In this document: piece by piece, positions 1 to 32,702 of the stretch
How positions within the stretch are numbered: the stretch's first letter is position 1
How the letters are laid out: every line of letters begins with the position of its first letter
NCBI GenBank assembly: GCA_938003855.1
Contig: CALKXD010000287.1
Span: 1 to 32,702, forward strand
From: an uncultured Granulosicoccaceae bacterium
GTDB lineage: Bacteria > Pseudomonadota > Gammaproteobacteria > Granulosicoccales > Granulosicoccaceae
DNA length: 32,702 bases
Reading direction: 5' to 3'
The notes under the pieces: model-generated
Told to the model about the DNA's origin: nothing
Databases searched by the model: none
The model's input: the letters and a program-made list of their open reading frames with translations, nothing else
Made by a program: the position numbers and the translations under genes

Positions 1-51
1 TACGTCTCCGTACAAGGCAACTTCACTCATTCCAAGTAACTTTTCGGTCAT
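1..51 (-). CDS. 5' end of a small ORF truncated by the window edge; candidate RiPP precursor
   Basis: Only the first 17 codons are visible, reading MTEKLLGMSEVALYGDV, and the frame is open to the window edge. A GGAG sits six bases before this ATG. A second in-frame ATG lies four codons upstream at 63, but the ribosome-binding match favours 51. The gene is last in the minus-strand order YcaO, TfuA, metalloprotease, this ORF, about 43 bases after the protease stop. I do not recognise the sequence. The start of a precursor peptide is an inference from position only: the visible part has a leader-like mix of charged and hydrophobic residues and no core can be seen. It could equally be the start of a larger unrelated protein. 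Confidence 0.5.
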   Translation of the reverse strand, partial: MTEKLLGMSEVALYGDV

Positions 52-94
52 TGCATTCTCCATTGGTGGTTGAATATCCAGTTGTGCGTTTTTG

Positions 95-1579
95 TCAGTC
101 TGCCTGCCGGTGAGCAGGTTTGTTAAGGTCTCTGGCCTCGCGGTAGCGACGGGCGTAGGGGACCGGCCGACGCCTCGTGCAATACGCGCTATGATCATCC
201 TTATTCTCTGAAAACGTTTGAATAAGTCCATGGTTATTCAATGGTTCATTGTCTTCGCGTCGTTTGCTGTGACTGCAGGGGGTCGCAATAGTGAGGGTGT
301 CACTGTGGTCGGGTCCGTAGTCTGTTTGCTTTGTGCTATGACTATGCGAGCCGCTGTTGTCCTTCGGCAGTTGCGGGCCAACGATGGCCGTACCAATCTC
401 ACGCCATTCAAAGTTCACATTGATAATGTTGTGGTAGGCACGGTCAAACAGTCGCCGGTCAGCGGAAATCATAGCGCTGTGGATATCTGTGTATTTCAGG
501 TAGTCGGGTGACAGCTTTGCCCATGTTTCAATTAACAGTGTGGCAAGCGCATCACGCGCGTAGATAAGTGCATGGCGAAACGTTACCGGGTGTGCCTGGT
601 AGGCGGCGTCGAAATCACCCTGCAGTCGTTGCTCGTACTGATCAGATCCTTCGAGTAAATCAGAGATTTCCTCAAGCGTTGTGGAAATAGCCCCTGTTCT
701 GACGAGTTCTTCATGGAAGATGTCGACCAGTATATCGAATATTGCCCCGGTTAGCGGTTGAGCCAGTAAATGTGAGTCTTTCCAGCCGGCGGAAAAATCG
801 GACAGCTTGCTGTTGTTGCTTGCCATGCGGATCTGGCCGATTGCGGAAGTTTCAGCAAAACGATTTAGATGATTGGCCTGGTATAGGTTGCCTGATGTCG
901 ACTGGAGAATCTCGTCGACTACGGAATCAAAGTGCAGGGCGGCGATCATCGAAACTACATCGCCACTGGATTCCTGAAAGCCGAGAAACTCACCGGTTTC
1001 CTTGTCGAGGTCTGGTTCACCGACTTCGGTAAACAAAATGCCATGGCCGACTTCATGAGCAATGACATCAAAGTTGAGTGTGAATGGTGAGCGCTTGCCG
1101 TCGATCTTGCTGACGTCTGTGCCTATTTCAATAAAGCCGCGGCCAATTTGCGCGTTTTCAAACGCCGGTAGCACCACGACTTCGGCCTGCGGGTAGTATT
1201 GACTGAAATACCATTCGATGGGTCTTCCGTAGTATCCCTCCCACACATCGAGTGTGAAGCGGATAGACGCATACGTATGTGCCGCTTGAAACTGCGGATC
1301 GTCGATGTTGTCGTAGTGTAGGAAATGACCGTCTTCGTCCGGTACGGGGGGTGCGTAAATCGGCCCGTCCCAGGGCGGCAGATACACATAGGGGTTGCCG
1401 TTGTCGTCTTCGTGCATGCCGTAGGCTATGCCTTTTCCAACCGGGTTGATGACAAACATCCGGTCATCAGCGGGACCTGGCCCGACACTACCGGCAGGTG
1501 ATGAGAGCTCTATGATCTCTGCCGGCATGCTGCCTGGCCCGGTTGGGGTCTGCGGATATATTCTAAATTGTGTACCCAA
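95..1579 (-). CDS. HExxH zinc metalloprotease (gluzincin-like), TTG start
   Basis: The protein has 494 residues and carries HEVGH at 175-179 followed by a third-ligand-type Glu in ESSGD (E203, D207). This HExxH plus ExxxD layout is typical of gluzincin proteases such as the M4/M36 families. No signal peptide is visible, so it probably acts in the cytoplasm, unlike secreted thermolysins. The last 85 or so residues are polar and basic with a short His/Ser-rich patch and may be disordered. The start is a TTG; a GAGGAA seven bases upstream supports it and no closer ATG fits. It lies 53 bases after the TfuA gene on the same strand. In a YcaO-TfuA locus the plausible job is cleavage of a leader peptide, which is inference. 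The family call is fairly sure; the substrate is unknown. Confidence 0.8.
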   Translation of the reverse strand: MGTQFRIYPQTPTGPGSMPAEIIELSSPAGSVGPGPADDRMFVINPVGKGIAYGMHEDDNGNPYVYLPPWDGPIYAPPVPDEDGHFLHYDNIDDPQFQAAHTYASIRFTLDVWEGYYGRPIEWYFSQYYPQAEVVVLPAFENAQIGRGFIEIGTDVSKIDGKRSPFTLNFDVIAHEVGHGILFTEVGEPDLDKETGEFLGFQESSGDVVSMIAALHFDSVVDEILQSTSGNLYQANHLNRFAETSAIGQIRMASNNSKLSDFSAGWKDSHLLAQPLTGAIFDILVDIFHEELVRTGAISTTLEEISDLLEGSDQYEQRLQGDFDAAYQAHPVTFRHALIYARDALATLLIETWAKLSPDYLKYTDIHSAMISADRRLFDRAYHNIINVNFEWREIGTAIVGPQLPKDNSGSHSHSTKQTDYGPDHSDTLTIATPCSHSKRREDNEPLNNHGLIQTFSENKDDHSAYCTRRRPVPYARRYREARDLNKPAHRQAD

Positions 1580-1586
1580 CCGACGG

Positions 1587-1592
1587 TTCCTC
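1587..1592 (-). promoter_or_regulatory. Ribosome binding site that fixes the TTG start of the metalloprotease
   Basis: The minus strand reads GAGGAA here, seven bases before the TTG at 1579. It is the only good Shine-Dalgarno match near the 5' end of the frame and the reason for choosing this non-ATG start. Confidence 0.55.
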
Positions 1593-1632
1593 GTTCGCCG
1601 TTTCCCTGATCAAGGTTGATCTGTGCGATTAC

Positions 1633-2976
1633 TCAGCCAGTATTGTTGGCTCGCAGACAGTAGTATAAGTAATCTTCGCTGATTAATCGATAGAAGTCGT
1701 CGCTATCGGGCAGATCTATTTTGCTCAGGTGTGAGCCTAGCGGTCGGGGGATCGGTGTGCCAAGCTTGTGGGTGAAATACCAGGCCAGTACTTGTGGTGG
1801 TGGAGGATCAGCGATGTTGCCGGCAGCACTTAGCATGGTTTGTTTTTCACACACGCTCTGATGCAAAGCGGTGTATCGTCCGTCAAGCTTCAGCTGATTG
1901 ACTATGCCGGTCTGCAGGCCGGTGGTGCTTTGCTGTAACTGAGTGACCCGTGCGGCGTCTTCGAGTAACTGTGTGAGAGATGATTCATCCAACCCGCAGT
2001 TCTCCATATAGGAACCAATTTCTTTTCTGGTGCTTAAACGGTTGTCTGCCTTAAATTGTCTGAGAGCAGATTTTACCTCTGCCGCCGTTGGCTGTGTGGT
2101 GGCGGGGTTCCGGGCCAGGTGATGAAGCAGCGCCTGTCTTTTGTAGCGGGTGTATGTGTCGGGGTCCAGTCGTAGTTCATCGAGAATATGCCGTTCTTTG
2201 CCGGCCCCAGTGTCATTCGCCGGGCCGTAGAGCTGGTAGGCCCGATCCCATACATTAGTCCATTCAAAGTGGAAGTCGGCAAAAGGAATGTGCCGGGCAG
2301 GGCTGTCGCCTGTTTTCTGTTGGCTGCTATCCTGAAACCGTGCGTGTAAGTGATGAAACAATTGCAGGGCATCCTGCTTTTTGAGATCGATGCGGTTTGA
2401 TTTAATCCAGGCTATCAGTGTCTCATCCGTTTTGCCATCGGATGACTGTTGCCGCTGGCCGGTCAATAGATGCTCCCAGCTCCTTTGCTTATAGAAAGTT
2501 GATTTTGCCGTGCTGATTAATGCCTGACAGTAGGCGCTGTCAATGATTCCCTGTGCCTGTGCCAACGCCAGTGTGGCGCGTATGTTGACCATTGGTTCTG
2601 ATATTGTCAGATAATTTGCCTCGGCCGGGCCGTGTAAAACTGCCACTTCATCATCGTCTTCAACCACGCCGTCACGATACCACTCGAATATCTGCCCGAC
2701 TCCCACCATGCCGAACGGGTTGAGCTCGGCGGCTCGCAGCGCACCCATGCTCGAGCAGCCATAGACCGGTACGTTCTGATCCAGCGCGTAGAGGATTTCT
2801 TTGTGCCAGACAGAAGCGGCTCCCTCAAAGTAGCCATCAATAATAGCAATGGCATCGGGCTTCAGTTGCAACGCGGTTAAGATGTCACCATGCTGGACCG
2901 GTGGCAGATGCGCGCACTTCAGGTGCGGCGCATGCTGAGCGGGGTTGATGGTAGGCCCGGCAAATACAACGATCAT
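1633..2976 (-). CDS. tfuA: TfuA domain protein, partner of YcaO
   Basis: The N-terminal part matches the TfuA domain: a short beta strand near 1-6 (IVVFAG), IDGYF at 46-50, WHKEIL at 57-62, GCSSMGALRAAEL at 73-85, IFEWYRDG at 96-103 and an acidic stretch DDDEVAVLH at 107-115. At 447 residues it is much longer than the core domain; the helical C-terminal two thirds resemble nothing I can name. TfuA proteins are known from trifolitoxin production and, with YcaO, from backbone thioamidation of peptides and of methyl-coenzyme M reductase, where TfuA is thought to help deliver sulfur. The ATG overlaps the stop of the YcaO gene (ATGA), so the two are probably translationally coupled. The domain identity is clear; the target is not. 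Confidence 0.9.
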   Translation of the reverse strand: MIVVFAGPTINPAQHAPHLKCAHLPPVQHGDILTALQLKPDAIAIIDGYFEGAASVWHKEILYALDQNVPVYGCSSMGALRAAELNPFGMVGVGQIFEWYRDGVVEDDDEVAVLHGPAEANYLTISEPMVNIRATLALAQAQGIIDSAYCQALISTAKSTFYKQRSWEHLLTGQRQQSSDGKTDETLIAWIKSNRIDLKKQDALQLFHHLHARFQDSSQQKTGDSPARHIPFADFHFEWTNVWDRAYQLYGPANDTGAGKERHILDELRLDPDTYTRYKRQALLHHLARNPATTQPTAAEVKSALRQFKADNRLSTRKEIGSYMENCGLDESSLTQLLEDAARVTQLQQSTTGLQTGIVNQLKLDGRYTALHQSVCEKQTMLSAAGNIADPPPPQVLAWYFTHKLGTPIPRPLGSHLSKIDLPDSDDFYRLISEDYLYYCLRANNTG

Positions 2977-4274
2977 AGTGGCGTGTCCTGCCGTGCCGAC
3001 AATGCCCTGACGCCAGGCTGATAGCTGTCATCATCGTGTGGTGCTTCAAGTCCCGGTACAACAATACGAACCACGTTGATATCGTATTGAGGTTTGCGCA
3101 AATCTACACGCAGCACCTGCGTTATGTTGCAACGACGTAGTTGCTTGAAAATCTGATTGAGATCCTGCTGTACGGATCCCGTATCCAGGTCGGTGGTTCG
3201 TGAAAAATCCGCAGTAAATGATGACTGATCTATGTAGCGTTGAAAATACTCGTGCTTCGAACTTCTGCCTTCATCAGTGTATTCATACCGGGTGATGTCG
3301 TCACGCGCACCGACAATATAAGTGGTGCGCACCTGCACAGCTTCGTGCAAAGCGCGTAACAGAGCCACCTCCCGGGACAAATGGGTGCCCGACCCTATCC
3401 CTATATGCTGACTGTGGATGCTGCGGTCGCGGATAACGCAGAAGTAACCGGGCAGACCGGTATCAGTGGTGATATCCCAGATTCGCGTGTCTTGCTCAGC
3501 GGCATCAAGTTTAGCCAATGTTTGCTGACACAAAGCGCTGTCGATGGTTTGACGATTGAGGGATGTGCGGTCGATTGCTGTGTGGTTGAGTTGCTGCCAC
3601 AGCGTGAGTGCGTCCCGCTCCACTACTTCACAGATTCCGTGAATTGTCGCCTCATCAATACTGTTGCCCGAAGCCAGTCCATTGCTACTGGCATGAAAAC
3701 AACCGGCCCCTGACGGGCGCGGGTAGGTATAGTTAGTGTGCACCATCTCGTAGGGTAGCCAGATCGGTGAACCGTCGATCAGATTTGTTGATTCAATCCA
3801 GCTAATTGGAAAGTGTGCGTCGAACGGAGAACCTGCTGCCTGTGGCAGACGGTCGGTATCAACTACTGATCCGGTCTGCTGCAGATCTGCCAGAGTAGCG
3901 ATTCGCAGCGGCAGGTTGATATGCTCTGCGTGGAAGCTTTCTATGCTTTCCATCAGACCTGATACTTTGGCTGCCTCCAGGCTGTGTCCCTTACCTTGTG
4001 AGACAGAAACCGAGCGTGAGTTGGGCCTGCACACCATTACCACCGGAATGCCGATGGTATCGAGTCCGGTGACATCAGCAATTCGTGTGATACCCATCGA
4101 TTCCATGTGTGGACTTACACGGGCCAGTGTCTGCTGAGGGTTCCGGATGCGGTGTGTGCCTGTTCGATAGCAAATTGAATCGTTTAGTTTTTGCATAGCA
4201 GGGGCTTCTTCCTGGAAGTGTGTTACCGCACTTACCGCACTTACCGCACTTTGGGCGCAGGCATTGCTCGACAT
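2973..4274 (-). CDS. ycaO: YcaO-family ATP-dependent cyclodehydratase/thioamidase
   Basis: Three blocks of the YcaO ATP fold are visible: QGKG with ESIE at 93-112, SNGLASG running into EVVERDA at 197-222, and EVALLRALHEAVQVR at 302-316. YcaO enzymes use ATP to activate backbone amides, giving azolines, amidines or thioamides. The C-terminus lacks the PxPxP tail usual in azoline-forming members, and the partner is TfuA, so thioamidation is the likely reaction. Two starts are possible: ATG 4274 with GGTGAG six bases upstream, or ATG 4196, which drops 26 poorly conserved-looking residues including a Ser-Ala-Val triple repeat. The protein is 433 or 407 residues long. It appears to be the first gene of its operon, divergent from the flavoprotein gene. 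Confidence 0.92.
   Translation of the reverse strand: MSSNACAQSAVSAVSAVTHFQEEAPAMQKLNDSICYRTGTHRIRNPQQTLARVSPHMESMGITRIADVTGLDTIGIPVVMVCRPNSRSVSVSQGKGHSLEAAKVSGLMESIESFHAEHINLPLRIATLADLQQTGSVVDTDRLPQAAGSPFDAHFPISWIESTNLIDGSPIWLPYEMVHTNYTYPRPSGAGCFHASSNGLASGNSIDEATIHGICEVVERDALTLWQQLNHTAIDRTSLNRQTIDSALCQQTLAKLDAAEQDTRIWDITTDTGLPGYFCVIRDRSIHSQHIGIGSGTHLSREVALLRALHEAVQVRTTYIVGARDDITRYEYTDEGRSSKHEYFQRYIDQSSFTADFSRTTDLDTGSVQQDLNQIFKQLRRCNITQVLRVDLRKPQYDINVVRIVVPGLEAPHDDDSYQPGVRALSARQDTPL
4223..4249. repeat. Three perfect tandem copies of a 9-base unit
   Basis: The unit TTACCGCAC occurs three times without interruption. On the coding strand it gives repeated Ser-Ala-Val between the two candidate YcaO starts. 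A change in copy number would keep the frame, so it would vary the length of the N-terminus or of the leader rather than switch the gene off. Confidence 0.85.
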
Positions 4275-4580
4275 CAGGTGCTCACCGGAAAGTGTAACAG
4301 GAGGTCAGTGCCGGTGGCGTGTGGTGTCCCGATCACTGTCACTGTGTGATTCGCTGGTGGTTTTACCCTTTGTTGAAGCACACGCGGGCTTGCCTGGCTC
4401 CACGGCTTCAACCGTTCGGGTTTGCGCAGCTTTAGTGCAAGTGAGGTCGGGTAACGCCTGCGAATCTTTAATTGTGCCAGTGAATTACAAAATCCTACTA
4501 TGGGCTGTCAGGGTTCCAAGATAGTATTGCTGTGAATGCCGCTATGAGTAATGTATCCGAACGGCGGTTAAGGACCAACC
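4275..4580. other. Divergent intergenic region between YcaO and flavoprotein genes
   Basis: This 306-base stretch separates two outward-facing genes and should hold both promoters. No ATG-started small ORF exists on the minus strand here, so a precursor peptide for the YcaO operon is not upstream of it unless it uses a rare start. The plus strand has a possible 86-codon frame starting at 4264, with no recognisable content, overlapping the YcaO start. Confidence 0.6.
4472..4501 (+). promoter_or_regulatory. Weak candidate sigma70 promoter for the flavoprotein gene
   Basis: TTGTGC and TACTAT are separated by 18 bases, about 80 bases before the ATG at 4581. Each box is only a partial match to consensus, so this is a tentative call. 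Confidence 0.25.
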
Positions 4581-5834
4581 ATGTCAATTGAAAAAGTTGA
4601 AACGCTTGTTGTCGGTGGTGGCCAGGCCGGGCTGGCTATGAGCGAGCACCTCAGTAACAGTGGTGGCTCTCACCTTGTGCTGGAACGGCACCGGATTGCC
4701 GAGCGCTGGCACACTGAGCGGTGGGATTCCCTAATGGCGAATGGTCCGGCGTGGCATGATCGATTCCCGAGTATGGAGTTTGCCGGTGTTAAGCCGGACG
4801 AGTTCGCTTCGAAGGCGCAGGTAGCGGAGTACTTCGCCTGCTATGCCGAGCTGATCAAAGCGCCGATCCGCTGTGGTGTCGACGTCTTAAAGGTGCGAAG
4901 AAATTCGGCGCGGGCAGGGTTCACCGCTGAGACAACCGCTGGCACCGTCGAAGCGCAAAATGTGGTTGCCGCCACCGGTCCGTTTCAGCACCCGGTGATT
5001 CCCAAAGTGTTGCCGGAAATTGACGGCGTGACACAGTTGCACTCGAACAGTTATCACAACCCCGGGCAATTGCCCGATGGTGCTGTGCTGGTCGTCGGGG
5101 CAGGATCGTCCGGCACCCAGATCGCTGACGAGTTACGGCGCTCGGGCAAGCAGGTGTACCTTTCTGTTGGACCTCACGACCGGCCACCGCGCCGCTATCG
5201 GGGGCAGGATTTCGTCTGGTGGCTGGGTGTCCTTGGTAAATGGGATGCTGAGACCGTCGAGCCTGGCAGAGAGCACGTTACCATAGCTGTCAGTGGTGCT
5301 TACGGCGGTCGCACTATAGATTTCCGCAGCCTGGCTGCCGACGGTATTGTGCTTACCGGTATGACGGAGTCATTCCAAAGTGGCTCTGTTACGTTTGCCG
5401 ATGATCTGGTTGGTAACCTGGCTGCCGGTGATGCGAACTACCTGTCTGTGCTGGACGAAGCTGATCAATACATTGCGCGAAACGGACTGGATTTTCCGGA
5501 TGATCCACAAGCGCGCGTACAGGCACCTGAGCCGTCCTGTGTGTCCGACCCACTACGGCAGTTGCATCTGGCTGAAGCCAATGTCACCGCTGTTATCTGG
5601 GCGACAGGGTACTCTGTAGATTACCACTGGCTCGATGTCGATGTGCTGGACGCGCAAGGCAAGCCTGTGCATCACCGTGGGATTACCGCAGAGCCGGGTA
5701 TCTATTTTCTGGGGCTGCCGTGGCAAACCCGTCGCGGATCCTCGTTTATCTGGGGCGTCTGGCACGATGCAAAAAACCTCGCGGACCACATTGCCAAGCA
5801 GCGAATGTATCGACAATACACGCCTGCAGACTGA
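4581..5834 (+). CDS. FAD/NAD(P)-dependent flavoprotein monooxygenase-like oxidoreductase
   Basis: The 417-residue protein starts with a beta strand and GGGQAG at 12-17, the FAD-binding dinucleotide fold. A second Rossmann motif, GAGSSG, lies near 172-177 and would bind NAD(P)H. ATGY near 340-343 is the late motif of class B flavin monooxygenases and their CzcO-like relatives. Such enzymes oxygenate soft nucleophiles (N, S) or ketones, or act as reductases. AAGGA lies seven bases before the ATG and supports this start. The gene is transcribed away from the YcaO operon. A role as a tailoring enzyme for the YcaO-TfuA product is possible but rests only on position; it may be an independent gene. 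The fold assignment is firm and the substrate unknown. Confidence 0.85.
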   Translation: MSIEKVETLVVGGGQAGLAMSEHLSNSGGSHLVLERHRIAERWHTERWDSLMANGPAWHDRFPSMEFAGVKPDEFASKAQVAEYFACYAELIKAPIRCGVDVLKVRRNSARAGFTAETTAGTVEAQNVVAATGPFQHPVIPKVLPEIDGVTQLHSNSYHNPGQLPDGAVLVVGAGSSGTQIADELRRSGKQVYLSVGPHDRPPRRYRGQDFVWWLGVLGKWDAETVEPGREHVTIAVSGAYGGRTIDFRSLAADGIVLTGMTESFQSGSVTFADDLVGNLAAGDANYLSVLDEADQYIARNGLDFPDDPQARVQAPEPSCVSDPLRQLHLAEANVTAVIWATGYSVDYHWLDVDVLDAQGKPVHHRGITAEPGIYFLGLPWQTRRGSSFIWGVWHDAKNLADHIAKQRMYRQYTPAD

Positions 5835-6194
5835 CGCCGCGCCGGGTTGTGTGGGCAACGCTGGCGGCGGCTGGTAGTAATGTCACTGTTGTTATACTCG
5901 CGGCTTAGTGTCTGAGCATTGCCAATAGTCATGAGCAGTCTGGATGGGGGGGGATTTATTGTGCCAGGCAGGCGCGTGTAACGCAGCCACGGGGTTCCGG
6001 CTTACGTAGTGCGGTCTATTAGACAAGGGCTCGCATGCGTCGTGAGTTCGGGCGTCGAACATCACAGTACAAAGTCACTGCGGTTTTATAGACACGCCTT
6101 TGAGGCTGATAATTTCGCGCTGCAGGGTATTTTTTACTGTCATCGAAGTCCGTTTCCGTCAAGCATTGCACCGATATAATAACCGCCCGGAATT

Positions 6195-6212
6195 ACTGGT
6201 CAAAATACCAGT
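6195..6212. terminator. Small stem-loop downstream of amn
   Basis: ACTGGT and ACCAGT form a six-base-pair stem with a six-base loop about 90 bases past the amn stop. There is no U-run on the minus strand, so a terminator role is weakly supported. Confidence 0.25.
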
Positions 6213-6227
6213 GGTCATCGTTGTCTG

Positions 6228-6243
6228 AATCGACACGTCGATT
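6228..6243. repeat. Perfect 7-base inverted repeat with 2-base centre
   Basis: AATCGAC and GTCGATT flank a two-base spacer. The shape fits a protein-binding half-site pair better than a hairpin, but it sits downstream of amn and no promoter is seen next to it. Confidence 0.4.
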
Positions 6244-6300
6244 TGCTATGGTCGATTGCGGGCCGGCTATTGTAGCGAAGCAATTGTCAGGCAGCCTCTG

Positions 6301-7776
6301 CTACTGGAATGCGGTCTCAAAAAAGCTGCGCAGTTTCCGCGAGTGCAATCGCTCAGGCTCCATTGAGGCAAGCTTGCTAAGTGCCAGCATACCGATCTGC
6401 AGATGCTGTGCGACTTGCTCCTGATAGAACTTGGATGCCATTCCCGGAAGCTTGAGCTCACCTTGCAAGGGTTTATCAGAAACGCAGAGCAATGTGCCAT
6501 AGGGTACCCTTAATCTAAAACCATTGGCCGCAATGGTGGCGGATTCCATGTCCAGTGCAATCGCACGTGACTGCGACAAGCGTCGTACTGGTTCGCGGTG
6601 GTCCTGCAGCTCCCAGTTGCGATTGTCTATAGACGCAACCGTGCCGGTACGCATTATTCGTTTTAATTCCATACCGTCGAGCCCGGTGACCTCTGCCACG
6701 GCAGCTTCCAGCGCTTGCTGTATTTCGGCCAGTGCGGGAATAGGCACCCAGACCGGGATATCGTGATCGAGTACTTTGTCTTCACGTACATAGGCGTGCG
6801 CCAATACATAGTCACCGAGTGCCTGTGAACTCCGCAAGCCGGCGCAGTGGCCAAGCATCAGCCAGGCATGCGGTCGTAGCACCGCTACGTGATCAGTGAT
6901 GGTTTTGGCGTTTGAGGGTCCTACGCCGATATTAATTAAGGTTATACCACGGCCTTTTTTCCCAACCAGATGATACGCAGGCATCTGCGGCAATCGTGTG
7001 AGCGGCTCGCCGCTGCTGTGAGTGGCGCCGGACTCGGTGATAACATTGCCCGGCTCTACAAATGCCGAATAGGGTGAGTCTCCGTCTTTCATCATCTGCC
7101 GGGCGATGCGACAAAACTCGTCAATATAGAATTGGTAATTGGTAAATAACACATGGTTTTGAAAATGAGCCGGATCTGTAGCGCAGTAATGCACCAGGCG
7201 ATGCAGCGAATAGTCAACGCGCTGTGCCGGAAACGGCGACAACGGACTCGGCTCGCCGTCGGTGGGTTCGTGAGTGCCATTGACGATAAAGTCGTTCACG
7301 TGTTCGATGTCCGGCACATCGAATGTGTCACGCAAGGCGGCGCTGATGTCGGCCGGGCCTTCTCCGGCCATCTGAGTGCCGGCTTTTAGAGCGAAGTGCA
7401 GTGGAATAGGTACGGTCGATTCGACGATCTCAACCGGCATCTGGTGATTGTTGATCATCAACTCCAACTGGTGCCGCAAGTAGCCGCGAAACAACTGCGG
7501 CTGGGTGATGGTTGTGGAATATAGTCCCGGCTGGCTGACGTGCCCGTACGACATCCTCGAAGTAACTCTGGCGTAGGTATCGTTGCGGAAGCGGATTTCC
7601 GGATAGCAGGCGCGGTGCTTGTTGGCTGGCAGATCGCCGGCCAGATAACGCTTAAACGAGTCCCGCAGGAAGCTGGTATTGCGTTGGTAAATTTCTATTA
7701 GGCGATCAACTGCCCGGGCAGGATCGCTGTAGGTTTGCGGGGTGAAAGCGGGAGGGCAGGTGGTTTTTTCTATCAT
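6301..7776 (-). CDS. amn: AMP nucleosidase
   Basis: AMP nucleosidase hydrolyses AMP to adenine and ribose 5-phosphate in the cytoplasm and helps balance adenylate pools. The 491-residue protein is close to the length of the E. coli enzyme (484). The N-terminal half carries the Amn-specific region (RYLAGDLP, SYGHVSQPG, TTITQPQLFR) and the C-terminal half has the nucleoside phosphorylase fold with GVGPSNAKT, GHCAGLR and DMES at 409-412, then VSDKPLQGE. The frame extends 21 codons further upstream, but the ATG at 7776 is preceded by GGAGAAGG at a suitable distance and gives the family length. A TACAAT box lies shortly upstream of that site. It converges on the flavoprotein gene and diverges from the sulfotransferase gene. 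Confidence 0.93.
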   Translation of the reverse strand: MIEKTTCPPAFTPQTYSDPARAVDRLIEIYQRNTSFLRDSFKRYLAGDLPANKHRACYPEIRFRNDTYARVTSRMSYGHVSQPGLYSTTITQPQLFRGYLRHQLELMINNHQMPVEIVESTVPIPLHFALKAGTQMAGEGPADISAALRDTFDVPDIEHVNDFIVNGTHEPTDGEPSPLSPFPAQRVDYSLHRLVHYCATDPAHFQNHVLFTNYQFYIDEFCRIARQMMKDGDSPYSAFVEPGNVITESGATHSSGEPLTRLPQMPAYHLVGKKGRGITLINIGVGPSNAKTITDHVAVLRPHAWLMLGHCAGLRSSQALGDYVLAHAYVREDKVLDHDIPVWVPIPALAEIQQALEAAVAEVTGLDGMELKRIMRTGTVASIDNRNWELQDHREPVRRLSQSRAIALDMESATIAANGFRLRVPYGTLLCVSDKPLQGELKLPGMASKFYQEQVAQHLQIGMLALSKLASMEPERLHSRKLRSFFETAFQ

Positions 7777-8117
7777 TGTATTTTCGCCTTCTCCGTTATT
7801 GTAGCGCGCATTCACTTCGAAAGAAAAACCAATTTTCACCTTTTTGCCTTTGGTGTCGGTATTTTAATCCCTGGAATTCAAATAATAGTGACATCCGTGG
7901 TTATCGAATCCTGCCGCTATGCGACCGCGATGACACCTTGGCAAAGCGTCCTTTGATGGGTTAGTGCGCGGTCTTCAGGCGCTGCCGTTTGCACCGGGGT
8001 TCGCTGAAGTTGCCACCATGCAAAGATCCGGTACCAGTCAATCGAATTTCAGCGTGGCGTTGTGCTGCGATTTGCTGGTAGTCTGTCCGGCCGTTAGAGA
8101 GCGCTGATTTTTGAACG
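7777..8117. other. Divergent intergenic region between amn and sulfotransferase
   Basis: The 341 bases between the two divergent starts hold no supported gene; plus-strand frames of 60-73 codons here have no ribosome binding site or recognisable content. The minus strand has a TACAAT -10-like box just upstream of the amn ribosome binding site, with only a poor -35 match 17 bases before it. Confidence 0.4.
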
Positions 8118-9041
8118 ATGAATTCAGACAACCGCCAACGACGAGTCTTAAAACGGCCCGCTAATGTTGTTGAACTGATGGAAGTTATGGGGCGCTCGGA
8201 AACTCCCGAAAGCAGAGCGGCTGGTATGGCGCTGCGTTCACGCGCGAGTGATGTCTTTATCTCTACCTACCCGAAAAGCGGTACAACCTGGATGCAGCAG
8301 GTAGTGCATCAAGTCAGGTGCGGTGGTGATGAAGATTATACCGATATCTATGATGTCGTGCCGTGGCTGGAGATGGCGCTTGCTCTGAACGTGGACCTGA
8401 CGGCGCAGCAGGCGGGTGGTTTTCGAGCTTTCAAAACGCATCGACCGTATCAGGAGTTGCCCAAACCCGGACGCTATATCAGTGTGTTTCGTGACCCGAA
8501 AACGGTGGTGCCTTCGTTTTATCGTTTTCTGGCTGACTGGTACTTTGAAGCGAGCGGTGTGTCGGTTGACGAGTTTGCACGTCTGGTGTACCTGGCATCG
8601 CCGGACGGTCACAGAAATCACTTTGCTCAGTGGCTCGAGCGCTCTCAGGAAAAAAACACGCTGCTGTTGTGTTACGAAGATATGCTGGAGAACCCCGATC
8701 AGGTCCCTGAACTGATCGCGGACTTTCTGGAGGTGCCGCTCGATGCGGCAACGCTTGCGCGCGTCAAACACAACTGCTCTCGATCCTATATGGTCGCCAA
8801 CGAAAACCTGTTCGATGATCATCTGGTCAGGCAGCAGCTGGATGCGAGTCTTGGTTTACCCCCGGGAGGCGGGTCATCGAAGGTGTTCAGTGAAAAGTCT
8901 GACAATACACCGGGCCCCGAACTTATCGCTGAGCTCGATCAGCTGTGGGCAGATACGGTTGGTCTGGATTCGGGTTTTGATAACTACCTGACGTTGCGCC
9001 AATCAATGCCCAATCCGCTGCAGGCCAGGCGTCTGTGCTAA
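8118..9041 (+). CDS. PAPS-dependent sulfotransferase domain protein
   Basis: This 307-residue protein belongs to the cytosolic (Sulfotransfer_1-type) sulfotransferase family, which moves sulfate from PAPS to hydroxyl or amine acceptors. YPKSGTTW at 51-58 is the 5'-phosphosulfate loop and SVFRDPKTVVPSF at 122-134, with R125 and S133, is the 3'-phosphate binding site. LLLCYEDML in the middle and the late GGGSSKVFSEKS segment also fit the family. There is no signal peptide or membrane segment. The ATG has only a weak ribosome binding site. No sulfate-activation genes are nearby and the acceptor cannot be guessed. Its stop is followed by a strong hairpin shared with convergent kynU. Confidence 0.9.
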   Translation: MNSDNRQRRVLKRPANVVELMEVMGRSETPESRAAGMALRSRASDVFISTYPKSGTTWMQQVVHQVRCGGDEDYTDIYDVVPWLEMALALNVDLTAQQAGGFRAFKTHRPYQELPKPGRYISVFRDPKTVVPSFYRFLADWYFEASGVSVDEFARLVYLASPDGHRNHFAQWLERSQEKNTLLLCYEDMLENPDQVPELIADFLEVPLDAATLARVKHNCSRSYMVANENLFDDHLVRQQLDASLGLPPGGGSSKVFSEKSDNTPGPELIAELDQLWADTVGLDSGFDNYLTLRQSMPNPLQARRLC

Positions 9042-9043
9042 CG

Positions 9044-9076
9044 CATGCCCGGATTAAAATACATTTCCCGGGCATG
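9044..9076. terminator. Candidate bidirectional terminator hairpin
   Basis: CATGCCCGG and CCGGGCATG make a perfect nine-base-pair stem around a 15-base AT-rich loop, between the convergent sulfotransferase and kynureninase genes. No U-run follows on either strand, so it may also be a 3'-end stabiliser. Confidence 0.5.
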
Positions 9077-9119
9077 TGTGCGGTAAGTCGTATTTGTGGT
9101 TGCCGTGTTAATACAGCGC

Positions 9120-10367
9120 TCAGGTGACCATTTTTTTAACGGCAAAGCGTTCTTCTTTCCATTCTTCGGTTCGCAGTATGTCGTGCAGGTGGTTGGCGGC
9201 GTCCCAGAGGTCAACGTAGCGTAGATACAGTGGCGCGATGCCAAAACGCAGTACATCGGGTTGACGGAAATCTCCCATTACCTTGCGGGCAATAAGGGCC
9301 TGCATAATGGCGTAGCCATGCTCGTGCGTCAGTGACACCTGACCGTTGCGTTTATTGACATCCTTCGGGCTGTAAAAACTGATCCCGTATGCAGAACAGT
9401 TATGCTCAATGAGGTCGGCAAACACTGTTGAGAGTTTTTTACCTTTGGCATACAGCGCCTCCATACTGACGTCTTCAAAAATGTCCAGCCCCGCACTGAC
9501 CGCGACCTGTGCCAGCGCAGGCTGTGTGCCGGATAACAGCGCTCGTGCACCGGCACCGGGGCGGTAGTTCAGTTCAAATTTAAAAGGTTCTGCGTGACCA
9601 TGCCATCCGGTCAGTGGCTGGCTGAACTTACCGTGATGCCGCCTGGCCACATAGGCGAAAGCCGGAGAACCCGGCCCGCCGTTGAGGTATTTGTAGGTAC
9701 AGCCAACAGCAAAGTCGACATTTTCTTCGTGCAGATTGACCGGAATGGCTCCCGCTGAGTGGCAGACATCAGAGATTACCAGTGCGCCTGCCGCATGGGC
9801 TTTCGCCGTCAGGCCTTTGATGTCGCGGATTTCGCCGGATCGATAGTCAACCTGGTTGAGTAACACCACAGCGGTGTCGTCGGTAAACAGATCTTCGATG
9901 TTGTCCGCATCGCGTCCTTCCAGTACCACGTTCATGTCACTCAGCAATGACGTGACGCCTTCAATCATGTAGAGATCAGTGGGGAATGATGCGGTTTCAC
10001 AGACAATGGTTTTTCGGCCGGGTCGCATAGAGATCGCTGCATGCAGCGTTTTATAGATATTGAGGCCGGTAGCGTCAGAGACAACCAGTTCACCGGCGTT
10101 GGCACCCAGCAGCTTTGCCACACGGTCACCGAGTGTGTCAGTCATCATGAACCAGCCAGCGGTATTCCAGCTGGTTACCAGGCCTTTGGCCCAGTCTTCT
10201 GTCAGCGATGTCTGTATTTTCGACAGGGCGTGTTTCGGCATCGGTCCCAGTGAGTTGCCGCAAAGATATATCACCCCATCCGGTAGGAAGAACTCATCGC
10301 GCTTGTGCGAAAGCGGATCTCCCTGGTCCATTGCTATTGCGTCGTCGCGGGTGACCGGTGTTGTCAT
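9120..10367 (-). CDS. kynU: Kynureninase
   Basis: Kynureninase is a PLP enzyme that cleaves L-kynurenine to anthranilate and alanine in tryptophan breakdown. The 415-residue protein shows the N-terminal YLCGNSLGP motif, SDATGLNIYK, the DVCHSAGAIPV segment with the PLP-contacting Asp, and CTYKYLNGGPG, where K226 is the Schiff-base lysine. The length matches bacterial KynU. The frame continues 37 codons upstream, but the ATG at 10367 has GGAG nine bases before it and begins the conserved part. No tryptophan dioxygenase or formamidase gene is next to it, so the rest of the pathway must lie elsewhere. Confidence 0.96.
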   Translation of the reverse strand: MTTPVTRDDAIAMDQGDPLSHKRDEFFLPDGVIYLCGNSLGPMPKHALSKIQTSLTEDWAKGLVTSWNTAGWFMMTDTLGDRVAKLLGANAGELVVSDATGLNIYKTLHAAISMRPGRKTIVCETASFPTDLYMIEGVTSLLSDMNVVLEGRDADNIEDLFTDDTAVVLLNQVDYRSGEIRDIKGLTAKAHAAGALVISDVCHSAGAIPVNLHEENVDFAVGCTYKYLNGGPGSPAFAYVARRHHGKFSQPLTGWHGHAEPFKFELNYRPGAGARALLSGTQPALAQVAVSAGLDIFEDVSMEALYAKGKKLSTVFADLIEHNCSAYGISFYSPKDVNKRNGQVSLTHEHGYAIMQALIARKVMGDFRQPDVLRFGIAPLYLRYVDLWDAANHLHDILRTEEWKEERFAVKKMVT

Positions 10368-10522
10368 TGTAAAGTGCTCCGGTGAGTTACGGTAATGCCG
10401 GGGGCGGCAACGGCAGTTTACGCGTTTTTCCTCGATGATTGGGGAATACGATATCAGGTTGCAAGCGTCGATTCCCACAACGATAAAACCTTACGGCGGG
10501 AAGTTATCACCCCTGTGAGCCA

Positions 10523-10550
10523 TTGACATTTCCGTCCTGTTACTTAACCC
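10523..10550 (+). promoter_or_regulatory. Possible promoter for the lipoprotein/subtilase/MBL cassette
   Basis: A perfect TTGACA -35 box is followed after 16 bases by TAACCC, a poor -10 box, in the divergent gap between kynU and the plus-strand cassette. Only the -35 element is convincing. Confidence 0.25.
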
Positions 10551-10642
10551 TTGTCCTGTGATTGTTTTGTGTGTGTCGACGCTACCGACACGCCGCAACA
10601 CCGCCGTGTTCAGCGCGGCGTTAAAAGGAGAGGAGAACAGGG

Positions 10643-11287
10643 ATGTGGCATATACCAGGCGCGATCTTGATAGCGATTACACTGTGGTTGAGCACAGGCT
10701 GTACCTATTTAACGCCACCGCTTCAGCGACCGGTCATTGAGGACAAGCTCGGTCCGAGTCTGTTTGCCAGAGACGAGGTCATGGGCACGTTGTCTCTCAC
10801 ACCGGAGCGGCGGGTTGTGCTGGTCAATTTTGCCAATCAACGGTTCTGCGCCGAAGCGCCAACTGAGGTGGGTCTTGACCTGTCCCGTTTACTGCAAACA
10901 GATGTTGCCGCCGATGCACCGGGCAAAGGCGCGGTCGCTTTGGGCCTGCTGATCGGATCAAGCAATAGTAACTCGGTGTTAAATAAGCGCTCTCAGGCAA
11001 TTCAGTTGTTTCTAGCGAACTCCTACTACACCTGCCAGATGTATTTAAACGGCGCAATCAGCGGCGAGCAACTGGTCGAGTTGCAACTGAAAACCCTCAA
11101 CAGCATTGCACCGATTCTTGAAATAGAATTGCCACTGCTCTATCAGGGCAATGAAGAGGCGGCTGCCAGGCCGGGGGCATCGCGCTATCTACCGTTGGAC
11201 ACCAGCGAAATTCTTGATGATCTGTTTCGTGGTTCGTTGCAGTCGTCCGACGAAGAACAGGAAAAATCCGCGCAGCCGGGAGAGTAA
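10643..11287 (+). CDS. Putative lipoprotein of unknown function
   Basis: The 214-residue protein begins with a hydrophobic stretch ending LSTGC, so Cys20 could be lipidated; the lipobox is atypical because Ser instead of Leu is at -3 and there is no N-terminal Lys or Arg. VLVNFANQRFCAEAP at about 61-75 resembles a Phe-Cys-Ala-Glu motif that I recall from uncharacterised proteobacterial lipoproteins. A region near 100-150 contains YYTCQMYLNG, so a second Cys could pair with the first. The tail is acidic. AGGAGAGGAG before the ATG is a strong ribosome binding site. It is followed after 45 bases by the subtilase gene, probably in one transcript. Its function is unknown. Confidence 0.7.
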   Translation: MWHIPGAILIAITLWLSTGCTYLTPPLQRPVIEDKLGPSLFARDEVMGTLSLTPERRVVLVNFANQRFCAEAPTEVGLDLSRLLQTDVAADAPGKGAVALGLLIGSSNSNSVLNKRSQAIQLFLANSYYTCQMYLNGAISGEQLVELQLKTLNSIAPILEIELPLLYQGNEEAAARPGASRYLPLDTSEILDDLFRGSLQSSDEEQEKSAQPGE

Positions 11288-11332
11288 ACAGCCACTGGCA
11301 AATCACAGCGTTTGCTGCACCATGGAGTGACA

Positions 11333-13483
11333 ATGGCTAAGACAACATCCACTGCCCGAAGGCTGCACCCGAGACTTCGGTTGCTGAGAAATGGCAGCAA
11401 AGAGGTTAACGGCTGCCGTACCGAACTGTGCACAACAGTCGCAAGACGCGGGATTGATTCAGGTACAGACAATGCGATGCCGACACAGATATCGGGATTG
11501 GATCTGACCGCGGCACAACAGCAGTCGGTTCAGGCTGATTTCAGTGCGCGGTCTATCAGCGTGCAGCGGACGGCTGGTAAAAAGTTGCCCGGACGCAAAC
11601 CGATGGAGCAACAGGAGAAAGCAGACGACAGTTTCGTTAACGTTTTTATCAGCGTTGAAACCGGCTATGGTGATCACTCGACCAATATTGCCGAAGTTGT
11701 TCAGTCGGTTACCGCTTTATGTCAGCGGCATGGCGTCGATACTGACCACAACGGTTTGACCGAGCAGGTCAGACTAAGTGGTAACCTGTTGCTCGCTACG
11801 GTACCTATTTCGTCGCTCGATGCACTGGAGCAGGATGCGCGGGTATCGTTTGTACAGCCTGCCGAACCCTTAAAGCTCGATATCCCACGTGGCAGTCCTG
11901 CAGCAAAGCCATCTAAAAGCCGATTCCGGCTCGATAAACATCATCGCTACGGTGAAAATATCATTATCGGCATCATCGATGTGGGTGGCTTTGATTTTAC
12001 CCACCAGGATTTCCTCAAAGAAAACGGCAGGACCCGTTTTACCCATCTATGGGATCAGGGGGGAGATTTTCGTTCAGCACCGGATGGATTTAACTACGGT
12101 TCCGAATTCACTGAAATGCACTTCAATAATGCCCTTGATGCAGAGCGCGAGGGGGGAATGCCGGCGTTGCTGCTGGAGCCTCAGTCACAATCCATGGTCG
12201 GTTCCCATGCAACCCATGTCGCCGGTATTGCGGCGGGTAATTCGGGTGTTTGCCGCAATGCAGAGATTGCCGCTGTATTGATTGATGTGCCGCAGCCAAC
12301 AGATGATCGTCAGCGGCGTCAATTTACATTTTCTGATTCAAGCCGGGTAACACATGCGGTGGAGTATCTGCTGGGTATCGCCCGCGAGCGCCGCAAACCA
12401 ATTTCGATCAATATCAGCCTGGGCACCAATGGCGGAGGGCACGACGGCTCGAGTGGTGTCACACGCTGGATCGATAATGCAATGCAGCAACCCGGTCGCA
12501 GTATCTGTCTAGCTGCCGGGAACGCCGGGCAGGAGCGCGGCCTCAGTGATCGCGATTTCGGCTGGATTGCCGGTCGTATCCACAGTAGCGGCCGTATAGC
12601 CTCGCGCGGGCTGGATGCAGAGCTTGGCTGGGTGGTGGTTGGCAATGGCATTCACGACCTATCAGAAAACGAGCTTGAAATCTGGTACAGCGCCCAGGAT
12701 CGATTCATTGTCGAGTTACTCCCGCCTGGAGACGACCGTTGGCTGCGGGTAGAGCCTCAGGACTTCATCGAAAATAAACGCCTCAAGGATGGCACGGTCG
12801 TGTCAATCTATAACGAGCTTTATCATCCATCGAACGGTGTAAATGCGATCTCACTGTATTTGTCACCCCATCTGGAGCCGCGCAATATTCGCGGGGTGCG
12901 GGCCGGGGTCTGGCGCGTGCGTTTGATCGGCGAGGAAATTCGCAACGGCGAGTTCCATTGCTGGATAGAGCGGGACGACCCCGCCGAGATTGGTCAGGCA
13001 GAGCAACAGCGACTGATGCGATTTCCGTCATTTTTTTCCGAATATTCTAATGTTGACTCGCATTCTATCTCGTCACTGGCCTGTGGTAATGCCACTGTTG
13101 CGGTCGCTAATTACAACGCCTCGACCAATAAGATGAACATCACCAGCAGTCAGGGGCCTACTAGAGATAATCGCTATAAACCCGACCTGGCCGCACCGGG
13201 GACAGATATCACTGCTGCCAAAGGATTTGCTGCGGATGGTGATGACTGGATAACCATGAGCGGCACCAGTATGGCCAGTCCCTATGTGGCCGGTGTTATT
13301 GGACTGATGTTGAACGCAAACCCGGAGCTCAATTCCCGTCAGTGTCTGGGCATTCTGCAGAGGACCAGTGTGCCGCTGCCCGGCCGGACCTATGAATGGA
13401 CCAACGATGCGGGGTTTGGCCGCGTCGACGCTAATCAGGCCATTGCAGAAGCGGTGGATTTCACCAAGCGGACGGAACGCTGA
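11333..13483 (+). CDS. S8 family subtilisin-like serine protease
   Basis: The 716-residue protein carries the full subtilase triad: D216 in GIIDVGG, H292 in SHATHVAG and S646 in GTSMASP, with oxyanion Asn397 in AAGN. Roughly 200 residues precede the catalytic domain. About 250 residues lie between N397 and S646, far more than in subtilisin, and include a beta-rich part (LEIWYSAQDRFIVELL and GVRAGVWRVRLIG) reminiscent of the jelly-roll insert of Csp-type subtilases. No clear signal peptide is visible, so it may be cytoplasmic. GGAG five bases before the ATG at 11333 decides the start over an in-frame ATG seven codons earlier. The MBL-fold gene begins 16 bases after its stop, which points to an operon. 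Confidence 0.9.
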   Translation: MAKTTSTARRLHPRLRLLRNGSKEVNGCRTELCTTVARRGIDSGTDNAMPTQISGLDLTAAQQQSVQADFSARSISVQRTAGKKLPGRKPMEQQEKADDSFVNVFISVETGYGDHSTNIAEVVQSVTALCQRHGVDTDHNGLTEQVRLSGNLLLATVPISSLDALEQDARVSFVQPAEPLKLDIPRGSPAAKPSKSRFRLDKHHRYGENIIIGIIDVGGFDFTHQDFLKENGRTRFTHLWDQGGDFRSAPDGFNYGSEFTEMHFNNALDAEREGGMPALLLEPQSQSMVGSHATHVAGIAAGNSGVCRNAEIAAVLIDVPQPTDDRQRRQFTFSDSSRVTHAVEYLLGIARERRKPISINISLGTNGGGHDGSSGVTRWIDNAMQQPGRSICLAAGNAGQERGLSDRDFGWIAGRIHSSGRIASRGLDAELGWVVVGNGIHDLSENELEIWYSAQDRFIVELLPPGDDRWLRVEPQDFIENKRLKDGTVVSIYNELYHPSNGVNAISLYLSPHLEPRNIRGVRAGVWRVRLIGEEIRNGEFHCWIERDDPAEIGQAEQQRLMRFPSFFSEYSNVDSHSISSLACGNATVAVANYNASTNKMNITSSQGPTRDNRYKPDLAAPGTDITAAKGFAADGDDWITMSGTSMASPYVAGVIGLMLNANPELNSRQCLGILQRTSVPLPGRTYEWTNDAGFGRVDANQAIAEAVDFTKRTER

Positions 13484-13499
13484 TGGCAGGTGCCTACCG

Positions 13500-14816
13500 A
13501 TGAAATTGCAACTGTTCGATTCCGCTGAGGGCGACTGTCTGTTGCTGCAGAGCGCTGATGGCAGGAACATACTCTGTGACGGCGGTCGAAGCTCCAGTTT
13601 CCGTAGGCACACGCGTGAGCATTTTGATGAATTGCTTGGCAGTGGCGGGCAACTCGACTACCTCTATGTCTCTCATGTTGATCAGGACCACATCCAGGGC
13701 ATAGAGCAACTTCTCAAAGATGCCCTGGCATGGCAGGTGTACGATTATCACCACGATAATGGCGATAGCGTGCGCAAGCCGGAGGCACCGCGTCCGCCGC
13801 CAATCGGTGGTATCTGGCATAATTCATTTGGTGATCAGGTTGGTGATAATCTGGGTGAAATATCTGATCTGCTGGCGCAGTCTGTCCCCGTGATGTTTGC
13901 GTCGGGTCTTCCTGACCTTGAGCACGCGGCCTACGAGGCGCGCAACATTGCGGCATCGATACCACAGGCATTGCGTGTCTCGCGGTTTTGTCAGCCGGAT
14001 CTACTCGATATACCCATCAATGTGCTGCCGGATAACCCCTGTGCATCACCGCTATTGTATACCGACGGCACTGTTCGTAAATTTTCCGTCGGGTCTCTTG
14101 AGTTAACGTTACTCGGACCCACCGAAAAAGCGCTGGATGACCTCCGCGAAGGCTGGAATAACTGGCTCGCCAGTAGCGGCGGTGAAAAAGCCGTAAAAAA
14201 ATTTCACGACTATATAGAAAAACAGCTGGCACGTTTTGCCACCGGTAGCCTCTCTACTACACCGTTTGATCTATTTAACTGGAACGGAATTCCAGACTTC
14301 CGGGGTGTGACCACGCCGAATGTGGCGTCCCTGATGTTTATGATCGAAGAGGATGGTAAGCGGGTGCTGTTTACCGGTGACTCGCAGCAGGATGTCATAC
14401 TCGATGCGCTGGCCGAGGCCGGGTATCTCGACGATGGTTTTATCCATGTTGATGTGCTCAAAGTGCCGCACCACGGGTCAGAGCATAATATGGACAAAAA
14501 CTTTGCCAGACGCGTATCAGCAGATCACTATGTGTTCTGCGGTGATGGCAGTAATGGCAACCCGGAACCGTCTGTGATTGATATTCTGTATAAATCGAGA
14601 ATCGGTCCGGTCAGTCGCCGGGCCATGGCGCCGGAAGCTGATAACCGTGATTTTACATTTTGGTTCAGCACCGCGCTGGACAAGCTCAATCCGCAAAGCG
14701 TCAATCACGAAAAATTTAAAAAAACGCTGAGCAAAAGTTTGCAGCGGCAGACTGAAAGCGGCAGTTTATTGCAGTTGAAATTTGTTGACGGCGACTATTT
14801 AACAATTGCGGTATAG
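13500..14816 (+). CDS. Metallo-beta-lactamase-fold hydrolase, ComEC/Rec2-like
   Basis: The 438-residue protein opens with FDSAEGDCLLL and ILCDGG, as in the soluble MBL domain of ComEC relatives. HVDQDH at 59-64 is the HxDxDH metal site, D294 in FTGDSQ the bridging Asp and KVPHHGS with H324 and H325 the late motif. Such proteins are two-metal hydrolases, often acting on nucleic acids or phosphodiesters; the substrate here is unknown. No signal or membrane segment is present. The frame is open upstream inside the subtilase gene, but ATG 13500 has AGGTG before it and begins the conserved domain. The tight spacing to the subtilase suggests joint function. Confidence 0.85.
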   Translation: MKLQLFDSAEGDCLLLQSADGRNILCDGGRSSSFRRHTREHFDELLGSGGQLDYLYVSHVDQDHIQGIEQLLKDALAWQVYDYHHDNGDSVRKPEAPRPPPIGGIWHNSFGDQVGDNLGEISDLLAQSVPVMFASGLPDLEHAAYEARNIAASIPQALRVSRFCQPDLLDIPINVLPDNPCASPLLYTDGTVRKFSVGSLELTLLGPTEKALDDLREGWNNWLASSGGEKAVKKFHDYIEKQLARFATGSLSTTPFDLFNWNGIPDFRGVTTPNVASLMFMIEEDGKRVLFTGDSQQDVILDALAEAGYLDDGFIHVDVLKVPHHGSEHNMDKNFARRVSADHYVFCGDGSNGNPEPSVIDILYKSRIGPVSRRAMAPEADNRDFTFWFSTALDKLNPQSVNHEKFKKTLSKSLQRQTESGSLLQLKFVDGDYLTIAV

Positions 14817-14817
14817 A

Positions 14818-14841
14818 GCCGGACTGCCGACAGCGTCCGGC
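14818..14841. terminator. Candidate bidirectional terminator hairpin
   Basis: GCCGGAC and GTCCGGC form a perfect seven-base-pair stem with a ten-base loop between the convergent MBL gene and the ABC permease gene. CGGTTGTT follows on the plus strand, a poor U-tract. Confidence 0.5.
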
Positions 14842-14855
14842 CGGTTGTTATGCGC

Positions 14856-15608
14856 TTATCGCTTTGCCGCATAGTAGGAGACGCGGCGCTCCAGGTAAGC
14901 CAGAAACTCCGAAATTGTAAATGCCAGTGCAAACAACACCAGTAGCACGGCCCAGAAATGCTCCATTAAAAAGTTGTTCGCGTAGAGTTCGAACAGGGCC
15001 CCGAAACCGACGATAGAAATTAGCAGCTGGCCGATAATTACCCCTTTAACGGCGCGTATAACACCGATACGCACGCCGCCCAGTATTTCCGGCAGTGCCG
15101 CCCAGAAGTACACCTTGCTGAATGCTGCCCACGGAGAGGCGCCGAAACTGTGTGCCATCTCGAGCAGTGAACGGTTGATCTGCATGACCCCGGCTCTGGC
15201 ATTTAGAATGATTATCCAGATGGCAAACAATGTGGTGGTGATAATGATGGATTTCATGCCAAATCCGAATAGCACCATCAACACCGGTACCAGTGCTGTT
15301 AACGGGGCACTGAGAAATATATTTACCCATGGCAGCAGCAGTTCGTCGAGCAGGCGGTTCTTACCCATCAGTATGCCGGTGGGTATGCCAATAGCTACCG
15401 CAAAGAAAACGCCGGCGCTGAATGCGTAGGCTGTTTCGTACAGGGCTTTTTGAAACGCCGCCGACCCGATAATCTCAAACAGTGTGGTGATCACCGCTGA
15501 CAGCGGTGGTAGAAAAAATGACACTTCTGTGCGACCAATGATTTCCCACAGTAATCCCCAGATTAACAGTGACGACATTCCGGGCAAACGTACACCGAAG
15601 ACTTTCAT
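14856..15608 (-). CDS. ABC transporter permease (TauC/SsuC-like), second permease
   Basis: The 250-residue membrane protein has about six hydrophobic segments and an EAA-type cytoplasmic loop starting EMAHSFGASPWAAF with ALPEILGGVRIG, the contact site for the ATPase. It belongs to the BPD_transp_1 family of taurine, sulfonate, nitrate or thiamine-precursor importers. The ATG lies just after the ATPase stop, with GGAG seven bases upstream inside that gene's end. It is the last gene of the minus-strand order binding protein, permease, ATPase, permease. Two different permease genes suggest a heterodimeric channel. Confidence 0.9.
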   Translation of the reverse strand: MKVFGVRLPGMSSLLIWGLLWEIIGRTEVSFFLPPLSAVITTLFEIIGSAAFQKALYETAYAFSAGVFFAVAIGIPTGILMGKNRLLDELLLPWVNIFLSAPLTALVPVLMVLFGFGMKSIIITTTLFAIWIIILNARAGVMQINRSLLEMAHSFGASPWAAFSKVYFWAALPEILGGVRIGVIRAVKGVIIGQLLISIVGFGALFELYANNFLMEHFWAVLLVLFALAFTISEFLAYLERRVSYYAAKR

Positions 15609-15611
15609 TGC

Positions 15612-16418
15612 CTACTCCACGTACGATCTGAGTGAATCCCAGATTTCATCGACGATGTCGAGGTACTCGGGATCACGGCGGATACTGTGCGAATCTTTCT
15701 CTCGCAGCCCGGTCGGGCGGATAATATCGGATACCCGACTGGGGCGTGGCAGCAATATAGCGATTTGGTCTGATACGTAAACCGCTTCTTCTATGGAGTG
15801 GGTTACAAATATGAATGTTTTGTTTTCATTAGCGACAAGCGCGAGAAGGTCTTCCTGAAACTTGCGTCGTGTTTGCTCATCGACGGCTGAGAATGGCTCG
15901 TCCATTAACAAGACATCGGCGTCCACTGAAAGCGCTCTGGCCAGTCCCACACGCTGACGCATTCCCCCGGATAATTCGTGCGGGTAGCTTTTTTCAAAAC
16001 CGGCCAGCCCGACATCCTTGATGTATTTGCTGGCAATGTCCTCGCGTTCTGATTTTGCCATACCGCGTAACTCAAGGCCAAATGAGACATTGCGAATTAC
16101 TGAGGCCCACGGCAGCAGGGCAAAGTCCTGGAAGACAAAAGCCCGATCCGGTCCCGGGCCATCAACGGCCTTGCCATCAACTTCTATGTCGCCTGCGGTG
16201 GGGTCGAGAAGGCCGGCGATGATCTTTAACAGTGTGGTTTTGCCACAACCGGACGGACCGAGTAGAGAGGTTAACTGGCCGCGCGGAAAGTCGAGCGACA
16301 GGTCTTTTAAGGCTTCGACCGGCCCGTAGTTCTTTGTGACGTTGCGCACCGAAACGGCAATATCCTGTTTGCCGGAGTCGATAGTCGCTATCGTGCTGTC
16401 AGTCTGAGGCATAGCCAC
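15612..16418 (-). CDS. ABC transporter ATPase (TauB/SsuB-like)
   Basis: The protein has 268 residues with Walker A GPSGCGKT at 54-61, Q-loop in FVFQDFALLPW, signature LSGGMRQR, Walker B LLMDEP followed by FSAVDEQTR, and the switch His in FVTHS. It powers import through the two neighbouring permeases. The start is GTG at 16418 with AAGGAA six bases upstream; an ATG two codons later is too far from that site. Its start overlaps the end of the first permease gene by 20 bases, so translation is probably coupled. The C-terminal segment beyond the ATPase core (LPRPSRVSDIIRP) is typical of nitrate/sulfonate/taurine-type ATPases. Confidence 0.93.
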   Translation of the reverse strand: MAMPQTDSTIATIDSGKQDIAVSVRNVTKNYGPVEALKDLSLDFPRGQLTSLLGPSGCGKTTLLKIIAGLLDPTAGDIEVDGKAVDGPGPDRAFVFQDFALLPWASVIRNVSFGLELRGMAKSEREDIASKYIKDVGLAGFEKSYPHELSGGMRQRVGLARALSVDADVLLMDEPFSAVDEQTRRKFQEDLLALVANENKTFIFVTHSIEEAVYVSDQIAILLPRPSRVSDIIRPTGLREKDSHSIRRDPEYLDIVDEIWDSLRSYVE

Positions 16419-17286
16419 GTGTGTTTCCTTCGAATAAAAAATGTTCGATTTTTTCCAGTAAATTCAGGAAAAGTACCGCCAGAACGATGATTGAAAAGAT
16501 CGCGGCATACATGCTTGCGTAGTCGGCAATTGATCGACTATAGGTGATGATGTCGCCAACGCCGGTCGGGGTGATTTTAAGCTCGGAGAGAATCGCACCA
16601 ATAAAGCCGGCTGAGACACCGAGCCGCAGGCCGGAGAAGATCACCGGTGAGGCAGCAGGGATGACAATCTTTAAAATAACTTCTAGACTGCTGGCCTGAA
16701 ATGATCTGCCCATCTCTGTCAACGAGGACGGTGTGTTGCGTACTGCGCCTGCGGTGTTTAACACGATTACAGGCATTGCCATGATGCAGACAACAAACAC
16801 CTTTGAAGTCAGGCCGATGCCATACATCATAACCAGCAGTGGGATCAATGCCGCCAGCGGTGCCGCCTGCATGACAATGAAAATAGGCGAGAAAAGCCAG
16901 TCGAACCAATTGCTAAGACCGATCCATAGACCAATCGCGATACCTGTTACGGCTGAAATTGCGATGCCTATTGCCAGTGGTTTTAAGGTTTCGGTATAGG
17001 CCTGTAGCAGCGTGCCATCGAATGCCATGCGTGCCAGTGCACCCATTGACTCAACGAAGGTTGGAAACGCGTAGCTGACAGGAATTCGGCCGGCAATTTC
17101 CCAGGCGCCGAAAACAAGAAACGCAGACAGGAATTTTAACAGCAGTGAGCGATGAGCCAAAGTGAGTATCCGTGATGTTGCTGTGTCCGGAGTTCTGCAT
17201 TGTGGCTGCAGAACTACCGGACAAATGGATAGCGTTGATGTGGAGCCTGTACGGCAGTAACGAATCGCCGTACAGGCAACCGGCAC
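16399..17286 (-). CDS. ABC transporter permease (TauC/SsuC-like), first permease; start uncertain
   Basis: This is a BPD_transp_1-type permease with an EAA loop (EMGRSFQASSLEVIL, then GLRLGVSAGFIG) and about six membrane segments. The longest frame, 295 codons, starts with a GTG at 17286, only three bases after the binding-protein stop, and contains no early ATG. Its first 42 codons run through a strong hairpin and give a Cys/Pro-rich sequence unlike a permease N-terminus. TTG at 17160 would give about 253 residues, the usual length and close to the other permease (250), but its ribosome binding site is weak. I take the TTG as more likely while giving the full frame. It pairs with the second permease gene. 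Confidence 0.85.
   Translation of the reverse strand: MPVACTAIRYCRTGSTSTLSICPVVLQPQCRTPDTATSRILTLAHRSLLLKFLSAFLVFGAWEIAGRIPVSYAFPTFVESMGALARMAFDGTLLQAYTETLKPLAIGIAISAVTGIAIGLWIGLSNWFDWLFSPIFIVMQAAPLAALIPLLVMMYGIGLTSKVFVVCIMAMPVIVLNTAGAVRNTPSSLTEMGRSFQASSLEVILKIVIPAASPVIFSGLRLGVSAGFIGAILSELKITPTGVGDIITYSRSIADYASMYAAIFSIIVLAVLFLNLLEKIEHFLFEGNTRGYASD
17245..17277 (-). promoter_or_regulatory. Intercistronic hairpin after the binding-protein gene
   Basis: GCCTGTACGGC and GCCGTACAGGC are perfect eleven-base arms around an eleven-base loop, 13 bases past the binding-protein stop. With no U-run it is better read as an mRNA stabiliser or partial attenuator, raising binding-protein yield over permease yield as in malE-malF, than as a full terminator. 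Confidence 0.65.
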
Positions 17287-17289
17287 AGT

Positions 17290-18267
17290 CTATTTAGACA
17301 TCGCTGCATCGAGCGGGGCGAGGTACCAGAAGTCTTCTATATTAAGTGTAGAGACATCCCCCTCAAGCTGACCCGCCTTGCTGTACCACTCCATATCGGC
17401 TTCGGCTGCTTTGCGGCCACCGCCTTGTGGATCGTACAGACCACCGGCCGCAGCCTCGGTGTAGAAGTTGTCTAGCTCGCCGAGAATTTCTTTCGGCAAC
17501 TGACCAATCGGGCCGTCCGGATTAGTCTCTCGACTGATAACCGTGGGGTCTTCTGCCATATCGGCCCAGGTGCTCAGCAATGCATCGACAAAAATCTGTA
17601 CGTCTTTGTCGTTTTCCTTGATCCAGTCCAGATTGGCAAACAGCGCTTCATCACTGGCTTCGACGTCAAACATGGGCAGCACGTTAAATTTGTCAGCGTG
17701 CTTGCGCATGACTTTATTTTTGTTTGATAAATCGATAATAGTCGCGTCGGCTTGCCCTGCGACCAGTGCGACCACCCGGTTGGATGAGCCCGGTACGTAG
17801 GATCGCTTACCAAACTTTATAGACATCTTGTCTTCGATTACGTTGGCTATAGAGTCGGTGCCACCACCACGGGAATGCAGCAGTATTGGCTCGCCGTTGA
17901 GATCTTCCAGTTTTTCGTACTTTTTATTGGTGACCGGGAAAAACTTTAACTTCGACAGCTGAAAAATAATACGCAGCGGTGCCTTGGAACGTTGCATGGC
18001 AGAGTAGGGTGTGCCGAAGCCGATATCCATCTGGCCGCTTAATACGGCTTGAATGGCAAGCTCCTCATCAGAGAATGCGGTCCATTCGTAATCGAGCCCG
18101 TTTGCCTTTGCGCGATCCAGTGCGACAAAAAAGGCGGCTAGCTCATCAGACGGGGTTTCGGCAAGCGCAATGCGGATCTTATCCGCGCTTGCGACAGACG
18201 CGGTCATGCCAAGTACCAGCGGCACTGCCAAAACAGTCGTTGCTATTTTCTTGAGTAGTCGTTGCAT
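17290..18267 (-). CDS. ABC transporter periplasmic substrate-binding protein (NMT1/SsuA-like)
   Basis: The 325-residue protein starts with a classic signal peptide: two Lys after MQRLL, a hydrophobic core and ASVASA before a likely cut at about residue 24. The mature part begins DKIRIALAE and has the NMT1/SsuA-like layout (FVALDRAKANGL, GQMDIGFGTPYSAMQ, LLHSRGGGTDSIANV). Such proteins bind taurine, sulfonates, nitrate or pyrimidine precursors; the ligand here is not evident. An AGGAGG six bases before ATG 18267 fixes the start, eight codons inside the longer frame. It is the first transporter gene, followed by a strong hairpin and then the permease. Confidence 0.92.
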   Translation of the reverse strand: MQRLLKKIATTVLAVPLVLGMTASVASADKIRIALAETPSDELAAFFVALDRAKANGLDYEWTAFSDEELAIQAVLSGQMDIGFGTPYSAMQRSKAPLRIIFQLSKLKFFPVTNKKYEKLEDLNGEPILLHSRGGGTDSIANVIEDKMSIKFGKRSYVPGSSNRVVALVAGQADATIIDLSNKNKVMRKHADKFNVLPMFDVEASDEALFANLDWIKENDKDVQIFVDALLSTWADMAEDPTVISRETNPDGPIGQLPKEILGELDNFYTEAAAGGLYDPQGGGRKAAEADMEWYSKAGQLEGDVSTLNIEDFWYLAPLDAAMSK

Positions 18268-18308
18268 GTTGTTCCTCCTGTGAAATGTCACTCTATTTAG
18301 TGTTTTTG

Positions 18309-18326
18309 TTCCCGTGTTGTCGGGAA
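18309..18326. terminator. Hairpin between GntR and binding-protein genes
   Basis: TTCCCG and CGGGAA pair around TGTTGT and the stem can extend through flanking T- and A-runs with one bulge. It lies in the 101-base gap between the regulator stop and the binding-protein start. The minus strand does not end in a U-run, so termination is uncertain. Confidence 0.3.
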
Positions 18327-18368
18327 AAATACCGGAGCGGCTCGGTACACGCGTCTGACACCGTGACG

Positions 18369-19058
18369 CTAAACATCACCGAACAGCCTGTTTGAAACTG
18401 AATTTAAGTGGTCGCGCATGGCAGCATGTGCGGCGACCGGATCCCGGCACTCCACGGCGGCGAGTATGTTGTCATGCTCGAGGAAGCTTGAATGGTCACC
18501 CGGTGGCCTATCGGTGTGGCGAATCACCTGCCGCCAGGCCACCGCACGGCGTACCTGGTTTAAATGATCAAATAGCGATAACAACAGTATATTGCCGGTT
18601 GCCTCTGCCAGTGATCGGTGAAAGGCATCGTCATCGGCTTCATAGGTGTCCCAGTTGAGTGCCGCTACGGCATGATCGCGTGCAACCTTGATGCGGGCGA
18701 CTGCTTCACCTGAGGCATTGGCAGCGGCTTCACGGGCGATGGCCGGCTCAAGTGATAAGCGCGCGCGCATCATTTGTATAGGAGTCACCTGCTGGCTGAG
18801 ATCAGCGAGTCCGGGCACAGTGGCGACGCTTTCCGGGGAAGTGATAAATGTTCCTTTGCCAACATGCCGCCAGATGACGCCATCGCGTTCGAGTGTATCG
18901 AGACTCTTGCGCAGTGCCGTACGGGTAATCCCCAGAGCGCTGATCAACTGACGCTCGGCAGGCAATCGATCACCGGGTGAGTAATCACCGGTGTCTATGA
19001 GTTCCCGCAAAAGCTGCAACGCGTCAGGGGTGTCCAGCGGTTCCGGTCGAGCGTGCAC
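18369..19058 (-). CDS. GntR-family transcriptional regulator, FadR (FCD) subfamily
   Basis: The 229-residue protein has an N-terminal winged helix (RLPAERQLISALGITRTALRK near 31-51, wing GKGTFI at 68-72) and a helical C-terminal FCD effector domain with DDAFHRSLAEATGN and the late HDNILAAVECRDPVAAHAAM. FCD regulators usually sense an organic acid and repress the neighbouring catabolic operon. The start is GTG at 19058, with GAGG five bases before it. It lies upstream of the ABC transporter on the same strand and divergent from the FAH gene, so it probably controls both arms. The inducer would be the imported compound or an early product. Confidence 0.92.
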   Translation of the reverse strand: MHARPEPLDTPDALQLLRELIDTGDYSPGDRLPAERQLISALGITRTALRKSLDTLERDGVIWRHVGKGTFITSPESVATVPGLADLSQQVTPIQMMRARLSLEPAIAREAAANASGEAVARIKVARDHAVAALNWDTYEADDDAFHRSLAEATGNILLLSLFDHLNQVRRAVAWRQVIRHTDRPPGDHSSFLEHDNILAAVECRDPVAAHAAMRDHLNSVSNRLFGDV

Positions 19059-19097
19059 GTCTTCCTCTATTGGTCGATCAATGGTGAAATTGATCTC

Positions 19098-19127
19098 AAT
19101 TTAGTCACAATCAAACCCGATTTGCAA
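19098..19127 (-). promoter_or_regulatory. Candidate promoter of the GntR gene
   Basis: On the minus strand TTGCAA and TAAATT are 18 bases apart, about 40 bases before the GTG. TTGCAA is its own reverse complement and also serves as the -35 candidate of the facing FAH promoter. Confidence 0.4.
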
Positions 19128-19151
19128 CTGAATTTACACCTGTTGCATAAT
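19122..19151 (+). promoter_or_regulatory. Candidate promoter of the FAH/cupin/BKACE arm
   Basis: TTGCAA and CATAAT (five of six to the -10 consensus) are separated by 18 bases, about 50 bases before the FAH ATG. It overlaps the inverted repeat at 19143-19172, which would suit repression by GntR. Confidence 0.45.
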
Positions 19152-19172
19152 TGATCGGAATTGGTTGTGCAA
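19143..19172. promoter_or_regulatory. Candidate GntR operator (imperfect inverted repeat)
   Basis: TTGCATAA and TTGTGCAA are inverted arms (seven of eight bases) 14 bases apart, covering the -10 box and probable start site of the FAH promoter. A further near-palindrome, TTGGTCGATCAA at 19070-19081, lies between the GntR promoter and its start. Neither is the exact FadR consensus. Confidence 0.35.
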
Positions 19173-19200
19173 TTTCAGCAAACTTAATCATAGGAGTTAT

Positions 19201-19887
19201 ATGTCTACCTTTACCATCGAAGCGCCACGGGTAATTGCCCTTCCAGTTGCCGGTACCGATGCGAGCTTTCCGGTTCGTCGCGTCTATTGCATTGGTCGCA
19301 ACTATGCGGCGCATGCGGTAGAGATGGGGCACGATCCGGATCGTGAACCGCCTTTTTTCTTTCAGAAAAATGCCGACAACCTCGATCCGTCCGGTGAATT
19401 CCCCTACCCACCAAAATCTTCCGATGTGCACCACGAAATAGAAATGGCTGTGATGCTGAAGTCAGGCGGAGATAACATAGCGATTGAGCAGGCGCTTGAT
19501 CATGTGTACGGCTATGCGTTGTCACTGGATATGACGCGTCGTGATTTGCAGGGTGAGCAAAAAAAGATGGGCCGCCCGTGGGAAATAGGCAAGGCGTTCG
19601 AACGCTCAGCACCGGTTGGCATCATTCATCCCGTCACGGATATCGGTCACCCGGCACAGGGACGGGTAGAATTGAAAGTAAACGGCGAGGTAAAGCAGGA
19701 AGGCGACCTCAATCAGATGATCTGGAAGGTGTCTGAAATGATTTCCTACCTCTCTGACTACTTCACTCTGGCTGCCGGTGATGTGATTTTGTCGGGGACG
19801 CCCGCTGGTGTCGGTCCGGTTAGCAAGGGCGATACAATGGACGTCAGCATCGAGGGGCTTGGCACGATGACAATACCGGTGGTGTAG
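19201..19887 (+). CDS. Fumarylacetoacetate hydrolase (FAH) family protein
   Basis: The 228-residue enzyme has IGRNYAAHAVEMG at 31-43 and the metal triad of the family, E79 and E81 (HHEIE) with D110 (LSLDMTRRDLQ), then KKMGRPWEIGKAFERSAPVG at 121-140 and SGTPAGVGPV near the end. This one-domain type includes fumarylpyruvate and acylpyruvate hydrolases and oxaloacetate decarboxylase, which cleave or decarboxylate beta-diketo acids with Mg2+ or Mn2+. TAGGAG five bases before ATG 19201 fixes the start. It opens the plus-strand catabolic arm, divergent from GntR. The exact substrate is not deducible. Confidence 0.92.
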   Translation: MSTFTIEAPRVIALPVAGTDASFPVRRVYCIGRNYAAHAVEMGHDPDREPPFFFQKNADNLDPSGEFPYPPKSSDVHHEIEMAVMLKSGGDNIAIEQALDHVYGYALSLDMTRRDLQGEQKKMGRPWEIGKAFERSAPVGIIHPVTDIGHPAQGRVELKVNGEVKQEGDLNQMIWKVSEMISYLSDYFTLAAGDVILSGTPAGVGPVSKGDTMDVSIEGLGTMTIPVV

Positions 19888-20220
19888 CAGGTCGGCTGTC
19901 GAATTGACAGCACCAGAGCGCGGTGTAATGTCACCGCGACTCAAGCCATAGAAACCACAGGAATTCCGGTTCCGCTGGATCGTTAACCGTGGTTGGCTTT
20001 TATCTGTGACAATCTGGCACAGGGCTATAGAGATTCTGTACGGATTGTCGAGCATCGCTGCGGCCTGTCAGCGTGGAACCCCGCAATGGCAGAAAGGGTC
20101 GCCATCGATGTGACAACCCGTTGCCATGCAAGCTATGGCAGAAGCGGCAAAAATCCTTTTGTCCGGCGCGTCTTTCGTGTCACCCTATCGCTTCCGATAG
20201 AGGCAACAGGCGAGGATACA
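19888..20220. other. Gap between FAH and cupin genes
   Basis: These 333 bases contain two hairpins just after the FAH stop and otherwise nothing convincing. The cupin frame stays open upstream to 19993, but that part encodes an Arg/Cys-rich sequence with no ribosome binding site and is treated as non-coding. Confidence 0.5.
19895..19938 (+). terminator. Two tandem hairpins after the FAH gene
   Basis: GCTGTC/GACAGC (19895-19911, loop of five) is followed at once by CGCGGTG/CACCGCG (19919-19938, loop of six). Neither has a U-run. They may terminate or partly attenuate transcription into the cupin and BKACE genes. Confidence 0.45.
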
Positions 20221-20622
20221 ATGGAATCCAGAAGCGAGTGGGACTTTGTCCACAGCGAGGCGTCAGGTGCGCAATGGGTGCCCGGGCTCAGAGAAATATT
20301 TGACTACCGTGATCTGGGTGTGAAGGCGGGCACTGCAGGGGACTATGTCGCCCACGTTATTCGTCACAATGGAAAAAAATCTGCGGACAAGGTGCAAAAA
20401 TGGCATCTGCACGAATGTGATTTTCAGTACGTCTATGTAATCAACGGCTGGGCAACGTTTGAGTACGAGGGGCAAGGGCAGAAAACCCTCCGCAAGGGGG
20501 ACGGGGTATTGCAAAAACCCTATATCAAACATCGCGAGATTGCCTGCTCCGAGGATTTCGAGGTACTAGAGATTGTCTCCCCGGCAAATTTTGTTACTCG
20601 AGAGGTTGATTCACCTGTCTGA
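20221..20622 (+). CDS. Small cupin-domain protein
   Basis: The 133-residue protein is a single cupin barrel. HLHECDFQYVYVINGWATFEYEG at 62-84 matches cupin motif 1 with H62, H64 and a downstream acidic/Gln position, and GDGVLQKPYIKH at 93-104 matches motif 2 with H104, so a metal ion is likely bound. Small cupins of this kind are isomerases, dioxygenases, decarboxylases or ligand sensors; the function is unknown. The ATG at 20221 has GAGGA upstream and begins the conserved part. It sits between an FAH and a BKACE gene, which points to a step in the same degradation route. Confidence 0.85.
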   Translation: MESRSEWDFVHSEASGAQWVPGLREIFDYRDLGVKAGTAGDYVAHVIRHNGKKSADKVQKWHLHECDFQYVYVINGWATFEYEGQGQKTLRKGDGVLQKPYIKHREIACSEDFEVLEIVSPANFVTREVDSPV

Positions 20623-20728
20623 GTAATCGCCAGCCAGTGCGCTTTATATGGGGCTCAGGCAACATCCGGTCGATCAGATCACCCGGGCGCACAGTAACAG
20701 AAGAGACACTGTATCTATCGAGTAGCTT

Positions 20729-21616
20729 ATGATGAAACCAACGATTCTATCCTGCGCAGTTACGGGTACCTTCACCACGCCGCAGCACAACGATACCCTG
20801 CCTGTTACTCCCGCTGAGATTGCCTCTGACTGCATAGCAGCCGCTGCAGCCGGAGCGTCCATCTGTCACATACACGTCAGGGATCCGGTGACGGCAAAGC
20901 CGTCGATGAACTTCAGCTACTACGAAGAAGTAGTGAGTCTCATCCGCTCAAGTGACACAGACCTGATTATCAACCTGACAACAGGGCCCGGTGGTCGCTA
21001 TGTCCCCGACGCTGCCAACCCTGCAGTCGCCGCGCCTGAAACAACCTTAACCACAGCGGCTATACGTACTGAGCACATTGTCAGGCTCAAGCCGGAAATC
21101 TGCACGCTCGACCTGAACACCATGTGGTTTGGCGGTGGCGCTGTTATAAACAGCCCCGACAATCTGCGTGAAATGGCGGCATTGATCTATGCCGCCGGTG
21201 TTAAACCCGAGCTGGAAGTATTCGATAGTGGCGATATTCAACTGGCTCATGAGCTATTGGCAGAGGGTACTCTGAAGGAACCCGCACTGTTTCAGCTGGT
21301 AACCGGTGTAAAGTACGGATTTGCGCCCGGTGCACAGACGATGATGTACGCCAGATCCTTGCTGCCGGATGCTTGTGAGTGGGCAGCCTTCGGTGCCAGT
21401 CGCTGGGCATTCCCGATGCTGGCACAGGCATTTTTACTGGGTGGGCACTGCCGCATCGGTATGGAAGACGCTGTCTATCTGGAGAAAGGCGTTAAATGCA
21501 ATGGCAACAAGCCACTGGTTGAAAAAGCCGTGTCTATTATAAATTCTCTGGGTGGCACAGTTGCGACGGTGGCGCAGGCGCGGGATATTCTGCAACTTGA
21601 ATCCCCTGGTTCGTGA
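20729..21616 (+). CDS. Beta-keto acid cleavage enzyme (BKACE, DUF849 family)
   Basis: BKACE enzymes use Zn2+ to condense a beta-keto acid with acetyl-CoA, giving a CoA thioester and acetoacetate; Kce of lysine fermentation and dehydrocarnitine cleavage enzymes are members. The 295-residue length is normal. CHIHVRDP at 46-53 carries the zinc ligands H47 and H49. INLTTGPGG at 81-89, LDLNTMWFGGG and KPELEVFDSGD at 159-169 are further family segments, and GGHCRIGMEDAVYL lies near the end. Two adjacent ATG codons are possible starts; GAG six bases before the first favours 20729. With the FAH and cupin genes it suggests breakdown of a branched or amine-bearing keto acid, which is inference. Confidence 0.93.
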   Translation: MMKPTILSCAVTGTFTTPQHNDTLPVTPAEIASDCIAAAAAGASICHIHVRDPVTAKPSMNFSYYEEVVSLIRSSDTDLIINLTTGPGGRYVPDAANPAVAAPETTLTTAAIRTEHIVRLKPEICTLDLNTMWFGGGAVINSPDNLREMAALIYAAGVKPELEVFDSGDIQLAHELLAEGTLKEPALFQLVTGVKYGFAPGAQTMMYARSLLPDACEWAAFGASRWAFPMLAQAFLLGGHCRIGMEDAVYLEKGVKCNGNKPLVEKAVSIINSLGGTVATVAQARDILQLESPGS

Positions 21617-21628
21617 CTTGATAGCGTT

Positions 21629-22333
21629 ATGAGTCAGCAACGTGATGAAAGAATCTTTGGCGCATTTGACAGCCCGCAAACGGCCGCGAATGTAACCGGT
21701 GGCAGTGTTTATCAGATCGGCAATCGAGATCCGCGCAGTGGTTTTATACTCGTTGATAAGCACGACAACCATTTCGTTTATGTGCACACGAGTTACAGCG
21801 GTTATCGTGATGTTGCAGCAGATGTGGTTGGCGTTAAGCTGTCAAAGACCGGCGACGATGCAGACCATGCTGCCTCCCGCGAGGTGGAAGAAAGTCTGGG
21901 TAATAGTTACGTGCTGCTGGCAAGGGTGCCGTCGGCCGCAAACCGCTCGGCGGGGACTGTTGAGAAACTGACATCGCTTGATCGCAAGTTCAATCACGCG
22001 TCATTGGCGGCTCATTATGGTGGTGGAACAGGTACCGCTACCCCGCTGTCTCAGCGGCAGATCCAAAAGCTAAAAGGGCTGAAGGTATCATCTTACGATA
22101 ACCGAAACAGCACATCCGCCGATCTGACTGGCGATCCTGATATTCAAAGGGCGCTGATGCTAAGCGCCGATACACAACAGCGGATTAAAAAACTGTGCGG
22201 ATCTAAAATCACCTCTTTTAGTCACTCACCTGAAACACGGGTTACGCCGGACGCGACGGGGATCAAGGGTCCGTGGCAGCGGCGTCAGCCAGTGGCGTCA
22301 GCGACTCAGCCCGGGCGGGTTAAAAAGCCCTGA
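21629..22333 (+). CDS. Hypothetical protein, unrecognised
   Basis: A 234-codon frame begins 12 bases after the BKACE stop. The predicted protein is soluble and polar, without signal peptide, membrane segment or motif I know. Its first half (YQIGNRDPRSGFILVDKHDNHFVYVHTSYSGYRDV) looks like a compact beta-rich domain; the second half is rich in Ser, Thr, Lys and Gln and ends in a basic tail. Codon choice looks like that of its neighbours, so it is probably real. No ribosome binding site is visible at this ATG. A role in the same catabolic operon is possible but unsupported. Confidence 0.6.
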   Translation: MSQQRDERIFGAFDSPQTAANVTGGSVYQIGNRDPRSGFILVDKHDNHFVYVHTSYSGYRDVAADVVGVKLSKTGDDADHAASREVEESLGNSYVLLARVPSAANRSAGTVEKLTSLDRKFNHASLAAHYGGGTGTATPLSQRQIQKLKGLKVSSYDNRNSTSADLTGDPDIQRALMLSADTQQRIKKLCGSKITSFSHSPETRVTPDATGIKGPWQRRQPVASATQPGRVKKP

Positions 22334-22350
22334 TCAAACGGTATATCAGG
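22329..22350 (+). terminator. Weak hairpin at the end of the catabolic arm
   Basis: CCTGAT and ATCAGG pair around a ten-base loop, starting within the last codons of the hypothetical gene. The stem is short and there is no U-run. Confidence 0.2.
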
Positions 22351-22500
22351 CGGATAAGGCACATGTGACGTTGAACAATTCGATTTGTCCGTCTGTCGTT
22401 GTAACCGCTACGCCGTAAGAGTCAGAACAAATATCAAACACGCATGCAGCGGCGTTACCGTTGCGCTGAAAATTTAAAGTTTCGCCAGTTCCGGTGGATT

Positions 22501-23307
22501 TTAACCGTCGCGTTCAAGAATCCATTCGACTTCCGGAGCTGCAACAAACCGCCACTTACGAAGCGGACCCGCCATTACATTGAGGTAGTACATCTCGAAT
22601 CCATAAGGTGCGCCACAGGGGTGGTGGCCACGGGGAACCAGAACCACATCGCCGTCGGCAATCGCCATGGTTTCGTTAAGATCGCCGTTGTCTGTGTAGA
22701 CGCGCTGGATGCCAAAGCCATTGTCCGGGTTTAAGCGGTGGTAATAGGTTTCTTCGAGGTAGGTGATTCGCGGGTAGTCATCTTCATCGTGGCGATGGCT
22801 GGGGTAGGATGACCAATGGCCGGCAGGGGTGAATACTTCGGTGACCAGCAGTGAGTCGCAGTAGTCTTCGTTTTCCATGGCAATGTTATTGATAAAACGC
22901 GTGTTGGTACCGGTGCCGCGTTGTGTAAGTGTGATGCCGTCCGGGCCTATTCTGCGTGCCTGATGGCCGCCCAGGCCAGGTGCTGAGCACACAGCGATGA
23001 TACAGTCCGTTTCAGCGACAGCCGACCACTGAGAGTCGTTCGGCAGGTAGAGGCAATGAGGGGCTGTGCGTTCAAAGACACTGGACCGCTCACCCAGAAC
23101 CCCCCAGTGCTGCCCGCCGCCGTCGAAGGCGGCCTTGCCTTCGACCATGACCAGTATGACTTCATTATCACCGGTAGTCTCTGCGACTTGCTCACCAGCG
23201 CGTAAGCGATATAGCGAAAACCCCACATAGCGCCAGCCGGCAGTCTGCGGGCTGATCTCGTGAACCTTGCCGTGGCAACCAAAAGGTTTTTTTAATAAAT
23301 GGCTCAT
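22501..23307 (-). CDS. iolB: 5-deoxy-glucuronate isomerase (IolB family)
   Basis: IolB converts 5-deoxy-glucuronate to 5-dehydro-2-deoxy-D-gluconate in myo-inositol breakdown. The 268-residue double-cupin protein has the usual length. The C-terminal cupin shows SSYPSHRHDE with metal ligands H171 and H173, YLEETYYHRL at 183-192, GDVVLVPRGHHP and MYYLNVMAGP near the end, all typical. No other iol gene (iolC, D, E, G) is in the window, so it may be detached from its pathway or act on another deoxy-uronate. It is the last of three minus-strand catabolic genes, 233 bases after the PLP enzyme gene. Confidence 0.92.
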   Translation of the reverse strand: MSHLLKKPFGCHGKVHEISPQTAGWRYVGFSLYRLRAGEQVAETTGDNEVILVMVEGKAAFDGGGQHWGVLGERSSVFERTAPHCLYLPNDSQWSAVAETDCIIAVCSAPGLGGHQARRIGPDGITLTQRGTGTNTRFINNIAMENEDYCDSLLVTEVFTPAGHWSSYPSHRHDEDDYPRITYLEETYYHRLNPDNGFGIQRVYTDNGDLNETMAIADGDVVLVPRGHHPCGAPYGFEMYYLNVMAGPLRKWRFVAAPEVEWILERDG

Positions 23308-23540
23308 TGCAGGGTTTTTCCGTTCCGGGTTGGTGGCAAATACTGATAATGCAATAAAACCGTCGCGTCTGACAGGGCCGGGTAAATGCTGCGCGGTATA
23401 GCATCGTCCCGGTGCCTGAGCCGACGATATCGGCTATACCAGTGGCGGGTAGGCGTTTGTCAGCGGTGCTGAATCATCGATGGTGCTTATCCGGTGAGCA
23501 CAGCGGTTGATGTGTCGGCAGATAATTTGGCGTGTTGCGT

Positions 23541-24629
23541 TCACACCAGCTTTCCGCGCGCTGCGACCGGGATGATTTCGACTACTTGTCCGCCACGGAC
23601 CGCAACGAGCTGGTCAATCATGTTGACCGCCACGCAGACATGGTTCGGGATCACACGAACGACATCGCCGACGACGGGCTTGTGGTTGCATTTGCGCAGA
23701 TCGAGGAAACCGTGCTCCTCTGCAAATTTATGGATACGTGCTGTTGGGTGTTCGAGGATCAAGCCGTATCCGTCGAGCCCACCGGTATCTGCCGTGAGTG
23801 TCTTAGAGCCGGCATCGAGAATGCCGCGATCTTCACCACCGCGACTGACCACGCTGGTATATACCTGAAACGCGCAATCGTCCAGCGTGGCAACACCGGC
23901 TTCTATCATCATTCGGTCATTGAATATACAGGTGCCGGCACGGTGTTCGGTCGAGCCCTTCAGTTGATCGATGTTGACGAAGTTCGGAGTACCGCCGGTG
24001 GAGACAATGCCCGCGTGCATACCAAGTTTGTCCAGGCCGTCAATGACCTTATCGTGAAAAACCTGTGTCTGCGGCCAGCCATCCACCGGTGGGTAAAACA
24101 GCAGCCCGGCCAGGTTGAGCATCGGGTTGGCCTTGATGAGCTCTGCCAGTGCCAGCGCTTCTTCCGGGGTTTCAACGCCTGCACGTTGCTGGCCCGTATC
24201 GCACTCAATTAACACATCCAGTGGACGGTCTGCCTGTGTTGCTGCTTTAGCGTATTCGGTCAGTGACACCGGATTGTCCGCACACACTTTCAGGGCGACG
24301 CGTTTTTGTAACTCTGCCAGTCGACCGGACCGTGCAGCACCCAGCAGATTGGTGGCGATAATGATATCGGTGATACCGGCATTTGCCATCACCTCTGCTT
24401 CGCCTAGCTTCTGGCAGGTGATTCCCTGCGCGCCTGCGGCAATCTGTAATGCCGCCAGTCTGGGGGATTTGTGTGTTTTTATATGTGGGCGGTTGGCAAC
24501 ACCGGCGGCATCGCAGAGTGCCTGCGCCTTTGCAATATTGCTATCGACAATATCCAGATCAATGACACCGCAAGGTGTGCCGAAATTCTCGATTATGCTG
24601 TTTTTAAGTTGCGTGCAGTCTTCGGTCAA
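23541..24629 (-). CDS. D-threonine aldolase/D-serine dehydratase-like PLP enzyme, TTG start
   Basis: The 362-residue protein is a fold-type III (alanine racemase-like) PLP enzyme. PHIKTHK near 48-54 carries the PLP lysine (K51), and NHVC near the end gives H330 and C332, the paired metal ligands of D-serine dehydratase-like members. The family cleaves D-threonine and other D-3-hydroxy-amino acids or dehydrates D-serine. No ATG occurs in the first 80 or so codons. TTG 24629 has GGAG seven bases upstream, while TTG 24635 directly abuts that site, so 24629 is preferred. It lies between the GMC oxidoreductase and iolB on the same strand. The exact substrate is uncertain. Confidence 0.9.
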   Translation of the reverse strand: MTEDCTQLKNSIIENFGTPCGVIDLDIVDSNIAKAQALCDAAGVANRPHIKTHKSPRLAALQIAAGAQGITCQKLGEAEVMANAGITDIIIATNLLGAARSGRLAELQKRVALKVCADNPVSLTEYAKAATQADRPLDVLIECDTGQQRAGVETPEEALALAELIKANPMLNLAGLLFYPPVDGWPQTQVFHDKVIDGLDKLGMHAGIVSTGGTPNFVNIDQLKGSTEHRAGTCIFNDRMMIEAGVATLDDCAFQVYTSVVSRGGEDRGILDAGSKTLTADTGGLDGYGLILEHPTARIHKFAEEHGFLDLRKCNHKPVVGDVVRVIPNHVCVAVNMIDQLVAVRGGQVVEIIPVAARGKLV

Positions 24630-25032
24630 TTGCAATCTCCGGGTCTCGTCTGTGCTGCAAGGTCAGTTGCAGGAGTAGTCTATCTGCCAGTGGGTGGTGC
24701 TGACTATACGGGAGCAAAGCAGCCACCCGTCGTGAAGACCTTGCAGAAATGGTAATTACTATCAGCGCTGGTAACAAGATGCACGTTAAAATTGCCGGTG
24801 TTGAAGCTGGCTGTCGGGCAACAAGACTGTTTCGCCCGGCAAAAAAGTACAGCGCCGGGCCGTTATCGGCAGTTGCCATCGGTAGCCCGCAATCCGGCAT
24901 GGTAGCGGCGAGTCGCTACATCGACTGGGTTGTCGGCAAATCCAGTGGTGTGCCTTCGGCCTGGCACAGGGAATCGCAACCGCTTCAGTGCTCTGGTCGA
25001 CTTGTGTCGCCGGTGGATTGCCTTTTATGGAG
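24630..25032. other. Gap between GMC oxidoreductase and PLP enzyme genes
   Basis: About 400 bases with no supported gene. An imperfect hairpin CGGGC/GCCCG at 24815-24838 is followed on the plus strand by six A; orientation is wrong for a terminator of the minus-strand genes. A plus-strand frame from 24749 runs into the antisense of the GMC gene and is not believed. Confidence 0.4.
24637..24640 (-). promoter_or_regulatory. Ribosome binding site that fixes the TTG start of the PLP enzyme
   Basis: GGAG on the minus strand, seven bases before TTG 24629. It decides between two TTG codons six bases apart. Confidence 0.5.
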
Positions 25033-26652
25033 TCACGTTGCAGCGCGGATGGCAAAATCTGCGGCACGTTCACCGATCATCAGCGTTGCAGCGTTGACAT
25101 TGGCCGACGGTATCATCGGCATAATAGAAGCGTCTGCGATACGGAGGTTTTTAATCCCATGGACTTTCAGTCGATCGTCAACCACAGTGTTAGCATCGGA
25201 CGCCGGTCCCATGCGGCAGGTTCCGACGGGATGATAGGCGGTATTGCCGGTACGGATGGCATGTTGCAGTAACTCGTCGTCAGACTGACGGTGCGCGCCC
25301 GGCCAGAGTTCCTTTTCAACGTACGGCTTAAACGGATCGCTCTCGATAATGCGGCGTGCGAGGCGCAATGCTGCAACCATCACGCTGCGGTCTTCATCCT
25401 CGGCCAGATAATTCGCTTGTATCTGTGGCGGGTTGAAAGGGTCGGCGGAAGCTGCCCGCACATAGCCGGCACTTTGCGGGCGGTGCTGCCAACAGGCGAT
25501 AGTTGCACCGGGAAAATTGTCGAGACCTGACTGCACACCACCCGGGTAACTGGCGGGTGTGAAAGTAAGCTGGATATCGCCGTGCGGCAGTTGTGCCTGT
25601 GATTTCCAGAAGCAATACACAAGCGTTGGTGTCAAGGCCAGTGCCCCCTTGCGGCGAGTGCCGTATTTTAAAATTTCCCAAAACAATGCGGGCCAGCGGG
25701 CACGTTCATTTATGGTTTGCATATCCTTGATATGCACTATTGACCGCGCTGCGTAGTGGTCGCGAAGATTCTCACCGACCCCGGGTAGATTGTGCGTTGT
25801 GGCAACCCCGATATTTTTCAAATGCTGTGCGTCGCCAATACCCGACAATTGCAGGATCTGCGGAGAGGCAATTGCGCCGGCACACAGTATTACCTCTTTT
25901 CTGGCGCGAACGGTTAACACATTCGACTGGCGGTCGCCGCGTTTATAGTTAACCCCTTCCGCTTTGTTGTCGCGGAGTATGATGTTTTGCACGTGTGCGT
26001 TGGTGATTACCCGGGTGTTGCCGCGTTTCAGTGCCGGATACAAAAATGACCGTGCCGGACTTACCCGCCTGCCGCGATAAACACTGCGCTGCGCATAGGC
26101 AATGCCGTCTTGTGACTTGCCGTTGTAGTCGGGGTTGCGTGGTATGCCGATTGCCCCGGCAGCTTGCATAAAAGCCTCGCAGAGTGGGTCGGGCTGGTCG
26201 ATGTCGGTAATGGTGAACGGACCGTCCGAGCCGTGGTATCCGTCGTCACCATGGCCGAGCATGCATTGGCTTTTTTTAAACCAGGGTAGTACGTCGCGGT
26301 AGCGCCAGTCGCGGTTACCACTTGCCGACCAGCCATCGTAGTCGGCGGCCTGACCCCGATTATAGATATGGCCGTTGATTGAACCTGACCCGCCCAGTGT
26401 TTTGCCGCGAGCATGACTTATTGCACGACCGTTCAAGCCGTCACTCGGCAGGCCCGGGTACATCCAGTTGATGGATGGGTTGCGCAAGGTATAGAGGACA
26501 CCGGCGGGAATATGAATAAACGGGTTGCGATCGGGCGGGCCGGCTTCGAGCACGCACACCTGATATTTGCCGTGCTCTGATAAGCGCCCGGCAACAACTG
26601 AGCCTGCCGTACCAGCACCGATAACAACGTAGTCGTAAATTTCGTCTGCCAT
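25033..26652 (-). CDS. GMC-family FAD-dependent oxidoreductase (choline dehydrogenase-like)
   Basis: The 539-residue protein has the FAD motif GAGTAG at 12-17 and VLEAGPPD shortly after, the GMC signature RGKTLGGSGSINGHIYNRG, the second signature GAIASPQILQLSGIG, and the catalytic His474 in YHPVGTCRMGP with an Asn-rich PSANVNAATLMIGERAADF at the end. GMC enzymes oxidise alcohols to aldehydes; relatives act on choline, polyethylene glycol, long-chain alcohols or sugars. AGGA about eight bases upstream supports ATG 26652. The betaine aldehyde dehydrogenase expected beside a true choline dehydrogenase is absent, so another alcohol is likely. It heads the minus-strand catabolic set and is divergent from the exporter gene. 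Confidence 0.93.
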   Translation of the reverse strand: MADEIYDYVVIGAGTAGSVVAGRLSEHGKYQVCVLEAGPPDRNPFIHIPAGVLYTLRNPSINWMYPGLPSDGLNGRAISHARGKTLGGSGSINGHIYNRGQAADYDGWSASGNRDWRYRDVLPWFKKSQCMLGHGDDGYHGSDGPFTITDIDQPDPLCEAFMQAAGAIGIPRNPDYNGKSQDGIAYAQRSVYRGRRVSPARSFLYPALKRGNTRVITNAHVQNIILRDNKAEGVNYKRGDRQSNVLTVRARKEVILCAGAIASPQILQLSGIGDAQHLKNIGVATTHNLPGVGENLRDHYAARSIVHIKDMQTINERARWPALFWEILKYGTRRKGALALTPTLVYCFWKSQAQLPHGDIQLTFTPASYPGGVQSGLDNFPGATIACWQHRPQSAGYVRAASADPFNPPQIQANYLAEDEDRSVMVAALRLARRIIESDPFKPYVEKELWPGAHRQSDDELLQHAIRTGNTAYHPVGTCRMGPASDANTVVDDRLKVHGIKNLRIADASIMPMIPSANVNAATLMIGERAADFAIRAAT

Positions 26653-27019
26653 GCGTTGCGTCCTGTGGCGTGACTTTCACCGATGGATCGATTCCGGCAT
26701 GGGTGAACGTTCAGATAGCAATATTACACAAGATTAGCGGCAAGCGTCACTGCTGCAGATCGGCCGGTATCAGAGTTGAACCGGTTTCTGTATTGCGCCT
26801 GAGTGTGTGCAATTGCCGGAGCGCTCAGCCCGTCCCTGCTGAGTGGCCATAGTCGTATTCCGGCAATGCCCGCGCTGTTCATCTGCCGTATACTCCGCCC
26901 ACGCCTGAATGGCGTTAACAACCTGATTCGCGGTCTTCTCTGCTGTGTTCAGGCCCGTCGTAGTGATCCTCTCCGGTACCCCTTGTGCTGCACCCCTCCA
27001 AGCAACCAGGTCGCTGTTC
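26653..27019. other. Divergent intergenic region, GMC oxidoreductase and exporter
   Basis: The 367 bases hold no convincing gene. A minus-strand frame of 174 codons overlaps the exporter start and looks like an antisense artefact. No clear promoter boxes were found by eye. Confidence 0.35.
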
Positions 27020-27916
27020 ATGACCAGTAAGTCAGACGACAGTAAATCGCAACCTTCTACGGTGCTCAATGTTATTCCGGCGCCGGGCCTGGTGCTGCTG
27101 GCCATTGTCGCAATCCAGCTTGGCGCGGCAATTTCGAAGCATTTGTTCCCGATACTCGGTCCTGACGGGACCGTCGCTCTACGGATTATTATTTCCGCGG
27201 TGGTGCTGGGGCTGGTTGCGCGTCGACAGGTAAAAACGTTCTGGCATACCTTTGCGCAACACCGTGCATTGTTGCTGGCGTTCGGTGGCTGCATCTCAGT
27301 GATGAATCTTTTTTTCTACCAGGCTATCGACCTTATCCCGCTGGGGGCGGCAGTGGCGCTTGAATTTGTCGGTCCGTTAGGCGTGGCGGCTTTCGGATCG
27401 CGAAAGCTCAGTCATTTTGCCTGGGTGGCGCTGGCGGCACTGGGTATCATTCTGCTGTCGCCACTCGCCGGTGCTGACCTGAATCCGCTGGGTATCGCCT
27501 ATGCGCTACTGGCCGGAGCAGGGTGGGCCACATTCATCGTGCTTGCGCGTCGGGTCGGTGAACGCATCAGTGGTAATGACGGACTATCGATAGGGATGGG
27601 GGTCGCGGCAGTCATTATGCTGCCTCTGGCGATTCCAGTGTTGCCTGAGTTGACTGACAGACCGGTTCTGCTTCTAGCGTGCGCCGCGGTAGCGCTGCTG
27701 TCGACAGCAATACCTTTCACACTTGAATTTGAAGCGCTGAAGCGCCTCTCGATGCGCACCTACGGTGTGCTGCTCAGTATGGAGCCTGCGGTTGCGGCAT
27801 TAGCCGGTGCTGTTTTACTTGGGCAGAATATCGGTGTGCAGGGCATGGTCGCTGTCGCCTGTGTGGTGAGCGCAGCGGTTGGTGTTACTATTTCTGACAA
27901 TAAGCAATCCAAGTAA
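27020..27916 (+). CDS. EamA/RhtA-type inner-membrane exporter
   Basis: The 298-residue protein has about ten hydrophobic segments in two repeated halves, the EamA layout of the drug/metabolite transporter superfamily. AISKHLFPILGPDGTVALRI near the start, FYQAIDLIPLGAAVALEFVGPLGVA in the middle and LSMRTYGVLLSMEPAVAALAG near the end match RhtA, the threonine/homoserine exporter. The long frame begins 25 codons earlier, but ATG 27020 gives a short polar N-terminus before the first helix. The ribosome binding site is weak. Export of an amino acid or analogue is probable; the specific cargo is not shown. Confidence 0.9.
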   Translation: MTSKSDDSKSQPSTVLNVIPAPGLVLLAIVAIQLGAAISKHLFPILGPDGTVALRIIISAVVLGLVARRQVKTFWHTFAQHRALLLAFGGCISVMNLFFYQAIDLIPLGAAVALEFVGPLGVAAFGSRKLSHFAWVALAALGIILLSPLAGADLNPLGIAYALLAGAGWATFIVLARRVGERISGNDGLSIGMGVAAVIMLPLAIPVLPELTDRPVLLLACAAVALLSTAIPFTLEFEALKRLSMRTYGVLLSMEPAVAALAGAVLLGQNIGVQGMVAVACVVSAAVGVTISDNKQSK

Positions 27917-28083
27917 CGCTACGGTGGTTCATCGAGCAATTTCGTCCTGCAGTGCCGCAATCGGGTAACTATGTTCGCGGCTGACCGGCACTTTGGGCGG
28001 CCAGTTGAATCATCAGGTCATGCGGTTGGATTGTGCCGCTGACAGCGGCTATCGTCACAGGAGGCTTTTTTCACCGAAGTGTT

Positions 28084-28110
28084 CGGCACGCGGTACCATA
28101 AACGGTGCCG
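28084..28110 (+). terminator. Hairpin upstream of the aminotransferase gene
   Basis: CGGCAC and GTGCCG form a six-base-pair stem with a 15-base loop, followed by ATTTTAAT. It could end the exporter transcript or lie in the leader of the aminotransferase mRNA, whose ATG is 33 bases further on. Confidence 0.35.
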
Positions 28111-28142
28111 ATTTTAATAACCGCTAGACGAGTAAATTACCC

Positions 28143-29267
28143 ATGTATATAGCACCCTTCGGTGTCGAGATCTGGATGAACGAGTGGGAAACCCGGTGCG
28201 ACTGGAATCTTGCTGAAACCTGTGTAGAGAGCCTGACTATCGCCGAGTTGCTGCAGTTGACCGGCAAGTCTCCTGCTGATCTTTCAGACCTGCTATCGCT
28301 GAAAATGACCTATGGAGCCATTGAAGGATCCGACAGACTGCGCAAGGCGATTGCCTCCCTGTACCAGAAACAGCAGGCAGAAAACGTGGTGGTAACGCAC
28401 GGCACCATCGGCGCTAATGCACTTGTACACAAAGCCCTGGTCAGTCGGGGGGATCGCGTCGTCTCAGTGGTGCCGACTTACCAGCAGCACTATTCGATAC
28501 CCGCAAGCATCGGGGCTGATGTGCATCATCTGTTATTGCGTGAAGAGAATGCGTTTTTACCTGATCTCAATGAACTGCGTAGCACAGCGACACCGGGTAC
28601 ACGCCTGATTGCGATCAACAACCCCAACAACCCGACCGGCTCACTGATGAACCGGCAGATGCTTGAGCAAATTGCCGCCATCGCCCGTGATATAGACGCC
28701 TGGGTTTTGTGTGATGAGGTCTATCGTGGCACGGATCAGCATGGCCGCGGAATGACGGAATCAATGGCCGATGTCTATGAGAAAGGGATCAGTACCGCCA
28801 GTGTCTCGAAAGCATTTTCGTTGGCTGGCTTGCGATTAGGCTGGATAGCCGCGCCACTGGCGGTAATGAAGGCGGTGTCTATTCATCGAGACTACGACAC
28901 CATATCAGTCGGTATGATCGACGATCATTTCGCAACACTGGCGCTTGAACACCGGCAAAGCATACTGGACCGCAGCCGGTCAATTACCCGTGGCAACCTT
29001 GCACTACTGGAATCGTGGGTTGCCAGTGAACCGCTTGTCTCGTGGATAAAACCGGAATCAGGCACCACCGCTTTGCTGAAGTATGACCTGCCTATGACCT
29101 CAGAGCAGTTTTGCATATCACTGGTAAAGGAAACTGGTGTGTTATTTACCCCGGGCGCGGCGCTGCAGATGGAGGGCTACGTGCGAATCGGTTACGCAAA
29201 TAACCCACAGGTACTTACCGAAGGATTGCAGCGCGTTAGCGGTTTTCTCCGCCGACAGGCCGCCTAG
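28143..29267 (+). CDS. Fold-type I PLP aminotransferase (class I/II)
   Basis: The 374-residue protein shows INNPNNPTG at 158-166, the aspartate that contacts the PLP ring nitrogen in CDEVYRG at 190-196, and K223 in SVSKAFSLAGLRLGW as the Schiff-base lysine. The opening IAPFGVEIWMNEWE and the glycine-rich VVVTHGTIGANALV resemble the subgroup that contains capreomycidine synthase, which cyclises hydroxyarginine; that resemblance is from memory and not secure. It may be an ordinary amino acid aminotransferase. The ribosome binding site is poor. It stands alone between the exporter and yaeQ genes, all on the plus strand. Confidence 0.88.
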   Translation: MYIAPFGVEIWMNEWETRCDWNLAETCVESLTIAELLQLTGKSPADLSDLLSLKMTYGAIEGSDRLRKAIASLYQKQQAENVVVTHGTIGANALVHKALVSRGDRVVSVVPTYQQHYSIPASIGADVHHLLLREENAFLPDLNELRSTATPGTRLIAINNPNNPTGSLMNRQMLEQIAAIARDIDAWVLCDEVYRGTDQHGRGMTESMADVYEKGISTASVSKAFSLAGLRLGWIAAPLAVMKAVSIHRDYDTISVGMIDDHFATLALEHRQSILDRSRSITRGNLALLESWVASEPLVSWIKPESGTTALLKYDLPMTSEQFCISLVKETGVLFTPGAALQMEGYVRIGYANNPQVLTEGLQRVSGFLRRQAA

Positions 29268-29401
29268 CGGACAGCGCGGTTTGTTATCGCAGCAGACGCG
29301 ACGGCGGTTGTTGTTAATGACACGCTCGCCGGCTGTCTGGGTCAATGCTACTGTGTGTCGCAAGATTCGTTGATCGACCGGGCGCGGAGGCGGTCCCTGT
29401 T

Positions 29402-29423
29402 ATACTGATTATCAGTGTTTTTT
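29402..29423 (+). terminator. Short hairpin with U-run after the aminotransferase gene
   Basis: ACTGA and TCAGT pair around a three-base loop, extendable by a wobble and one more pair, and run into six T. The stem is short for a strong terminator. The same bases contain TGTTATACT (29398-29406), an extended -10 motif, so this may instead be the yaeQ promoter. Confidence 0.4.
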
Positions 29424-29495
29424 CTATACCCGTAACCGGCGGCCAGTGTCTGTCTGGTTGACGTGTCCGTTCATCGCAGAACTCTGGATTATTAC

Positions 29496-30023
29496 ATGGC
29501 TTTAAGTGCCACCATCAACAAGGTTTCTCTCAATATAGCCGACATTGACCGCCACTATTATCAGCAGCATGACCTCACCGTGGCGGTTCACCCGTCTGAG
29601 AATGATTTTAGATTTATTATCCGCATAATTGCCTTCGCTGTGAACGCCGGTGAGCAATTGGCGTTTACCAAAGGCATGGGTACCGACGATGAGCCCGAGA
29701 TCTGGCAAAAGTCACTGACGGACGATATTGAACTGTGGGTTGATTTCGGCCAGGTCGATGAAAAACGTATTCGCAAAGCCTGTGGACGTGCCCGGCAGGT
29801 AATTGTGTATACCTACCACGAACGCAAAGCAAAAGTGTGGTGGGAGCAGAACCGGGACAAATTGGCCCGCCACAATAATTTATCCGTCTGCCACATCGAA
29901 GCACCTGGTGCCGAGGCATTGGTCAGTCGCAATATGCAGTTACAATGCAACGTTGATGACGGCGTCATTTACCTGAGTGATGATGCGCGTGTGATTACGG
30001 TGTCGGTTACCCCTTTCGAGTGA
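29496..30023 (+). CDS. yaeQ: YaeQ family protein
   Basis: The 175-residue protein aligns by eye along its length with E. coli YaeQ (181): MALSATI start, VHPSEND at 31-37, LAFTKGMGTDDEPEIW, LWVDFGQVDEKRIRKAC, VYTYHERKAKVWWEQN and DGVIYLSDD. YaeQ has a nuclease-like (PD-D/E-XK related) fold and was once reported to suppress rfaH mutants; its biochemical role is not settled. The conserved MALSATI opening fixes the ATG at 29496, eleven codons inside the longer frame. It is a single gene between the aminotransferase and a convergent binding-protein-like gene. Confidence 0.95.
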   Translation: MALSATINKVSLNIADIDRHYYQQHDLTVAVHPSENDFRFIIRIIAFAVNAGEQLAFTKGMGTDDEPEIWQKSLTDDIELWVDFGQVDEKRIRKACGRARQVIVYTYHERKAKVWWEQNRDKLARHNNLSVCHIEAPGAEALVSRNMQLQCNVDDGVIYLSDDARVITVSVTPFE

Positions 30024-30052
30024 CCCCGGCCTGTAACTGCTAACCGGGTGGT

Positions 30053-30091
30053 AAAGCGGCACAGCAACTGGTCCATGGTCAAAGCCGTTTT
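30053..30091. terminator. Candidate terminator between convergent genes
   Basis: AAAGCGGC and GCCGTTTT form an eight-base-pair stem with one G-U pair around a 23-base loop that itself contains CCATGG. It lies between yaeQ and the convergent binding-protein-like gene and ends in T on the plus strand. Confidence 0.35.
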
Positions 30092-30094
30092 GAT

Positions 30095-30988
30095 TTATGC
30101 CAGCCGCGCGACAGCGTCTTCGTAGGCTCCGCGTTCTGTCGATGTGCCATCGAAAATGTCTCGTTGGCGAATCCAGGTTTGTGTGCTCTCGTACATGGCT
30201 TGGGTGTAAGGCTCAAATACCAGACGTTCACCGGGGCCGAAGCGCTGCACGTCTATCAGCTTTGCATGTCGTTCAGGCAGTTCGTTAAGATAATAATGCA
30301 GATAGGATTGATGCATCTGATCGATGTCGGCCTGAGCCATTCGCAAGGCCCGGTAATACTGTGCCACCTGCGTCGTGTCGACACCGGCGGGAACCATGGC
30401 GGCTACCATAAACGTGCAATCGATTATTTTTCTAAAGCCGAGCTGTTCTACGGTATAGAGTTGCGGTCCGAATACGGTCGCCGCCGGTGCCAGGCCGTCG
30501 AGCAGTTGATCGACCCGGTCTGCCGGTGTGCCGCCAAACTTCAGTTTTATCTGTTTGTCTTCCAGGTAGGGTTCTAACGCCTGAATGGTGGTGTAGTGGC
30601 TGCCGGACTGGTACCCCACATGGACCTCCACACCGGAGAGATCGCCGGGTGCTCTTATCGCTGAGTCCTCCGGCACCACAATCGCGCAGGGTGTTACTGA
30701 GTAGCACTCGCCCCAGAGTTTGCCGTGGGTGTCTGATGCAGCCATATTCACCGTCCAGTGGCAGGCGCAGCTTATTGAAGCGTCGCGGCCTTTTTCATAC
30801 GTCTGGTAAGCACCGGATTTGTTGTCAGCGATGCGCGCTGTTTCGTGTACCTGTCTGGGGGCGTTTTTCGTCAATAAATCGTGCGCAGATAGGCGGTAGT
30901 CTGTGAGGCCGACGTCGCTGAAATAGCCTTTCTCGTCTGCTATCCACTCCTGCAGGCGACCGTGCGGGTTGACGATGAATGTGGCCAT
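30095..30988 (-). CDS. Solitary substrate-binding-protein-like protein without signal peptide
   Basis: The 297-residue protein looks like an NMT1/SsuA-type periplasmic-binding fold: NPHGRLQEWIADEKGYFSDVGL at 7-28, a DLSGVEVHVGYQSGSHYTT segment in the middle and VDQLLDGLAPAATVFGPQL after it. It begins directly with the first beta strand (MATFIVNP) and has no signal peptide or lipobox, and no ABC permease or ATPase is adjacent. It may be a cytoplasmic binding or enzyme relative, or reach the periplasm by another route. The ribosome binding site is weak. Several Cys residues lie near 73-100 (SCACHW, GECYSVTPC). The function is unknown. Confidence 0.75.
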   Translation of the reverse strand: MATFIVNPHGRLQEWIADEKGYFSDVGLTDYRLSAHDLLTKNAPRQVHETARIADNKSGAYQTYEKGRDASISCACHWTVNMAASDTHGKLWGECYSVTPCAIVVPEDSAIRAPGDLSGVEVHVGYQSGSHYTTIQALEPYLEDKQIKLKFGGTPADRVDQLLDGLAPAATVFGPQLYTVEQLGFRKIIDCTFMVAAMVPAGVDTTQVAQYYRALRMAQADIDQMHQSYLHYYLNELPERHAKLIDVQRFGPGERLVFEPYTQAMYESTQTWIRQRDIFDGTSTERGAYEDAVARLA

Positions 30989-31416
30989 GTGCGGGTCCGG
31001 TGGTGATAAGTAAGGACAGAGAGTTAATCACTCTGTACAACCGCGCGGCAATCGCCTCGCGGTCACAAGCATACCCGTTAAAGCTACCGTAGCAGTCGTT
31101 CGCATGCAAAAGGATTTACGATGTTTTCGCGCGGGTGTAGCTGACTACAGAGGGGGCTTGCGATGGATTTTTTTCTTCAGCGGCGGCACCTGGTGGTCTC
31201 ACGCATAAGTTTTTGACACGATGCCGCCAAACCATTGGCAACAAAAACAATGTGTTATTGCTTAATCTTTATGAATTACTGCAACAGATCACAAAAAGTC
31301 GGCCGTTATTGGGTTTAGGTTGATTAGCTATTGGCTAAATCTGCAGCGGTACTATCCCTGTGCGTGGAGTATTGCACTGACTATTGATGTCTGACAAATA
31401 ATGGAATTGTCTTTTT
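30989..31416. other. Long divergent intergenic region upstream of flgE
   Basis: The 428 bases between the binding-protein-like gene and flgE hold no supported gene. I looked for a sigma54 site (GG, ten bases, GC) and a sigma28 site ahead of flgE and found neither; TTGGC and TGCAG near 31330 have the wrong spacing. Confidence 0.45.
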
Positions 31417-32643
31417 ATGACCTTCGAAATCGCACTCACCGGTTTGAAATCGTCAAGCTCGGAACTGGAAGTTATTTCTAACAATATTGCCAATTCGTCG
31501 ACGGTGGGATTCAAATCGTCAGACATTAAATTCGGCGACATTTACGGCACGGCTGGAATCGGTGCTACCGGCAACAGCATTGGTCGCGGCGTTCGGGTGA
31601 CCGATGTCGTTCAAAAGTTCGCCAAGGGTGACGTGACCTACACCGAAAGTCAGCTGGATCTGTCTATTTCAGGGTCCGGCCAGGGCTTTTTCAAGCTAAA
31701 CGACAATGGTGCAATTCAGTATTCACGCGCGGGATCATTTGGCCTTGATCGGGATGGCTATATTATAAATGGAGCCGGGCAGAAGTTGATGGGGTATCCG
31801 GCGGTTGACGGCACCGTCGTCCCCACGCCGGGTGACTTGAGAATCGAGTCCGTAGACACGGCAGCCAAACAAACTCAGGAGGTAAGTCTTAACCTTAACC
31901 TGAACGCCAGCAATGATGTCACACCGCCATTCGACCCGGCAGATCCGGAGTCCTATAATTTTACCACATCGACAACCTTCTATGACTCACTGGGTGCTTC
32001 TCATCTGACCAGTTTTCATTTCAGGAAATCTGCAACGAATGAGTGGGAGCTTCATGCGTTGGCGGGGGATACCGAAATCACCCCCGCCGGTGGCAGTGCT
32101 ATTCAGTTCAACTCAGATGGCAGCTTGCAAAGTGTTGACGGTGATCCGGCAGGAAGATTGGTAATACCCCCTTTCACCGTGCAACCAGGCTCCGACCCGA
32201 TGAATGTGACGCTTGATTTGAGTGAACTGACGCAGTTCTTCGGGCAGTCAGGGGTCAATGAAATCAGTCAGGACGGCTACGGCGCCGGGCGACTCAACGA
32301 CTTTGGCATTAACGCTGACGGTATGGTGCTCGGTTACTACACCAATGGTCAGGCCTCGGCGATGGGTCAGATCACGGTGACCAGTTTTAGAAATCCACAG
32401 GGTCTGCAACAAGTCAGCAACACCAGTTGGCAGGAGACGTTTTCATCGGGGGAGGCGCTGAGCGGTATACCGGGCAGTGCCACGCTGGGAACAATACAGT
32501 CTGGCTCGTTAGAGCAATCGAATGTTGATGTCACTGAGGAGCTTGTGAAAATGATCAGCACGCAGCGAAATTTTCAGGCTAATGCACAGGTTATTTCAGC
32601 CAGTGATATGTTGACCCAGACGGTAATGAACATTAAGCGCTAG
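31417..32643 (+). CDS. flgE: Flagellar hook protein FlgE
   Basis: FlgE is the structural subunit of the flagellar hook, exported by the flagellar type III apparatus. The 408-residue length is normal (E. coli about 402). The N-terminal D0 part contains ALTGLKSSSSELEVISNNIANSSTVGFKSS at 6-35 in two blocks, the rod/hook signature. DLSISGSGQGFFKL and YSRAGSF follow, and the C-terminus ends VTEELVKMISTQRNFQANAQVI and LTQTVMNIKR. The ATG has only a distant GGAA. Usually flgE follows flgD in an operon, but here 428 non-coding bases and an unrelated divergent gene precede it, so it starts its own transcript. What follows lies beyond the window. Confidence 0.95.
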   Translation: MTFEIALTGLKSSSSELEVISNNIANSSTVGFKSSDIKFGDIYGTAGIGATGNSIGRGVRVTDVVQKFAKGDVTYTESQLDLSISGSGQGFFKLNDNGAIQYSRAGSFGLDRDGYIINGAGQKLMGYPAVDGTVVPTPGDLRIESVDTAAKQTQEVSLNLNLNASNDVTPPFDPADPESYNFTTSTTFYDSLGASHLTSFHFRKSATNEWELHALAGDTEITPAGGSAIQFNSDGSLQSVDGDPAGRLVIPPFTVQPGSDPMNVTLDLSELTQFFGQSGVNEISQDGYGAGRLNDFGINADGMVLGYYTNGQASAMGQITVTSFRNPQGLQQVSNTSWQETFSSGEALSGIPGSATLGTIQSGSLEQSNVDVTEELVKMISTQRNFQANAQVISASDMLTQTVMNIKR

Positions 32644-32644
32644 A

Positions 32645-32664
32645 TGGCAGTTTACACCCTGCCA
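32645..32664 (+). terminator. Hairpin directly after flgE
   Basis: TGGCAG and CTGCCA form a six-base-pair stem with an eight-base loop two bases past the stop codon. There is no U-run in the following bases. Confidence 0.3.
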
Positions 32665-32702
32665 GAATATTGCTGTCGGCTCTACTGGTTTTATAGAAAA
32701 AA

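Follow-up and report, generated by a model that had tools for sequence, protein, structure and literature searches.

A reading frame cut by a contig end begins the gene of a repeat-bearing, RiPP-type candidate precursor beside a TfuA-YcaO pair

The window analysed here (a whole stretch of 32,702 nucleotides from an uncultured Granulosicoccaceae bacterium) raises a question at its very first base: does the minus-strand reading frame that is cut off there after 17 codons belong to a real gene, and could that gene encode the peptide on which the nearby YcaO and TfuA-like proteins act? The initial annotation had proposed a possible precursor peptide, and the features it read from the edge were exactly as described: an ATG at 51-49 on the minus strand, GGAG six bases upstream and a frame, MTEKLLGMSEVALYGDV, open to the window edge and lying 3' of the protease gene on the same strand (Table 1). 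Its statement that the frame has no ATG-started rival also stands, as no minus-strand ATG open reading frame of at least 20 aa lies between YcaO and the next gene, a gap that on this strand holds only TTG and GTG starts (29-45 aa). A GGAG is likewise found upstream of the precursor ATG in a same-genus relative. The window starts where contig C287 starts, and no contig overlapping it was found in the same genome.

Table 1. Coordinates of the precursor gene and the adjoining genes (window positions unless a contig is named).
Feature	Position	Strand	Remarks
Precursor gene, first 17 codons	1..51	-	cut by contig end
Ribosome-binding site GGAG	58..61	-	6-base spacer to ATG
Putative zinc metalloprotease	95..1579	-	HEVGH, then ESSGD
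TfuA-like protein	1633..2976	-	PF07812, 5.5e-48; 4-base overlap with YcaO gene
YcaO	2973..4274	-	PF02624, 2.3e-75
Precursor codons ~29 to stop	C120 4081 down to about 3726	-	homologue leader search

Bases 51 to 1 of the minus strand are the 5' end of a real gene. The 17 codons visible in the window might by themselves be taken for a functionless chance frame, but that idea is refuted by the homologues, by a second fragment of the gene on another contig (see below) and by the scores, and its probability is close to nil: the edge 17-mer scored 61 against the homologue starts, the runner-up among the 2,014 stop-free start-codon 17-mers of the window scored 26, and none of 20,000 shuffles reached the edge score (maximum 38). 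Third codon positions were the most divergent in all five comparisons of the edge gene with its relatives.

A family search with the leader of a same-genus genome (G012) located the remainder of the gene on a second contig of the window's own genome (C120; 4,081 bp), whose terminal stretch encodes residues ~29 to the end, with GGRVS five times and then GGKAD. The two fragments are complementary (residues 1-17 and 29 to the end), occur in one copy each and are each cut exactly by the end of their contig; next on C120 come a convergent TPR class III cyclase gene and then a GNAT gene, the same next genes as in the uninterrupted locus of G401. Because the fragments are complementary and the next genes agree, C287 and C120 are very likely adjacent in the genome, with a gap of about 31 bases provided that the gene is collinear with its relatives and has no indel; the continuity of the gene is thus demonstrated by synteny. 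An in-frame TAA stands 28-30 bases from the C120 end (L020, minus strand), in place of the Tyr of complete family homologues, so that the copy in this genome is possibly broken or misassembled. That it is a recent pseudogene is a distinct possibility, if one on the doubtful side: the TAA itself speaks for it, yet it falls close to the end of a contig, a frequent place for assembly errors, the frame beyond it is entirely open through all five perfect repeats, and the remaining block is intact. A pseudogene in this one genome would, moreover, leave the nature of the gene family unchanged.

What the reunited gene encodes differs in part from what had been expected. The stop predicted within 40-110 codons exists, although it comes later, at ~145 codons, and the short Met-rich leader has given way to a conserved N-terminal domain of ~110 residues followed by a tandem-repeat core of five perfect GGRVS units; the frame neither continues for several hundred codons nor matches an enzyme family. 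In G012 the gene order of the block is identical, and the block is uncut, ending with a 150-aa open reading frame (MTETLLGISEVLMYGEKV...HGGRVSGGRVSGGRVSGGRVSGGRVSGGRVSGGKAD). For the leader domain, no relative was found in Pfam, NCBIfam or the PDB sequences, apart from two chance-level matches in the repeats of a single homologue; a PDB sequence search with the precursor gave no match, and AlphaFold of the precursor alone gave an unusable model (pLDDT 41).

Among homologues from Gamma- and Alphaproteobacteria, the leader is kept and the core varies, which argues for a RiPP-type precursor and upholds the earlier expectation of a variable C-terminal core, with the refinement that close relatives share one core, differences appearing only between groups that are further apart. 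With YcaO-TfuA at the locus, the homologues of family f1 carry GGRVS five to seven times, G128 carries SRADLT five times plus SRADMT, G298 carries KRVSGKRMSG, G483 (of another class) carries GARVS seven times, two Paracoccus plasmids carry RGMSV-like units, and rhizobia and their relatives have a non-repeat tail, LPG[NKR]RSPxxY. A second rhizobial type (L057-L059) combines a cyclase, a protease and a precursor with SRSGG repeats; no YcaO-TfuA was found nearby on these Rhizobium plasmids (about 4650-8580), where the peptide may be modified in trans or left unmodified. Weak matches in G243, G345, G208 and G058, around which the inspected stretch showed neither YcaO nor TfuA, were dropped. The 30 GRVSG units of five genomes contain no amino-acid change (one unit has Ala rather than Gly before it), while all five codons vary synonymously; since the residues are invariant and the codons are not, this comparison of sequences demonstrates selection on the repeat peptide, which maintains the repeats at the protein level, rather than recent DNA duplication.

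The precursor, protease, TfuA and YcaO genes form an operon-like, conserved block, all on the minus strand and convergent with the class III cyclase gene, itself paired with the GNAT acetyltransferase gene. The block shows two genetic marks of clusters for TfuA-YcaO thioamidated RiPPs, namely adjacent ycaO and tfuA genes and, beside them, a small precursor gene with a conserved leader and a distinct core. Thioamidation is the reaction expected of YcaO-TfuA pairs as a family. The closest named models for both enzymes are those of the methanogen McrA-glycine thioamidation YcaO-TfuA (TIGR03266 / NF033432), the McrA-glycine thioamidation YcaO being the top NCBIfam match of our YcaO, and both enzymes fall under the curated equivalog cutoffs (228 vs 365 and 223 vs 235 bits). 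In the longest YcaO frame, a short tandem repeat, cttaccgca (window 4230-4255), encodes an N-terminal SAVSAVSAV; translation probably starts further downstream, at an internal Met near 4196. Beyond the YcaO gene, both same-genus genomes carry an AMP nucleosidase gene (window 6301-7839, L007:5226-6722), the two genes being separated in the window by a flavin oxidoreductase gene (4581-5834) that is absent in the other genome; in three genomes of the family, a DUF3095 protein is encoded upstream of YcaO (L022:35-1228, L024:8559-9740, L065:6876-8054). By eye, the translations of window 11312-14816 show a subtilisin-like protease frame and then a metallo-beta-lactamase-fold-like frame.

The HExxH motif, E203 and D207 of the protease are invariant in 13 relatives, and the protein is at best a distant M36-like one: one relative matches PF02128 at 19.4 bits, below the gathering cutoff of 23.3, only weak matches (to angiotensin-converting enzyme, around the HExxH motif) were obtained against PDB sequences, and AlphaFold from two sequences gave unusable models (pLDDT 35). 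It matches 136 plasmid records (rhizobia) and is missing between TfuA and the precursor in G023, G298 and P. kondratievae (Paracoccus); it is thus common in the family loci without being universal, and hence not essential to every member.

The genes beyond the block recur as well. Precursor, TfuA and GNAT are present in the identical six of 48 family genomes (chance 1/C(48,6) = 8e-8, a rough figure, as the genomes are related), and in all six the GNAT gene adjoins a TPR class III nucleotide cyclase gene. The GNAT-cyclase pair and the precursor lie on different contigs in G012, G406 and G407, with two further cyclases flanking the precursor in G406, and in G483, of another class, the same pair adjoins the precursor. 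A transposase-like open reading frame (by eye; L003:2-187) directly follows the precursor in G012, where the pair is on another contig; an insertion possibly split this locus. Cyclase-type proteins recur by related clusters in Alphaproteobacteria, the domain forming in rhizobial loci the N-terminus of a ~1,000-aa AAA protein, often with a weak Pfam score; it was undetected by Pfam in L043, and G519 gave no match. PF00211 matches number 8 in 6.8 Mb in the genome of the window (one adjoining the precursor), 11 in 7.8 Mb in G401 and 5 in 3.8 Mb in G023 (two on the precursor contig); at those densities about 0.02-0.03 cyclases would be expected within 10 kb of a given gene, so that a cyclase next to the precursor is not trivial. 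Of all the partners, the cyclase recurs most constantly, and it is found even at loci that lack YcaO-TfuA. NCBI's TIGR04510 (putative peptide modification system cyclase) ties a nucleotide cyclase to a putative modified-peptide system, and the TPR cyclase matches this model only in its first ~100 residues, with 31.6 bits where the cutoff is 400.

The nearest precedent for a repeated core thioamidated by YcaO-TfuA is thiovarsolin (var) of Streptomyces varsoviensis, in which the thioamide lies between Pro and Arg of APR (PMC6511847). Common to both are the YcaO-TfuA pair, tandem core repeats (up to five in var) and an X-X-Arg core; the thiovarsolin products are N-acetylated, which was ascribed to an endogenous enzyme (PMC6511847), and here a GNAT gene recurs. 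The var cluster has no dedicated protease and no reported cyclase, and carries heme oxygenase, ATP-grasp, amidinotransferase and MFS genes (PMC6511847), whereas the present cluster has Gram-negative hosts, a GGRVS core and a leader domain of ~110 aa; of the traits of the thiovarsolin family, the conserved block has the repeated core and lacks the APR/GPR core and all of varO, varL, varS and varP.

We consider it fairly likely that the cut frame opens a RiPP-type precursor gene whose repeats are thioamidated, released as short peptides and linked to the cyclase. Going by known families, the leader domain would dock YcaO-TfuA, which would thioamidate the backbone in each repeat; that these two enzymes modify the GGRVS repeats is probable. 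By analogy with the Pro-Arg position in thiovarsolin, the likeliest site would be the Gly-Arg bond, just before the Arg of GGRVS. Several copies of a short peptide would then be freed from each precursor by the HExxH protease or, at loci lacking it, by a housekeeping protease, the GNAT may acetylate the new N-termini, and the neighbouring cyclase probably couples peptide production or sensing to cAMP or cGMP.

Both the release and the chemistry can be read otherwise. The product might remain an uncleaved small protein, its tail thioamidated in place like McrA/uL16, and act inside the cell as a partner or a sensor for the class III cyclase; the near-constant company of a cyclase-type protein, the loci without protease or without YcaO-TfuA, the unusually large leader domain, the lack of an exporter (or immunity gene) in the conserved block and the action of YcaO-TfuA on whole proteins too (McrA providing the top NCBIfam matches) would all suit it. 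We nevertheless think it unlikely, since identical tandem repeats that vary in copy number and core type are typical of a multi-core precursor and a dedicated protease directly precedes the precursor in most loci. More improbable still is that YcaO forms azolines at the repeat Ser instead of thioamides: many YcaO proteins do make azolines and the GGRVS, GARVS, SRADLT, RGMSV and SRSGG repeats all contain Ser, but a TfuA partner marks a thioamidating YcaO, the best NCBIfam matches of both enzymes are thioamidation equivalogs, and the conserved block contains neither a dehydrogenase nor an E1-like partner.

That RiPPs can be thioamidated, that their cores can be repeated and that Proteobacteria carry TfuA-YcaO clusters is already known (PMC6511847; PMC8120280). 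Malit et al. (2021) reported proteobacterial TfuA-related BGCs, with more than 500 TfuA-YcaO pairs in Rhizobium; the loci found here would belong to that set, and some may be listed there without description, the main text making no mention of repeats, cyclases or an M36-type protease (PMC8120280). Our search of main-text literature on TfuA with a cyclase, GNAT or metalloprotease found this architecture not described, nor did we find there a description of the precursor family, its protease, the GNAT or the recurrent cyclase. Only tentatively, the whole may be seen as an undescribed, widespread proteobacterial signalling system. It would combine a class III nucleotide cyclase with a gluzincin protease and a precursor that has several cores and a separate leader domain, YcaO-TfuA being the usual addition and the GNAT an addition of one branch; several short thioamidated peptides per precursor would control, or be controlled by, cAMP or cGMP.

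The gene at the window edge thus adds a precursor family without a Pfam or NCBIfam entry, and gives a class of Gram-negative TfuA-YcaO clusters a concrete precursor and hence a predicted product; the GGRVS precursor looks like the starting material for an as yet uncharacterised peptide natural product. The related loci on rhizobial plasmids make it testable in cultivated strains, and the repeated presence of a cyclase gene nearby hints at a connection with signalling of a kind that the main texts searched do not describe for thioamide RiPPs.

Follow-up and report, generated by a model that had tools for sequence, protein, structure and literature searches.

A conserved gene pair of an S8 subtilase and a ComEC-type nuclease bearing two insertions: a candidate protease-activated nuclease module in Bacteria

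What is the role of a subtilase gene that directly precedes a gene for a ComEC-like hydrolase of the MBL fold? This arrangement occurs in a stretch of 32,702 nucleotides from an uncultured Granulosicoccaceae bacterium, the whole of which is hereafter called the window. The original prediction described a cassette of three genes, for a putative lipoprotein, an S8 subtilase with an insert and a ComEC-like MBL hydrolase, and suggested that the protease might activate, or be activated by, a partner of a type that often acts on nucleic acids. That the three genes stand in a row is borne out by the open reading frames and by Pfam and PADLOC matches. The features are as follows:

7840..14855, no strand: accessory stretch of ~7 kb with sulfotransferase, kynureninase-like, lipoprotein, S8 and MBL genes, absent at this site in the congener G012
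10643-11287, + strand: putative lipoprotein gene, 214 aa, no Pfam match
11312-13483, + strand: S8 subtilase gene, 723 aa from TTG, PF00082
13500-14816, + strand: gene for an MBL-fold, ComEC-type nuclease with two insertions, 438 aa, PF00753
13722..14090, + strand: codons of insertion 1, MBL residues ~75-197, placed by alignment with Avs1a, HamA-linked, caspase-linked and ComEC proteins
14118..14309, + strand: codons of insertion 2, MBL residues ~207-270, placed by alignment and pLDDT

The start of the MBL gene was set at ATG 13500, which matches the alignment of its relatives; the mechanical ORF begins at GTG 13368. For the S8 gene, an ATG at 11333 also fits as a start, and the gap that separates it from the lipoprotein gene is 45 bases to this ATG or 24 bases to the TTG at 11312. 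The S8 and MBL genes are 16 bases apart; both spacings given previously, 45 and 16 bases, were correct. On the 5′ side of the lipoprotein gene lie a kynureninase-like gene on the opposite strand and a sulfotransferase gene, both named by Pfam (window 8118-10478), which share the 7-kb accessory stretch with the S8-MBL pair. On the 3′ side of the MBL gene are ABC transporter genes on the opposite strand, the first of which encodes a permease. Further away, TfuA-like and YcaO genes adjoin each other at 1633-4274 and are possibly a thioamidation pair. The Pfam-named genes around the pair are metabolic, transport, YcaO/TfuA and flagellar genes, and no infection sensor was recognised when 23 of the 28 window genes were scanned with Pfam, which left five of these 23 without a match. 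Promoter-like and terminator-like sites were no commoner than in shuffles.

A conserved S8-MBL neighbourhood, which the original prediction proposed to look for, was found. Among genome contigs, 239 stretches contained a confirmed MBL relative; in the best 80 of these 239, an S8 gene lies directly upstream of the MBL gene in 75 cases and directly downstream in one, adjacency being counted from the MBL match starts, as mechanical MBL ORFs have long false starts. The spacing ranges from -11 to +50 bases in 74 of the 75 upstream cases (+238 in the remaining one), and in these best 80 relatives the two genes often share a 4-base stop/start overlap. In L096 (9989-12619) the order is reversed, the MBL gene coming first and the S8 gene following 39 bases later. 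S8 is absent by profile in four of the best 80 relatives, where the MBL neighbours are a C11 peptidase (L081), an M23 protein (L094), an Amidase_2 protein (L097) and nothing recognised (L102). The C11 (clostripain) peptidase gene follows the MBL relative in L081 (9998-12446) and perhaps encodes one more protease partner. We also noted that one member of the pair can be split over two ORFs (MBL in L016; S8 in L029, L039 and L047).

The same linkage is observed on plasmids, since the 12 best S8 matches fall in the same 12 plasmid records as the 12 best MBL matches, at adjacent positions; the plasmids bearing the pair include predicted conjugative ones. Hosts belong to eight phyla (Pseudomonadota, Acidobacteriota, Actinomycetota, Bacteroidota, Chloroflexota, Myxococcota, Gemmatimonadota and Planctomycetes), some of them assigned from record titles only. 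Moreover, the distances among S8 proteins follow those among MBL proteins, the correlation being 0.948 for the 58 pairs of clade I, which include that of the window, and 0.926 for the 22 pairs of clade II; none of 2000 permutations reached the observed value in either clade. Rows with an S8 shorter than 550 aa, an MBL shorter than 340 aa or an S8 score below 150 had been left out, which kept 80 pairs. These correlations show that the two genes of the conserved pair are inherited jointly, either by vertical descent or by joint transfer, between which they do not distinguish. The opposite finding, homologues that occur apart from each other, is contradicted among close relatives, although no MBL gene lies near two more distant homologues of S8 (36% identity).

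The lipoprotein gene does not share this conservation. Its product has a hydrophobic N-terminus ending in LSTGC, with S at -3, which we take to be a weak lipobox; the corresponding ends in three relatives are LTGC, LLTAC and LLAGC. The gene was found in the window genome only among the 14 genomes of the genus, no relative was detected in 47 other genomes of the family, and no match was obtained in plasmids. It could be proposed that the lipoprotein is a true third component, serving as membrane sensor or anchor, as its gene lies on the same strand as the pair at that short distance upstream, and as a relative by profile (4.3e-14, four-row profile) sits 194 bases after a patatin-S8-MBL set in L100, although BLASTP gave no significant match between the window and L100 lipoproteins. 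A loose scan likewise detected lipobox-like starts in 18/397 near genes versus 17/817 others. In contrast, a stricter scan of directly adjacent genes, with a motif that rejects the window's own LSTGC, revealed no enrichment (5/175, versus 18/1067 elsewhere in the loci and 8/502 in controls; p 0.36 and 0.34), and the three relatives detected in 397 other genomes of the phylum (L198-L200) have no S8-MBL pair nearby. We therefore consider a third-component role highly unlikely and judge the lipoprotein to be a neighbour, not a conserved partner. Thus, of the proposed cassette, S8 and MBL do belong together, while the three-gene unit was dropped because the lipoprotein is not conserved with them.

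The S8-MBL locus is accessory. No MBL match was found in the 13 congeners of the window genome, and in one of them, G012 (L145), the matches of the flanking AMP nucleosidase (89% aa identity) and permease (95% aa identity) genes end 122 bases apart. Of 397 other genomes in an even sample of the phylum, two have S8 relatives (E<=1e-30) and eight have members of the MBL family (E<=1e-15). A genome of the window's family, G034, carries a distant, clade II pair; in this locus (L156:3047-10138) a Tle1-like gene, a possible lipoprotein gene and a further gene precede S8 and MBL. The pair might be a housekeeping or scavenging unit whose protease and hydrolase degrade protein and nucleic acid independently, and the mostly metabolic and transport functions of the Pfam-named window neighbours would fit. 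This patchy presence, the plasmid-borne relatives and the correlated divergence of S8 and MBL argue against such a unit, which appears very improbable. A phage or viral origin was also considered and rejected: six relatives from viral contigs match over just 58-93 residues, an earlier scan of viral contigs found none, and phage records gave five matches, all weak or partial.

The S8 protein matches Pfam PF00082 (9.8e-25) in two stretches. From the N-terminus, it comprises a conserved segment (alignment consensus PKLRM.ANG...VN..RAE), a disordered linker, a prodomain-like domain (~107-188) and a catalytic domain with a beta-rich insert. Residues D223, H299, H302 and S653 are invariant in 36/36 aligned rows, and no N-terminal signal sequence was seen by eye in the S8 or MBL protein. 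The AF2 model (pLDDT 83.0) best matches the structure of CspA (9pr9; Z 35.7, rmsd 3.2, 510 aligned), and the match to CspB is close behind (4i0w; Z 33.6, rmsd 3.2, 445 aligned). Indeed, CspA, CspC and CspB outrank all other subtilases, the next best having a Z of 28.4. On the basis of this model, S8 is predicted to be a Csp-like protease. CspB activates a zymogen, pro-SleC. S8 shares the subtilase fold, the prodomain and the beta-rich insert with the Csp germination proteases CspA, CspB and CspC, but it scores far under the NCBIfam cut-offs of the family (138 bits against 1250 for CspBA and 122 against 675 for CspC) and differs from them in that the neighbour of its gene encodes a nuclease-like protein.

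The MBL protein matches Pfam PF00753 (Lactamase_B, 1.2e-6), and its top PADLOC models are LmuA (1e-42), RTasMBL (8.4e-30) and Avs1a (6.4e-25). Its AF2 model (51 sequences, pLDDT 86.8) is closest to the MBL domain of ComEC (9ic4; Z 23.2, rmsd 2.6, 242 aligned). The metal ligands are intact, H59, D61, D63, H64, D294, H324 and H325 being invariant in 51/51 aligned rows. However, H59 and H324 are separated by 265 residues in the window protein, versus 108-136 in 9/9 ComEC rows, and this surplus between the metal motifs corresponds to the two insertions. In a single 17-row alignment, both insertions align with those of nucleases that are Avs1a (L184), AVAST-like (L215), HamA-linked (L216) or caspase-linked (L187, L188, L190 and L218), whereas both are missing from the two ComEC rows. 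In insertion 1, 14/15 non-ComEC rows share a W-[HF]-N motif, which reads WHN in the window protein. Model confidence is low in both insertions, at residues 111-150 of the first (pLDDT block means 58-69) and 221-270 of the second, with values below 50 at 249-268. Among 40 clade I rows, no residue conserved above 90% that could mark a cut site was found within 111-150 or 223-269. According to the main text of PMC12799240, HamM, Avs1a and CanC are ‘gated pro-nucleases’, which are switched on when a partner trypsin-like protease or caspase cuts their insertions. By its anatomy, the window MBL protein very probably belongs to this family.

What surrounds the pair elsewhere? Of 96 MBL loci, 19 have a phospholipase gene within ~1.5 kb, either a patatin (14) or a Tle1-like one (5), as against 0/27 control regions from genomes holding such loci (Fisher p 0.013). 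This test is post hoc and generous, since the profiles derive from the very loci under test and each related locus adds to the count; among the 19, the gene of L066 is not confirmed by Pfam. In the even sample of the phylum, which yielded nine MBL genes in eight other genomes, both S8-MBL loci (L213 and L214) also have a patatin match, that of L213 being a 122-aa ORF only. The pair could thus be a single arm of a larger module, where S8 would control a membrane-attacking phospholipase as well and of which the window keeps the nuclease arm only. Most clade I loci, like the window itself, have no adjoining phospholipase gene and, with the generosity of the test, this leaves the two-armed arrangement unlikely. 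We also observed a patatin gene that adjoins an MBL relative, with no S8 gene nearby, in L217 (6337-8605, near the contig end) and at the second MBL gene of L218 (3473-6086).

The Tle1-like family takes its name from T6SS effectors (Pfam PF09994), which raises the question of whether the pair acts against other bacteria, by exporting or maturing a secreted nuclease or phospholipase, and not against phages. Among the annotations of the plasmid loci viewed there is no T6SS structural gene, by eye S8 and MBL do not display the signal sequence that secretion would suggest, and MBL relatives occur in AVAST, HamA-fused and ABC-3C loci; this alternative is quite improbable. Other MBL genes of the even sample neighbour trypsin-domain proteins (L215; L216, where the protein is fused to HamA; L220, with an ABC-3C domain; and L219, a weak match below the cut-off), and in L218 the partner is a caspase.

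Further neighbours recur in rhizobial loci: FRG (L025 and L029), XendoU (L019, L021 and L022) and DUF1353 (L016, L023, L024 and L071). On plasmid pCMU01 of Methylorubrum extorquens CM4 (L027:555-7230), PycC (2e-220), E2, PycTIR (4.5e-92), S8 and MBL genes stand in a row, and the pair thus lies directly behind a Pycsar operon. At 1e-8, 57 PADLOC families matched the 143 proteins encoded by neighbours, versus 13 in 144 control proteins, redundant models of one protein being counted apart. The direction of these counts is as expected for an enrichment in defence genes, which, given the redundant models and unlisted families, they neither establish nor refute. They compare 24 of the 80 genome-contig loci with 24 of the 27 control regions, from mechanical gene calls, and count families per set, not matched proteins; 25 of the 57 families are listed by name. 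In L100, the lipoprotein ORF was manually substituted for two called genes, which explains the total of 143 proteins. Finally, in the part of PMC10907252 that bears on this point, an S8 peptidase is described beside STAND proteins in a putative conflict locus.

Altogether, we propose that S8 and MBL constitute a two-component, protease-activated suicide nuclease module, probably directed against phages, a reading to which we assign a probability of about 60%. The MBL protein would be synthesised in an inactive state, as a ComEC-type DNase with the two insertions lying over its active site. Upon a trigger, probably phage infection, which S8 would sense itself or through an unlinked factor, the protease would cut one or both insertions, and the freed nuclease would degrade DNA, such that the cell is stopped or killed. 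Activation of MBL through cleavage by S8 seems somewhat better founded than the module as a whole, and defence against phage as the purpose of the pair stands at an even balance. The pair is conserved and co-inherited, its catalytic residues are intact and its insertions are placed as in published gated nucleases. The module is favoured by the adjacency, the correlated distances, the placement of the insertions and their low pLDDT, the precedent in the main text of PMC12799240, the Csp fold, the Pycsar neighbour, the accessory stretch and the conflict locus described in part of PMC10907252. Against it stand the lack of a recognised sensor among the scanned window genes and of a residue conserved above 90% in the insertion stretches, the indecisive defence-gene counts at chromosomal loci, as well as the S8 homologues (36%) without MBL and the MBL relatives beside patatin without S8. 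The idea of a protease that activates a nucleic-acid-cutting partner therefore gains from a conserved pair and from a mechanism published for the MBL family (main text of PMC12799240), but the lipoprotein has no place in it.

The pairing of a protease with a gated nuclease is already known from PMC12799240, whose main text names no subtilase; what appears new is S8 as the partner. Further protease families do occur according to that main text, and S8 may appear in Figure 4A or the supplements, which annotate protease families. No title among the matches listed in full-text literature searches named an S8-MBL defence pair. If our reading is true, proteolytic firing of gated nucleases extends beyond trypsin-like proteases and caspases, and a stand-alone two-gene pair would offer a minimal system for how one protease senses a threat and picks its substrate. 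More tentatively, and on balance doubtfully, subtilases would join the protease classes that fire gated immune nucleases, as one S8-MBL lineage across many phyla, and at some loci a single protease may release both a DNase and a phospholipase, like a branched caspase cascade. The recurring phospholipase neighbours make this ‘one protease, two executioners’ idea directly testable.

Two trees bear on whether S8 is the ancestral partner. In a first MBL tree (56 rows, midpoint root on the ComEC branch), trypsin- and caspase-linked rows fall inside the S8-linked ones. In a larger tree, which has ten more rows and lacks L191 (long branch) and L005, the S8-linked rows cluster with four S8-less rows in a single group (88/93), outside of which lie the trypsin- and caspase-linked rows. 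The branching order thus differs between the two trees. The proposal of S8 as ancestral partner was withdrawn, as the larger tree places the trypsin and caspase rows outside the S8-linked group.

How does the pair compare with known systems? Its MBL protein has the fold and metal ligands of the ComEC DNA-uptake nuclease domain, but the latter has neither insertion and is part of a larger protein. The closest PADLOC models, Lamassu LmuA and DRT RTasMBL, belong to systems for which no partner gene was recognised among the window genes scanned, PADLOC covering six window proteins. In comparison with the 6A-MBL system, the window protein scores 35 bits on the NCBIfam equivalog NF058524 (cut-off 220). 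Likewise, it scores 113.6 bits on the Avs1a equivalog (cut-off 420) and differs from AVAST type 1 in that no protease-STAND gene lies beside it, the next gene being the ABC permease on the other strand. The strongest likeness is to HamMAB, Avs1ab and canu (CanABC) as described in the main text of PMC12799240: the nuclease belongs to the same family and carries its two insertions at matching positions, an adjacent protease gene is co-inherited and, in canu, this gene lies upstream of the nuclease gene, as in S8-MBL. Unlike in these three systems, no HamB, STAND or CanB-like partner was recognised in the window, the protease is not fused to a defence core and, by Pfam match and fold, it is neither trypsin-like nor a caspase but an S8 subtilase.
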